From Oscillospiraceae bacterium (GTDB lineage Bacteria; Bacillota; Clostridia; Saccharofermentanales; Saccharofermentanaceae): 43,042 nt of DNA. The notes beneath the pieces are model-generated. The model was not told where the DNA came from, did no database searches, and saw nothing but the letters and a program-made list of their open reading frames with translations. This document shows positions 1-43,042 of this stretch, in pieces. A program made the position numbers and the translations under genes. The stretch lies in contig CADAOK010000001.1 of NCBI GenBank assembly GCA_902789515.1, positions 1 through 43,042 on the forward strand, read 5' to 3'. Every line of letters starts with the position of its first letter. Positions within the stretch are counted from its first letter, which is position 1.

Positions 1-18
1 TATGATTGTTATCCCGGA

Positions 19-441
19 TTACTTCAATTCATCAGGTGAGATCATCTTAACGCCTGCCGCATCAAGGATCTCTACGACCTTGTCATTGTTGTCGGTCTTG
101 ATGGCAATGGGTGTGCCCTCACCGTCGATCGACAGACCGTAGATATAGCTGATGTTGATGCCCGCCTCGTGGATCATCGCGCAGACCTTGGCAAAACTGC
201 CTACCGCATCGGGAACTACTACTGCGATGACGTTGTCGATACGCGAAGGGAAACCTGCCTCCTTTAAGATGGCCTTAGCCTTGTCCGGATCATCTGCAAG
301 AAGCCTTAACACGCCGAAATCCGTCGTGTCTGCAAGGCTTGCGGACAGGAGGTTGATACCGCCGTCAGCAAGAGTCTTTAAGACCTTGTCTAGTCTGCCT
401 TCTTTGTTCTCGAGGAAAACCGATAACTGCTTTACGAACAT
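19..441 (-). CDS. Tandem ACT-domain protein
   Basis: A 140-residue protein made of two ACT domains (about residues 1-67 and 70-135). ACT domains are small amino-acid-binding regulatory folds. The first begins with the usual hydrophobic strand followed by ENKEGRLDKV and GINLLSASLADT; the second has VPDAVGSFAKV and GINISYIYG. There is no attached enzyme domain, so it is probably a free-standing sensor. It is the last gene of the iorA-iorB-thioesterase-paaK operon, 13 bp after paaK, and ACT proteins commonly sit beside phenylacetate-CoA ligase and indolepyruvate oxidoreductase genes in Clostridia. A role in sensing aromatic amino acids or aryl acids is inferred. The start has a good ribosome site (GGAGG). 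Fold assignment is firm, ligand is not. Confidence 0.85.
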   Translation of the reverse strand: MFVKQLSVFLENKEGRLDKVLKTLADGGINLLSASLADTTDFGVLRLLADDPDKAKAILKEAGFPSRIDNVIAVVVPDAVGSFAKVCAMIHEAGINISYIYGLSIDGEGTPIAIKTDNNDKVVEILDAAGVKMISPDELK

Positions 442-454
442 AGTGGATGCCTCC

Positions 455-1756
455 TTACTGATAGAGCTTGCGCTTATCTGTTACATGCTTACTCTTGCCG
501 TCGAAATGCTCAAGTCCGTTAGGTGCAACAAGTGTGACCTTGGCATTGAGACCTATTGCCATCTTGAGCTTGTCGTGAATATTCTTCTTGAGGGTCTCAA
601 GTGACTTGACCTCATCCGTGAATGTGTCCTCAGCAACCTCTACCTGTACTTCGAGAGTATCGCTGTTGCCGACACGGTCAACGACAAGCATATAGTGAGG
701 CGTGGTTCCGTCAACGGTAAGGAGCGCTGCCTCAACCTGTGACGGGAATACGTTGACGCCCTTGATGATGAGCATGTCGTCGGATCGTCCTCTGAAACGC
801 TGGATCCTTGCCATCGTACGTCCGCACTCGCACTTATCGTATTCGATGGATGTGAGGTCCTTCGTCCTGTAACGGATGAGCGGCATACCCTCCTTGGTAA
901 GGTTAGTAATAACGAGCTCACCGTCAGAACCCTTGGGAAGCTGTTTGAGCGTGGAAGGATCGATAATCTCGGGCAGGAAGTGATCTTCCCAGATATGCAG
1001 ACCCTTATGGTACTCACAATCGCAGGCAACGCCCGGACCCATCATCTCAGTGAGGCCGTAGATGTCGTATGCCTTGATGTTAAGCCTGGACTCCATCTGG
1101 TCACGCATCTCGTCTGTCCAGGGCTCAGCACCGCAAATGGCACTCTTGAGTTTGATCTTGTCTACGAGGCCCGCCTTCTCGAGATCCTCTGCAACATGCA
1201 GGAGATAAGAAGGTGTGCAGGCAATGGATGTTACATCGCAGTCGATCATCATGTCGATGAGTTTCTGTGTGTTACCTGTGGACATCGGAAGGACAAGTGC
1301 ACCTAAGTACTCTGCTCCGTAATGAGCTCCGAGACCGCCCGTAAACAGGCCGTAGCCATAGCCTACCTGGATGATGTCGTCTCTTGTGATACCAGCCATT
1401 GAAAGGCATCTTGCGACGCATTCAGCCCAGATATCGATATCGCGTCTTGTATAGACTGCGACCTTCGGCTTGCCGGTCGTACCGGAGGAAGCATGAACGC
1501 GGACCATCTCTGATCTGGGAACAGCTGCCATGCCAAAGGGATATGTATCTCTCAGGTCTGCATAAGTCGTATAAGGAAGCTTGTCGAGGTCCTCTATACC
1601 CTTGATGTCTCCGGGCTCAAGGCCTACTTCCTGCATCTTCTTGCGGTAGTACTCAACGTTGTGATATACGCGGTTGACTACCTTAACGAGTCTTGCGCTC
1701 TGAAGCGCTTCAATCTCGTCTCTGGACATACACTCCTTTGCTTCATTCCAAATCAT
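455..1756 (-). CDS. paaK: Phenylacetate-CoA ligase family (AMP-forming aryl-acid-CoA ligase)
   Basis: A 433-residue adenylate-forming enzyme, the normal length for the PaaK family. The phosphate-binding loop SSGTTGKP lies near residues 90-97 and the adenylation motif YGLTEMMGPG near 234; a C-terminal AMP-binding domain follows, ending in the GKSKHVTDKR region with the expected lysines. PaaK joins phenylacetate or a related aryl acid to CoA using ATP. No phenylacetyl-CoA epoxidase genes are nearby and the surroundings are anaerobic. Here it more likely works with IorAB, activating aryl acids or, if run backwards, recovering ATP from aryl-acetyl-CoA. The ribosome site AGGGAGG precedes ATG. The gene lies 22 bp after the thioesterase gene. 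Family is certain, direction and substrate are inferred. Confidence 0.93.
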   Translation of the reverse strand: MIWNEAKECMSRDEIEALQSARLVKVVNRVYHNVEYYRKKMQEVGLEPGDIKGIEDLDKLPYTTYADLRDTYPFGMAAVPRSEMVRVHASSGTTGKPKVAVYTRRDIDIWAECVARCLSMAGITRDDIIQVGYGYGLFTGGLGAHYGAEYLGALVLPMSTGNTQKLIDMMIDCDVTSIACTPSYLLHVAEDLEKAGLVDKIKLKSAICGAEPWTDEMRDQMESRLNIKAYDIYGLTEMMGPGVACDCEYHKGLHIWEDHFLPEIIDPSTLKQLPKGSDGELVITNLTKEGMPLIRYRTKDLTSIEYDKCECGRTMARIQRFRGRSDDMLIIKGVNVFPSQVEAALLTVDGTTPHYMLVVDRVGNSDTLEVQVEVAEDTFTDEVKSLETLKKNIHDKLKMAIGLNAKVTLVAPNGLEHFDGKSKHVTDKRKLYQ

Positions 1757-1778
1757 ATTGTTCCCTCCTTGGGGGCGT

Positions 1779-2198
1779 TTATTTTCGTGCGGTCTTGAAA
1801 CCGTTAACGATTATGAGTGCGAGTTCTTTGCCTTCTGTGTCGAAAGCTTTGACCTCGTACAGGCAGATATATCTCCCGTCCTTCACGATGTCGGCCGTGC
1901 AAGTTACCTTGCCACCGTGCCAGGATCTGAGAAAATTCATCTGCGTTGCCTGCGTTACCGTAATGGTATCTGAATCCAGCTCGCAATTCTCAGCTACGGC
2001 GAAAGCAAAATCCGCCATAGTATAATAGACCGCCCCCATCAGTCCGCCGACGGCATTCAGATGCCTGCCGTCAGGCTCGAGACTTACTACGCTGTGGCCT
2101 TTTACGGCCTTCTCAATAACTATACCTGTAGCTTCAGTGGCGTACTTATCGCCTCTGAAGAACTCTCTTACCTTCTCTAAGTCCGGTGTATTGCTCAT
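1779..2198 (-). CDS. PaaI-type hotdog-fold acyl-CoA thioesterase
   Basis: A 139-residue single hotdog domain. The diagnostic stretch is GGLMGAVYYTMADFAFAVA (about residues 52-70), which matches the central helix of the PaaI family, including the conserved AD pair. The strand GKVTCTADIV follows and the family ending is present. PaaI enzymes hydrolyse aryl-acetyl-CoA and hydroxyaryl-CoA esters, releasing trapped CoA. Its start overlaps the iorB stop by 4 bp (ATGA), so translation is probably coupled. Between IorAB, which makes aryl-acyl-CoA, and PaaK, which makes or uses it, a CoA-recycling job fits well. The precise substrate is inferred from neighbours only. Confidence 0.85.
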   Translation of the reverse strand: MSNTPDLEKVREFFRGDKYATEATGIVIEKAVKGHSVVSLEPDGRHLNAVGGLMGAVYYTMADFAFAVAENCELDSDTITVTQATQMNFLRSWHGGKVTCTADIVKDGRYICLYEVKAFDTEGKELALIIVNGFKTARK

Positions 2199-2767
2199 GC
2201 ATTGACACCGAGCTCGAAAGCCTTTTTGTTCATCTCAAGGAACTTGGCGGGAACCGTGTTCTCGATGACCTTTACCCACTCATCCTTGCTGATGTCTTCA
2301 ACATACTTGGAGAACCTTCCCATCAGGACGATGTTGGAAGCCTTTGAAGAACCTGCCTCCTCGGCAAGTGAGAGCGCGTCGATGCTATCTACCTTCGCCC
2401 CTGCCGCTTCCATCTTCTCGATCAGTCCCGTCGGATACTCCGCAGTGCCTGCAATAACAGGCATAGGATCTATCTGCTGGGAATTGGTTACGATTTGTCC
2501 GCCGGGCTTAAGGAACTCGACATATCTTGCAGCTTCAAGAAGCTCGAAAGAGATGATGTAGTCAGCACCGCCCTTGTCGATGATCGGGGAATTGACCTTG
2601 TCACCGAATCTGACGTAAGTAACTACGCTTCCGCCTCTCTGGCTCATTCCGTGGACTTCGGAAACCTTTACGTCATAACCCTTGTCCATTGCAGCTTTAC
2701 CCAATATCTTGCTGGCGAGGAGCGAACCCTGTCCGCCGACGCCTACTATCATTACACTAGTTACCAT
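2195..2767 (-). CDS. iorB: Indolepyruvate:ferredoxin oxidoreductase, beta subunit
   Basis: A 190-residue gamma-type subunit of the 2-oxoacid:ferredoxin oxidoreductase family. It opens with MVTSVMIVGVGGQGSLLA, the family's glycine-rich nucleotide-binding motif, followed by KVSEVHGMSQRGGSVVTYVR, which is typical of IorB. The open frame extends 25 residues further upstream, but that part lies inside iorA in another frame and is not IorB-like. The ATG at 2767 gives the classic length and a 7-bp overlap with the iorA stop (ATGGTAA), implying coupled translation. With IorA it converts arylpyruvates plus CoA to aryl-acetyl-CoA, CO2 and reduced ferredoxin in the cytoplasm. Confidence 0.94.
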   Translation of the reverse strand: MVTSVMIVGVGGQGSLLASKILGKAAMDKGYDVKVSEVHGMSQRGGSVVTYVRFGDKVNSPIIDKGGADYIISFELLEAARYVEFLKPGGQIVTNSQQIDPMPVIAGTAEYPTGLIEKMEAAGAKVDSIDALSLAEEAGSSKASNIVLMGRFSKYVEDISKDEWVKVIENTVPAKFLEMNKKAFELGVNA

Positions 2768-4515
2768 GTGATCGTCTCTCCTTCCATCGTCTCGAAAGCT
2801 CCGAACTTGCACAGCTCGCTGCAGACCTTGCAGCCGAAGCACTGTGTGGTGTCAACATGTGCGTGACCGTCCTTGAAGGAGATCGCAGGGCAGCCGAGCT
2901 TCATGCATGCCTTGCAGGACTTGCACTTCTCCGGATTGACCTGGATAGGTTCGCCGCGCTTAACCTTCTTGAGGAGTGCGCAGGGTCTTCTGGAGATGAT
3001 TACCGAAGGCTCTTCAGCAGCGAGTTCTTCCTTGACTGCCTGCTCAGCTTCAGCAAGATTGTAGGGATCCACGACTCTTACACGGTTGATGCCCATTGCG
3101 CGGCAGAGAGCTTCAAGATCGATCTTTCCTGCAGGATCGCCCTTGAGGTTATAACCCGTTGTAGGGTTCTGCTGGTGACCTGTCATACCCGTGATGGAGT
3201 TATCCAGGATGATGACCGTTGAATTGGTCTGGTTATATGCGATGTTTGCAAGGCCTGTCATGCCTGAGTGCATGAATGTCGAATCGCCGATAACGGCAAC
3301 CGTATTCTTCTCAGACTCAGCGCCTCTTGCCTTGTTGAAGCCGTGGAGCGAGCTTATCGAAGCGCCCATGCACTCTGTCGTATCGATAGCGCAGAGCGGA
3401 GGTGTCGCACCGAGTGTGTAGCATCCGATATCTCCCATGACCGTGATCTTGTTCTTGGACAGAACATAGAACATGCCTCTGTGGGGGCATCCTGCGCACA
3501 TTGCCGGCGGTCTTCCGGGAAGTCCTTCGATACCCTTGCAGGAAGGTGCCTCAGGCTCGCCCAAAGCTTTGGCAATGAGTCCCTGCGAGAACTCGTCGAC
3601 AAGCGGGAGCACATCCTTGCCTGTAACCGTAAGGCCGAGAGCCTTGCAGTAATCCTCGATGATGGGATCTAATTCCTCGACGACAACGAGCTTATCCACT
3701 GAAGCAGCAAAGTCCTTGATCTTCTTAACGGGAAGCGGATTGATAAGACCGAGCTTCAGGACCGGATACTTATCGCCGAAAGCTTCCTTGACGTACTGAT
3801 ATGACGTCGAAGAAGTGATGATACCCATGGAAGTATCGGAACCTGCTTCAACACGGTTGAGCGAAGATTCCTCTGCAAATGCGATAAGATCCTTCGTTCT
3901 CTGTTCAACGATCGGATGGCGCTTCTTGGCATTGGCCGGTACCATAACGTACTTGCCGGCATCCTTGACATATTCCTTCATCGGGATATCTGCCCTCTCG
4001 CCTGTCTCTACAATGGACTGGGAGTGAGCGACTCTTGTGCACATCTTGATGAGCACGGGTGTATCAAACCTCTCGGAGATATCGTATGCTGAGATAACGA
4101 AGTCCTTTGCCTCCTGGGAATCAGAGGGTTCGAGCATCGGCATCTTGGCAGCAATGGCATAGTGCCTTGAATCCTGCTCGTTCTGTGAAGAATGCATTCC
4201 CGGATCATCCGCAACAAGGATGACCATTCCCGCATTAACGCCCGTATAGCTCATGGTAAAGAGCGGATCTGCAGCAACATTGAGTCCGACGTGCTTCATC
4301 GCACAGTAAGACCTCTTGCCTGCCCTGCTCGCACCGAAAGCGGTCTCCATAGCGACCTTCTCGTTAGGTGCCCACTCGCAGTATATCTCGTCGTACTTAG
4401 CGGCCTCTTCGGTCGTCTCAGTGCTCGGAGTACCCGGGTATGAACTTGCCACGCAGACACCTGCCTCATAAAGCCCTCTTGCGATGGCTTTGTTTCCCAG
4501 CATCAGTTCCTTCAT
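2761..4515 (-). CDS. iorA: Indolepyruvate:ferredoxin oxidoreductase, alpha subunit
   Basis: A 584-residue thiamine-pyrophosphate enzyme of normal IorA length. The N-terminal pyrimidine-binding domain starts GNKAIARGLYEAG and YPGTPSTE. The diphosphate-binding region begins MGDIGCYTLG at residue 360, with IGDSTF near 407 and the downstream LDNS. The C-terminal ferredoxin part has C531, C534, C537, C542 and C559, C562, C565, C569, ligands for two 4Fe-4S clusters. It oxidatively decarboxylates indolepyruvate, phenylpyruvate or hydroxyphenylpyruvate from aromatic amino acids and passes electrons to ferredoxin. It is the first gene of the operon iorA-iorB-thioesterase-paaK-ACT and has a clear ribosome site (AGGAG). 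All motifs are intact. Confidence 0.95.
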   Translation of the reverse strand: MKELMLGNKAIARGLYEAGVCVASSYPGTPSTETTEEAAKYDEIYCEWAPNEKVAMETAFGASRAGKRSYCAMKHVGLNVAADPLFTMSYTGVNAGMVILVADDPGMHSSQNEQDSRHYAIAAKMPMLEPSDSQEAKDFVISAYDISERFDTPVLIKMCTRVAHSQSIVETGERADIPMKEYVKDAGKYVMVPANAKKRHPIVEQRTKDLIAFAEESSLNRVEAGSDTSMGIITSSTSYQYVKEAFGDKYPVLKLGLINPLPVKKIKDFAASVDKLVVVEELDPIIEDYCKALGLTVTGKDVLPLVDEFSQGLIAKALGEPEAPSCKGIEGLPGRPPAMCAGCPHRGMFYVLSKNKITVMGDIGCYTLGATPPLCAIDTTECMGASISSLHGFNKARGAESEKNTVAVIGDSTFMHSGMTGLANIAYNQTNSTVIILDNSITGMTGHQQNPTTGYNLKGDPAGKIDLEALCRAMGINRVRVVDPYNLAEAEQAVKEELAAEEPSVIISRRPCALLKKVKRGEPIQVNPEKCKSCKACMKLGCPAISFKDGHAHVDTTQCFGCKVCSELCKFGAFETMEGETITW

Positions 4516-4594
4516 CGTAATAACTCTCCTGTTATTAATTTAATAAAACTAATTGCCTATGATACACCAAAAACAGGAATGCTTAAAGCACCAG

Positions 4595-5725
4595 TCAATT
4601 CTCGAACTTCTCAGCACTCTCGGCTATCAGGTCGATTATCTTGATCTGCTGCGGGCAGGCGGATTCGCATTGGCCGCATTGTATGCATTCTGAAGCGAGA
4701 CCGGCACCGCTTGTTACGAGAGCGTATTCGGATCTTGCCTCATCAAGAGGTTTGCCGTCCTTAAGGTACAAGTTGTATGCGCTGAAGATCGAAGGGATCG
4801 GGATCTGCATCGGGCAGCCTTCCTCGCAGTATCTGCAGGCCGTGCAGGGAATCGCTTTCGACGCCCCCATTATGGTCCTGACACGTTCTATGGCATACAT
4901 CTCCGCAGGCGAGACCGGCTCGAAATCCTTCATGTATGAGATATTGTTCTCCATCTGCTCAAGGTTGCTCATACCGCTCAATACGGTAAGAACGCCTTCC
5001 TGGGATGCGGCAAACCTGATCGCCCAGGATGCGGGGGTTGCATCGGGATCAAAATCCCTGAACACTTCAAGGACTTCGGGAGAAGGATTGGCAAGACTGC
5101 CTCCCTTCACGGGTTCCATAATGACGAACGGCTTTCCGTGCTTTCTGGCAACCTCCATATTGGCACGGCTCTGCACATCAGGATTGTCCATATCCGCGTA
5201 GTTTACCTGAAGCTGTATGAAATCAACGTCGGGGTGGGCCGTCAGAAGTTCGTCGAGGAGATCCGGACCCGCATGGAACGAGAAACCGTAATTCTTAACA
5301 AGTCCCTTCTCCTTTAATCCCTTTACGAAATCCCAGAGGTGATACTCGTCATACTTGGTGTAGTTCTCACCCTGCAGAGCATGCAGGAGATAGAAATCAA
5401 AGTAACCTGCGCCTGTCCTCTCGAGGCTGGTATAGAACTGCTGCTTGGCAGAAGCCTCGTCGGTGCACTGCATCCAGGCATTGAGCTTGGTTGCAAGGAA
5501 GAAATCCTCTCTCGGGTACCTGTCCACGAGTGCCAGCTTTGCCGCCTTCTCGGATTCGCCCATATCGTAGACGTATGCGGTATCGAAATACCTGAAGCCC
5601 GCAGCCATGAACTTATCCACCATCTCCGAAGTCTGCTCAACATCGATGGTGCCGTCTTCCTTCTTCGGAAGCCTCATAAGACCGAAGCCGAGTTTCTTTA
5701 TCTTAGCCAGCGTAGAATCATCCAT
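4595..5725 (-). CDS. Aldo/keto reductase with C-terminal ferredoxin domain
   Basis: A 376-residue protein with an aldo/keto reductase barrel (residues 1 to about 285) followed by a dicluster ferredoxin tail. The catalytic tetrad is visible as D48, Y53, K80 and H115. The tail has C294, C297, C300, C304 and C347, C350, C353, C357, two CxxCxxCxxxC sets for 4Fe-4S clusters. This fusion is common in anaerobic Clostridia, annotated as 4Fe-4S aldo/keto reductase; the natural substrate is generally unknown. It presumably couples carbonyl reduction to ferredoxin or NAD(P)H in the cytoplasm. It stands alone, 79 bp downstream of the iorA start region on the same strand but ahead of it in transcription order. 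The ribosome site GAGGAGG precedes ATG. Confidence 0.92.
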   Translation of the reverse strand: MDDSTLAKIKKLGFGLMRLPKKEDGTIDVEQTSEMVDKFMAAGFRYFDTAYVYDMGESEKAAKLALVDRYPREDFFLATKLNAWMQCTDEASAKQQFYTSLERTGAGYFDFYLLHALQGENYTKYDEYHLWDFVKGLKEKGLVKNYGFSFHAGPDLLDELLTAHPDVDFIQLQVNYADMDNPDVQSRANMEVARKHGKPFVIMEPVKGGSLANPSPEVLEVFRDFDPDATPASWAIRFAASQEGVLTVLSGMSNLEQMENNISYMKDFEPVSPAEMYAIERVRTIMGASKAIPCTACRYCEEGCPMQIPIPSIFSAYNLYLKDGKPLDEARSEYALVTSGAGLASECIQCGQCESACPQQIKIIDLIAESAEKFEN

Positions 5726-5772
5726 AACGGTACCTCCTCAGGCGGTTATAGAACGATAGTAACACGAAAACC

Positions 5773-5792
5773 CGCGCTTATATACATGCGCG
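5773..5792. terminator. Weak hairpin between permease and reductase genes
   Basis: CGCGC and GCGCG are separated by 10 bases and flanked by a T-run on the plus strand and GGTTTT on the minus strand. It sits just past the 3' end of the minus-strand permease, so it could be its terminator. The stem is only 5 bp, so confidence is low. Confidence 0.35.
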
Positions 5793-5840
5793 TTTTTAAA
5801 GGCCGTCTATGCGACAAAAATACGATGGATTTTATATTAC

Positions 5841-7121
5841 TTACGGATGCCAGAACAGCCAGACAAAGATATATCCGCCGAGGACGGCTGCGAGCGTGAA
5901 AGGTATACCAATCTTGAAGAAGTCCCTGAACCTGACTTCGTATTTCTCCTTGCGGAGCATGCCGACTGCCGCGATGTTCGCTGAAGCTCCTATCGGTGTG
6001 ATATTGCCGCCGAGCGTCGCACCGACCAGCAGTCCGAAGAACAGGAAATACGGCTCGACCTGCATATTGGCGGCAACGGTCCCTAAGATCGGGAGCATCG
6101 TAGCGACATACGGAATGTTGTCGATGAATGCGGAGATGATGACTGAACCCCAGACCACGATCGTGAACAGAAGGAACATATTGTCTCCTCCCGCTTTTGC
6201 GATAATGTCTGCCAGGTCCTGCACCAGACCGATCTCCGTAATGGCTGCGATTACGACAAACAGGCCCGTAAGGAGTGTTATCGTGGCGTAGTCCATCGCC
6301 TTGAGCGCATGGATCATGCTCTCATGGGACTTGGAGGTAAACAATTCGATGATGATGGTCAGGATACCGCATACCATGCAGATAACGCCGTTTGTGATAG
6401 AAGGCATATCGGGGATGAATGATGCGATGATGAGCAGAACGACGTGTCCGAGCATGGTGATCGTCGGGATATAGTCAGTGACCTTGGTGTGCTCGTCAGA
6501 AGTTACGGGTTCCTTGTCCTTGCGGAAAAGGAACATGATGATCGGGATCGTGAGCAGTGCGCCGAGCTCGGTTGCAAAGAACATACCCGGTCTGCCGTGC
6601 ATCCAGAAGAAGTCGTTGAAGTTCATTCCGGCGGCGCCTCCGAGCATGATCGACGTTGTATCGCCTACGAGCGTTGCTGCTCCCTGAAGATTCGAAGACA
6701 CTGCGATAGACAGGATCATCATGACAGGAGATATCTTGAGCTTCTTGCAGATAGCAAGACCTACCGGTGCGACCATCAGCACCGTTGCTACATTGTCTAT
6801 AAATGCCGAGATGATTCCGGAGAAAAGCGACATCATGACTGTAACCCACAAGACATTAGGCGACAGCCTCAGGAGCGCTTCTGCGATCTTATTCGGCATC
6901 TTGGATTCGATGAAGTAATCGACAATGACCATGGTTCCGAAGAGCATCATCAGAACATTCCAGTCTATCGAGGTAAGTATCTTGTCAACCGGGAGAACGC
7001 CTGCGACAACATATATGGCAGCGGCAACAAGTGCCACCACCGGCCTGAACTTGGGCAGCAATATCAAGAGGATATACATCACCACAAACAGGATAATCGC
7101 GAAAACCTTAAGATCTGACAT
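5841..7121 (-). CDS. ArsB/P-protein-like permease of the ion transporter (IT) superfamily
   Basis: A 426-residue integral membrane protein with about 11-12 hydrophobic segments. It shows the inverted-repeat signature of the ArsB/NhaD/P-protein branch: ISAFIDNVATVLM (FIDN at 107-110) in the first half and ISAFIDNIPYVATMLP (FIDN at 332-335) in the second, plus a GDTTSIMLGGAAGMNF loop. Related proteins move arsenite, dicarboxylates or Na+ in exchange for H+; the substrate cannot be set from sequence here. No arsR or arsenate reductase gene is nearby, which argues against an arsenic role. The ribosome site AAGGAG lies upstream of ATG. Family firm, function open. Confidence 0.85.
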   Translation of the reverse strand: MSDLKVFAIILFVVMYILLILLPKFRPVVALVAAAIYVVAGVLPVDKILTSIDWNVLMMLFGTMVIVDYFIESKMPNKIAEALLRLSPNVLWVTVMMSLFSGIISAFIDNVATVLMVAPVGLAICKKLKISPVMMILSIAVSSNLQGAATLVGDTTSIMLGGAAGMNFNDFFWMHGRPGMFFATELGALLTIPIIMFLFRKDKEPVTSDEHTKVTDYIPTITMLGHVVLLIIASFIPDMPSITNGVICMVCGILTIIIELFTSKSHESMIHALKAMDYATITLLTGLFVVIAAITEIGLVQDLADIIAKAGGDNMFLLFTIVVWGSVIISAFIDNIPYVATMLPILGTVAANMQVEPYFLFFGLLVGATLGGNITPIGASANIAAVGMLRKEKYEVRFRDFFKIGIPFTLAAVLGGYIFVWLFWHP

Positions 7122-7175
7122 CAGCTTCTCCTTATTCTTTAAACGCGAAAATCTTAATGGAGATTAAGCCGGCAG

Positions 7176-7826
7176 TCAAGAAGCACAGAACTCTCCCATC
7201 TCCTTCTCCAGGAGCCTGTAAACGTTCGCCACGAGATATCCGTCAGCCACCGCATGGTTCAGCCGCACGGTAACCGGCATCTTAAGACGGCCGTTCTCCT
7301 CCCTGTACCTGCCCCAGTTAACGATCGGCAAAAAATACAGATATCCGTCAGGCAGCTCGATATTCAGAGAATCATAAGACAGCCAGGAGATGTAAGACGC
7401 ATCGAACCAGTTCGGGTGGTTTGCCGCATCGAGCATATAGTCGCGGGTGCTTTTCGCCGCCTCGAGATCGGCAAGAGCATGCGTGTAGAACTCGCCGTAA
7501 TCCTCATAATACTTCGTGTAGACAGGCGTGCAGGTCTCGGTGTCCTCATGGAAGACATACTGTATCGGGTTGATAACGTCGTAGCAGACGAGTTCGTCCG
7601 TCTGCCAGAGATACTGCATCCTGTAATCGTCGCGGGAATTGAGCACGCGCGAGAGGATGTACAGGAAGTTGATGTAGAATTTCGTACCGGTCTCTTTTGA
7701 GCTGGCAGCCAGCTCCGTTACGTCTATTACGGCCGTCATGGAAGTCGAGCACTTGCAGTCCTCGGTAAAATGGCGGTACACGCCCTTGCGGTAATACTTC
7801 TCCCTGTCGATAACTCTATAGTTCAT
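7176..7826 (-). CDS. Chloramphenicol acetyltransferase-like (CAT) acyltransferase
   Basis: A 216-residue protein of CAT-enzyme length. The C-terminal active-site motif reads LNHAVADGYLV, with the catalytic His at 191 and the structural Asp at 195; classic CATs have HHAVxDGFH, so the first His is replaced by Asn and the final His by Leu. N-terminal features (YRVIDREKYYRKGVYRHF, FYINFLYILSRVLN) fit the trimeric CAT fold. Catalysis looks possible, but many chromosomal clostridial relatives do not confer chloramphenicol resistance, so no resistance phenotype should be assumed. It follows GNAT 7830-8297 on neither side by more than a few bases: its start is 3 bp from that gene's stop, making it last in a four-acyltransferase operon. 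Confidence 0.88.
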   Translation of the reverse strand: MNYRVIDREKYYRKGVYRHFTEDCKCSTSMTAVIDVTELAASSKETGTKFYINFLYILSRVLNSRDDYRMQYLWQTDELVCYDVINPIQYVFHEDTETCTPVYTKYYEDYGEFYTHALADLEAAKSTRDYMLDAANHPNWFDASYISWLSYDSLNIELPDGYLYFLPIVNWGRYREENGRLKMPVTVRLNHAVADGYLVANVYRLLEKEMGEFCAS

Positions 7827-7829
7827 AAT

Positions 7830-8297
7830 TCAGTCCTTCTCGTAATACACGATGTCCATCTTATCGTTTATCCTGTCTGTGCGGCCGGTCCTGCGGTAAC
7901 CCAGTTTCTCATACAGGTGGCAGTTGCCCTTCTCCTGCAGGATCGTCTCAAGTTCCCAGTTATCTGCGCCGTGGATTGCTTCAGCCGCAAGAATTGCCGC
8001 CTGCGCATATCCGCGGTTTCTGTATTCCGGCATGATCCACAAAGGGGATATCCGTTTCCTTGTCCCGTCATGACCGTCGACGATGCGTATAACACCTACG
8101 TCAGTGCCTTCAGCAGAGATAAAGTAGTAAACGGTCTCCGGCTGTTCGAATCTTGCTATGGTCTTATCGATACTCTCTGCAGCCGGGCTCAGTTCATAGT
8201 CCTGATAGACTTCCAAAAGTCCCCTGAAAGCTTCCACCTGCATTTGCCAGATCGTCTTAAGATCATCTCTTGTTGCCGGTCTTAGAATAATGCTCAT
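7830..8297 (-). CDS. GNAT family N-acetyltransferase
   Basis: A 155-residue GNAT domain: MSIILRPATRDDLKTIWQM at the N-terminus, the central strand VGVIRIVDG, the acetyl-CoA loop region IMPEYRNRGYAQAAILAAE and the C-terminal EKGNCHLYEKLGYRRTG. The frame is open eight residues further upstream, but the ATG at 8297 gives an ATGA overlap with the preceding gene and the usual GNAT start, so I prefer it. GNATs transfer acetyl from acetyl-CoA to amines; the substrate is unknown. Third gene of the acyltransferase operon. Confidence 0.87.
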   Translation of the reverse strand: MSIILRPATRDDLKTIWQMQVEAFRGLLEVYQDYELSPAAESIDKTIARFEQPETVYYFISAEGTDVGVIRIVDGHDGTRKRISPLWIMPEYRNRGYAQAAILAAEAIHGADNWELETILQEKGNCHLYEKLGYRRTGRTDRINDKMDIVYYEKD

Positions 8298-8752
8298 TCT
8301 TCCCTCGTCAGCACCATACATTCAGTTGAATCCTTGAATCCGAGCGACTCATAAAGAGGTCTTCCCGATTCGGTCGCATCAAGGCTTATCTCTGTCGCGC
8401 CTTTGTTCCACGCATCTTCTATGAGCATCTCAACCATCCTGCGTGCAATGCCCTGACGGCGGTATGCCGCTCTGGTGTATACATTCATCAGGTGTGCACG
8501 CCTTCCGGTCGGATGTGAGAATGTCGGCATTATGCGGATATAGCTGTTCGACGCGCATCCTATTACTTCGGTGCCGTCCAGGGCGAGTACTGTCGTCTGA
8601 TCACCGCTCGCGAAATACTTCCGGCTCTCATCCACGATCTCTTTGGAAAAGCAGTAGTCTTCCGGAAGGTCATTTACCACTTTGAGCATCTCGAGCCTGA
8701 TGCTCATGAGAAGCTCTATGTCATCCCCGGTTGCTATCCTGTATTCGATCAT
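8294..8752 (-). CDS. GNAT family N-acetyltransferase
   Basis: A 152-residue GNAT protein with the typical start MIEYRIATGDDIELLMSIR, the acetyl-CoA-binding loop AAYRRQGIARRMVEMLIEDA (Q/RxxGxG/A motif as RRQGIA) and the C-terminal YESLGFKDSTECMVL. It overlaps both neighbours by 4 bp (ATGA at each end), so it is the translational link in the acyltransferase operon. Its substrate is unknown. Free-standing GNATs with short C-termini such as this often act on small molecules or drugs, but nothing here decides that. Confidence 0.88.
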   Translation of the reverse strand: MIEYRIATGDDIELLMSIRLEMLKVVNDLPEDYCFSKEIVDESRKYFASGDQTTVLALDGTEVIGCASNSYIRIMPTFSHPTGRRAHLMNVYTRAAYRRQGIARRMVEMLIEDAWNKGATEISLDATESGRPLYESLGFKDSTECMVLTREE

Positions 8753-9276
8753 GTTCTTTCCCCCTCGTCCCTGTATATTACCGACACATGAGTGATCCCG
8801 TTTGCTTCGTCCGGATACTCCTTAAGGAACTTCATCCCTATTGCTTCTGCAGTCTTGTACGACGGCTCATTGGTGTACTTGCAGTAAGAGTATATCGCAG
8901 GATAACCGGTATTGCTGAAAGTCCAGTCGCGCACGGCACCGGCGGCTTCTCTTGCATAGCCTTTCCGCTGCTGATCGCGCCTTATATGATATCCGATCTC
9001 GGGGAGCATCTCGCCTTCGATATTCTGGAGAGTCAGGCCGCAGTCGCCGATCATCTCGCCGGTCTCATTAAGGCACACCGCCCACAGTCCGAAACCATAA
9101 TCCTCATACCGCTTTATGTTGCGCTCGATCCACGCTCTGACTTTGGTCTCGTCAAAGGAGTACGGATAGTGCTGCATTACCTCAGGATCTGAGAGCACCT
9201 TGTAAAGCGCATCGAAGTCATCCATGGTCATCTCGCGCAGATATAATCGCTCTGTTTCGATCACTGTGCCGGACAT
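8749..9276 (-). CDS. RimJ/RimL-type GNAT acetyltransferase
   Basis: A 175-residue acetyltransferase of the RimJ/RimL branch: IETERLYLREMTMDDFDALYKVLSD-like opening, GDCGLTLQNIEG strand, and the acetyl-CoA loop IRRDQQRKGYAREAAGAVRDW. The ending YCKYTNEPSYKTAEAIGMKF is the usual NxxSxxxxEKxGM-type motif in variant form. Family members acetylate ribosomal protein N-termini or small molecules; the substrate here is unknown. It is the first gene of the four-acyltransferase operon, with ribosome site AGGAGG, and overlaps the next gene by 4 bp. Confidence 0.9.
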   Translation of the reverse strand: MSGTVIETERLYLREMTMDDFDALYKVLSDPEVMQHYPYSFDETKVRAWIERNIKRYEDYGFGLWAVCLNETGEMIGDCGLTLQNIEGEMLPEIGYHIRRDQQRKGYAREAAGAVRDWTFSNTGYPAIYSYCKYTNEPSYKTAEAIGMKFLKEYPDEANGITHVSVIYRDEGERT

Positions 9277-9348
9277 ATCAACCTCCTGTTATCCTTTACG
9301 GTTATACCACAAAACTATAAATCTTTATTAAACAAAGCGCGGAATTCA

Positions 9349-9377
9349 TTGTCCTTGTATAGCGATAACCTTATAAT
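9349..9377 (+). promoter_or_regulatory. Sigma-A-type promoter for the GGDEF gene at 9409
   Basis: TTGTCC at 9349-9354 and a perfect TATAAT at 9372-9377 are separated by 17 bp. The expected start of RNA is near 9384, giving a leader of about 25 nt that contains the ribosome site GGGAAGG before the ATG at 9409. Confidence 0.7.
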
Positions 9378-9408
9378 TCAAGAATAGTTACAATATTGGG
9401 AAGGCAAT

Positions 9409-10470
9409 ATGTTTACTGAATTCATTACATCTAATTGGGCGCTTATACTTGTTCTTCTTGGATTCTCGGTCTCTCTGATCTCGACCGTATTCCTGGACAG
9501 GAAAACGATCATGCGCATGTATGCTCTTATCATCGAAGTCCTTATCCTGTCGGTTTTGGTCTTCGCAGAATTCAGGATAATCGATCTGTATGAATACAGC
9601 CTGGTCAGGACTATCCTTATCGCCATAAGATACAGTGCCACTCCTTTCCTGGTCGCGCAGATCATTTATACCATCGTCAAACGTCAGCGCTGGTATGTCT
9701 TTATTCCCGCACTTGTCCTTACCCTGATCGATTTCATATCTATCCCGACAGGCATCGTATTCAGAATCGATGAGACCAATCAGATGGTCAGAGGCCCGTT
9801 AGGCCTTTTCCCTTATATCGTTGTCGGCATTTATTGCGTCTTGCTTATCTATTTAATGATCAAACACAGCAAAAAACAGGCAACTGAGAAGATCTCTATC
9901 GTCTTCTTCGCTTTTGCCTTTGTATCCGGAATGATACTTCCGTTCCTGATCGGCAGTGATTATCTGCCTCTGTTCTGTGAGACGATCGCCATATCGATGT
10001 TCGTATACTATGTCTTCTCGATCCTGCAGGTAACCAAGATAGACTCCCTGACCGGGCTTTTGAACCGTCAGGCATATTACTCCGACATTGCAACAGAGCC
10101 TGAAGAGATCAAAGCTCTCATCTCCATAGACATGAACGGTCTTAAGAAGATCAACGACAACGAAGGTCATGCCGCCGGAGACACGGCCATATCCACACTC
10201 GCCGATTGCCTGATCAAGGCAGTTAAGCGCAAGCATCCTGTCTACAGGGTCGGTGGTGATGAGTTTGTTATAGTCTGCCGCAAGATATCGGAGTCCGATG
10301 TGGCCGAGCTGACCGGAAGCATCCACTCGATCGTTGCCGAGACCAAATACAGCTGTTCTGTCGGTTACGGTTATTCAGAAGACGGCAAGAAGCCGATCGA
10401 CGATCTTCTAAAGGAATCCGACGAGAACATGTACGCCGAGAAGCAGGAATACTACAAGAAGCAGTCGTGA
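9409..10470 (+). CDS. Membrane diguanylate cyclase (7TM-like sensor plus GGDEF)
   Basis: A 353-residue protein. The N-terminal half (about residues 8-205) holds about seven hydrophobic segments, a membrane sensor of unknown ligand. The GGDEF domain starts at DSLTGLLNRQAYYSD (about 216) and has the intact signature GGDEF at 282-286. The residues before the signature read R274-x-x-P277, so the RxxD inhibitory site is absent. Such enzymes make the second messenger c-di-GMP from two GTP on the inner face of the membrane. It has its own promoter and stands alone. Its likely consequence in this genome is control of the type IV pilus ATPase PilB, which carries a c-di-GMP-binding N-terminus at 35744-37429; that link is inferred. 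Confidence 0.9.
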   Translation: MFTEFITSNWALILVLLGFSVSLISTVFLDRKTIMRMYALIIEVLILSVLVFAEFRIIDLYEYSLVRTILIAIRYSATPFLVAQIIYTIVKRQRWYVFIPALVLTLIDFISIPTGIVFRIDETNQMVRGPLGLFPYIVVGIYCVLLIYLMIKHSKKQATEKISIVFFAFAFVSGMILPFLIGSDYLPLFCETIAISMFVYYVFSILQVTKIDSLTGLLNRQAYYSDIATEPEEIKALISIDMNGLKKINDNEGHAAGDTAISTLADCLIKAVKRKHPVYRVGGDEFVIVCRKISESDVAELTGSIHSIVAETKYSCSVGYGYSEDGKKPIDDLLKESDENMYAEKQEYYKKQS

Positions 10471-10483
10471 GTTAATTGCGCTT

Positions 10484-10870
10484 TCAGCGCTGTTTCTTTC
10501 TCTTGTGAGCTGTCGCATTATAGCTAATGTCTATCAGATTGAAGACATCCTTTTCCGGGACATCGCCGTTCAGCCTGACCGTTATCCAGTGCTGCTTGTT
10601 CATATGATAAGCGGGTATTATCCCCTTCTGCTGCACAAGGATATCGTGCAGTACAGGATCATCGATCTTGAGGTTGATAACCTGAATAACATCAGGGCTG
10701 TTAAGCCCGACCTTGTCTCCTGCGACATCCATGACAAGCGCGAACCATTTCAGGTTGTCCTTGTGCCTGAACACTGCACTGTCATCGTACTTCTCCCAGG
10801 GATACTCGGGATCTGTGAGATACTCTTTTGCTATATATGCGAATACTTTGTCTTTAAGTGTCTTCTTCAT
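10484..10870 (-). CDS. MmcQ/YjbR family protein
   Basis: A 128-residue protein of the MmcQ/YjbR family (double-wing DNA-binding-like fold, function largely unknown). Family marks are PEYPWEKYDDSAVFRHKDNLKWFALVM near the N-terminus, VINLKIDDPVL, and the C-terminal YHMNKQHWITVRLNG. The open frame begins four residues earlier (10882), but the ATG at 10870 has a GGGA ribosome-like site 6 nt upstream and matches the family start, so it is preferred. It is convergent with the GGDEF gene, 13 bp apart. Its role is not known. Confidence 0.88.
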   Translation of the reverse strand: MKKTLKDKVFAYIAKEYLTDPEYPWEKYDDSAVFRHKDNLKWFALVMDVAGDKVGLNSPDVIQVINLKIDDPVLHDILVQQKGIIPAYHMNKQHWITVRLNGDVPEKDVFNLIDISYNATAHKRKKQR

Positions 10871-10927
10871 GAGAATTCCCATTCTTACGCGTTTGCCGAT
10901 TATTAGACCATTATATCAATCCGCTAT

Positions 10928-10936
10928 TGGTATAAT
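10928..10936 (+). promoter_or_regulatory. Extended -10 promoter for the HAD-G1PDH operon
   Basis: TGGTATAAT is an extended -10 element (TGn plus a perfect TATAAT at 10931-10936). No good -35 is visible, which is normal for this promoter type. The leader of about 25-30 nt holds TAAGGAG before the ATG at 10969. Confidence 0.65.
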
Positions 10937-10968
10937 AAACCTCATAAGCAAGATTTAAGGAGTCATAG

Positions 10969-11631
10969 ATGAAGGATAAAAAAGGAATCATATTCGACAT
11001 GGACGGCACGGTCTGGGATTCTTCCGAGAACGTTGCCGAGGCATGGACTGTAAAGGTGCACGAGGCCGGGTATACTGACAAGATTATAACTGCTGACGAT
11101 ATCAAGGGCGTTATGGGAAAGCCCATGGATGTCATCGCGGATACACTTTTTACCTATACGGAGAAAGGTCCTGAGAGGGATGCCCTTCGTTCCTCCTGTG
11201 AGGACTATGAGAACGCATACCTTAGAGAGCACGGCGGAGTGCTGTACGAGAATGTTCTCGAGACGTGGGCGAAGCTCAAGGAGATGGGATATCACATCTA
11301 TATCGTGAGCAACTGTCAGGCGGGATACATCGAGGCTTTCCTGGGATACTACAAGATTCCCTATGGTCATGCGGAAGATCCCGTCGACGATATCGAATGT
11401 TACGGCAACAATTTCCTGCAGAAGGATGAGAACATCAGACTCATCACAGAGCGCAACGGACTTACCGCCGCCTGCTATGTCGGCGATATCCAGAGCGACT
11501 ACGATGCCACGGCAAAGGCGGGTCTGCCGTTCATTCATGCAAAGTACGGTTTCGGCGAGATCGATACCGAAGTCCCGTATATAAACAGTTTCGACGAGCT
11601 TATCAAGGTCGTCCCCGGAGTAATAGGTTAA
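10969..11631 (+). CDS. HAD-superfamily phosphatase (phosphoglycolate phosphatase-like)
   Basis: A 220-residue HAD hydrolase. Motif I is FDMDGTVWDS (nucleophile Asp and acid Asp at the N-terminus), motif II IYIVSNC, and motif IV VGDIQSDYDATAKAG. The segment between about residues 18 and 90 is a helical cap of the Gph/beta-phosphoglucomutase type. It removes phosphate from a small molecule in the cytoplasm. It lies 22 bp before the glycerol-1-phosphate dehydrogenase gene under one promoter, so a glycerol phosphate or related triose phosphate is a reasonable guess for its substrate, but this is inference only. Confidence 0.88.
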   Translation: MKDKKGIIFDMDGTVWDSSENVAEAWTVKVHEAGYTDKIITADDIKGVMGKPMDVIADTLFTYTEKGPERDALRSSCEDYENAYLREHGGVLYENVLETWAKLKEMGYHIYIVSNCQAGYIEAFLGYYKIPYGHAEDPVDDIECYGNNFLQKDENIRLITERNGLTAACYVGDIQSDYDATAKAGLPFIHAKYGFGEIDTEVPYINSFDELIKVVPGVIG

Positions 11632-11653
11632 AACTGAAAGAGAGGTACTTACC

Positions 11654-12709
11654 ATGGCCAAAGACGAGATCTCGATCCCTTCGATACTTAAGATAGAGCG
11701 TGGCGTAACGGCGCACATCGGAGATTACCTGGCAGAGAACGGAATACTTCAGGTGGTCCTGCTCCTCGGCAACGGCCTGACGGAGATGTTCGGGGATACT
11801 GTTTTCGAGTCGTGCGAGAAGGCCGGCGTTACCATACTGCACCATCAGGAGATGGATACGGTGGACTTCAAAGACATCACGGATCTGGCGTTCGAGCTTC
11901 CCAACAAGACTCAGGCTGTCATCGGCATGGGCGGCGGCAAGGTAATCGACGCCGCGAAATACATCGGCTACATCCTGAGGATACCTTTTATCAGCATTCC
12001 GACAAGCTCATCTTCTGACGGCTTCTCGAGTTCTTCCGCGTCCCTGACGGTCGACGGTCACAGAAAATCAGTTCCTGCCAAGATGGCATACGGCATCCTG
12101 GTCGACACCGATGTCATCAAGAGCGCTCCGGTAAGATTCCTCTACTCGGGCGTAGGCGATATGGTCGCGAAGATCTCTTCGACTTACGACTGGCAGCATG
12201 AAGAGGACATGGGTTACGGCGAGGTCAATGATTTCGCCTTCATGATCGCGAAGAAGGCAGTTAATTCCTTCGTAAGAACGCCGTTTGAATCAATCGAGGA
12301 AGACCTCTTCCTCAAAGAGCTGCTCGACTCCCTTGCCATGAGCGGCATCGCAAACGAGATCGCAGGTTCGAGCGCTCCCACGAGCGGCAGCGAGCACATG
12401 ATATCCCATGCACTGGACTCATTCCTCGAGCGTCCGCAGCTCCACGGCGTGCAGGTCGGCATCGGTACATACATCATGTGTAAGATCACAGACCACCGTT
12501 GGCAGCGTGTCGATAATATCTTTACCAAGACAGGCTTCTGGGACTACTGCGCTACCCTGGATCTTAAAGCTGCGGATTACAGCAAGGCAATAGACATGGC
12601 GCCTTCAATGAAGCCGCACCGCCACACATATCTGCACGAGGAGAAATACAGACAGCTCGCCAAGGATCTGCTCACGACTGACGATAAGCTCAAAGCAATC
12701 CTGCATTAA
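11654..12709 (+). CDS. egsA: Glycerol-1-phosphate dehydrogenase (AraM/EgsA family)
   Basis: A 351-residue member of the dehydroquinate-synthase-like iron/zinc alcohol dehydrogenase superfamily. Marks of the G1P dehydrogenase branch are AVIGMGGGKVIDAAKYIG (NAD(P) binding), FISIPTSSSSDGFSSSSASLTVDG, and the metal-ligand regions GSEHMISHALDSF and LHGVQVGIGTYIM. This enzyme reduces dihydroxyacetone phosphate to sn-glycerol-1-phosphate, the archaeal-type backbone enantiomer; in Bacillus the homologue AraM feeds heptaprenylglyceryl phosphate synthesis. No PcrB-like gene is in this window. It is second in an operon after the HAD phosphatase. Its TAA shares the four bases TTAA with the stop of the converging flavoprotein gene. 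Family assignment is strong. Confidence 0.88.
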   Translation: MAKDEISIPSILKIERGVTAHIGDYLAENGILQVVLLLGNGLTEMFGDTVFESCEKAGVTILHHQEMDTVDFKDITDLAFELPNKTQAVIGMGGGKVIDAAKYIGYILRIPFISIPTSSSSDGFSSSSASLTVDGHRKSVPAKMAYGILVDTDVIKSAPVRFLYSGVGDMVAKISSTYDWQHEEDMGYGEVNDFAFMIAKKAVNSFVRTPFESIEEDLFLKELLDSLAMSGIANEIAGSSAPTSGSEHMISHALDSFLERPQLHGVQVGIGTYIMCKITDHRWQRVDNIFTKTGFWDYCATLDLKAADYSKAIDMAPSMKPHRHTYLHEEKYRQLAKDLLTTDDKLKAILH

Positions 12710-13251
12710 ATACTCTTGCAGAACTCTGCTATCTCCATTCTTCGCGGTTCGACCTGATCCTTGAATTCGATCGAAGTCAGGCCCAAATGTCCTGACGGCT
12801 CAATCTCCAGGTGTCCGTAGAAATGCTCGATGCTTCCTATGAGTCTCTCGCATTCAGGCATACCGGGGCCGGTCCTCAATGCGATCGCATACCCCTTCTT
12901 CCCTGCAGGGATCGCTGCATGGGGCTCATGTGTGTTGCACCACGGAGTGCATCTGTCGATGAATGACTTGTACTGTCCCGGGATATCCGCCCAATACGAA
13001 GGTGCGACCGACACTATGATGTCCGCTTCCGCGAATTCATTCATGATATCCATTATTACCGGAGCGTCCGCCATTACACACTTGGCCGTACTGTGGCATG
13101 ATCTGCAGCCTTTGCAGAAAGCGAAATCATAATCATCTATGCATATGGTCCTGCACTCGTATCTTGAAGAGAGCTCTTCCGTGACGATCTTAACAATCTC
13201 CGCCGTTGCGCCTGTCCTTACGGGACTGCAGTTGACTATAAGTGCCCTCAT
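12706..13251 (-). CDS. Iron-sulfur flavoprotein / NADPH-dependent FMN reductase family
   Basis: A 181-residue flavodoxin-fold protein. The FMN phosphate loop is VNCSPVRTGATAEIV at the N-terminus. A cysteine cluster CKGCRSCHSTAKC follows near residues 50-62, as in clostridial iron-sulfur flavoproteins that hold one 4Fe-4S cluster, and VSVAPSYWADIPGQYKSFIDR is the usual flavin-shielding segment. It probably shuttles electrons from ferredoxin or NAD(P)H to small acceptors. The ribosome site AAGGAGAA is good. Its gene converges on egsA and ends in a shared TTAA. Confidence 0.9.
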   Translation of the reverse strand: MRALIVNCSPVRTGATAEIVKIVTEELSSRYECRTICIDDYDFAFCKGCRSCHSTAKCVMADAPVIMDIMNEFAEADIIVSVAPSYWADIPGQYKSFIDRCTPWCNTHEPHAAIPAGKKGYAIALRTGPGMPECERLIGSIEHFYGHLEIEPSGHLGLTSIEFKDQVEPRRMEIAEFCKSI

Positions 13252-13271
13252 GTCCGTTCTCCTTTTAAACC

Positions 13272-13652
13272 CTACTTATCTTCATCCGGTGCGGTCTGAT
13301 CCGGATACTCCCAGAACCCTCCCTTGTGGAAGTTCTCATTGCCGAGAGGCTTTGCGGTCAGCTTGAAGATGACGCATCCGTCCGGGCATACGACAGTCTT
13401 CTCATATTTCTCATTACCGCCGAGATTGATGAGGTCGCCGCCGCTCCTGACGGCTTCCATTACGGGATAGAGCATCATCATCGTTTTCGAGCAGATGCCG
13501 TAGCCGTCCTTGTTGACGGGGCAGCCGTATGTGCATTTGTATGTGTCGCCGATCTCTTCGCCGTTGCGGCAGTATTTCTCCGTTTTGTCTCCGTGTAAGA
13601 AACCCGTCACTTCAACGGTAAATTCGTATTCCTCGTCATACCATTTATGCAT
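13272..13652 (-). CDS. TIGR04076-like cysteine-rich small protein
   Basis: A 126-residue protein. The core CSKTMMMLYPVMEAVRSGG followed by a polar loop and TVVCPDGCVIFKLTAKPL is the layout of TIGR04076 family proteins (cysteine, MLYPVLxALRxGG, CPD motif). The N-terminal half has further cysteines (YCRNG, KCTYGCP, GICSK). The function of this family is unknown; the cysteines suggest metal binding or redox chemistry. It lies 20 bp before the flavoprotein gene and probably shares its transcript, which fits a redox role. Family call is from memory of the motif, not a search. Confidence 0.7.
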   Translation of the reverse strand: MHKWYDEEYEFTVEVTGFLHGDKTEKYCRNGEEIGDTYKCTYGCPVNKDGYGICSKTMMMLYPVMEAVRSGGDLINLGGNEKYEKTVVCPDGCVIFKLTAKPLGNENFHKGGFWEYPDQTAPDEDK

Positions 13653-13703
13653 TGATATACCCCCCGTTCCCTATTGATATGACAATTATAACACTAGGCG
13701 CTC

Positions 13704-13712
13704 TGCTATAAT
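13704..13712 (+). promoter_or_regulatory. Extended -10 promoter for the dehydrogenase at 13734
   Basis: TGCTATAAT is an extended -10 element with perfect TATAAT at 13707-13712. The predicted leader is only about 15 nt and contains ACGGAGG before the ATG at 13734. Confidence 0.65.
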
Positions 13713-13733
13713 GATGCTGTTACGGAGGTCGTT

Positions 13734-14696
13734 ATGAAGATAGTTGTTGTCAGTTCCGTTATTGAGAAAGAACATAAAGACATGATCACCGCTGTTTCTG
13801 ACAGGTTCAATGCCGAAGTCTGCTTTACCGCTTCTGAGAATGATCTTCCGGAAGGGTTCGAAGAACCTGATGTGATCTACGGGTTTGGCCTGGGCATCGC
13901 GAAAAGGGACAAAAACCTCAAATGGCTGTGCGTTCCTTCCGCAGGTGTCGACTACCTGATGAAGCCCGGTGTATTTGCCAACGATGAATGCCTCATCAGC
14001 AATTCCTCCGGCTCATACGGAGTTACCATCGCAGAACACATAATTGCGGTGACCCTTATGATGATGCGCAGGATCACTTCATATTATGCTGAATCATTGA
14101 ACGGCAATTGGGAGCATAATCACTATCAGCAGGATTCGATCAAGGATTCACACATTACCGTGCTCGGTACCGGCGATATCGGAAACGAGTTTGCGAGAAG
14201 GGCGAGAGCTTTCGGACCGGCAAGGATAACAGGTGTGTGCCGCAGCGGAATCTGCGATGACCCGTCGTACGATGCTGTCTATAAGACCGACAGGCTTGAT
14301 GAGATCCTTCCGGAGACAGACCTTCTCGTGATGAGCCTTCCCGCAACGCCCGAGACTGACGATATCCTTAACCGCGCCCGTATCGCACTTCTCCCCCGTG
14401 GTGCCTATGTCGTTAATGTCGGCCGCGGGAATGCGGTCGATGAAGACGCTCTCGCGGATGCTCTGGACAGCGGACTCTTGGCCGGTGCCGCGCTCGATGT
14501 ATGCAAGACAGAGCCCCTGCCTGCAGCCAGCAGGTTGTGGAAGACGAAGAACCTGCTGATCACGCCACATGTCGCAGGCAATCTTACACTTAAGCACACG
14601 CTCGACAGGAATGTAGAGATGTTCTGCGAAGACCTGGAGAACTTCCTTGTCGGAAGACCACTGAAGTATGAGGTCAACCGGGAAAAAGGTTATTAA
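13734..14696 (+). CDS. D-2-hydroxyacid dehydrogenase (NAD-dependent)
   Basis: A 320-residue enzyme of the D-isomer-specific 2-hydroxyacid dehydrogenase family. The Rossmann loop is VLGTGDIGNEFARR (about residues 142-155). Catalytic parts are present: the Arg in VNVGRGNAVDEDAL, the Glu in ALDVCKTEPLP, and the His in LITPHVAGN. It reduces a 2-keto acid to the D-hydroxy acid; the substrate could be a branched or aromatic keto acid or glyoxylate-like compound, which sequence cannot decide. It stands alone with its own promoter. Family certain. Confidence 0.9.
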   Translation: MKIVVVSSVIEKEHKDMITAVSDRFNAEVCFTASENDLPEGFEEPDVIYGFGLGIAKRDKNLKWLCVPSAGVDYLMKPGVFANDECLISNSSGSYGVTIAEHIIAVTLMMMRRITSYYAESLNGNWEHNHYQQDSIKDSHITVLGTGDIGNEFARRARAFGPARITGVCRSGICDDPSYDAVYKTDRLDEILPETDLLVMSLPATPETDDILNRARIALLPRGAYVVNVGRGNAVDEDALADALDSGLLAGAALDVCKTEPLPAASRLWKTKNLLITPHVAGNLTLKHTLDRNVEMFCEDLENFLVGRPLKYEVNREKGY

Positions 14697-14709
14697 GAGT
14701 TAACGTTGA

Positions 14710-14892
14710 AGTTACCCAATTGGGTAAGTCCTGAGGGTAACTATTTACCATTTTGTAGACAACAGCACCTGTATTCAACATCAGAGTTACCCAGATGGGT
14801 AACTCCTTAGGGTAATAATTTATTCTTTTGTAATCGACGACAACAATATTCACTTCTGAAGTTACCCAATTGGGTAAGTCTTGAGTGTAACT
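14710..14892 (+). repeat. 75-bp tandem repeat with palindromic cores (about 2.4 units)
   Basis: The core AGTTACCC-AATT-GGGTAA starts at 14710, 14785 and 14860, exactly 75 bp apart. The first and third cores contain the perfect 16-bp palindrome TTACCCAATTGGGTAA (14712-14727, 14862-14877); the second has TTACCCAGATGGGTAA. A further GGGTAA(C) lies exactly 25 bp into each unit (14735, 14810; GTGTAAC at 14885), so GTTACCC can pair with either of two partners. The 40-45 bp linkers have diverged heavily but keep TTTTGTA and TATTCA. No ORF explains it. It fills most of the 260-bp gap between a plus-strand and a minus-strand gene end. Confidence 0.85.
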
Positions 14893-14909
14893 TTTGAATC
14901 AGCCAAGCA

Positions 14910-14935
14910 AAGAGCCGGCCATAAGACCGGCTCTT
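14910..14935 (-). terminator. Terminator of the transglutaminase-ChW gene
   Basis: AAGAGCCGG and CCGGCTCTT form a 9-bp stem with an 8-nt loop, followed on the minus strand by TTTGCTT. It lies 21 bp past the minus-strand stop at 14957. It could also serve the plus strand. Confidence 0.6.
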
Positions 14936-14956
14936 ATTAGTATTGCTTTCTGCACA

Positions 14957-17107
14957 TTAGAATCCTTCAACGAAAGCCACGGATGTTACAGATGTGATTC
15001 CGCAGTAGGTATCTGAAGGCGCAGGTGAACCCTTAGGCACGAGGACGATCTGGATGCCTTCGAGCCTTGCGGATCTTCCTGCCGTTCCGGCACACTCACC
15101 GTTCTTTGCCCACGAGAGCCAGCCGATATCCTGAGCATGTACCCTGTAGTAGATGTCATAGTATTCCGCGACTTCGCCATACAGCTCGATCTGGATGCCT
15201 TCAAGCCTGAGAGCCTGACCCTGGGTTCCGCTCATCTCGCCGTCCTGAGACCAAGAACCCTCCCAGCCGATGTTCTGGACATGAGTCTTATACTTGATCC
15301 CGCCGGAGTACTGGCAGCCGGAGAGGAATATCTCGATACCCTCGAGTCTCTTGGACTGTCCGCTCGTACCGCTCATCGCGCCATCAGAAGCATATGAACC
15401 TTCCCATCCAAAGTCCTGAACATGAACCCTGTACTTAACGGACATTGAAGAATCAGCACCTATAGGCAAGATCTTGATCTTGATCTGTTCGATCCTCTTG
15501 GATTCGCCTGTGGTACCCGCGAGTGCGCCGTCATGGACCCAGCCCTGTGCGTCGCCGTAATCCTCGATATGAACGCAGTAAACGACTGAATAATACTTCG
15601 CCAGATCGCCTGTGAGGCGGATCTCGATCGCTTCGATACGCTTCGACATACCTTCCGTTCCGGCAGGCTGTCCGGCATCAACCCAGTCAAGCCATCCGAG
15701 ATCCTGAACATGGACTCTGTACTGAAGACTGCCTGAATATGCCGTGGTATTTACAAAGCCGATAGTAATCTCTTCGAGCCGCTTGCCCATTCCGGTCGTT
15801 CCAAGCGTCAGGACACCTGAAGCATCAGGCGAATAGCCTACATTTCCGATATCCTGCACATGCGCAAGACCGCTGGTCAGGGCTACGGTATCAGGCTGGA
15901 TCGTAGGAACATAGTCTGTTGAAGCGATCGCAAGTGCCGACTCCGGATAGAAATCCAGTGTCTTCTGCTTGTACGGGTAGTATGAACCGTCTGCAAGATA
16001 ATATCCGCCGTAAACACTTCCGGTTGCTCCGATCAGAAAATAATCATTGGGGCGAATATCATTATTCGTAACATCCACGATGTAGTTATTTCCGCCTATA
16101 TGAACGATATTCCACATATGTCCGCCGCTGTTTGTACTCGAATACTGAACGACGCCGGATACAGTCAAAACATACAGGTTCACATCATTAAAAGTGGATT
16201 TGTCACACAGGTATTTGAAAGCCTTGGCATAACCTTCGCAGACAACATTAGTGGAAGAGTCACCGTCAAAGACCCATACAAGCTGCCAGGGATTGCCGTA
16301 AGGAATGCTGTCATCATCCGCCGCGGTGTGATTATACTCGACCAGATCACAGATCTTGTCATTATAGGCAAGGAGTTTATCGTAATCGTTAAGAGCCGCA
16401 TAGGTGTTGATGATGCTGTTGGCATTGGATGATGCTGTCTTGACAGACTGGCCGTATTTGGAATCAACAATATACTGGTTGTTAGAATATCTGTATTCCT
16501 GCTCGACCACGTATTTGAAAGTAAATCCTGATACGGTTACGCTCGAAGCGTTGTATGACAGATCATAAGTAAAAGCTGAACCGATCTCTTTGTCGAACCA
16601 GTACAGATCGAACGGACAGGAGTTCAGAAGCGCCTGATTGATCTCTGAACGGTTGATCGGAAGCCGCTCGGCAACCTTTGTCTTCATCTCGGAAACATTG
16701 CTGCGAAGGTTGCTGATCCCGAGTTCGGATGCTGTAAAAGTATAAGAGAACTCTTCCGGGAGTGTGATCACAGTACTTGTGATATCACCTGCAGCGATCT
16801 TTGAGATCTGACTCTTAATGTAATTATATGCCGCAGCATTGTCGGTGCTCAGGACAGACGCATAGTTATAGACGGCATAGCAGACATCATCGTCGTCTGA
16901 CATTTCGCTGAGGATATACTGTTCGGCCAGTTCATCGTTATCATAATCCGATGTTACCGTCATCGTCTCTTCGACTGTTATGGTCTCGACTGTATCATCA
17001 CCGTTGTCTGACGCATCAGCCGAATCAGCATTTACATATGTCCCGTAGGCAAAAGCCATCAGGATCGTAACGAAAATTCCCGTTAATGCTTTGAGGTTCT
17101 GTCTCAT
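14957..17107 (-). CDS. Secreted transglutaminase-like protein with six ChW repeats
   Basis: A 716-residue exported protein. Residues 1-30 are a signal peptide (hydrophobic core LTGIFVTILMAFAYG). An acidic stretch and an all-purpose N-terminal domain follow (about 55-200). Residues about 235-370 form a transglutaminase/protease-like core with the catalytic triad visible as C290 (NVVCEGYAKAF), H330 (GGHMWNIV) and D345 (YIVDVTN). Six ChW repeats start near 412, 462, 510, 560, 605 and 653, each with HVQDxGW and GTxGxSKRLExI marks. ChW repeats are clostridial surface modules thought to bind carbohydrate or protein at the cell surface. The C-terminus YCGITSV...FVEGF recurs in 22422-24560. Probable role: cell-surface protein crosslinking or peptide cleavage. 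Ribosome site GGGGAG is strong. Confidence 0.9.
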   Translation of the reverse strand: MRQNLKALTGIFVTILMAFAYGTYVNADSADASDNGDDTVETITVEETMTVTSDYDNDELAEQYILSEMSDDDDVCYAVYNYASVLSTDNAAAYNYIKSQISKIAAGDITSTVITLPEEFSYTFTASELGISNLRSNVSEMKTKVAERLPINRSEINQALLNSCPFDLYWFDKEIGSAFTYDLSYNASSVTVSGFTFKYVVEQEYRYSNNQYIVDSKYGQSVKTASSNANSIINTYAALNDYDKLLAYNDKICDLVEYNHTAADDDSIPYGNPWQLVWVFDGDSSTNVVCEGYAKAFKYLCDKSTFNDVNLYVLTVSGVVQYSSTNSGGHMWNIVHIGGNNYIVDVTNNDIRPNDYFLIGATGSVYGGYYLADGSYYPYKQKTLDFYPESALAIASTDYVPTIQPDTVALTSGLAHVQDIGNVGYSPDASGVLTLGTTGMGKRLEEITIGFVNTTAYSGSLQYRVHVQDLGWLDWVDAGQPAGTEGMSKRIEAIEIRLTGDLAKYYSVVYCVHIEDYGDAQGWVHDGALAGTTGESKRIEQIKIKILPIGADSSMSVKYRVHVQDFGWEGSYASDGAMSGTSGQSKRLEGIEIFLSGCQYSGGIKYKTHVQNIGWEGSWSQDGEMSGTQGQALRLEGIQIELYGEVAEYYDIYYRVHAQDIGWLSWAKNGECAGTAGRSARLEGIQIVLVPKGSPAPSDTYCGITSVTSVAFVEGF

Positions 17108-17233
17108 ACTCTTATCTCCCCTTGGATCATATTTACAATCATATCATTTCCGGCAAGTCTATTTCATCCTTGTCCCCGTTGAAGCATGCCGCAGCGCTCA
17201 ATGTAGCAGAAAAGAACCGGCATTATTCATGGA

Positions 17234-18361
17234 TTACTCAGCCTGTTCCTCTTCGGCATCTTCAAAGACAAGAATATTCTTACCGTGCTGTTTGCCGTAG
17301 TACATACGCTTATCGGCTGCCTTGATGATGCTCTCGGGATCATTGTATATCTTGAGGTTCTCCTCAAGCCCTATCGTTGTGGTAACGAAGATCTTCTTGC
17401 TGAAGAATGTCGTCGGATTGGATTCGATCGACTTTCTCAGACGCTCGACCTGGCCCTTTGCCATGATCAGAGTGGAATCTTTAAGAAGGATAACGAATTC
17501 TTCTCCGCCCCACCTGCAGATATCGCATCCGGGAAGCTCGCGCTTGATCATTCTCGTAATGTGCTTTAATACTTCGTCGCCCGCTTCGTGCCCGTACGAA
17601 TCGTTAACGCGCTTGAAGTCATCCAGATCGCAGAATGCTATGCAGAAATGCTTGGATTCGTCATCCATAATATCTTTTACCAGCGGCAGGAACCCACGGC
17701 GGTTCAGAAGGCTTGTAAGCGGATCTTCCTGGGCGTCAGCAGACAGCTGCCTGTTCTCCTGCTTAAGAATGATAACCTGGTTCTCGGAAGAGAAGATGAA
17801 CATCACATTATAGAACATGACTGAGAACACCATGGCAAACGCAGAGAATATGACCAGTATCAGCATGATCTCAGGAGATACGGCATAGGCAGGTGCTTCA
17901 TTGAAGAACCTGACATACAGCAGGATAAAACACAGGAAGTTCAGGAACAGCACGAAAACCACACCCCACCTGTTCTTTCCTTTGAACAGGCTTGAACCGA
18001 AGTAGATGATAATCGGGATGATCGAGAACAGGAAACAATAAGTACCGCAGCGCAGTCCGACATAGTAAGTGGACACGGCGGTATATACCGTGACTTCGAT
18101 TATGATGGCCGCGTATACCGTCATGATATGATTCAGCTTGCAAAGGATTGTGCAGAAGATGTATATGATGACGCTGACAAGATTGAAGATGACCAACTCT
18201 TCCACCCCTGCAAACCAGAAGATGATGACGAGTGTGGCATGGACAAGGCCCATTACCGCAGAGGTAAACGAGTACGCATTCTTTACGAGATATAGCAGCG
18301 CCTGATGTAGAGGCGACGGTTTGATGCCGGTGTTAGTTTTCTGGTTGGCTGCGCTATCCAT
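17234..18361 (-). CDS. Membrane diguanylate cyclase (6TM plus GGDEF)
   Basis: A 375-residue protein starting at the ATG at 18361 (AAGGA upstream); the open frame continues 26 residues further but without a ribosome site. About six hydrophobic segments span residues 25-195. The linker ENQVIILKQENRQLSADAQ looks like a short coiled coil. The catalytic domain runs from DPLTSLLNRRGFLPL and has the active signature GGEEF at 285-289. The position of the RxxD inhibitory site reads P277-x-x-D280, so feedback inhibition is likely lost. It makes c-di-GMP. It lies behind the transglutaminase-ChW gene, on the same strand, and may couple surface state to pilus control; that is inferred. Confidence 0.9.
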   Translation of the reverse strand: MDSAANQKTNTGIKPSPLHQALLYLVKNAYSFTSAVMGLVHATLVIIFWFAGVEELVIFNLVSVIIYIFCTILCKLNHIMTVYAAIIIEVTVYTAVSTYYVGLRCGTYCFLFSIIPIIIYFGSSLFKGKNRWGVVFVLFLNFLCFILLYVRFFNEAPAYAVSPEIMLILVIFSAFAMVFSVMFYNVMFIFSSENQVIILKQENRQLSADAQEDPLTSLLNRRGFLPLVKDIMDDESKHFCIAFCDLDDFKRVNDSYGHEAGDEVLKHITRMIKRELPGCDICRWGGEEFVILLKDSTLIMAKGQVERLRKSIESNPTTFFSKKIFVTTTIGLEENLKIYNDPESIIKAADKRMYYGKQHGKNILVFEDAEEEQAE

Positions 18362-18483
18362 AGAAAAGAATTCCTTGAACCGGTGTCTGCTGTGCTGATT
18401 TCTACTATTTGATAACTTTATTCTACACGCGAAAACCAAAATACCTATGGATAAAGTATGAATATTTTATTGAATTAAATCTG

Positions 18484-18489
18484 TACAAT
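18484..18489 (+). promoter_or_regulatory. -10 box close to the start of the gene at 18502
   Basis: TACAAT lies 12 bp upstream of the ATG at 18502, and no Shine-Dalgarno sequence lies between. The -35 region is AT-rich without a clear consensus. The RNA would start about 6 nt or less before the ATG. Confidence 0.4.
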
Positions 18490-18501
18490 AATAGCTGTTA
18501 T

Positions 18502-18945
18502 ATGGCTGATTCTAGTTTCAACAAGTTCTCGGTACCGTTGGGATTGCTGGATTACGTTAATCCGGTCTTCTACACCGTTACTATGGTTACCATAGTCCGC
18601 AACACATATGACAGCATGGGCCTTCCCTATAACGTCATCCTTCTGGCGGGTGCGGTCTTCTCGATCATTTTCGGGCTGATCATACCGACAGGCAAGGTGC
18701 TGGTCGGACTGGGCGTGATAAAGTTCAGGATGCCCGTCAGCCTCGTATTCTGCGTAAATTCAGGCATACTGGTGTCAGGTCTCATGCTGCTGAGGTTCGT
18801 GCTCGGCCTGCTCTTCCTGATGCTGTGCGGGATCGGTATCAAGGCAGACCTCAAGAACCCGAAGATCCACTGGATCCTCGAGGCTTCAAACGGAATGTGC
18901 CAAATGCTCGTCGCACTCGGCACACTCATTCTTTTCGCCGGATAA
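18502..18945 (+). CDS. Four-helix integral membrane protein of unknown function
   Basis: A 147-residue protein I do not recognise. It has a short polar N-terminus (MADSSFNKFSVPLG) and about four hydrophobic segments (roughly residues 15-35, 42-62, 72-98, 122-146), with charged loops such as IKADLKNPKIHW. The open frame extends 31 residues upstream from a TTG, but that extension overlaps the probable promoter. The ATG at 18502 has no ribosome site; leaderless translation is possible. It is divergent from the GGDEF gene and convergent, 3 bp apart, with the GNAT gene at 18949. Confidence 0.7.
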   Translation: MADSSFNKFSVPLGLLDYVNPVFYTVTMVTIVRNTYDSMGLPYNVILLAGAVFSIIFGLIIPTGKVLVGLGVIKFRMPVSLVFCVNSGILVSGLMLLRFVLGLLFLMLCGIGIKADLKNPKIHWILEASNGMCQMLVALGTLILFAG

Positions 18946-18948
18946 GAT

Positions 18949-19407
18949 TTACACCAGAGACATAACGTAGATCTGGCAGGGGTTCTCTTTGCCCCAGACC
19001 TGCTCTATTACCTCGAGTTCCTTGAAGCCGCACGCGAGATAGAAACGGTTGGTTATGTCGTAGTCCTCATACACGCCCATCTTCACGGTCTTGACCTGCA
19101 TGAACTCGTAGCCTTCCTCCTTGGCAACTCTTCTCGCCTCCTCGAAAAGCTTCCTTCCTATCCCTGAACGGTGATAATCCTTGAGGACACCCATGACAGC
19201 CAATTCGACGGTCTCCCTGCCGGTCTGCTTAAGGCAGAGGAAACCGACGTATTTGCCGTCTTCCTTGTCAGCAATGAATATCTGGTCAATGCACTCTGCT
19301 ATATACTGCTCGCGGCTCTCGTCGACCTCGAACCAGTCGTGCAGAGCTTCAAGTATCTTTCTTGCAGTCGCCTGTTTTGTTGCTTTATCTGTTATCTGTT
19401 CGATCAT
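18949..19407 (-). CDS. GNAT family N-acetyltransferase
   Basis: A 152-residue GNAT enzyme. The strand YVGFLCLKQTGRETVELAVMGVL leads into the acetyl-CoA loop DYHRSGIGRKLFEEARRVAKEEG, and the C-terminal part TNRFYLACGFKELEVIEQVWG completes the fold. Substrate is unknown. It begins 9 bp after the zinc-ribbon membrane protein gene and shares its transcript. AGAGG precedes ATG. Confidence 0.88.
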   Translation of the reverse strand: MIEQITDKATKQATARKILEALHDWFEVDESREQYIAECIDQIFIADKEDGKYVGFLCLKQTGRETVELAVMGVLKDYHRSGIGRKLFEEARRVAKEEGYEFMQVKTVKMGVYEDYDITNRFYLACGFKELEVIEQVWGKENPCQIYVMSLV

Positions 19408-19416
19408 ATTAACCTC

Positions 19417-20706
19417 TTATTCTCTCCACAGGTCTGTCAGGACCCAGTCCTGCGAAATAATATCATATGCGTTTCCGCAGTAAGGACACATCTTGTTCTG
19501 AATGGCATTGAAGCTGCTTCCGCATGTCGGACACTGGATCTTCGTCATGGAGAACTGCATATCGATCGGGATATCCGTTCTTCTCTGGAAAACCGCCCTG
19601 TATTTGGCTCTTTTGCTCTTTATCCTGTCGCCAGCGGCATAGAGCACATCGAAGAAAGCATCCGTCGTAATGGTAACCAGTCCGTTCTCTTCCTTGATAC
19701 CGACAACGCCTAAAGCACCGCCGTAATTTAGATCGATTATGTCCTTGAACTCCGGATCGAGAGGTTCGCCCTTGTAGAAGAGCAGTTCCTGCTCGTTCGG
19801 GGCATAGACCGCCGTCTTGATAAGGGAGATCGCTTTGCTCGTGAAGTACTCGAAAGAGAACTCCGGGCTGTATGCTCTCATCCTCTGTTCAAACTTCGCC
19901 CTGGATCCGATAGTCCCCCACTTACCGGATGACTGCCTGGAACCTACCGCGATCAGTCTGATAAAAAGGCAGATGCTGTAGAAGAAATATCCGGCCAAAA
20001 GTCCGACGGGAAAGAGTATGAATGCGCCCAGGAACAACTCGATATGCTCCGTTTCTCCTCCCAGCATTTCAAGGAATTGCGGAAAATTTAAAACAATCGG
20101 CAGCAGGCCGAAGACCAGACCGGTGATTATGACGATCAGCCTCATGCTTGCCTTGTGCTCGTCGCCTGCGATACCGACGTCTTCAAGCGAGTAGTAACCG
20201 GTTACCTTCGGGAACAGGTCGTCCATCTTGTACACTGTGCCGCAGTACGGGCATCCGCCCTGGATCTGCGCTACCGTACTTACTGAACCGCAGTTCGGGC
20301 AGCTTATCGTCTCATCGTCAGGATGAATGCCTGTGGTAACATCCGTTATCGTCGCATAGAAGACGCTCCTTATGTTATCCGAGTAGATCTTTTTGCCGTC
20401 TCTGGTGAACTTCCGCTTGATGCCTAACTGCTCGTTGCAGACATAGCTCTCGTAGTGTGCATCTTTCCACTCTGAACCGACCGTAGCATTGTGCTCCTTG
20501 TCCCTGTCATAGATCTCCATGTCCAGGTCAAGCCCCTTCTCTTTGATGCGGTCATGCTGGAGCTTAAGCACATAGCTGATGTCATTGTCGGCAAAGGGAA
20601 TACTCCTGCCGTCGCTGATAGCCGGACCCAAAGAGTTCACAAAGTTATTCAGCTTAAGCCTGAAATTCTCCTTGAGCTTCGTGATCTTAAAGAAACTGTA
20701 TCCCAT
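19417..20706 (-). CDS. Membrane protein with two zinc ribbons and a Tim44-like domain
   Basis: A 429-residue protein, starting at the ATG at 20706 with AGGGGG 8 nt upstream; a TTG two codons earlier sits too close to that site. Residues 1-125 are soluble. A first zinc ribbon has C136, C139, C152, C155. Two membrane segments lie near 189-205 and 222-252. A Tim44-like region follows (about 270-385: SFEYFTSKAISLIKTAVYA and the DVLYAAGDRIKSKRAKYRAVFQRR segment). A second zinc ribbon has C392, C395, C407, C410. Similar TIM44/zinc-ribbon proteins occur in Firmicutes without known function; membrane-linked protein handling is a guess. First gene of a pair with a GNAT. Confidence 0.75.
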   Translation of the reverse strand: MGYSFFKITKLKENFRLKLNNFVNSLGPAISDGRSIPFADNDISYVLKLQHDRIKEKGLDLDMEIYDRDKEHNATVGSEWKDAHYESYVCNEQLGIKRKFTRDGKKIYSDNIRSVFYATITDVTTGIHPDDETISCPNCGSVSTVAQIQGGCPYCGTVYKMDDLFPKVTGYYSLEDVGIAGDEHKASMRLIVIITGLVFGLLPIVLNFPQFLEMLGGETEHIELFLGAFILFPVGLLAGYFFYSICLFIRLIAVGSRQSSGKWGTIGSRAKFEQRMRAYSPEFSFEYFTSKAISLIKTAVYAPNEQELLFYKGEPLDPEFKDIIDLNYGGALGVVGIKEENGLVTITTDAFFDVLYAAGDRIKSKRAKYRAVFQRRTDIPIDMQFSMTKIQCPTCGSSFNAIQNKMCPYCGNAYDIISQDWVLTDLWRE

Positions 20707-20776
20707 AACCAATACCCCCTTATTCCACTAAGAATGTATCAATTAATCTTAACATAACTGCCGGATAAATGCCGAC

Positions 20777-21238
20777 TTACCTTACCCTCTTCTCCATCCT
20801 GTCAAAGCACAGATAGTCGCCGTGACCGGTATCCAGGGTATTGTAGTCTTTTTCTTTAAAGCCGCGCTTGAGGTAGATGTTTTTCGCCGGGAGGGATGCG
20901 TGTAAGACTATAGTGTCGTATTGCTCCGCGATCCTGCTTTCCGCAAGATCCAGAAGAGCTCTGCCGAAGCCGTTGCCCTGATACTCCGGCAGCACGAAAA
21001 GCCTGTCGATCTCGTTATCCGTCAGAGTAACCGTACCCGCGGGAATACCGTCATCCGTTATGAGAAGGTAGACGGTCCCATCAGCAATATCGCGCATGAT
21101 CTTCTCATCGGAATGGTGATCGGAGAAGAACTGCACCGCACCCGCAGGATAGTATTTCGGGTACACGGCATGTATCGTGCCCTGCGTGATCGCCTTTACC
21201 GTCCCGAAATCAGTTTGCTCAGCTGTGCGTATCTTCAT
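20777..21238 (-). CDS. GNAT family N-acetyltransferase
   Basis: A 153-residue GNAT: start MKIRTAEQTDFGTVKAIT, strand GTVTLTDNEIDRLFVLPE, acetyl-CoA loop YQGNGFGRALLDLAE (QGxGxG motif as QGNGFG), and the C-terminal NIYLKRGFKEKDYNTLD. The sequence resembles the putative acetyltransferases that act on small amines, but the substrate is unknown. It follows hydE with a 3-bp gap, so the two are cotranscribed. Confidence 0.88.
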   Translation of the reverse strand: MKIRTAEQTDFGTVKAITQGTIHAVYPKYYPAGAVQFFSDHHSDEKIMRDIADGTVYLLITDDGIPAGTVTLTDNEIDRLFVLPEYQGNGFGRALLDLAESRIAEQYDTIVLHASLPAKNIYLKRGFKEKDYNTLDTGHGDYLCFDRMEKRVR

Positions 21239-21241
21239 GGT

Positions 21242-22303
21242 TTATCCCTTCATAAAATCGGGGTGGTCTCCCCTGTCGCTTACCACTTTGTATCCTATCC
21301 GCTCCATGCGTGCCCTGAGGCAGGCATTGCATTCTGCTGCCTCCTCGCCGGTACAGATCTTGCCGTCGTAGAGCAGGTACTTGTCGCGCACATCCGAAGG
21401 CGAAAGGTTCGGCATTATGACGTTCGCACCTGCAAGGATGCCTTTCTCTCTTCCCAGTGCATCAGCCGTTCCGAGCGCAGTCGTCGCGGGCAGCAGGACC
21501 TTGGGAAAAAGCAGTCTCAGGACAGCCAGCAGTGCGATAGTCTGCTCTGCAGAGCCGTCCTTCTCATCTTTGAAAGGCGTGGCCTTGTGAGCCAGGAACG
21601 GACCTATACCGATCATGTGCGGCTGAAGTTCCTGCATGAAGATGATGTCTTCGTATATGTGCCCCGTCGTCTGGTACGGCGAACCGACCATTATTCCGCA
21701 TCCCACCTGGAACCCGATCTTCTTGAGGTCTCGTAAACACTGCTTTCTGTGTGCGCCCGACAGGTTCTCCGGGTGGAGCATGGCATAGTGTTCTTCGTTG
21801 GCAGTCTCATGTCTCAAGAGATATCTGTCTGCGCCCGCATCGTAGAATCTCTGATAACTCTCATATTCCTTCTCGCCGATGGAAAGGGTTACCGCGCAGT
21901 CCGGATGTGCCTGCTTAATGGCGCGAACGATACCGCAGATCCTGTCATCCGTATAATAAGGATCCTCTCCGCCCTGCAGGACGAAAGTCCTGAACCCAAG
22001 CTCGGCACCCTTGTCGCAGCAATTTAAGATCTGCTCCTCGGTCAGTCTGTAACGGCTGACGTTCCTGTTGCCGCACCGGATGCCGCAGTAGTAGCAGTCA
22101 TTCCTGCAGTAATTGGTAAATTCGATCAGGCCGCGAAGGTAGACAGTCTTGCCGAATGTCTCCTGCGAGGTTTCCCGCGCGGTCTTGTAAAGCGTTTCGC
22201 GCTCTTCTGCTGACATGCCGTGCAGGATATAGTCCAGGAAGTCCTTCGTGATCTTCCCGGTAACCTGCATGTCCTTTAATCTTTCTTCGAAAGCACCGTC
22301 CAT
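21242..22303 (-). CDS. hydE: [FeFe]-hydrogenase H-cluster radical SAM maturase HydE
   Basis: A 353-residue radical SAM enzyme of HydE length. The cluster motif is C66-x3-C70-x2-C73 in TNYCRNDCYYCGIR. The second, C-terminal cysteine set C317, C325, C328 has the same 8 and 3 residue spacing as in characterised HydE. TLSIGEKEYESYQRFYDAGADRYLLRHETA is also typical. HydE helps build the dithiomethylamine-bearing diiron site of [FeFe]-hydrogenase. hydF, hydG and the hydrogenase genes are not in this window, so this copy stands alone with a GNAT gene; a related member such as PylB is less likely because of the second cysteine set. Confidence 0.9.
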   Translation of the reverse strand: MDGAFEERLKDMQVTGKITKDFLDYILHGMSAEERETLYKTARETSQETFGKTVYLRGLIEFTNYCRNDCYYCGIRCGNRNVSRYRLTEEQILNCCDKGAELGFRTFVLQGGEDPYYTDDRICGIVRAIKQAHPDCAVTLSIGEKEYESYQRFYDAGADRYLLRHETANEEHYAMLHPENLSGAHRKQCLRDLKKIGFQVGCGIMVGSPYQTTGHIYEDIIFMQELQPHMIGIGPFLAHKATPFKDEKDGSAEQTIALLAVLRLLFPKVLLPATTALGTADALGREKGILAGANVIMPNLSPSDVRDKYLLYDGKICTGEEAAECNACLRARMERIGYKVVSDRGDHPDFMKG

Positions 22304-22385
22304 CTGCTGCCCTAACCTTCAATAAAACTGGAGTATATGATAGCACAAGTGCGGCATGTGCGGATTCGGTCTTGTACACATTAAA

Positions 22386-22407
22386 GCGGTCCGCCGAAAC
22401 GGACCGC
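22386..22407 (-). terminator. Terminator of the DUF6273-ChW gene
   Basis: GCGGTCCG and CGGACCGC form a perfect 8-bp stem around a 6-nt loop, followed on the minus strand by TTTAAT. It lies 15 bp past the stop at 22422. Confidence 0.65.
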
Positions 22408-22421
22408 CTTTGCTGTTTTCC

Positions 22422-24560
22422 TTATCCTACGGGTTCGTCAAACCCTTCAACGAAGCACATGGGGTCAACAGATGTGATACCCATATATGTGTTGCCGGGA
22501 ACCGGTTCGCCCTTGGGAACCAGAACGATCTGGATAGCTTCGAGTCTTGCTGACCTTCCGGCTGTTCCCGCAGGATCACCATTGCAGGCCCATGAGAGCC
22601 ATCCGATATCTTCAGCATGTACTCTGTAGTAGACATCATAGTAATCTGCGATCTCACCGTACAGTTCGATCATGATGCCTTCGAGCCTCTTGGACTCACC
22701 CTGGGTGCCGCTCATCTCGCCGTCATAAGACCATGAGGTCTCCCAGCCGTAATCCTGGACGTGAGTCTTATAACGGATGCCGCCGGAATACTCCAATCCC
22801 TCGAGGCAGATCTCAATACCCTCAAGTCTCTTGGCCTGACCGCTGGTACCGCTCATCTCACCGTCATACGCATATTCACTCTCCCAGCCAAAATCCTGGA
22901 CATGTACTCTGTACTTAACATATGTATAGTCTTCCCAACCCTGGGGTACGATCCAGAGCGTGATCTCTTCGATCCTCTTGGATTCGCCTGTCGTTCCGGC
23001 AAGAGCGCCATCCTTTACCCAGCCCTGGTTGTAACCGTAATCCTGGATATGGACACAATATTCAACTGAATAATAATCAGCAAGCTCGCCGGTCAGTCTC
23101 ATCTCGATTGCTTCGATACGCTTGGATTGGCCGCTGGTTCCGGCAGGGCTGCCTGCATCGACCCAATCCATCCAGCCGATATCCTGAACATGAACTCTGT
23201 ACTGAAGTGTTCCTGAATAAGGTGTCGGGTTTGTGAAATTGATCGTTATAGATTCAAGCCGCTTGCCCTCTCCGACTGTGCCAAGTGTCAGGAATCCTTC
23301 GCTGTCAACTGTTGATGTGACATTACCCTTATCCTGGACATGCGCAACACCGGTCGAAAGGAAATCTTCCGGCTGAGCCTGCTGTATCGGAACATCAACT
23401 TCGACCGGAGTGGAGGCATAATCTGTCTCATATGCAGAATCACTGGTCAGTTCGCCAATAATATATACATGATAAGATGAACCCCACTCATTCAGATCAA
23501 GGCCGGTTGAACCGAAATCAAAAGCAAAGTCGTATATAGACTCATTATAAAGATCATCATAAAAAAGGATCTGCGCACCGGAAGTTCCGTATTCTTTGTC
23601 GAGGATAAGAACAGATGTCCTGGAATAGTTGTAACCCTCAGTATAGAGATATACATAAGAGCCATCTATGAACGGAGCAACATCTTCCGGAATATAGCAT
23701 TCAATACTGTCATCCAATAATGTGAGCTTATACTCTGTACCGGCAGCCCCCATATCGCCGCTGACGGCTGTAGAGAACATGATCGATGACTGCTTTATGT
23801 TCATTGCGGGTGCAACGCCGATCGCATCTGTACTTGAGACAGTTTCGCCGGATATCTCACCGCTACTGTCAACTGAGCATGCGAGCTGGGTAGATGACTG
23901 AATGATCGAACGGAGCCACCAATTGCCGTTAGCAGCACCGGTCTTGATCTTGTTATTGCACCGCTCATCCGAGACACTGTATCCGTAGGAGATATTAGAT
24001 GCGTCTTCAGCATCAAGGACGAAGACCTTCTCACCGGTCAGTGCAATGTAGTTCTTAACATAATTTGCTGTCCAGTTGGACACTTTTCCTGCGGTCGTTC
24101 CCTCCTGATATGTGTGAGAGGATATTTTGCTGCTTGCGATGGCATCCTGCTCAACGTCCGTGAATCCGATCAGGAAATCGTTATTAAGATACTCTTTGAG
24201 ATCGCTTCCTTTCCATTTGTTTGATGCATTATCAAATTCCGAACTGAACAGAACGGTATCACAGTCAAGGAACAGGCACTTGGAAGAAGTGTGTACGGTG
24301 GATCCTTTGGCAAGAACCCTGTATTTGATTGGGTTGCCTTCATAGGTGCCGAAATACACATAGCTTCCGGACCAATACGATGAATCACTGGCAGGCTTGG
24401 ACGGCTTGGTTATTCCGGATACCCCGAGACAGGTGTTGCTCTTATTCTTGACGGTATCTGCCATAACGGTATTGCCGAACAGATTCGGCAGCAATGCGAC
24501 TGCAAATGATGCCGCAAGAGTCGCTGCAGTAAACTTCTTAAGTATGGTTTTGACTTGCAT
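22422..24560 (-). CDS. Secreted DUF6273-like protein with six ChW repeats
   Basis: A 712-residue exported protein. A signal peptide covers residues 1-34 (KKFTAATLAASFAVALLP, TVMADT). Residues about 63-262 resemble DUF6273: SYVYFGTYEGNPIKYRVLAKG, KWKGSDLKEYLNNDF and NWWLRSI are the familiar marks; the function of that domain is unknown. A linker domain (about 280-398) is followed by six ChW repeats starting near 402, 453, 500, 549, 594 and 642. The ending TYMGITSVDPMCFVEGF matches that of 14957-17107. It is presumably a cell-surface or secreted adhesion or carbohydrate-binding protein. AGGGAGG precedes ATG. Confidence 0.88.
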   Translation of the reverse strand: MQVKTILKKFTAATLAASFAVALLPNLFGNTVMADTVKNKSNTCLGVSGITKPSKPASDSSYWSGSYVYFGTYEGNPIKYRVLAKGSTVHTSSKCLFLDCDTVLFSSEFDNASNKWKGSDLKEYLNNDFLIGFTDVEQDAIASSKISSHTYQEGTTAGKVSNWTANYVKNYIALTGEKVFVLDAEDASNISYGYSVSDERCNNKIKTGAANGNWWLRSIIQSSTQLACSVDSSGEISGETVSSTDAIGVAPAMNIKQSSIMFSTAVSGDMGAAGTEYKLTLLDDSIECYIPEDVAPFIDGSYVYLYTEGYNYSRTSVLILDKEYGTSGAQILFYDDLYNESIYDFAFDFGSTGLDLNEWGSSYHVYIIGELTSDSAYETDYASTPVEVDVPIQQAQPEDFLSTGVAHVQDKGNVTSTVDSEGFLTLGTVGEGKRLESITINFTNPTPYSGTLQYRVHVQDIGWMDWVDAGSPAGTSGQSKRIEAIEMRLTGELADYYSVEYCVHIQDYGYNQGWVKDGALAGTTGESKRIEEITLWIVPQGWEDYTYVKYRVHVQDFGWESEYAYDGEMSGTSGQAKRLEGIEICLEGLEYSGGIRYKTHVQDYGWETSWSYDGEMSGTQGESKRLEGIMIELYGEIADYYDVYYRVHAEDIGWLSWACNGDPAGTAGRSARLEAIQIVLVPKGEPVPGNTYMGITSVDPMCFVEGFDEPVG

Positions 24561-24647
24561 TGTAGACCTCCCTCAAAAACTGTTCTGCTTAACTGAAAAT
24601 GGTTCATTATCATAAAATTTTGACTATTTAAGTTTACCACAATCACT

Positions 24648-24666
24648 GCGCCTGTACCACAGGCGC
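24648..24666. repeat. Perfect 8-bp hairpin in divergent promoter region
   Basis: GCGCCTGT and ACAGGCGC are separated by only 3 nt. No T-run follows on either strand, so it does not look like a terminator. It lies between the divergent ChW gene (24560) and lipoprotein gene (24746), upstream of the latter's promoter, and could be an operator or RNA hairpin. Confidence 0.55.
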
Positions 24667-24682
24667 GGGCGTGTCCTGGACA

Positions 24683-24712
24683 TTGTAATGATTACAGTTC
24701 GTAATGTATTAT
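24683..24712 (+). promoter_or_regulatory. Promoter with overlapping palindrome, lipoprotein gene
   Basis: TTGTAA at 24683-24688 and TATTAT at 24707-24712 are 18 bp apart. The -35 is part of the perfect palindrome TGTAAT-G-ATTACA (24684-24696), a plausible repressor site. The regulator is unknown. Confidence 0.5.
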
Positions 24713-24745
24713 GAGGCTAATAATTCATCCAAGGGAGGACTAATT

Positions 24746-25312
24746 ATGAGTAAGTTAATGAAGAAGGTACTGTCTGTTGTACTCTTGGGCTCTATGGTCC
24801 TCTCCATAGCGTCCTGCGCAAAGAAGGGAGTCCGCAGCATCACCAAGGATCAATTCGAGAAGGCCATCATGGATGCTCATGTCATGGCTGATAAGAACGA
24901 TTTTTTTACCTACACCGGAATGGGTGACGGTGATACAGAGTGCGTTTCGTTCGGCAATGATATCCGCAAAAAGGATGACGTCTACTATAACTGCGTTGTT
25001 GCCTATTTGTGGACCACAGACAGTGAAGAAGACGCAAAGGATATGTTTGATGAAGTATACGCGTCTTATTATGAGGCGTCAGGTGTCTTTGACGGAAAGG
25101 AAACTGAAGAATTCAAAGACGAATACTGTTACTTCACATTGGACGGTACGATCAACGATTATCCCATGTACGGATATTGCTACGGCGGCTGGTACTGGGC
25201 CGGCAATTCCTTCATTGTCGTCTACACGACTGAAGACAATGATGATCACAGAGGAAGGATAGACAGCATCCTGGAACAGCTCGGATTCCCTACACCAAAC
25301 AGCGGGAAATAA
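24746..25312 (+). CDS. Lipoprotein of unknown function
   Basis: A 188-residue protein starting at 24746 behind AAGGGAGGA; the frame is open 14 residues earlier but without a ribosome site. It has a lipoprotein signal (MSKLMKKVLSVVLLGSMV, lipobox SIASC, lipidated Cys24). The mature part is acidic and aromatic (GMGDGDTECVSFG, YGYCYGGWYWAGNSF), with no motif I recognise; its layout resembles small clostridial substrate- or wall-associated lipoproteins. It would be anchored on the outer face of the membrane. Monocistronic, with its own promoter and terminator. Confidence 0.85.
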   Translation: MSKLMKKVLSVVLLGSMVLSIASCAKKGVRSITKDQFEKAIMDAHVMADKNDFFTYTGMGDGDTECVSFGNDIRKKDDVYYNCVVAYLWTTDSEEDAKDMFDEVYASYYEASGVFDGKETEEFKDEYCYFTLDGTINDYPMYGYCYGGWYWAGNSFIVVYTTEDNDDHRGRIDSILEQLGFPTPNSGK

Positions 25313-25321
25313 GCTAACAAA

Positions 25322-25343
25322 AAGGGACCCCGCAGGGTCCCTT
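25322..25343. terminator. Bidirectional terminator, lipoprotein / rubrerythrin
   Basis: AAGGGACCC and GGGTCCCTT form a 9-bp stem with a 4-nt loop, preceded by an A-run and followed by TTAATTCT. It separates two converging genes. Confidence 0.7.
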
Positions 25344-25365
25344 AATTCTCGGTATTGACTGCAGA

Positions 25366-25905
25366 TCAATAATTCTCTGCGCTTACTTCAAAATAGCTCT
25401 GAGGATGAGCGCATACCGGGCAGACCTCGGGAGCTTTTGTGCCGACTACGATGTGACCGCAGTTTCTGCACTCCCAGACCTTGACCTCGCTCTTAGCGAA
25501 GACTTCCTGAGCCTCAACGTTCTTGAGGAGTGCTCTGTAACGCTCTTCGTGACGCTTCTCGATAGCACCTACGAGTCTGAACTTGGCAGCGAGAGCCGGG
25601 AAACCCTCAGCCTCGGCTGTCTTAGCGAAATCCTCGTACATGTCTGTCCACTCGTAGTTCTCGCCGTCAGCTGCTGCACCAAGGTTCTGGGCGGTGTCGC
25701 CGATGCCCTCGAGTTCCTTGAACCACATTTTCGCATGTTCCTTCTCGTTATCAGCTGTCTGGAGGAAGATGGCTGCGATCTGCTCGAAACCTTCCTTCTT
25801 AGCCTTTGATGCGAAATATGTGTACTTATTCCTTGCCTGAGACTCGCCTGCGAATGCAGCCTGGAGATTCTTCTCTGTCTGTGTGCCAGCGTACTTGTTT
25901 GCCAT
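25366..25905 (-). CDS. Rubrerythrin
   Basis: A 179-residue non-haem di-iron peroxidase. The N-terminal ferritin-like domain has the expected metal ligands in [15 protein letters not shown] and [16 protein letters not shown] and in the second pair [18 protein letters not shown]. The C-terminal rubredoxin domain has CRNCG and CPVC. It reduces hydrogen peroxide using electrons from rubredoxin or NADH and protects anaerobes from oxygen. It is monocistronic, with AAGGGAGG before ATG. Complete and canonical. Confidence 0.96.
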
Positions 25906-25999
25906 ATGTGATTCCTCCCTTGGATGTTAGATAGTAACAGTATAGCGGTTTTACAAGAATATAACTGTTAATTTTGTATTGCGGAGTTTTCCAAAGAAA

Positions 26000-26168
26000 T
26001 TCCAGATTAACTCCCCGCTATGCAGGGACATATTCTGGAAATAACGCCAATACTGCCGGTATTTCCGGAAATCATTCCAGACTATGCAGGGACAAATTCT
26101 GGAAAAAACAGTGATTTGACTGATTATTCCAGATATTGTTCCAGACTATACGGGAACAGAATCTGGAA
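26000..26168. repeat. 64-bp tandem repeat with TTCCAGA/TCTGGAA arms (3 units)
   Basis: The core CTATGCAGGGACA begins at 26018 and 26082, with the variant CTATACGGGAACA at 26146: exactly 64 bp apart. Each unit ends in TCTGGAA (26034, 26098, 26162) and has the inverse arm TTCCAGA upstream (26000; 26075; 26127 and 26139), so each can fold into a hairpin. Spacers between units are not conserved except for degenerate TTCC...A blocks. It fills the 276-bp gap between the rubrerythrin start and the glycoside phosphorylase stop. No ORF of its own. Confidence 0.85.
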
Positions 26169-26181
26169 TTCGGACTTCTGC

Positions 26182-28815
26182 TTACCTGAGTTCGACTACG
26201 ATCCCGTTCTCGCCCGCACCCAGGCTCTCCGCCGGGACTTCGAACTCCGCGCCGCCGCATATATATTCAGTACCGTTAACAGTAACCTTAGAGATCACAT
26301 ACGAACCGTAATCCTTGCGGCCGGCGTTCACATAAGTGACCTTCAGCGGATGACCATCGTGATACAGCGAGACTTCCGCCCTGCCGTCAGAACCGAACTG
26401 GTCAGCGATAAGTTTCGGAGACAGTACGAGACATCCGCCGCGCCCCGACACACCGAACATCTGTTTGAGAACGAGCATGACCGCCCAGCTCGCAGCACCC
26501 GTGAGATACGGATACATTCCGCGGCCCGTGCCGTTGAAGTACTCGGGGATTCCCGGATACATCCTGCCGCCGTCAGGACCTTCTGCGACGCTCTGCTTAT
26601 AAAGTGCATCGAAGACCTTAAAGCCCTCACGCGCGAATCCTCTGGAATACAGCGCATACGCGTACATGACCGCCATGTGGCAGAACACTGCGCCGTTCTC
26701 TTTCTCGCCGAAAGCAAAACCGAACGCCCTGCCCATGTTCATCTTGACTTCGTTGAAGTTTGTATTGAGCCTGTAGCCTCCGAGTGCGGGCGCATACAGG
26801 TATTTGTCTGCTGCCTTGATGACTTCTTCCACCATGGAATCGGTCGCAGTGCCGAACATGACCGTGAAAACCTGAGAAGTGAGCATCATACGGACACCGC
26901 CGTTAATCACTCCCTCGACTCTCTCTGCATCGTTGTCATAGTAACCGTTGAACCAGGACAGGCCTTCGCCGTCGGTAACGATCTCGTTTGCCCTGATATG
27001 TTCTTTGATCGACTCGGACATACGCTCAAGCTTGGCAACAAGATCCGAAGCAGATATCTCCACACGCGCGCCGCTAACACGGGAAGCAACTTTCTTCTCA
27101 TAATCCGCAAGGCATGACGGCAGAGCTGCAACATCAGAATCAGCAGAATCCAGAAGTGAAGCGAGCTCCTCGAATACAGCGATTTTCTCTCTTCCGGAAG
27201 CCTTGATCATGTCTGCAAGGATCTGGATGGAACCGGCGTAAGCGGCCGTAAATGCGACGCTCTCGCCTCTCTTGGAAGCCATGTCGAGGGCATCGTTCCA
27301 GTCAGCACCTCTAAGCCTCATGTTGCCGTGCCCGCCGCGGTCGAAATACTGCGTTGCCTGCTGCACGAGAAGGTGCTCTATCACGCTGCCGGCATATACT
27401 TCGCCTGAAGCTGTCTTCTGCTTGGGTTCTTCCGAAGGATCGAAGCCGTCATCTGTGGCTTCTCCTCTCATTATCTGTCTGTCCTTGAAGTACGGCTGCT
27501 CCTCGAAAAGGAAATCATAGTCTCCTGTCTGCTCGAGGTAAAGGTTGACCGTGAACATCGGCCAGAAACCGTGATCCATCCACACTCTCGCGATGCCGTT
27601 GCGGTCAGCAATGAACTCGCCACGCTTAGTGCCGATGATAGTCGCATTGGATCCGTCCGTCCTGATGCCCGCGAAGTAACTTACAAGGTCTTCTCTGGCC
27701 TTGGAAGGATCGCGGAGAAGCAGTGCGAGCGAATCCTGCCAGAGGTCTCTCCATCCTCTTCCGCCCCTGCCGTAATCGTGGTAAGGCAGGAATGAGCATC
27801 CGTAGAGCTTACGAAGCTGCGGCTGCACGCTGACCCACTCCATCCATCCGTCGAACTTCCCGTCGCCGGTCGCCGTGTGGATTATCTTCTGGTCTTTCCA
27901 GTATTCTTTCAGAGCGTCAAACGCAGATGCGACATTGGTGCTGTCAAGGTACTCATATCCCTCCGCACCGAAACTCATCACCACGTTATATACCGCACTC
28001 TCGCCTGCCGCCAGTGTCTTAGGGGCAAAACTGAGTCCTGCGAAAGCCTCCTCGCCGTTTACGACGGAACCTGCGGCCATGCCTGCAGCTCCTGTCTTGG
28101 CACCTGCGGGATTAAGCAGGTTGCCGCCCTCGCCGGTGTAAGAAATGACTGTCGGGAACACTTCAGCAGGAGCATTACCCTCACCGTCTCTTCCGTAAAC
28201 AGCATAAATATCAGAATTCCTGTGATGTCCCCTCTCGTCGAAAGCCATTGTGGGCTCGACCTCAACGCCGATGTCCTTGACACGAATAACGTTAAGGAGC
28301 GAAGTTACATGCCTGTGGTCTCTTATGTGGTCTGCGCCGCGGGCGAAGATCGGGACAGCAGCGGAAGGTGTGAACTTGATCTCGCTGCCGCTGTTATTGG
28401 TTATGCGGACCTGCATGACTTCCGTTCGCGCCGTGCCTACAGGTGCGAAGTCCAATGTCTCGCAGACAACGCCTTCAGCAACCTCGAGAGAAGTCTTCTG
28501 CCAGAGCATTCCGCCCTCGAGCGTCATTGTATCTTCTGCAGCAAGTTGTGCCAGAGAGAAACCGAATGCGGAGCGAAGACCTATGCCTTCAATATCAAAC
28601 CAGAAGTTCCTGCCGTACATCGACTCCTGGAGCTCCTCGACGACTGCCGGGGGAAGCAGGTACTGATTCTGGGAAAGCCTGGAATCGCCTCTTCCCGTAG
28701 GCGTGATGCAGCTTAACACTCCGGAAGGAGAAGCTATAGGCAGATAAAGGAAACTGGTATCGCCTGTATCTTTTGCAAGGAAAGTACCGTTCTTGTCCGT
28801 AAACTCATATCTCAT
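26182..28815 (-). CDS. GH94-type glycoside phosphorylase
   Basis: An 877-residue protein with the N-terminal beta-sandwich and (alpha/alpha)6 barrel of GH94 (cellobiose phosphorylase-like). Marks are GRGGRGWRDLWQDSLALLL, LRGADWNDALDMAS (ADWND at 504-508, the region of the general-acid Asp) and the ending SLYHDGHPLKVTYVNAGRKD. These enzymes split beta-glucosides with phosphate, yielding a sugar 1-phosphate, in the cytoplasm. Cellobiose, chitobiose, cellodextrin, laminaribiose and beta-1,2-glucan phosphorylases share the fold, so the sugar is not decided. No sugar transporter is adjacent, which leaves no contextual clue. GGAGGG precedes ATG. It may be cotranscribed with the MATE gene 18 bp upstream. 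Confidence 0.88.
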   Translation of the reverse strand: MRYEFTDKNGTFLAKDTGDTSFLYLPIASPSGVLSCITPTGRGDSRLSQNQYLLPPAVVEELQESMYGRNFWFDIEGIGLRSAFGFSLAQLAAEDTMTLEGGMLWQKTSLEVAEGVVCETLDFAPVGTARTEVMQVRITNNSGSEIKFTPSAAVPIFARGADHIRDHRHVTSLLNVIRVKDIGVEVEPTMAFDERGHHRNSDIYAVYGRDGEGNAPAEVFPTVISYTGEGGNLLNPAGAKTGAAGMAAGSVVNGEEAFAGLSFAPKTLAAGESAVYNVVMSFGAEGYEYLDSTNVASAFDALKEYWKDQKIIHTATGDGKFDGWMEWVSVQPQLRKLYGCSFLPYHDYGRGGRGWRDLWQDSLALLLRDPSKAREDLVSYFAGIRTDGSNATIIGTKRGEFIADRNGIARVWMDHGFWPMFTVNLYLEQTGDYDFLFEEQPYFKDRQIMRGEATDDGFDPSEEPKQKTASGEVYAGSVIEHLLVQQATQYFDRGGHGNMRLRGADWNDALDMASKRGESVAFTAAYAGSIQILADMIKASGREKIAVFEELASLLDSADSDVAALPSCLADYEKKVASRVSGARVEISASDLVAKLERMSESIKEHIRANEIVTDGEGLSWFNGYYDNDAERVEGVINGGVRMMLTSQVFTVMFGTATDSMVEEVIKAADKYLYAPALGGYRLNTNFNEVKMNMGRAFGFAFGEKENGAVFCHMAVMYAYALYSRGFAREGFKVFDALYKQSVAEGPDGGRMYPGIPEYFNGTGRGMYPYLTGAASWAVMLVLKQMFGVSGRGGCLVLSPKLIADQFGSDGRAEVSLYHDGHPLKVTYVNAGRKDYGSYVISKVTVNGTEYICGGAEFEVPAESLGAGENGIVVELR

Positions 28816-28833
28816 GGCAGTGCCCTCCGGTGT

Positions 28834-30195
28834 TTATGATGTGCTGTGTTTCTTCTGTTTCAGGTGCATGAGGATAAAGAAGGTGATCGTGCAGTAGATC
28901 ATGCCTCCGCCCCATGCGAGCGGATCGGTAAAGCAGGCCGCTGTCCAGCCGACGAACGGGATTACGAAGAGCGACATCGTGACTCTCGCCGCCATCTCCA
29001 TGAAACCCGCGGCCATGGCTGTAAGGCTCTTACCGATACCCTGTATAGAATACCTGAATATGAACAGCAATGCGAGGATGGCAACGAACATGACGTCGAT
29101 GAAGATGTACTGGTAAGCAGCGTCTACGACTGCACCGACGCCTTCTTCACCCGCTTTGACGAAAACCATGATGATGTACCTTCCGAAGAATGTGATGACC
29201 GCCATCGTGACAGCCGCGCAGCTCACCGCGATTATGACAGCATCCCTGATGCCGCGCTTGATCCTGGAGAAGTCACCCGCGCCGTAGTTCTGGCCGACGT
29301 AAGTTGCCATCGCTGTGCCGAGCGAATCGAACATCGGGATGAACAGCATCTTGACCTTGATGGCAATCGTGTACGCCTGGATATAGACGTTCTCGAGACC
29401 GTTGACCGCAATCTGGAGCAGAATCGAACCTACTGCCGTGATAGAAGCCTGCAGGCCCATCGGAACGCCCATCTTGATGAGAACGCCTATGGCCTTTGAA
29501 TTAAGGTGCAGGTAGTTCTTTTTCTTGTCCCTGAGTTCAGGGTATTTTGTAAGGAGCTTGATCAGGCACATGAGGCCCGAGACGCCCTGGGATATTACTG
29601 TTGCGATGGCTGCGCCTTCGACTCCCATATTGAATCCGAAGATGAACAGGAAATCCAGACCGACGTTGAGCACTGCTGAGATAACAAGGAACACGAACGG
29701 AGTCTTCGAATCTCCTACTGCCCTGGCTATCGATGCGGCAATGTTGTACAGCACCGTGCACGGCAGTCCGGCAAAAATAATGAACAGGTACTTATAGGCA
29801 TTATCCATGTACACGTCGGGGGTGTTGATCATGCGCAGGATCTGCCCTGTCAGGCTGCAGCATGTAATGGTCAGGATGACCGCGATAGCCGCAGCAAGAT
29901 ACAGGCTGTTGTAGACATACTTTCTCATGGTGGACATGTCGCGCGCGCCGAAACGCTGCGATATCGGGATGCCGAACCCCGCACATGTACCCATGCAGAA
30001 ACCGATGATGAGGAATGTGATAGAAGCACTCTGCCCGACGGAAGTAAGCGCCTCAACGCCCAGTTTCTGCCCGACGATGGCGGAATCCGCCATGTTGTAG
30101 AGCTGCTGGAAAACATTGCCGAAGAAAAGCGGTATCGTGAACCTCACGATAAGCTTCATCGGGTTTCCTTTAGTCATGTCAGTCATCTTTGCCAT
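28834..30195 (-). CDS. MATE family efflux transporter
   Basis: A 453-residue, 12-segment membrane protein. The N-terminal NPMKLIVRFTIPLFFGNVFQQLYNMADSAIVGQKLGVEAL is the standard MATE opening, and the second half repeats it in part (VGQNYGAGDFSRIKRG). MATE proteins export cationic drugs or metabolites using Na+ or H+. The substrate is unknown. The ATG at 30195 has no Shine-Dalgarno sequence but has a weak -10 6 bp upstream; internal ATGs at 30186 and 30177 are also without good sites. The glycoside phosphorylase gene follows 18 bp downstream. Confidence 0.93.
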   Translation of the reverse strand: MAKMTDMTKGNPMKLIVRFTIPLFFGNVFQQLYNMADSAIVGQKLGVEALTSVGQSASITFLIIGFCMGTCAGFGIPISQRFGARDMSTMRKYVYNSLYLAAAIAVILTITCCSLTGQILRMINTPDVYMDNAYKYLFIIFAGLPCTVLYNIAASIARAVGDSKTPFVFLVISAVLNVGLDFLFIFGFNMGVEGAAIATVISQGVSGLMCLIKLLTKYPELRDKKKNYLHLNSKAIGVLIKMGVPMGLQASITAVGSILLQIAVNGLENVYIQAYTIAIKVKMLFIPMFDSLGTAMATYVGQNYGAGDFSRIKRGIRDAVIIAVSCAAVTMAVITFFGRYIIMVFVKAGEEGVGAVVDAAYQYIFIDVMFVAILALLFIFRYSIQGIGKSLTAMAAGFMEMAARVTMSLFVIPFVGWTAACFTDPLAWGGGMIYCTITFFILMHLKQKKHSTS

Positions 30196-30201
30196 ACACT
30201 T

Positions 30202-30207
30202 AACATA
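30202..30207 (-). promoter_or_regulatory. Candidate -10 adjoining the MATE start codon
   Basis: Minus strand TATGTT ends 6 bp before the ATG at 30195, with CTTACA 17 bp upstream (30225-30230). Both boxes match consensus at 4 of 6 positions. No ribosome site is present. Confidence 0.35.
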
Positions 30208-30250
30208 TCAAATCCACAGTTTTCTGTAAGGGTGCACATTTGCCAAAGAT

Positions 30251-30279
30251 TTGAGCCCGGCATGTTATATAGATATAAT
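30251..30279 (+). promoter_or_regulatory. Promoter placing the RNA start at the ATG (leaderless candidate)
   Basis: TTGAGC at 30251-30256, a 17-bp spacer and a perfect TATAAT at 30274-30279. The ATG of the lipoprotein gene is at 30287, 7 bp past the -10, where transcription normally begins. There is no ribosome site. Confidence 0.7.
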
Positions 30280-30286
30280 TCTGTCT

Positions 30287-31198
30287 ATGAAGATAAGATA
30301 TACAGTTGTTATATTTATTATTTGTTTGACGTTCGCGCTCACGGGCTGCTATATACGGCCCGGACTGTATGACTCCACGGGCATCAGCGAGACTTCGGCA
30401 ACTGAAGTAACCACACCGCCGCAGCTGCCGCACGGTTCTGCCGACAGCTGCGAAGGAATTGTCGCCGTCGTATCAATATATGTGTCTACTCCTTCATACT
30501 CATGGGACTTCACAGACCCGGCCGACAAGCAGACAATCTCGCAGACTCTGGGTTTCCTCAAGCTTGCCACATCCTGGATCGAGACGGAGGCATCTTCCTG
30601 GAACAAGTTTGTTGACTTCAAGTGCGACTGGACGGTTAACCCGGGCCTGTACTACGAGGCGAAAATGTCCGACGACATCCTCGTCAACTCCGATATGCAG
30701 GGAATCCAGGAGGTATGGAAGTATATCGCGGGCAACATCGCACCGATAGACGAGATCAAGTCCGAGTTCGGAGCCAACAGTGTCGTGTATATGCTTTTCG
30801 TTAACACGCCTTCGAATTTCAACAGGAACTCGAGCACGATTGTCTGCGAAGAGGGTTTTGCCTATCCCTATGAGTTCTGCAGGATATACTGCAACGGTAT
30901 TGACGGAGAGGAAAATCCTGCGTCCTATGCGCATGAGATACTGCACACGTTCGGGGCACCGGATCTGTACAAGGCGGATGATTTCGGGAACAACTGCGGA
31001 ACCACGGAGGAGCTCGTGGAATATGTTCAGGAAAACCTGCCCAACGAAATCATGTATGTGACGTACGATTACCAGACCGGTCTTCCCTATTACGACCATA
31101 TATCCAATGAACTCACTGAGATCACTGCTTACTATATCGGATGGACCGATAAGAGCGAGGTGGCGGAAGAGTTCGGAATGGATCTGTCCAAGCATTAA
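30287..31198 (+). CDS. Lipoprotein with HExxH zinc-metalloprotease motif
   Basis: A 303-residue protein. The N-terminus MKIRYTVVIFIICLTFALTGC is a lipoprotein signal with lipidated Cys21. The active-site motif is HEILHTFGAPDLY (H216, E217, H220, then G223 and D226), an HExxHxxGxxD layout as in metzincin-like or M6-like zinc peptidases. The rest (SVVYMLFVNTPSNFNRNSST, EGFAYPYEFCRIYCNG) has no motif I know. It is probably an extracellular membrane-anchored protease. The start at 30287 is preferred over the open frame's 30251 because that stretch contains the promoter. Monocistronic, ended by the hairpin at 31218. Confidence 0.8.
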   Translation: MKIRYTVVIFIICLTFALTGCYIRPGLYDSTGISETSATEVTTPPQLPHGSADSCEGIVAVVSIYVSTPSYSWDFTDPADKQTISQTLGFLKLATSWIETEASSWNKFVDFKCDWTVNPGLYYEAKMSDDILVNSDMQGIQEVWKYIAGNIAPIDEIKSEFGANSVVYMLFVNTPSNFNRNSSTIVCEEGFAYPYEFCRIYCNGIDGEENPASYAHEILHTFGAPDLYKADDFGNNCGTTEELVEYVQENLPNEIMYVTYDYQTGLPYYDHISNELTEITAYYIGWTDKSEVAEEFGMDLSKH

Positions 31199-31217
31199 AT
31201 TGTTATAAGCAAAAAAG

Positions 31218-31241
31218 AACCCGCCTCAAACGAGACGGGTT
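31218..31241. terminator. Bidirectional terminator, metalloprotease gene / pilus operon
   Basis: AACCCGCCTC and GAGACGGGTT form a 10-bp stem (one wobble pair) with loop AAAC. Minus strand continues into CTTTTTT, plus strand into TTGCTTTT. It closes the pilus operon from one side and the lipoprotein gene from the other. Confidence 0.85.
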
Positions 31242-31265
31242 TTGCTTTTGAATTGAATTACCGGA

Positions 31266-32063
31266 TCAATCGCCGTTGATCTGATCGTTGATCTCTGCTG
31301 TTGAAGGGAGACCGTCATCATCATCAGCTATAGTTACTACCGGTGCCGGCTGAACCAAACCATTAAGGTTTGTAGCACCATCTGTCGTTTCAAAGAATCT
31401 GACAGTAATAGTTACATAAGTGGCCTTCTTTCCGACCAGAGGTGTTACGGTCGCAGTAGGCTGTGGAGCTTCTTCCACTTCAGCCGTCTCTGCGGTGTCA
31501 ACATCAGTTTCGCCTTCCTCAGTTGCTTCAATATCAGCGGGGACCTCGACAGGCTCAGGTGTTGGGGTAACTTCCGGCTGTATGATTGTTGCGACCGAAT
31601 CCTCATTCATGGACATATCAACAATGAGCAGTGTGTATTCACAGTCGGCGATAGCCTTGATAAGGTCACCTGCCTCCTCATAGCTATCCGCCGTAAATGA
31701 TATGGTTACATCTCTTCTGACGATCGTGCCGGTAAGTTCAGGGTCACTCCATGTGATCGAAATATAGTTGGCATTGCCGACAAGGATATCGTTAAGTGCG
31801 AGGATCTCCGCACTCTGGTTGTTGTATACAGCCAAAATGGATGTATTATCATCACCGTTCTCGAGTTCAGCCTGCATCTTCTTAAGCTTGAAGGCTTTCT
31901 GCTCCTCGAGTAAGATTTCATCCTCAATCTCGAGCGTGCTATAACTTGCTACCTGGTTTTCAAACCACTGATAAACCACATAGTAATATACATATCCAAT
32001 AACGACCGCTATAAGTAAAAGGATTACGCCGGCTTCACGAGCCGTGAATTTATGATTAAGCAT
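31266..32063 (-). CDS. pilO: PilO-like type IV pilus assembly protein
   Basis: A 265-residue bitopic protein with a short cytoplasmic start, one membrane segment (about residues 10-32, AGVILLLIAVVIGYVYYYVVY), a coiled coil (about 40-70, TLEIEDEILLEEQKAFKLKKMQ) and a PilO-like ferredoxin fold. The fold is interrupted at about residues 166-212 by an acidic, Pro/Thr-rich insert (TPTPEPVEVPADIEATEEGE and on) before the final strand ATYVTITVRFFE. PilO pairs with PilN to link the pilus motor to the envelope. Identification leans on its place after pilM and pilN and on topology; direct similarity to classical PilO is weak. Last gene of the operon, 1 bp from pilN. Confidence 0.7.
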   Translation of the reverse strand: MLNHKFTAREAGVILLLIAVVIGYVYYYVVYQWFENQVASYSTLEIEDEILLEEQKAFKLKKMQAELENGDDNTSILAVYNNQSAEILALNDILVGNANYISITWSDPELTGTIVRRDVTISFTADSYEEAGDLIKAIADCEYTLLIVDMSMNEDSVATIIQPEVTPTPEPVEVPADIEATEEGETDVDTAETAEVEEAPQPTATVTPLVGKKATYVTITVRFFETTDGATNLNGLVQPAPVVTIADDDDGLPSTAEINDQINGD

Positions 32064-32064
32064 C

Positions 32065-32706
32065 TTAGTTCACCTCGCTTTCTGAGGTATCTTCTGTATT
32101 CCAAACAATCTTATATGTGGCATCAACGGTATAAGTCTTACCGCTCGTCTCATCATCATTCTGCTGATCTGAAGTCATAACTTTTGCAGTATATATCCTG
32201 TTATCATTTTGAAGATTGCTGAGCACCGTGCTGACAGTAACAAAATCAGCCTGATTTGCTGTAATGCTGATCTCATTGTCAGCTGAAACATTAACCGTTA
32301 TGTTGTCGAGATAAGGAACGACGTCATCATTGAGCATATCGATGATCTCTTTACGGTTGGAATATTCCAATTCCTCATCGGTGTAATACATCTCGACACG
32401 GGAATTGTACTCTTCCTCGATATCAGCCATAGCTTCATTCTGTTCTTTCAATTCATTAAGCTCATCCTGAGCCTGCCTGAACTGCATCTCTGCTTCATCG
32501 ATTCGCTGCAGCTGCTTGATGACACCGAAGTAGATGAAGACCAGAAGGGCCGCCATGAACAAAGCAAAGATTGCAAGAGCTTTTCCGTCCGAACTCTTCT
32601 TCTCGTGCTTGATGAAATTGATAACTTCCTTATCGGGATACTTGCCTTTCTTTGTACCACCGATAGGCTTGTTTAAAGGGTTTCCACCCTGCGTATTATT
32701 ACTCAT
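32065..32706 (-). CDS. pilN: PilN-like type IV pilus assembly protein
   Basis: A 213-residue bitopic protein. The cytoplasmic N-terminus contains EVINFIKHEKK (about residues 27-37), recalling the INLLP motif by which PilN binds PilM. One membrane segment (about 43-65) is followed by a coiled coil (EAEMQFRQAQDELNELKEQNE) and a PilN-type ferredoxin-like domain (YLDNITVNVSADNEISITANQA). PilN and PilO form a periplasm-facing or, here, wall-facing dimer coupling PilM to the filament. Overlaps the 3' end of pilM by 8 bp. Starts at ATG with GGGAGG upstream. Confidence 0.75.
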   Translation of the reverse strand: MSNNTQGGNPLNKPIGGTKKGKYPDKEVINFIKHEKKSSDGKALAIFALFMAALLVFIYFGVIKQLQRIDEAEMQFRQAQDELNELKEQNEAMADIEEEYNSRVEMYYTDEELEYSNRKEIIDMLNDDVVPYLDNITVNVSADNEISITANQADFVTVSTVLSNLQNDNRIYTAKVMTSDQQNDDETSGKTYTVDATYKIVWNTEDTSESEVN

Positions 32707-33700
32707 ACCTACCTCCCAGCTTCATTCCGATCGCGACAGCTGCGAGTCCGTCGTTAAGCGAGTCGCGAACATTGTATTTGGAATCATTGCCAAGGAACTT
32801 TATGATGTTCAGAGGCACCGCATTCTTGATGGCATCCTCGAACTGCTTATATCTCGCACCTCCGCCGTAGATATAGAAGTTGTCGAGAGTGTTCTCGGGA
32901 TTCTCAAAGGTATAGTAGTTGACGGCTCTCATGACCTCGACTGCGATGCTGTCGAAAACGCCTCTTACCTGTTCGCTGTCAAGGACACCCTTCTCGTTCT
33001 CGCGCATCCTCATCCTTGCCGAATGGGATTCACACTTGAGGAATGAGCCTGCAGCTGCTTCGACATGAGCCATACCGAGTTCGATCGTTCTTGTAAGGTC
33101 ATATACACCGCCCTTGTAGATATCGATCTTGGTAAACTCGTAACCCAAATCAAGCGTGGCAAAATCCTTGTCCTTGTCAAAGGGAGATACAGCCTGGATG
33201 AGCTTGCCGGTCGAAATAACTCTGGGAGCGACCTTGACCAGCCTGAATCCGTTTCTTGCAAAAACATCCTTAAGCTTATCGATGAGTTCCTTGCTTGCCG
33301 CCGCAGCAGTCATATCAAGGAGCTCGTTATTTCCGTCAGAAGATCTTCCGATTATCGAATAATCGAAGATGAAGCTGTCGGCATTATCCTTAACGATATC
33401 ATGGAATTCATAAGGAAGATTTACGGCAAGCTGTTGCTCCGTCATAAGCGGCATCTTAAGCCTTCTGATATAGCACTGAGAGTCCGGCAGGACCAGAGCC
33501 ACATCATGAGTCTTGAAGCGCTTTCTAACCGCATCATGAAGGAAATCACCCAACGCCTCATATGCGATTATCTCCTCGCCCCTTACGAGATTGCCCGGCA
33601 TGTCAAAGACATCGAAGTCTTTGAGATGGCCGTTCTTCCACTCAGCCGCTTTAAGGCTGTAGTTGCCGATATCGATTCCAAGTACACTGCTCTTACCCAA
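32699..33700 (-). CDS. pilM: PilM type IV pilus actin-like ATPase
   Basis: A 333-residue actin-fold protein. Phosphate 1 motif is VLGIDIGNYSLKAAEW at the N-terminus, phosphate 2 is FATLDLGYEFTKIDIYKGG, and the adenosine motif is NFYIYGGGARYKQFE. PilM is a cytoplasmic ring or adaptor that binds PilN's N-terminus and links to the PilB-PilC motor. It starts with TTG at 33700, 8 nt after a perfect AGGAGG that lies within the end of pilD. The gap to pilD is 4 bp. Confidence 0.88.
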   Translation of the reverse strand: MGKSSVLGIDIGNYSLKAAEWKNGHLKDFDVFDMPGNLVRGEEIIAYEALGDFLHDAVRKRFKTHDVALVLPDSQCYIRRLKMPLMTEQQLAVNLPYEFHDIVKDNADSFIFDYSIIGRSSDGNNELLDMTAAAASKELIDKLKDVFARNGFRLVKVAPRVISTGKLIQAVSPFDKDKDFATLDLGYEFTKIDIYKGGVYDLTRTIELGMAHVEAAAGSFLKCESHSARMRMRENEKGVLDSEQVRGVFDSIAVEVMRAVNYYTFENPENTLDNFYIYGGGARYKQFEDAIKNAVPLNIIKFLGNDSKYNVRDSLNDGLAAVAIGMKLGGRYE

Positions 33701-33704
33701 AATC

Positions 33705-34505
33705 TTATCCTCCTATCAAACTAAAATACATATTAAGAAGTGTGCCTCCAAAAACGAGGCTTATAACAGTCGCGATAGATATTGCAGGTGCAAATGCAAT
33801 CTTCTTCTTTTGTGAGATCGCTACGAAGATCAAGCCGATAACACTTGCAAGGAACATTGTCAGAACACCGCGGTATAGCCCGGTAAACAGCATACAGCAG
33901 GCAAAGAGCTTAACATCGCCCATTCCAAGAGTGCTCTTCTTAAGAGCCTTGTTAAGCAATGCGGATACAGCAAGAAGTATCCCGGGGATAACAACAGCCG
34001 CCAGAACACCGTCAAGTGCGTAGGCAGCAGTATCAGGCATAAATCCGACGAACAGGATCCAAACGATCAGCATAGCAAGAAGGAAGCCGTCCGGGATGAT
34101 GTGATTATCAAAGTCGGCAAGTGAGAGCCCCAATAATATCACTTCCAACACCAGCGTTTGGATAACCATAGGATCTACCGCCCTGTTGAATGCCAGTGTA
34201 CCGACAAACACAAATCCCAGAACGATCTCAAAGATAACATCTCTGGCAGGAACCTTCGCCCCGCAATAACGGCACTTACCCTTGAGTGCCAGCCAAGAGA
34301 TGACCGGGATAAGGTCTAATGTCGACAGTTCATGACCGCAGGAATCACAGTGGCTGTGCCCCTTTGTCCAGTCTTCGCCAATGACAACACGGCATGCAGT
34401 GCAGGTAATAAAGCTTGCAAAAACCGCCCCGAACGCAAAAGCGATCACGAGCAGGTATACTGTCGCGAAGGTATTATCAGCAAATAAAGGATAAACCAGA
34501 TTCAA
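33705..34505 (-). CDS. pilD: PilD type IV prepilin peptidase / N-methyltransferase
   Basis: A 266-residue membrane aspartyl protease, with about eight membrane segments. The cytoplasmic zinc-binding loop has CDSCGHELS and CRYCG; catalytic aspartates are in LADFDNHIIPDG and LGMGDVKLFA (the GxGD motif). It cleaves prepilins after the conserved Gly and methylates the new N-terminus. The frame stays open 25 residues upstream of my start, but these overlap pilC. The TTG at 34505 has GGAGG 7 nt upstream, so it is the true start. It lies 13 bp after pilC. Confidence 0.92.
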   Translation of the reverse strand: MNLVYPLFADNTFATVYLLVIAFAFGAVFASFITCTACRVVIGEDWTKGHSHCDSCGHELSTLDLIPVISWLALKGKCRYCGAKVPARDVIFEIVLGFVFVGTLAFNRAVDPMVIQTLVLEVILLGLSLADFDNHIIPDGFLLAMLIVWILFVGFMPDTAAYALDGVLAAVVIPGILLAVSALLNKALKKSTLGMGDVKLFACCMLFTGLYRGVLTMFLASVIGLIFVAISQKKKIAFAPAISIATVISLVFGGTLLNMYFSLIGG

Positions 34506-34518
34506 ATGATGACCTCCA

Positions 34519-35730
34519 TCAGAACAGATCGTACATAGTAAACATCGGCAGATAGATCGATATGACAATGAATCCCGCAAACAGAGCCAGGAAGATCATC
34601 ATTGCCGGTTCGAGTTTTGCCAGCGCCTTGGTTGTCGCATTGTCATACTCGCTCGTATAGTAAACGCCGATCGTCTTAAGAGATGTCTCGAGTGATCCGG
34701 TCTTGTCACCTACCGCAATCATCGTCTTCAGGATGTCCGGGAAATAGGGACTCTGGTTCACAGCTTCAACCATTGTCTTACCAGTCCTGATCTTGTCGAC
34801 CATCGCATATACTTCCCTCTTGTAGATATAATTATCCATTACCTTGGCAGTCGTCTCGAGAGCCTTGTCGATAAGGATTCCCGAATCAAGCAGAGAAGAC
34901 AGCGTATCAGCAAACTGCTCGCATGCATGCAGGACCTGGATATTACCGAGGATCGGAAGCTTAAGCGATACTCTTGACCACCAGAGCTTGCCCGCTTCAT
35001 TATGGGTAATCACCTTGAAAGCGACGAAGATGATCGCAAACCCGATAAACAGTGCAAACCAGTAGTTCTGGAAGAACTGCGAAGTAACGATAAGTATCTT
35101 AGTAATGACAGGAAGCTCGCCGCCCATGTTAGTAAATGTCTCGGTAAGGCTCGGAACAACGAAGGCCATTATGACGATCAGAACAACGATCGCAACACAG
35201 AGAACAAAGAGAGGATAAGACATTGCAGACTTGAGTTTCTTCTTTACCTTATCGGACTTAAGATAGAATTCCTCGAGAGATTCGAAGGACTTTACCAGAT
35301 TGCCGGAGACTTCTCCGGCACGGATAGTCTCAAAGAAAGTCACAGGGAAATCCGGACAGTTCTTCTCGAATGATTTTGCTATTGAATTACCCTGGTTAAT
35401 ATCTTCTGATGTCTTAGTAAGCTCTTTCTTGAGCTGCTTCTTCTTTGTCTGTTCGGCAACCATTGTTATGCACTGACCGATGGAGACACCGGCTTTGAGG
35501 ATGATGGCGCACTGCTGGCAGAGAAGTGCGAGATCCTGCCCTGTAAGACTCTTCGTGAGCTCGAAACCCAGGATATCATCCAGCTTTGTCTTCTTGATGA
35601 TGGTGCAGGTCTCAACGATTGGGTAATTGACCTTGATCTTGCTTATGGCATCATACTGATCTGATGCCTCAACAACACCCTTGTGCTTGCTTCCGTCATA
35701 AGCCTGAGCTGTATACTTATATGAATCCAA
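34519..35730 (-). CDS. pilC: PilC/GspF inner-membrane platform protein
   Basis: A 403-residue protein with two GspF domains. N-terminal YKYTAQAYDGSKHKGVVEASDQ is the usual opening; LALLCQQCAIILKAGVSIGQCI and FADTLSSLLDSGILIDKALE mark the two repeats, and SYPLFVLCVAIVVLIVIMAF and the C-terminal IFLALFAGFIVISIYLPMF are membrane segments. PilC carries ATPase motion to pilin subunits. It starts with TTG at 35730, 8 nt after AAGGAG, and lies 13 bp after pilB. Confidence 0.94.
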   Translation of the reverse strand: MDSYKYTAQAYDGSKHKGVVEASDQYDAISKIKVNYPIVETCTIIKKTKLDDILGFELTKSLTGQDLALLCQQCAIILKAGVSIGQCITMVAEQTKKKQLKKELTKTSEDINQGNSIAKSFEKNCPDFPVTFFETIRAGEVSGNLVKSFESLEEFYLKSDKVKKKLKSAMSYPLFVLCVAIVVLIVIMAFVVPSLTETFTNMGGELPVITKILIVTSQFFQNYWFALFIGFAIIFVAFKVITHNEAGKLWWSRVSLKLPILGNIQVLHACEQFADTLSSLLDSGILIDKALETTAKVMDNYIYKREVYAMVDKIRTGKTMVEAVNQSPYFPDILKTMIAVGDKTGSLETSLKTIGVYYTSEYDNATTKALAKLEPAMMIFLALFAGFIVISIYLPMFTMYDLF

Positions 35731-35743
35731 GACTTATTCTCCT

Positions 35744-37429
35744 TTATTCAATAGTAGGTATTACCTTGAGAAGTTCCTCGGGAGTCGTCTCACCCTGACG
35801 GACAAGATCACGGCCGTTCTCGATCATTGATGTGAATCCTGTATTGGCAAGGAAGTGTCTGAGTTCCGAACCATTCTTGCCGGCACTTATCGCATCTCTG
35901 AGTTCCGCAGTAACCTGCATGATCTCGAATACGCCGGTCCTTCCTCTGAAACCGGACCCAAAGCATCTCTCACATCCCTTGCCCTTGTAATATACCGTAC
36001 CGTCATCCTCCATTCCGATAAGAGAAAGAGTAAACGGATCCGGTTTTACGGGCATCTTGCAGTTCGGGCAGACCTTTCTGACAAGTCTCTGCGAGATAAC
36101 GCCTCTCAAAGAACCCGCGATAAGATAGGGCTCTGCCCCCATATCACGGAGTCTGTCGATAGCGGATACCGCATCCTCAGTGTGGATAGTCGAGAGCACG
36201 AGGTGTCCTGTCATGGCAGCTCTCATCGCAATCTCGGCCGTCTCGCCGTCACGGATCTCTCCGACACAGATGATATCCGGGTCCTGCCTGAGGCATGCCC
36301 TCAGGGCGCTGGCAAATGTAAGTCCGGTCTTCTCGTTGATGGCAACCTGCGTAACGCCAGCAATCTGGAACTCGACCGGGTCTTCGAGCGAGATGATATT
36401 GACCGTCTCGCTGATAAGCTCATGGATCATGGTATAGAGCGTCGATGTCTTACCTGAACCCGTAGGACCAACGATAAGGATGATTCCCGCAGAGTTCTTC
36501 AGGATCCTGTCGAAACGCTCATTATCCTTGTCAGTAATGCCGATGGCGTGGCGGTTCAGAGTGCTCTGCTCACGCATCAGTATTCTTATAACCACCTTCT
36601 CACCGAAGATGGTGGGAAGCGTATTTAGTCTCAAGTCAATCTGTGTTCCGTCCTGACGCTTGATTACGGCACGTCCGTCCTGAGGGATACGTCTCTCGGT
36701 AATGTTCATGCCCGCCATGACCTTAAGTCTGGAGATAACAGAATTCTGGAGTTCTCTCGGAACTTCCATCATGGTATTGAGTCTGCCATCGACTCTGATC
36801 CTGACCTTCATCTCCTTCTCATAAGGCTCGAAGTGTATATCTGAAGCCTTCTCAGCTATGGCTCTCTCGATAAGTGAATTGACGAGCTTGACTGTAGGAG
36901 CAGCAGTCTCGTCGTCATTTGCAGCCATCTCATCACTTAGATCATCTACAGTGATAGTAGTCTGTTCTTCCTTCATCTGCTCGATGGCGCGCGCTGCGCC
37001 TTCGTTCTCATAGAGTACAGACAGAGCTCTCGTGATGGCATCGTAGTAAGCGATCATCGGTATGACACGGCGTCCTGTCATCTGGCGCACAGCTTCGACC
37101 GCACGGAAGTTCATCGGATCTTCCATTGCGATATAGAGGTTATTACCTTCAACCTTTACCGGGATAAGCCTGTATGTACGTGCGGTATCCTTTGGAACGA
37201 TCTCAACTAAAGTCGGGTCGATGCTTGCCTTGTTAAGGTCTATGAACTCAACACCTAACTGCATCCTTAGGGTCTCAACGAACTGTTTCTCTGAGATTAT
37301 CCCCTCGTCGATAAGATATGTACCGAGTCTCTTACCTGTTTCCTTCTGACCTGCAAGTGCCGCCTGCAGCTGTTCTTCAGTAATTGCGCCGGAATCTACC
37401 AGCATCTCACCCAATCTTTTGTTCTTCAC
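35744..37429 (-). CDS. pilB: PilB/GspE type IV pilus assembly ATPase with MshEN domain
   Basis: A 561-residue hexameric ATPase driving pilus extension. The N-terminus holds two 24-residue motifs RLGxxLxxxGxIxxxxxxxxLxxQ (residues 5-28 and 34-57) separated by exactly five residues, the layout of the c-di-GMP-binding MshEN domain. The catalytic core has Walker A GPTGSGKT at 321-328, the Walker B region DPDIICVGEIRD, and the His box LSTIHTEDAVSAIDRL. A zinc site is C454, C457, C486, C489. It starts with GTG, 11 nt after AAGGAG. No PilT retraction ATPase is in the window. Confidence 0.95.
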   Translation of the reverse strand: MKNKRLGEMLVDSGAITEEQLQAALAGQKETGKRLGTYLIDEGIISEKQFVETLRMQLGVEFIDLNKASIDPTLVEIVPKDTARTYRLIPVKVEGNNLYIAMEDPMNFRAVEAVRQMTGRRVIPMIAYYDAITRALSVLYENEGAARAIEQMKEEQTTITVDDLSDEMAANDDETAAPTVKLVNSLIERAIAEKASDIHFEPYEKEMKVRIRVDGRLNTMMEVPRELQNSVISRLKVMAGMNITERRIPQDGRAVIKRQDGTQIDLRLNTLPTIFGEKVVIRILMREQSTLNRHAIGITDKDNERFDRILKNSAGIILIVGPTGSGKTSTLYTMIHELISETVNIISLEDPVEFQIAGVTQVAINEKTGLTFASALRACLRQDPDIICVGEIRDGETAEIAMRAAMTGHLVLSTIHTEDAVSAIDRLRDMGAEPYLIAGSLRGVISQRLVRKVCPNCKMPVKPDPFTLSLIGMEDDGTVYYKGKGCERCFGSGFRGRTGVFEIMQVTAELRDAISAGKNGSELRHFLANTGFTSMIENGRDLVRQGETTPEELLKVIPTIE

Positions 37430-37453
37430 GTCCGTTTCCGCTCCTTAAATATG

Positions 37454-38263
37454 TTATGGATTGCTTGTATTTGTATTAGGCAACAGTGTGTCAGGACACA
37501 CTTCGACATATTGCTTCATGATTACTTCTTTTGTATTCGCATCGATAACATAAACCCAAAACTTGAATAATTTATCAGTATTGTCCCACGTAATAGCCTC
37601 CGCGGTCATTTTCCCTTTCGCATAAGTTTGTCCAACTTCCAAAGATCCATCGCCGACTATCGAGTACATATCTGTTCCCTGCATAATATTTTGGGCAATA
37701 ATATACTTTCTGTTGGAATAATCCTTAGTAGAAAAAAACTTGGAAATATCTATACCTGAAGTCGGATCGGCAAGTGTGGGAGCAGCAACATTGGAGTACT
37801 TATATCCAACGCAGATACCAAGATTATTCTTATCTTTCGATTCATTGGTTGCGTTCCAATATTGTATCAAGGGAGGATTACAGGTCGTTGTTGCAACTGT
37901 ATTGTAAGAGTTATCACGGATTATTACATTAATGTATCTGGATGCACCGGAATCCAATTGAAAGAAGTCTGAACCCATAGCAGATGTTGAATTTGTCATT
38001 GGATAGTATTCATGTGAACAATCCATAGTATGGGGGTCCGTAACACCATTAAGATCTTTGCGGAGATAATTCACTGTTGCGATCATAATCATCTCAGCCT
38101 GGTTCTGCCTCTCTATGATGTCCCTTGTATGATTCAGCACAACAAGACCACCGATTGCAGTAGTTGCAACAAAGGCCATAAGGCCAACCGATATCAACAG
38201 TTCAGAAAGAGTAAAACCCTTTCTGCTGATATTCTTATTTCTGTTGCTGTTCATTAGTCGCAT
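37454..38263 (-). CDS. PilW-like minor pilin (type IV prepilin)
   Basis: A 269-residue prepilin. The leader ends NISRKG and is followed by FTLSELLISVGLMAFVATTAIGGLVVL, so PilD cleavage should fall after Gly16 with Glu at +5. The rest is a large globular domain without recognisable motifs, as expected for PilW/PulJ-like minor pilins that sit at the pilus tip. It lies between the other minor pilins and pilB. Confidence 0.88.
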   Translation of the reverse strand: MRLMNSNRNKNISRKGFTLSELLISVGLMAFVATTAIGGLVVLNHTRDIIERQNQAEMIMIATVNYLRKDLNGVTDPHTMDCSHEYYPMTNSTSAMGSDFFQLDSGASRYINVIIRDNSYNTVATTTCNPPLIQYWNATNESKDKNNLGICVGYKYSNVAAPTLADPTSGIDISKFFSTKDYSNRKYIIAQNIMQGTDMYSIVGDGSLEVGQTYAKGKMTAEAITWDNTDKLFKFWVYVIDANTKEVIMKQYVEVCPDTLLPNTNTSNP

Positions 38264-38286
38264 TAGTATATCCTTTATTCTGATCT

Positions 38287-38586
38287 TTACTTATGGGGAT
38301 CCATACCACTAATCTGGAATGTATACGGGGTTGGTTCCGGTGCAGGTGTTAACGGTATCGTTTCTTCTGGGTCTGGCAAATTCTTAAGATATTCTGCTTG
38401 TATTTCCTCATACTCATTGACTTTATCGTTGTATTGTTTGAACTTTTCACTGGAATCGTGCATAATGTCTGATCCGACCTTAACACCAGAGAACAACATA
38501 ATCATTGCAAAAGAGATTATCAGAGAAGCTATCAATAGCTCTGATAAGGATTCGCCGCATTTATAATTCTTTCTAGTAACCGTCAT
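38287..38586 (-). CDS. Small atypical prepilin-like protein (PilV/PulI position)
   Basis: A 99-residue protein with a pilin-like N-terminus: KCG, then ESLSELLIASLIISFAMIMLFSGVKVG. Cleavage would follow Gly11; Glu12 stands at +1 where Phe or another hydrophobic residue is usual, while Glu at +5 is kept. The helix is followed by an amphipathic stretch (EKFKQYNDKVNEYEEIQAEYL) and a Pro-rich tail (PDPEETIPLTPAPEPTP), with no globular domain. Length is short for PilV. Its position between the PilX-like and PilW-like genes suggests the PilV slot. Confidence 0.75.
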   Translation of the reverse strand: MTVTRKNYKCGESLSELLIASLIISFAMIMLFSGVKVGSDIMHDSSEKFKQYNDKVNEYEEIQAEYLKNLPDPEETIPLTPAPEPTPYTFQISGMDPHK

Positions 38587-38620
38587 GTATTACCTCTGAT
38601 CGATCAAATTACAATTCAAA

Positions 38621-39322
38621 CTAATTGGTATTCTTCAATGTAAAGCGCTTCTTGCCACCTGGATTTGACCACTTGAAATAGAATTTTCCGTCTTTTCCAT
38701 TATTAACAGTGTATTCCAATACTTGGTAGTATGTGCACTCCGGGTTTGCGGAAGAAACTGTCATCTTACAAGTATGAAACCTTAATCCATTATTCTTTAG
38801 GGAACCGTTAGTCCCGGTCATCTCAACAAGTACTTTCACTGTCGTTCCATTGATTACATAGGTAAATGGCACTGAGATGCTATCTCCATTAGTTACCGGC
38901 ACTTTACTATCACCATAGTACGAATGAATATAAGATAAAATCTCATATGTCATATTCTGCGGTTCATTGAAATAATCGGTAGAGATTCCTTGTTCTGCAG
39001 CTAAAAATCCGTTAAGGAAACTATAGTTCAGATTAGAGTAAACGGTATCTATCGCATCCACTTCGGTTTGGTATGCAGGATCCGGCTCAGGCGGCGGTGT
39101 AGGAGTAGGCGTTGGTGTTGGTGTCGGCGGAGGATCAAATGTCAGATTCTGGGCATAATTATAACTCTTCGATACACCTCTTGATGTGGAGCTTGCAAGA
39201 TATAATAGTCCGGCACACATCAACGAACAGACCATGAACAAGAACAGGGCGATCGCAAGCGATGAGCCCTCGCTTCTTTGTTTCATTGCTTTATTCGTAT
39301 CAACGTTGTGCTTCATGATCAT
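38621..39322 (-). CDS. PilX/GspK-like minor pilin with Pro-Thr linker
   Basis: A 233-residue protein. A polar start ends QRSEG, followed by the hydrophobic helix SSLAIALFLFMVCSLMCAGLL; as in GspK/PilX the Glu at +5 is missing. A Pro-Thr linker (DPPPTPTPTPTPTPPPEP, about residues 68-85) connects to a C-terminal domain with SYSFLNGFLAAEQGIST-like and other unfamiliar segments. Such proteins cap the pilus tip. ATG at 39316 is an alternative start. It lies 7 bp after the second pilin gene. Confidence 0.75.
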   Translation of the reverse strand: MIMKHNVDTNKAMKQRSEGSSLAIALFLFMVCSLMCAGLLYLASSTSRGVSKSYNYAQNLTFDPPPTPTPTPTPTPPPEPDPAYQTEVDAIDTVYSNLNYSFLNGFLAAEQGISTDYFNEPQNMTYEILSYIHSYYGDSKVPVTNGDSISVPFTYVINGTTVKVLVEMTGTNGSLKNNGLRFHTCKMTVSSANPECTYYQVLEYTVNNGKDGKFYFKWSNPGGKKRFTLKNTN

Positions 39323-39329
39323 TTACCTG

Positions 39330-39860
39330 TTATTTGATAAGGGATCCGGCTGAATACCAATCAAGTTTTAACGCAGGTTCTTCGAAAGTGCCTTTACTTC
39401 TGTTGGAAATAGTTGGATCGCTGTTATCATACTTATAATACCTTCCATCAAATGTGATCAAGATAACCTGGTCAGAATAATCAGTCCCGTTCGATACGCT
39501 TATTCCATAGCCTTCTATACTTGAAGCGTAACCATTATTAGAGAAATCCTGCACACCCGCATTGAAATTCAATACATATACCGCACTATTCTCGGCATCA
39601 TATAAGAACGTGCACACACCGGTTTCAGTGATATCTACTACTTTTCCTTTGCTGTCATATCCGGCATAAAAGGCAGATACAGCAGCAGCTTTTGCAGCTA
39701 ATTTCTGATCCTTTACTTGCTTGAGTTGATAATTCCTAAGAGCTCCGGAGAATATCGGAATGCTGACACCGGCAAGAATAATAGTGATAGCCACAACAAT
39801 CATAAGCTCCGCCAGTGTGAAGCCTCTTTTGTTCAGTTTGTGTTCTGCCATCATTTTCAT
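39330..39860 (-). CDS. Type IV pilin (second, pilE/pilA-like)
   Basis: A 176-residue class IVa-like prepilin. KLNKRG then FTLAELMIVVAITIILAGVSIPIFSGALRNYQLKQ gives cleavage after Gly13 and Glu at +5, with a long basic N-terminal helix. The globular part (ETGVCTFLYDAENSAVYVLNF) carries no clear disulfide pair. It heads the minor pilin and assembly gene operon, after a terminator that separates it from the major pilin. Several ATGs (39860, 39854, 39851) are possible starts. Confidence 0.88.
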   Translation of the reverse strand: MKMMAEHKLNKRGFTLAELMIVVAITIILAGVSIPIFSGALRNYQLKQVKDQKLAAKAAAVSAFYAGYDSKGKVVDITETGVCTFLYDAENSAVYVLNFNAGVQDFSNNGYASSIEGYGISVSNGTDYSDQVILITFDGRYYKYDNSDPTISNRSKGTFEEPALKLDWYSAGSLIK

Positions 39861-39875
39861 ATCCTGCCCACCCTA

Positions 39876-39890
39876 GTGACAGAGAGTCAC
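39876..39890. repeat. Short dyad ahead of the pilin/assembly operon
   Basis: GTGAC and GTCAC are separated by 5 nt, 16 bp upstream of the ATG at 39860 and downstream of an AT-rich TATAAT-containing stretch on the minus strand. It may be a leader hairpin or operator. Confidence 0.4.
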
Positions 39891-39964
39891 AATTATTTTT
39901 AATTATAATACAAAGTTGTCAGTTTTACTTAAGGTTTTGTAACAATTGGATTTCTTTGAAACAA

Positions 39965-39986
39965 AGGCCGGGCTATTGCCCGGCCT
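39965..39986 (-). terminator. Strong terminator after the major pilin gene
   Basis: AGGCCGGGC and GCCCGGCCT form a perfect 9-bp GC-rich stem with a 4-nt loop, followed on the minus strand by TTGTTT. It lies 47 bp past the pilA stop, so the pilin message ends here or only partly reads into the assembly genes. Confidence 0.85.
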
Positions 39987-40032
39987 CCGCTCTACTCAAG
40001 TATTAGTTTATAATGAACCAGTCAACTAAAAC

Positions 40033-40479
40033 TTATTCCCAAGAATATGTAAATGTCAACTCTCCTGTAGAAGCATCAGGCGCAACGACAATCTTAATTG
40101 CTTTACCGGATGCTACAGTGTTGTACTTATAACCTAAGTATTCATAAGTAGCGTCATTTGTACCCAGAGTGGCTGTTCCCTTACCATACTTAACAGCAGG
40201 TGCACCTGTACCAAGCTTACCAGCATCAGCATCATAATAAAGAGTAATAGAATCTGTTGCTGTACCACCGTTAAATGAAGCAAAACCATCATCAAGATAT
40301 GCTGCTGTTACTGCTGCCTTAGCTGCTCTGAGGTTAGCGATATCTGTAGACTCTCTGGACTTCTCGAGCTGTGTTGTGAAGATCGGGATTGAGATACCTA
40401 CGAGAACACCGATGATAGCTACAACGATCAGGAGCTCTGCGAGTGTGAAGCCCTTCTTGCTTGATCTAATCTTTTTCAT
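40033..40479 (-). CDS. pilA: Major type IV pilin
   Basis: A 148-residue prepilin. The leader MKKIRSSKKG is cleaved before FTLAELLIVVAIIGVLVGISIPIF, a textbook N-methylated pilin helix with Glu at +5. The globular part has Gly/Thr/Ala-rich loops (FNGGTATDSITLYYDADAGKLG) and no cysteine pair. The ATG at 40479 has AAGGAG upstream; the open frame extends 31 residues further into the promoter. It has its own strong promoter and terminator, consistent with being the most abundant subunit. It builds the pilus shaft for adhesion, motility or DNA uptake. Confidence 0.93.
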   Translation of the reverse strand: MKKIRSSKKGFTLAELLIVVAIIGVLVGISIPIFTTQLEKSRESTDIANLRAAKAAVTAAYLDDGFASFNGGTATDSITLYYDADAGKLGTGAPAVKYGKGTATLGTNDATYEYLGYKYNTVASGKAIKIVVAPDASTGELTFTYSWE

Positions 40480-40543
40480 AATCTTGTCTCCTTTCGAACC
40501 CTTTTTGAGTTTGTGTAGGGGGTCACCCTTGATTGATAATTCG

Positions 40544-40572
40544 ATAATAGTCGTCTGCCACATTCCTGTCAA
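40544..40572 (-). promoter_or_regulatory. Consensus promoter of pilA
   Basis: On the minus strand, perfect TTGACA (40567-40572), a 17-bp spacer and TATTAT (40544-40549). The RNA would start near 40537, leaving a leader of about 58 nt to the ATG at 40479 with a small GGG-TGA-CCC hairpin. No c-di-GMP riboswitch signature is seen in that leader. Confidence 0.85.
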
Positions 40573-40634
40573 TATTGTGGAATTCTATTTCAATAATCGT
40601 TAACTGCGGGTTTATAATTTACGGTTTCGTCGTA

Positions 40635-40700
40635 ACAAAATGGTTATTTTTGCCCCTTTTGTGAATGTATTTATGAACAAATTGCGACGGGGCATTTTGT
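40635..40700. repeat. Nested inverted repeat upstream of the uracil permease gene
   Basis: Three arms pair in order: ACAAAATG (40635-40642) with CATTTTGT (40693-40700), GCCCC (40652-40656) with GGGGC (40689-40693), and TTTGT (40658-40662) with ACAAA (40677-40681). It lies between the divergent pilA and permease genes. It contains ACAAAATGGT, which recurs (or its complement) in two of the tandem repeats of this window. Confidence 0.6.
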
Positions 40701-40782
40701 GCTATCCGCTTGTAATAAGAATGTCATATAGAAAATAAAGAGTGTTACGATAGAAAAGACAATCAATCAGGAGGATGTTTTT

Positions 40783-42312
40783 ATGAGTAAATCTTCTCTA
40801 CAAGACGGCGCGGTCTATGATGCCAAGCAACTTGGTACCGGCCGCGTCCTTATTTTGGGACTCCAGCACATGTTCGCCATGTTCGGATCGACTGTCCTGG
40901 TTCCTGCACTTACCGGTCTCTCGGTATCCGCTACCCTGCTCTTTGCCGGTCTGGGAACACTGCTGTTCCACCTGATCTCAAAGAGGAAGGTCCCTGCTTT
41001 CCTGGGTTCTTCCTTCGCATTCCTGGCAGGATATTTCGCGATCGCACCTAACGGAGAGGCTGAGCTTCTGCCGTATGCGTGTTTCGGTGTCGCGTGCGCA
41101 GGTCTCGTATACCTGATCCTTGCAGGTCTCATCAAGGCTTTCGGCGTCAACCGCGTCATGAAGTTCTTCCCGCCCATCGTTACGGGCCCCATCATCATCT
41201 CGATCGGCCTCTGCCTTTCCGGTACGGCCATCAACAGCTGCTCGACCAACTGGCTGGTAGCCGTTGTCGCTATCCTCATCATCGTTATCTGCAACATCTG
41301 GGGCAAGGGCATGGTCAAGATCATCCCTATCCTCCTCGGCGTTGCCGGAGCTTGCCTCGTATGCATCCTCTTCACAGTCCTGCCTATGTCCTCTCTGGTA
41401 GACCTTAACGCAGGCATTGAAGGCGCAACTCCGAACTTCGTTTACTGCATCGGCGGCAACACTAACCTTCAGCTGTTCACGCAGGCAAGCATCGATACGA
41501 TCAATAATGCTGCATGGATCGGACTTCCCTTCCAGATGGAGAACACTGTATTCCACATCTTCACAGGCGGCAATACAGATACGGCACTGCTCCTTAACGC
41601 AGTCATTACCATCGTCCCCATCGCTCTGGCTACAATAGTCGAGCATATCGGCGACGTTTCTGCCATCTCTTCCACAGTAGGCAAGAACTTCATCGCTGAC
41701 CCGGGCCTCCACAGAACACTTACAGGTGACGGTCTTGCTACAACGCTCGCTTCCATCTTCGGTGCTCCGGCCAACACGACATACGGCGAGAACACGGGCG
41801 TTCTTACACTGTCCAAGGTCTTCGACCCGCTCGTAATCGAGCTCGCTGCGCTGTTTGCCATCGTCTTCTCGTTCTCACCCAAGCTCGCTGCCTGCATCGC
41901 AGCTATCCCGACCCCCGTCATCGGCGGCATCTCGCTCGTACTCTACGGCATGATCTCCGCAGTCGGTGTAAGGAATATTGTTGAGAACAGGATCGACTTC
42001 TCCAAAGCGCGCAATGTCATCATCGCCGCTATCATCCTGGTACTCGCCATCGGCGTAACATACTCAGCTGCAGGCTCCATCCAGATTCCCTGCGGTTCCA
42101 TCGGCAGCGACCCGCTCGTTATCTCCCTGTCAGGTCTCGCAGTCGGTTCACTCGTAGGCATAATCCTTAACGCGCTACTTCCCGGCAAGGATTATGATTT
42201 CGAGAACAATCAGATCGCAGCTCAGGCCAAGGACTCCACGATGAGGCCCGACCCTGCAGGCAAGACGATAACCCCGTCAAAGCCCAGGAAAGATAAGAAA
42301 AAGAAGAAGTAA
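40783..42312 (+). CDS. uraA: Uracil permease, NCS2 family
   Basis: A 509-residue transporter with about 14 membrane segments. Family marks are LGLQHMFAMFGSTVLVPALTG at the N-terminus, KVPAFLGSSFAFLAGYF, the substrate-binding Glu in TIVEHIGDVSAISS, and YGENTGVLTLSKVFDP. It imports uracil with protons. The tail after the last segment is long, basic and Lys-rich (SKPRKDKKKKK). Monocistronic, with AGGAGG before ATG and a strong terminator. I see no PyrR-type attenuator in the upstream region. Confidence 0.93.
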   Translation: MSKSSLQDGAVYDAKQLGTGRVLILGLQHMFAMFGSTVLVPALTGLSVSATLLFAGLGTLLFHLISKRKVPAFLGSSFAFLAGYFAIAPNGEAELLPYACFGVACAGLVYLILAGLIKAFGVNRVMKFFPPIVTGPIIISIGLCLSGTAINSCSTNWLVAVVAILIIVICNIWGKGMVKIIPILLGVAGACLVCILFTVLPMSSLVDLNAGIEGATPNFVYCIGGNTNLQLFTQASIDTINNAAWIGLPFQMENTVFHIFTGGNTDTALLLNAVITIVPIALATIVEHIGDVSAISSTVGKNFIADPGLHRTLTGDGLATTLASIFGAPANTTYGENTGVLTLSKVFDPLVIELAALFAIVFSFSPKLAACIAAIPTPVIGGISLVLYGMISAVGVRNIVENRIDFSKARNVIIAAIILVLAIGVTYSAAGSIQIPCGSIGSDPLVISLSGLAVGSLVGIILNALLPGKDYDFENNQIAAQAKDSTMRPDPAGKTITPSKPRKDKKKKK

Positions 42313-42335
42313 GGATTGATTATTTTTAAATAAAG

Positions 42336-42364
42336 AGTGCGTCCGGCAACGGGCGCACTTTTTT
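42336..42364. terminator. Bidirectional terminator, uracil permease / tail-anchored protein
   Basis: A 10-bp stem (AGTGCGTCCG with CGGGCGCACT, one wobble pair) has the tetraloop GCAA and a run of six T on the plus strand; the minus strand also runs into T-rich sequence. Confidence 0.88.
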
Positions 42365-42365
42365 G

Positions 42366-42842
42366 TCAGATGAAAAGCCAGATAAGGCAGCCAATCTCAA
42401 ATGCTATCAGGAGGCAGACAGCAGCAGTATAGATGCCAAGCCGGCCGAGATCGTTGAAGAATTCAGGGTTGGTTGCCTTAAATGCAGATTTGGCATGCTC
42501 GGGGCTGGCCGCTCCCGCCATCGGGTCGGAATTGGTCATTATCTTGTGCCCGCCTTCGGTGTAATCGTTATCGGGATCGTAATAGCGCGTAACATAGGCA
42601 TTGCCGGTGACCTTGCCGGTCTTCCTGGGTTTGACGTCACCGCGGAGCAGAGCCTCGTCCTCGAACGGCTGCATTGCGTTGGCAGATGTTTCGGTGAAGA
42701 CGGTGCGGTCATCTGCGGGGATCGTGTCCCCTTCCCTGTAATGGGTATGGATAGTGAACGCGGGATCCTTTGTATTGGGGACCTTGCGTCCTGGATCCAG
42801 CGTACCGGGTTTCTCAAAAAGCGGTAAGTCTTTCTGTGCCAT
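42366..42842 (-). CDS. Small tail-anchored membrane protein of unknown function
   Basis: A 158-residue protein I do not recognise. It is polar for most of its length (MAQKDLPLFEKPGTLDPGRK, TNSDPMAGAASPEHAKSAF) and ends in one membrane segment at the very C-terminus (IYTAAVCLLIAFEIGCLIWLFI), so it should be held in the membrane facing the cytoplasm. The ATG at 42842 is preferred over the open frame's 42869, as the latter includes a TATAAT. It has no ribosome site; leaderless translation is possible. Its gene converges on the permease gene across a shared terminator. Confidence 0.7.
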   Translation of the reverse strand: MAQKDLPLFEKPGTLDPGRKVPNTKDPAFTIHTHYREGDTIPADDRTVFTETSANAMQPFEDEALLRGDVKPRKTGKVTGNAYVTRYYDPDNDYTEGGHKIMTNSDPMAGAASPEHAKSAFKATNPEFFNDLGRLGIYTAAVCLLIAFEIGCLIWLFI

Positions 42843-42848
42843 AGGTGG

Positions 42849-42854
42849 ATTATA
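42849..42854 (-). promoter_or_regulatory. -10 box adjoining the ATG at 42842
   Basis: Perfect TATAAT on the minus strand ends 6 bp before the ATG. No clear -35 at the ideal distance (AGCAAG at 17 bp; CTGAGC at 20 bp). No ribosome site, so the message may be leaderless. Confidence 0.5.
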
Positions 42855-42880
42855 ACACGATGTGCTCAAATCTTGCTCAG

Positions 42881-42992
42881 TCTACCTTTTTTGTCACCAA
42901 TCTCCCGAAAATGGTAGCACTTTCGGTAGAAATAGGCCTAAATCTACCATTTATGTCACCAAAACTCCCAAAATGGTGACACCGCCGGTAGC
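42881..42992. repeat. 62-bp tandem repeat with double dyad (2 units)
   Basis: Two 50-bp units start at 42881 and 42943. Each reads TCTACC, N6, GTCACC, N14, GGTRRC, then GGTAGM: outer arms TCTACC/GGTAGA (42881/42925) or TCTACC/GGTAGC (42943/42987), inner arms GTCACC/GGTAGC (42893/42913) or GTCACC/GGTGAC (42955/42975). The 12-bp joint between units contains the palindrome TAGGCCTA. AAAATGGT occurs in both. It lies in a 200-bp gap without genes at the window's right edge. Confidence 0.85.
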
Positions 42993-43015
42993 TATGCGCG
43001 CCACTGCGACAAAAA

Positions 43016-43042
43016 AGAGGCCGCACACGCGGTGCAGCCTCT
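43016..43042 (-). terminator. Terminator of a gene beyond the right edge
   Basis: AGAGGC/GCCTCT and GCAC/GTGC form a stem with one mismatch, followed on the minus strand by six T. It should end a minus-strand gene lying past 43042. Confidence 0.7.

Follow-up and report, generated by a model that had tools for sequence, protein, structure and literature searches.

A dispersed family of three-core palindromic arrays of the general BIME/BOX kind in a genome of the Saccharofermentanaceae

Between two convergent genes in the window, i.e. the whole stretch of 43,042 nucleotides of DNA analysed here, a short palindrome occurs three times at a fixed distance. Is this the remnant of a chance duplication or one copy of an element that occurs elsewhere, and if the latter, what kind of recognition keeps its sequence? 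An earlier note on this DNA had described a core every 75 bp and a further half-site 25 bp into each unit, and both descriptions are exact: the cores (GTTACCC-N4-GGGTAA) begin at positions 14711, 14786 and 14861, and the additional half-sites at 14735, 14810 and 14885 (table 1). Written out more fully, the cores are three copies of AGTTACCC-N4-GGGTAA(G/C)T (from 14710, 14785 and 14860), and the core pattern has six matches in the window, i.e. both strands of the three palindromes, against 0.13 expected by chance. What the note had overlooked are a small second dyad (14744-14757 and 14819-14832) and a second array further along the window (25999-26168). Its picture of linkers changed almost beyond recognition does not fit the array itself, in which identity between units 1 and 2 is 75% across 68 nt and still about 48% in the linkers alone, but it does apply between different loci, where linker identity (31-38%) is near background.

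Other parts of the window have features of their own. The convergent downstream gene (14957-17107) and a gene at 22422-24560 each encode a large secreted protein, and these two closely resemble one another in their C-terminal repeats; the ChW repeats were found in the former, and the latter is alike by eye. A type IV pilus or type II secretion-like cluster, also recognised by eye from its prepilin peptidase, ATPase and pilin-like proteins, extends from 31266 to 40572. From gene content alone, one may guess at a Clostridia lineage of the rumen or gut.

Table 1. Positions in the window of the features of the two arrays and of the surroundings of the first array.
Feature	Position	Strand	Basis
Upstream gene: D-2-hydroxyacid dehydrogenase-like protein, 320 aa; stops 14 bp before core 1	13734-14696	+	ORF, Pfam
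Core dyad 1: AGTTACCC-AATT-GGGTAAGT	14710-14729	+	sequence; covariance-model match 48 bits
Third half-site, unit 1: GGGTAAC	14735-14741	+	sequence, unit alignment
Small second dyad, unit 1: TTTAC-N6-GTA	14744-14757	+	alignment of 14 full units
Core dyad 2: AGTTACCC-AGAT-GGGTAACT	14785-14804	+	sequence, covariance model
Third half-site, unit 2: GGGTAAT	14810-14816	+	sequence, unit alignment
Small second dyad, unit 2, degenerate: TTTAT-N6-GTA	14819-14832	+	unit alignment
Core dyad 3: AGTTACCC-AATT-GGGTAAGT	14860-14879	+	sequence, covariance model
Third half-site, unit 3: GTGTAAC; array end	14885-14891	+	sequence, unit alignment
Terminator-like hairpin 3' of the array	14910-14935	+	terminator scan
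Convergent downstream gene: 716 aa protein with five ChW repeats	14957-17107	-	ORF, Pfam
Second array, unit 1: outer ATTCCAGA/TTCTGGAA, loop CTATGCAGGGA	25999-26040	+	
Second array, unit 2; 64 bp after unit 1	26063-26104	+	
Second array, unit 3; 64 bp after unit 2; outer ATTCCAGAT/ATCTGGAAT, inner GTTCC/GGAAC	26127-26168	+	

Seven arrays with a common unit

Where the earlier note would have taken the lack of any similar array elsewhere in the genome as a sign of chance duplication, the window's genome (G000; 1.93 Mb in 163 contigs, 75.5% complete) contains seven arrays, all of them intergenic. These are C1 in the window, C71, C76, C83, C107 (on the minus strand), and C19a and C19b, which lie 4.5 kb apart on one contig (C19). 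A covariance model of the unit detected 21 cores in this genome, three in each array and none of them solitary. Units are arranged head-to-tail in all seven arrays, and the distance from core to core is 74 or 75 bp in 14 of 14 intervals. The element of which the window array is a copy is dispersed and intergenic, measures about 195 bp and has three palindromic cores in direct orientation. Three copies (C1, C19a and C19b) are located between convergent genes and four between co-directional ones. Their neighbours, annotated by Pfam or otherwise by reading the translations, are unrelated and include PNPase, a Na+/H+ antiporter, a methyltransferase, a YgjP-like peptidase, a DUF4011 helicase, an aspartokinase-like protein, a DUF3048 protein and a GH9-like cellulase.

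The common unit reads (TTACC)-N5/6-AGTTACCC-N4-GGGTAAGT-N4/5-GGGTAAC-N2-TTTAC-N6-GTA, followed by about 18 nt. The consensus of the 14 full units is AGTTACCCA.T.GGGTAA.T.....GGGTAAC..TTTAC...T..GTA......A..........TT.C, leaving about 18 free positions until the next core. All conserved blocks are variants of TTACCC or its reverse complement: an inner pair of half-sites stands four bases apart, an outer pair (TTACC ... GGGTAAC) is placed symmetrically around it, and a single unit contains variants of the half-site, in both orientations, at as many as six positions. At most loci, units 1 and 2 contain the small dyad TTTAC-N6-GTA, whereas none of the seven arrays has it after core 3. One-base changes in length occur at places that differ between loci, and the period is still 74-75 bp.

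When unit 1 is compared with unit 2 of the same locus, with the decayed C19a omitted, the half-site columns are identical at 151 of 168 positions (about 90%) and the spacers at 98 of 224 (about 44%), a contrast that is partly circular, and therefore supportive rather than independent, because the half-site columns were picked from the same alignment. The earlier note, however, had named the core and the half-site at +25 from C1 alone, and both proved valid at the other loci; its description of a core and spacing kept while the linker is lost is borne out across loci. Core identity within loci ranges from 56 to 97%. Free-linker identity is 0.48 within a locus and 0.31 between loci, and with unit order permuted as the comparison, unit number shows no common signal across loci, which leaves ancestry as whole elements unsupported. 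Units that are closer within a locus, together with a unit number that carries no shared signal, suggest that the arrays may be built or homogenised locally and may not move as whole elements. As a separate observation, the loop letters are the same in units 1 and 3 and different in unit 2 in four of the seven arrays (C1, C71, C76 and C19a, with the common loops AATT, ATTT, ATAT and TATT), as if the end units had been copied mutually. The end units are also the most similar pair in C1 and C76.

Occurrence in relatives and comparison with known repeats

The nearest relatives, G006 and G064, are 98% identical over a PNPase fragment and show 76-85% DNA identity in the C19 region. At the sites orthologous to C19a and C19b both of them have terminators only and no array, and the array is likewise absent downstream of PNPase in G006, i.e. 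at the C71 site. Between PNPase and a histidine kinase gene, G006 lacks both the C71 array and a 258-aa ORF beside it; this ORF (G000:C71:6589-7365, L033) has no Pfam match. With one mismatch allowed, none of 58 other species of the genus contains the motif, and the covariance model gave no confident match in 84 other species of the genus. Scanning GTDB (85k species) with the unit pattern returned one match, which is archaeal, single and unrelated, and scanning IMG/VR with the core pattern returned three single unrelated matches, among them a terminator-like hairpin and one that looks coding-like. No Rfam match was found in the window. The earlier note's remark that it knew no named element with this layout thus holds for the sequence of the window array but not for its general kind, which is known from REP/BIME and BOX elements.

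Interspersed palindromic repeats are explained mostly via RAYT transposases in Proteobacteria. In the genomes with arrays that were searched (G000, G083, G031 and G005), the Y1/RAYT transposase domain (Y1_Tnp, PF01797) had no match, with G000 being 75.5% and G005 99% complete. Within 8 nt of the 21 cores, the tags GTAG and GACG do not occur, and CTAC and CGTC occur once each. Target duplications consistent between array flanks were not detected, and the ends of the element are not sharply defined.

REP elements are short imperfect palindromes that form dimers at 20-100 bp spacing (PMC3733652, PMC8266576); with respect to REP, PMC3733652 mentions neither Firmicutes nor Clostridia. The G000 arrays share with REP/BIME the imperfect palindromes with a conserved mismatch, the intergenic location, the regular multi-copy arrays and the restriction of each family to a species. 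In contrast to REP/BIME, however, they have no GTAG/CGTC tag and no Y1/RAYT was found in the array-bearing genomes tested, their units are all head-to-tail whereas those of BIMEs alternate in inverted orientation, and they have a constant number of three units, a near-integral helical period and about 7-15 rather than hundreds of loci. Membership in the RAYT-linked REP/BIME families was therefore rejected, as the tag, a RAYT gene in the four array-bearing genomes and alternating orientation were all looked for and none was found. An integron attC site was also dropped as a candidate, since the GTT/AAC box ends point outward here (judged by eye against the attC consensus).

The BOX elements of Streptococcus are composite (boxA-boxB(n)-boxC), intergenic and probably non-autonomous mobile DNA (PMC3049150). 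In being composite, intergenic, present in Firmicutes and built of tandem internal modules, they are the nearest Firmicutes analogue in kind, but BOX has distinct boxA and boxC ends and a variable boxB count, whereas the G000 array uses the same dyad throughout and has three at all seven loci. Like MITE and Correia elements, the arrays are short inserts with inverted repeats that are absent from orthologous sites in relatives; they differ in having internal palindromes rather than one terminal pair, and no autonomous partner was found. CRISPR arrays are similar in their palindromic repeats and a period of about 60-75 bp, but the G000 repeats are non-identical, have conserved half-sites inside the 'spacer' and come as three units at seven dispersed places. 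Overall, the G000 arrays are interspersed palindromic repeats of the general BIME/BOX kind and members of neither family, and look like a class of interspersed, probably protein-bound repeats that is apparently undescribed.

RNA, folded single strand or double-stranded DNA

Pairing of the half-sites in RNA had been raised by the earlier note as an alternative to a DNA site, and covariation in the arms is what would speak for it. Within the family, however, the stems do not covary: pairs are kept in 82.1% of cases versus 82.4% in shuffles, and the one pair that has changed on both sides is at shuffle level. Moreover, a G.G mismatch leaves the stem base unpaired in 17 of the 21 cores. Terminators between the upstream gene and the array were found by scan at C71, C107 and C19b and by eye at C19a, i.e. 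at least three and probably four of the seven arrays are located beyond a terminator. With pairing at shuffle level, the mismatch kept and several arrays past a terminator, the RNA alternative finds no support. Transcribed arrays that fold as tandem hairpins, be it at mRNA 3' ends or as small RNAs, would account for a predicted RNA fold that is stabler than in shuffles on both strands (z -1.7 to -6.4) and for the position of the window array, which starts 14 bp past a stop codon and is followed by a terminator-like hairpin; yet any palindrome is expected to fold stably on both strands, and together with the points above and the lack of an Rfam match in the window, this makes an RNA element unlikely. 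A folded strand could also be one of DNA, and it is possible, if tentatively so, that the arrays resemble REPs in being elements that are not autonomous and whose imperfect hairpins, folded from a single strand, are bound by a transposase or recombinase from another family; the mismatch would then allow the two strands to be told apart, a role that the bulge has in E. coli REPs. The nested imperfect palindromes with their retained mismatch, the species-private families that are missing at orthologous sites, and the REP biology described in PMC8266576 and PMC3733652 are consistent with such a substrate. On the other hand, Y1_Tnp is missing from all four genomes searched, a GTAG/CGTC tag stands beside at most one of the 21 cores, and a hairpin needs neither the outer, inner and extra half-sites nor a constant spacing of 74-75 bp.

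Two further readings concern double-stranded DNA. Palindromic dyads with half-sites at near-helical spacing are what the operators of an ordinary transcription regulator might look like, in this case a regulon with triple operators, but three of the seven arrays are flanked by convergent genes, where there is no promoter that they could control, the flanking genes have no common theme, and the same gene pairs occur in the closest species without arrays, all of which renders operator arrays improbable. Still further down the scale stands a chance or neutral tandem duplication without function or family. Tandem duplication is common and units are indeed alike within a locus, but the recurrence of the array at seven loci, with the same core, the same core number and the same spacing, contradicts such an origin, and so does the retention of half-sites amid diverged spacers.

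The best reading, to which we assign a probability of about 0.5, is that the arrays are BIME/BOX-like interspersed repeats whose dyads are kept not as RNA structure but as helically phased, putative protein-binding sites. In repeats that are dispersed, follow one fixed plan and retain their half-sites, the cores would, as we infer from these patterns, be kept by contact with a sequence-specific, oligomeric DNA-binding protein, possibly of a nucleoid-associated, recombinase-like or transposase-like kind. This protein would contact several copies of the TTACCC/GGGTAA half-site on one face of the DNA, and the copies would have been spread by a mobile or recombination process other than the RAYT route. 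Recognition of the double strand by a protein is favoured over RNA or a folded single strand because the half-site recurs at as many as six places and in both orientations, which is not required by a fold alone, because pairing is not maintained by compensatory change, because several arrays (C71, C107, C19b and C19a) lie behind terminators and outside any evident transcript, and because the period is constant and near-integral in helical turns. Nested hairpins and a conserved mismatch, however, also fit a single-stranded DNA substrate and count against this reading.

Array families with other sequences and the helical period

The second array in the window consists of three nested-palindrome units and is flanked by rubrerythrin-like and large phosphorylase-like genes. 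Its period is 64 bp. Within G000, relatives of one unit each occur at C40 and C79; G005 has weak relatives with two units, and the units of the second array align with a 54-bp family of G083. This latter family is present at about fourteen loci, where the number of units ranges from one to at least three and the period is 54 bp; its unit, TTTCCCGG-N4-GTTCCCT-N6-AGGGAAGT-N5-GGGAAA, shows by eye the same inner/outer plan and the same AAGT asymmetry as the 74-75-bp unit of G000. Further families in G083 have a period of 53 bp, one of them with about seven copies. One seven-copy 53-bp array in this genome (CGTCAACAGA...TCTGTTGACG) is located at L252:19335-19759, and at L260:18837-19331 a GACCACAG array with alternating 53- and 64-bp steps directly adjoins a TTTCCCGG array.

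G005 has a private 63-bp family with four loci of one to three units, and further unrelated palindromes with periods of 61, 61, 62, 62, 62-63, 64 and 64 bp. About eight sequence-unrelated tandem palindrome families, all with periods of 61-64 bp, can be seen in this genome (L242-L249, L199, L303, L305, L307), some of them side by side within one intergenic region. In G031, GTTACCT-type cores occur at one locus, 62 bp apart. A de novo search of 1.12 Mb sampled from seven other species (G006, G017, G020, G001, G040, G067 and G050) yielded no recognisable intergenic palindrome array, its few matches being a tRNA pair, coding-like repeats and single weak ones, which indicates that the phenomenon is patchy.

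With a search range of 36-160 bp, the array periods detected are 53-54, 61-64 and 74-75 bp, i.e. approximately 5, 6 and 7 turns of 10.5 bp, and a step of 117 bp in G083 can be read as 53 + 64. The earlier note's remark that 75 bp is close to seven helical turns gains strength from these other arrays of the genus, which are also near whole turns. A Rayleigh test over 15 families gave R of about 0.8, with similar values for any step of 10-11 bp, but families within one genome share a period and are not independent in this test; a uniform simulation with five genome-level period modes gave p = 0.0003. Counting three distinct clusters, the helical-turn periodicity is suggestive at best and should be taken as a lead only. 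A wider proposal would be that the genus has a class of intergenic arrays defined by geometry rather than sequence, with two to seven nested palindromes, families unrelated in sequence and a genome-typical period of 5, 6 or 7 turns, kept or spread by a putative DNA-binding or recombining machine that measures helix distance and co-evolves with its sites. We consider this speculative and rather doubtful.

G000 has a palindromic repeat family for which no RAYT was found and which is fixed at three dyads, and related species have arrays of other sequences whose periods are likewise close to whole turns. A functional role of the spacing would suggest a protein that reads the geometry of DNA. Since the array-bearing species seem each to own their motifs, the genus could serve as a natural series for studying how a binder and its sites change together.

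What the first reader, a model, noticed from the sequence alone, without database searches (positions are those of the whole stretch)
26000..26168. 64-bp tandem repeat with TTCCAGA/TCTGGAA hairpin arms
Three units keep exact 64-bp spacing of CTATGCAGGGACA-like cores, each bracketed by 7-bp inverted arms. The third unit has base changes in the core (TACGGGAACA) yet keeps both arms. The sequence is unrelated to the 75-bp array, but the design is the same: inverted arms, short core, poor linker, period in the sixties to seventies.
Basis: seen in the sequence. Interest (0 to 1): 0.7.

Follow-up and report, generated by a model that had tools for sequence, protein, structure and literature searches.

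The report
Fast-evolving four-word palindromic repeat family
The tandem hairpin array is one site of a scattered family of short palindromic repeats that sits just behind genes in a genus of gut bacteria; every unit carries the same short DNA word four times, and related species use a different word in the same design, once at exactly the same spot.

Summary
The array is real: three units at 26000-26040, 26063-26104 and 26127-26168, between a GH94 phosphorylase stop codon and the rubrerythrin promoter region. Each is a 41-42 bp near-palindrome carrying one 7-bp word four times, W-N5-W-N4-W'-N5-W' (here W = TTCCAGA). It is not unique: two solo copies lie elsewhere in the genome. Same-genus genomes hold the same architecture, often in tandem (period 51-65 bp), with other words: TTCCGGY, TTCCCNN, TTACTGC, TTGAGGC. 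At the orthologous GH94-rubrerythrin gap, two relatives carry the TTACTGC version, 94-95 bp from the rubrerythrin start as here. Both stems covary strongly and all four half-words change together. Of 34 arrays none lies inside a gene: 22 lie between co-directional genes (20 nearer the upstream gene's 3' end), 11 between convergent genes, 1 between divergent genes. In 13 of 27 longer gaps an intrinsic terminator precedes the element. Copies are gained and lost between species. This is a REP/BIME-like dispersed palindrome, but with no GTAG/CGTC tag and no Y1 transposase found in this genome or in several carriers; regulatory operators and terminators fit worse. Partner and mode of spread are unknown. 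New variant of a known kind.

The parts
26000..26040 (.). Unit 1 (41 bp): half-words 26000-26006, 26012-26018, 26022-26028, 26034-26040
   Evidence: found de novo; folds on either strand with z -4.5/-4.8
26041..26062 (.). 22-bp linker 1-2
   Evidence: same length as linker 2-3 and as the G042 linkers, different sequence
26063..26104 (.). Unit 2 (42 bp): TTCCGGA 26063, TTCCAGA 26075, GCAGGGA 26086, TCTGGAA 26098
   Evidence: (matches the four-word pattern with 0 mismatches)
26105..26126 (.). 22-bp linker 2-3
26127..26168 (.). Unit 3 (42 bp): TTCCAGA 26127, TTCCAGA 26139, ACGGGAA 26150, TCTGGAA 26162
   Evidence: z -5.4/-5.3
26182..28815 (-). GH94 glycoside phosphorylase gene; its stop codon lies 13 bp from unit 3
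   Evidence: Pfam PF17167, E 4e-25; distances
25366..25905 (-). Rubrerythrin gene, start codon 94 bp from unit 1
   Evidence: NF045767 E 5.5e-75; distances

Best explanation
The array is one locus of a genus-restricted family of dispersed, non-coding palindromic repeats of REP/BIME-like behaviour. The unit is a 42-bp element with four copies of a 7-bp word (two direct copies 12 bp apart, a 4-bp centre, then the mirror image). As a single strand it folds into an outer stem, a 5x5 internal loop and an inner stem. Units have spread to sites behind genes and between convergent genes, were amplified in tandem with a near-constant linker, and are gained and lost between species (shown). Because the four half-words change together between species, something reads the word: most likely a sequence-specific DNA-binding, hairpin-binding or strand-processing protein that drives spread and homogenises copies (inferred, partner not found). 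The position behind genes is best read as tolerance: sites where an extra palindrome does little harm. A mild local effect on mRNA 3' ends or supercoiling is possible but not shown.
For: Further copies in the own genome at C40 and C79. Same architecture with other words in the genus: TTCCGGY, TTCCCNN, TTACTGC, TTGAGGC and TCACGGC found de novo. No match in 48 genomes of other genera of the order. Covariation over 26 elements: 89.8% of cells paired, 10 of 14 pairs changed on both sides, score 0.512 vs 0.118 shuffled and at most 0.137 slid. Four half-words agree within an element far more than when reshuffled among families: 215 vs mean 153, 0 of 2000. Location: 0 of 34 arrays inside genes, 11 convergent, 1 divergent, 22 co-directional of which 20 are nearer the upstream 3' end. 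Strong terminators between stop codon and element in 13 of 27 gaps against 0.6 expected. Presence/absence between G042 and G055: 220, 121 and about 200 bp blocks, and two units vs one at an orthologous site. Composite TCACGGC + TTCCGGT blocks recur at several loci, as in mosaic repeats. REPs in other phyla show the same 3'-end and convergent bias (PMC3733652).
Against: Copy number is low (5 elements here; about 15 to 20 in the richest genomes) compared with classical REPs. No GTAG/CGTC tag at the element ends and no Y1 transposase in G000, G006, G061 or G064. In G042/G055 the Y1 gene is flanked by its own unrelated hairpin. Empty sites are wider than the element and show no clean target duplication, so transposition is not demonstrated. 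Gene calls used for the context count came from a home-made codon scorer. Most genomes are incomplete MAGs.
Confidence: 0.6

Rival explanations
1. The units are operators of a transcription regulator (a double inverted half-site, for example an OmpR/BceR-type response regulator), tandem here to regulate rubrerythrin.
For: Four half-sites about one helical turn apart on one DNA face; the words change together as recognition sites would; near-helical periods (p about 0.014); the C40 copy lies between a histidine kinase and an ABC transporter gene.
Against: 11 arrays lie between convergent genes and only 1 between divergent genes; co-directional copies hug the upstream 3' end. Neighbours are unrelated housekeeping genes. 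The rubrerythrin gap has its own conserved inverted repeat closer to the gene. The C40 kinase orthologue in G040 has no element behind it.
Confidence: 0.12
2. The units are RNA hairpins that end or protect mRNAs (3' UTR stabilisers or bidirectional terminators), kept at each gene for that purpose.
For: Position just behind stop codons, 4-30 bp for the TTCCAGA copies of this genome; strong folding; covarying stems; palindromes suit convergent genes.
Against: A separate intrinsic terminator precedes the element in 13 of 27 gaps. No terminator-like T tract at the array. Pairing alone does not explain why outer and inner stems share one word. Orientation relative to the upstream gene is mixed. No Rfam match.
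Confidence: 0.2
3. Neutral debris: old tandem repeats grown by slippage and hairpin-templated correction, with no trans-acting partner at all.
For: Copy-number variation; diverged linkers; template switching within a hairpin can equalise its arms.
Against: The same word is shared by unlinked loci of a genome, which local correction cannot do; spacing and architecture are kept across species.
Confidence: 0.08

Closest known systems
REP / BIME elements (repetitive extragenic palindromes) and REPINs
   Same: Short intergenic palindromes, dispersed, clustered or tandem, composite; behind genes and between convergent genes, rarely divergent; stems differ between families and species (PMC3733652).
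   Different: No GTAG or CGTC tag, no associated Y1 transposase found in this genome, low copy number, four-word 42-bp unit with one word in both stems, and word replacement in the same position between species. That survey does not mention Firmicutes or clostridia.
MIRU-type intergenic tandem repeats of mycobacteria (from own knowledge)
   Same: Tandem, intergenic, dispersed units of 50-100 bp with variable copy number.
   Different: The units here are near-perfect palindromes with internal word repetition; no coding overlap seen.
Integron attC sites (from own knowledge)
   Same: Hairpin of two 7-bp stems separated by about 5 unpaired bases; low sequence but high structural conservation.
   Different: Outer and inner words are direct, not inverted, repeats; no GTTRRRY/RYYYAAC boxes; no gene cassettes between the units.
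BceR-type operators with a 7-4-7 inverted repeat plus half-site (from own knowledge; no paper found)
   Same: 7-4-7 inverted core with flanking half-sites.
   Different: The 3'-end and convergent location does not fit promoter operators.

Membership tests
REP element | Short palindrome located between genes | tested here: met
   0 of 34 arrays inside genes
REP element | Bias to the 3' end of upstream ORFs and to convergent gaps | tested here: met
   20 of 22 co-directional arrays nearer the 3' end; 11 convergent vs 1 divergent
REP element | GTAG or CGTC tag at one end | tested here: not met
   Flanks of the five TTCCAGA copies show no shared tag
REP element | Cognate RAYT / Y1 transposase in the genome | tested here: not met
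   PF01797 absent from G000 (75.5% complete), G006 (97%), G061 and G064; present in G042/G055 but flanked by another hairpin
REP element | High copy number (hundreds) | tested here: not met
   5 elements in G000, about 17 in G042
Transcription-factor operator | Located upstream of regulated promoters | tested here: not met
Intrinsic terminator | GC-rich hairpin followed by a T tract | tested here: not met
   0 sites in 25850-26300
Known structured RNA (Rfam 15) | Covariance-model match | tested here: not met
   No match at gathering score or E<=1
Integron attC | Inverted R/L boxes with GTTRRRY / RYYYAAC | tested here: not met
   Words read TTCCAGA as direct repeats 12 bp apart
Integron attC | Cognate integron integrase | not tested
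   no search made

The most novel reading that the evidence does not exclude
A new class of dispersed element in which a dedicated, non-Y1 protein reads one 7-bp word four times per unit. The protein's specificity shifts between sister species and the whole genomic set of sites shifts with it, including a site kept at the same position (GH94-rubrerythrin gap) with a new word.
Probability: 0.25. Interest if true: 0.75.

Novelty: new variant of a known kind. Interest (0 to 1): 0.47.

Why it matters
REP-like repeats are described mainly from Proteobacteria, cyanobacteria and a few other phyla, tied to Y1 transposases. A family in gut Clostridia without tag or transposase, whose recognition word turns over between closely related species while its architecture and at least one position persist, gives a natural series for finding what reads and spreads such elements, and offers a typing marker for uncultured rumen species.

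Tried and rejected
BceR-type operator idea (from the C40 copy between kinase and ABC transporter): rejected as the general explanation after the context count and because the G040 kinase orthologue lacks the element. RAYT/REPtron: Y1 genes absent from several carriers; where present in G042/G055 they carry their own hairpin GGGGTCAGACCCC. Intrinsic terminator and known RNA. Plasmid or phage origin: no match; five viral contigs with the loose pattern have poorer arms and mostly look like chance or unrelated palindromes. A latent consensus TTnCnG does not reveal many further families in the genus: outside known carriers, matches were mostly single and about as frequent as the reversed-pattern control. 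Helical phasing of the periods (51, 54, 61-65, 75) is only suggestive (p about 0.014, families not independent). In notes 3 and 4 I wrote 12 convergent arrays; the table gives 11, so the sign test is 11 vs 1, p about 0.003, not the 0.0017 printed.

Full report
CHECK. Reading window 25400-26700 confirms three units between the GH94 phosphorylase gene (26182-28815, minus; PF17167) and rubrerythrin (25366-25905, minus; NF045767). The cores are exactly 64 bp apart. Chance expectation of such arms in the window is 0.003.

OWN GENOME. The pattern finds two more solo copies: C40:15967-16008, 4 bp behind a histidine kinase gene, and C79:3427-3468 (context). The 75-bp array of the window (14711-14891) is a second dispersed family (GTTACCC words, three per unit) with further copies on C71, C76 and C107, none in 72 relatives.

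RELATIVES. In the same genus (73 genomes searched) the same architecture occurs with other words. G042 (JAFWQC01, sheep omasum MAG) and G055 (JAFRRJ01, goat omasum MAG) carry TTCCGGY, with 64-bp tandem period in G042; G064 (CAMNGC01) carries TTCCCNN with 54-bp period. A de novo scan of neighbouring loci added TCACGGC (62 bp), TTGAGGC (G058, 63 bp) and TTACTGC (G006/G061, 65 bp); G050 has seven tandem 51-bp copies or partial copies. The scan is selective: 4 hits in 100 kb against 0.67 in Markov shuffles. No match in 48 genomes of other genera of the order.

SAME SITE, OTHER WORD. G006 and G061 keep the GH94-rubrerythrin order (GH94 83-84% identical over the held stretch). Their gap holds one and two units of the TTACTGC type, 6 bp behind the GH94 stop and 95 bp from the rubrerythrin start, against 13 and 94 bp in this genome; the region between start codon and element aligns. 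So position and architecture are shared while the word differs. An independent insertion at the same spot is not excluded.

COVARIATION. Over 26 elements, 89.8% of cells pair, 10 of 14 pairs show two-sided changes, and the covariation score is 0.512 against 0.118 shuffled and at most 0.137 slid. The alignment mixes related copies, so the shuffles are not probabilities, but the slid controls agree. The four half-words also agree with each other within elements beyond any of 2000 reshufflings among families. Pairing explains W against W' but not why outer and inner words are the same; a common reader of the word, or common descent plus homogenisation, is needed.

LOCATION. Of 34 arrays (a few orthologous) none is in a gene; 11 are convergent, 1 divergent, 22 co-directional, and 20 of those are nearer the upstream 3' end. 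Neighbours are unrelated, mostly housekeeping genes such as tRNA synthetases, a polynucleotide phosphorylase-like gene and hydF. In 13 of 27 gaps of at least 35 bp a strong intrinsic terminator lies between stop codon and element (0.6 expected), so there the element is not the terminator. Orientation relative to the upstream gene is mixed.

TURNOVER. G055 lacks 220-, 121- and about 200-bp blocks that carry the element in G042, and at an orthologous site G042 has two units and G055 one. Block ends are wider than the element with no clean duplication. In G042 composite blocks of TCACGGC and TTCCGGT units recur at several loci.

READING. These features match REP/BIME-like repeats (PMC3733652: uni- and convergent location, close to the 3' end of upstream ORFs; PMC8266576: palindromes preceded by a GTAG-type tetranucleotide and processed by TnpA-REP). 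Two defining features tested fail: the tag and the Y1 transposase. I therefore do not file it as a REP but as a REP-like variant. Shown: architecture, dispersal, location, covariation, turnover. Inferred: a trans-acting reader of the word and active spread. The operator and terminator readings fit worse for the reasons above.

Noticed in passing
window 14711-14891: 75-bp tandem array of GTTACCC-N4-GGGTAA-N7-GGGTAAC units is itself a dispersed family in this genome (C71 x3 behind a polynucleotide phosphorylase-like gene, C76 at 74-bp period, C107), in none of 72 relatives.
   Followed up: partly
window 25937-25969: Inverted repeat AACAGTATA...TATAACTGTT upstream of rubrerythrin, conserved in G006 and G061: candidate rubrerythrin operator, separate from the array.
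   Followed up: no
L051 2284-2552, L054 2434-2688, L059 2472-2590: Composite blocks of two word families (TCACGGC 39-bp units, period 62, plus TTCCGGY units) recur at several loci of G042 like a mosaic element.
   Followed up: partly
L328 2465-3714, L329 2384-3624: Y1 (RAYT-like) transposase gene in G042/G055 flanked on both sides by the hairpin TTTGATGGGGTCAGACCCCATCAAA, unrelated to the TTCCGGY elements.
   Followed up: partly
L316 3778-3888: G006 has a further tandem of TTGTAC-word palindromes with the same 12-bp internal spacing.
   Followed up: no
L332 3740-4110: Array of seven 51-bp TTACTGC units or partial units in G050.
   Followed up: no

Follow-up and report, generated by a model that had tools for sequence, protein, structure and literature searches.

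In the RAYT-REPIN (TnpA-REP) systems, dispersed intergenic palindromic units (REP, BIME), which are often paired, are accompanied by a dedicated genome-resident DNA enzyme, and the repeats differ by lineage (PMC8266576, PMC2817692). Part of what defines a REP is that its palindrome carries a conserved tetranucleotide of GTAG type at its foot (PMC8266576). The repeat described here is located in the window, a stretch of 43,042 nucleotides that constitutes the entire contig C1 of a draft genome (G000; 1.93 Mb, 163 contigs, 75.5% complete); the right edge of the window, at which a first-pass annotation had placed a 62-bp repeat, is therefore the end of the contig. This repeat is probably a solo member of a family of recognition arrays dispersed between genes, each paired with a nuclease.

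The array comprises two units. Unit 1 (42881..42930, plus strand, 50 bp) carries four sites: TCTACC (42881-42886), TGTCACC (42892-42898), the diverged GGTAGCA (42913-42919) and GGTAGA (42925-42930). The four sites of unit 2 (42943..42992, plus strand) are TCTACC (42943-42948), TGTCACC (42954-42960), GGTGACA (42975-42981) and GGTAGC (42987-42992). The repeat is real; its units are spaced at exactly 62 bp, and between them lies the 12-bp joint AATAGGCCTAAA (42931..42942, no strand assigned), as had been claimed. The joint is of the type W4-GGCC-W4 and is centred on GGCC; its 12-bp length is kept in the other copies of the source genome, and a GGCC-like centre is seen in other species as well. 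Each unit has the layout A-N5-B-N14-B'-N5-A'. The two pairs of arms ascribed earlier to each unit hold for six of the eight arms; in unit 1 the right inner arm reads GGTAGC(A) instead of GGTGAC, and in unit 2 the right outer arm reads GGTAGC instead of GGTAGA. The intervals, described as varying, do so in sequence, but their lengths are fixed at 5, 14, 5 and 12 bp, also in the copies on contigs C67 and C105 discussed below. The window has two matches to the pattern TCTACC-N(0-12)-GTCACC, versus 0.02 expected from shuffled sequences.

An intrinsic-terminator-like sequence that belongs to a gene beyond the contig end (43010..43042, minus strand) is identical at 33 of 33 positions in the relative G006, which places the array after a terminator. 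The array lies upstream of a TATAAT-like -10 box (42849..42854, minus strand), read from the sequence and conserved in the relatives G006 and G088, which serves the downstream gene of a 158-residue protein (42366..42842, minus strand) that has no Pfam family and was used as the anchor of the orthologous locus. With its position between terminator and promoter the array is probably not transcribed. The array stems themselves are not followed by a U tract, as a terminator or attenuator would be, and the terminator and promoter that flank the array are separate from it. Searches of the window gave no Rfam match and no tRNA or tmRNA. A second array in the window (26000..26168, plus strand), located between two minus-strand genes, has the word TTCCAGA/TCTGGAA in three units with an exact 64-bp period and an A-B offset of 12; no cognate nuclease for this word was identified in the G000 assembly. 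The window also contains type II/IV secretion ATPase and N-methylated pilin-like genes (35744-38263), an ordinary pilus/secretion locus.

The arm order recurs elsewhere in the source genome, so the condition that the first-pass annotation had named as refuting, the lack of a second such locus, does not apply. At C67:10813-10924 and C105:4817-4928 the arms, their order and their spacing are all identical to those of the window array, and C22:228-339 is a fourth, weaker locus of the same word; the reversed-pattern control gave no match. The TGTCACC-N14-GGTGACA cores are all 28 bp. Among the copies the arms and all distances are conserved and the spacer sequences are not. The C105 copy, located upstream of hisS, likewise follows a terminator and precedes a promoter. 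A second array family of this genome has the word TCGCTG and a 50-bp period; it occurs beside a nuclease gene on contig C26 (C26:10746), and C26:6575 and C105:2997 are solo arrays of this family. Contigs C60 (L139 2256-2596) and C75 (L141 2316-2570) each have a further nuclease paralog, adjoined by nearly identical 63-64-bp tandem repeats whose layout differs somewhat.

Exact or 3-mismatch patterns of the window array gave no match in relatives of the genus because the word differs between species, and the wider family was revealed only by a covariance model. Built on three G000 copies, this model matched in 38 of the 85 genomes of the genus, and the elements so identified have the geometry of the window array and different arm sequences. 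The arms vary freely, with TTCACC, GTCTCC, TCATCA and GTAAAC among the examples. A motif-free geometry scan for eight sites of a single 6-bp word X yielded dozens of arrays scoring 37-48, where shuffled sequence scores up to 35; repetitive coding sequence can also exceed the threshold, so the counts carry some false positives. About 25 words X were seen, with several per genome and sometimes adjacent to one another (L102, L087, L068). The general formula is X-N6-X-N14-X'-N6-X', with X a word of ~6 bp, repeated at 62 bp. Scored independently of each other, A and B agree at 4.24 of 6 letters within arrays versus 1.88 between arrays (permutation p < 1e-4), and their offset is 11-12 bp, with one case of 13, such that A and B are one word repeated one helical turn apart. 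When the period was left free (about 44-75 bp) for 49 nuclease-side arrays, it was 60-63 bp in 44, 50 bp in one and 73-74 bp in four, and these differences correspond to steps of about one helical turn. The recurrence of the same word together with helical-turn periods suggests that proteins occupy multiple sites of the array on duplex DNA, and speaks against an RNA switch. The earlier suggestion of an array for a dimeric protein thus gains support from one word in a fixed > > < < order with helical-turn phasing, and further from the covariation of the word with the presumed recognition sheet of a neighboring protein family. Folded recombination sites of the attC type were rejected, A and B being direct and not inverted repeats.

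An exact-pattern scan of GTDB genomes gave a single match, the perfect hairpin at L016 11-48 in a MAG labelled Rickettsia typhi; it was judged an unrelated chance match and not a member of the family. In G064, identical tandem 62-bp units reach the ends of contigs C2 and C31 (L057 1-176, L062 1001-1112), which suggests that arrays are amplified locally and that assemblies break there. In G096 (C2:168-489; L042), tandem repeats with a period of 82 bp match the model weakly and are possibly longer by about two turns.

When the genes surrounding the arrays were clustered, a single recurrent family adjoining them emerged, with a length of ~250 residues; among the clusters inspected, no other recurrent partner was found. 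The family has no Pfam or NCBIfam match and weak matches to PHROG endonucleases, and it is previously unnamed. It is present in 84 of the 85 genus genomes with 1-15 genes each and in related genera of the same taxonomic family, and is scarce elsewhere in the order. No relatives were found in viral contigs and plasmids, and phages gave two weak matches to the nuclease domain. Besides a nuclease domain, the AF2 model (pLDDT 86.8) predicts a first helix, a three-stranded sheet (residues 28-49) and a long helix. The best fold matches of the predicted nuclease domain (VIA-align, Z scores of 9.0-7.1) were I-Bth0305I (9.0), Bax1 (8.3), TnsA (8.0) and Vsr (7.1), together with ngo0050; the search covered the N-terminal domain sparsely. 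Residues S131, E134, D164 and E179 are invariant or nearly so. With its core fold and acidic, putatively catalytic residues, the family looks like a member of the PD-(D/E)XK/Vsr-like superfamily, as judged from the predicted structure. The nuclease domain also matches the C-terminal part of the PADLOC candidate defence proteins PDC-S68 (E 2e-14).

The association was examined at 95 nuclease loci chosen by the protein alone. An array lies within 350 bp of the gene at 63 of them (71 matches in 65 kb), versus 2 matches in farther flanks about twice as long (123 kb). At the scan threshold used, about one third of the loci have no array; their arrays may be absent, decayed or of another geometry. 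These are rigid double-dyad arrays of one ~6-bp word adjacent to nuclease genes, and in a given genome each nuclease has one word. Solo arrays occur near many unrelated genes, and their words agree with nuclease-adjacent words of their own genome at 5.5 letters versus 4.1 for other genomes (Wilcoxon p = 4e-6). The near-complete G091, the sole genus genome without the nuclease, has no arrays in 398 kb, compared with 10 intergenic-like matches in an equal length (398 kb) of G005, a genome with ten nucleases; the comparison involves a single nuclease-free genome, and composition could contribute to the difference. On C67 the array and the nuclease were each found independently of the other. The nuclease gene, C67:9999-10731, is 82 bp from the copy of the window array and is presumed to encode the partner of that array. 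It is interrupted by tandem duplications of about 48 and 34 bp (L242 9950-10050, 10440-10505), which represent either real inactivation or an assembly error; the window array may therefore now be a relic. At three other loci (L111, L131, L106) arrays of the same word flank the nuclease on both sides to form an element-like unit of ~1.2 kb.

At many nuclease loci synteny is kept between species and the flanks are 80-94% identical, yet the alignments break at the N-terminal part of the nuclease and at the array. The word changes fast, in step with a single small part of the protein. With nuclease-domain identity corrected for, identity in the sheet (residues 27-51) among related nucleases follows the similarity of their words (partial r 0.16, p 0.003), a weak effect; the first helix (p 0.27) and the long helix (p 0.22) do not track the word, and over all nuclease pairs the sheet-word correlation is not significant (p 0.14).

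Arrays also turn over at orthologous sites. At the site of the window array, the promoter and terminator are the same in G006 and G088, but the dyad-rich DNA that separates them is a different one, of similar length. In G088 this DNA resembles, by eye, an array of ~50-bp period with another word; neither sequence is clearly above the scan background, and neither relative has a clean empty site that would show insertion there. Upstream of hisS, G000 has the window-type array, G088 has a different array, and G006 and several other genomes have none, which indicates that arrays are gained, lost or replaced at a given position. Neither target-site duplications nor the exact junctions of an insertion could be made out, at hisS (G006 versus G088) or elsewhere.

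Together, these observations suggest a fast-changing enzyme-and-target system scattered between genes. From them we infer that the nuclease binds, cuts and moves its arrays. The variable N-terminal three-stranded sheet would bind word X, and four (or eight) subunits would assemble on one face of the DNA with their PD-(D/E)XK-type domains positioned at the dyad centres. Between genes, cutting and repair at these centres could then bring about the spread, turnover and replacement of arrays, array and nuclease acting as a selfish or domesticated pair in the manner of REPIN and RAYT. That this is a new kind of genome-resident pair, in which a single-gene nuclease family with a hypervariable beta-sheet as its reading head acts on dispersed eight-site arrays, each change of that head being followed by a new word in the arrays, and several orthogonal pairs coexist per genome, is a proposal on which the balance is even.

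Alternatively, the arrays could have a regulatory role, as operators through which a nuclease of defence or toxin-like type represses itself by binding, with solo arrays as additional operators or decoys that silence it and no spreading. The resemblance of the nuclease domain to PDC-S68 and the several paralogs per genome fit such a role, and 20 of 49 scored arrays are 5' of the nuclease gene; however, the other 29 are 3' of it, solo arrays are spread over many unrelated genes, and the presence and type of array at one site change quickly. This explanation is unlikely, although it keeps an appreciable chance. Somewhat less likely again is that the arrays bind another host protein, such as a nucleoid protein, a topoisomerase or a transcription factor, and that the nuclease merely settles nearby. 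The helically phased alternation of A/T and G/C and the ~62-bp repeats would suit DNA wrapping, and the arrays are located between terminators and promoters, but a host protein predicts neither one word per nuclease and the sheet-word link nor the lack of arrays in the genome without the nuclease.

The first-pass annotation had also considered an RNA that switches between within-unit and between-unit hairpins. Both strands do fold better than shuffled sequences (z -3.4 and -4.9), but this is expected of any double dyad. An RNA stem requires neither the identity of A and B nor period steps of one turn, and with no Rfam match and an array placed between terminator and promoter an RNA element is very improbable. 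The least credible alternative is an ordinary REP/BIME element mobilised by a RAYT: the units are palindromic, intergenic, tandem and inverted, and the repeats are indeed accompanied by a dedicated DNA enzyme, but the G000 assembly (75.5% complete) has no Y1_Tnp gene (0 matches), the window word has 4 loci in place of the >100 copies per genome of a REP/BIME, no constant GTAG tag exists family-wide, and the partner is of a different fold, resembling a PD-(D/E)XK/Vsr-type nuclease.

If the nuclease-array pairing is correct, it constitutes a naturally repeated experiment on the specificity change of a DNA-binding domain, with tens of nuclease-word pairs at constant geometry and a recognition element consisting of one ~25-residue sheet. 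The coexisting pairs would be an evolutionary record of changing protein-DNA specificity, and an unrelated enzyme class would join the RAYT-REPIN way of life. It could also account for a class of intergenic repeats missed by repeat finders based on sequence, because the copies have spacing and a word in common but not their overall sequence. A limited search of the literature found no description of such a nuclease-array pair.

Several known systems share individual features with these pairs. As in MITEs and other small dispersed repeats, the arrays are short, intergenic, non-coding and lineage-specific, but what links their copies is words and spacing, not overall sequence, and no terminal duplications were resolved. 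The fast change of DNA specificity through one domain at conserved loci recalls TRD swapping in HsdS of restriction-modification systems, whereas here no methyltransferase was noted and the targets are clustered within the own genome. TnsA has a similar nuclease-domain fold (Z score of 8.0) and Tn7 has multi-site terminal arrays; unlike Tn7, the recurrent neighbors include no transposase partner and the array sites are dyads. The nearest enzymes appear to be the Vsr-like (EDxHD)/PD-(D/E)XK homing endonucleases, for example I-Bth0305I, with the same general predicted fold (Z score of 9.0) and a small free-standing gene. In contrast to these, the nuclease has a hypervariable N-terminal sheet, its presumed targets are eight-site arrays scattered over the chromosome, and its gene does not seem to interrupt them. 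Where arrays abut the nuclease gene, they remain intact. RAYT-REPIN is nearest in way of life, with dispersed intergenic palindromic units and a dedicated DNA enzyme, the repeats differing by lineage. Nonetheless, the array partner resembles a PD-(D/E)XK/Vsr-type nuclease and not an HUH transposase, and the arrays contain 4-8 copies of one word at fixed helical spacing, lack the GTAG tag and occur in few copies with several nuclease-word pairs per genome. By this analogy, the array-nuclease pair would work like RAYT-REPIN without being a member of it.
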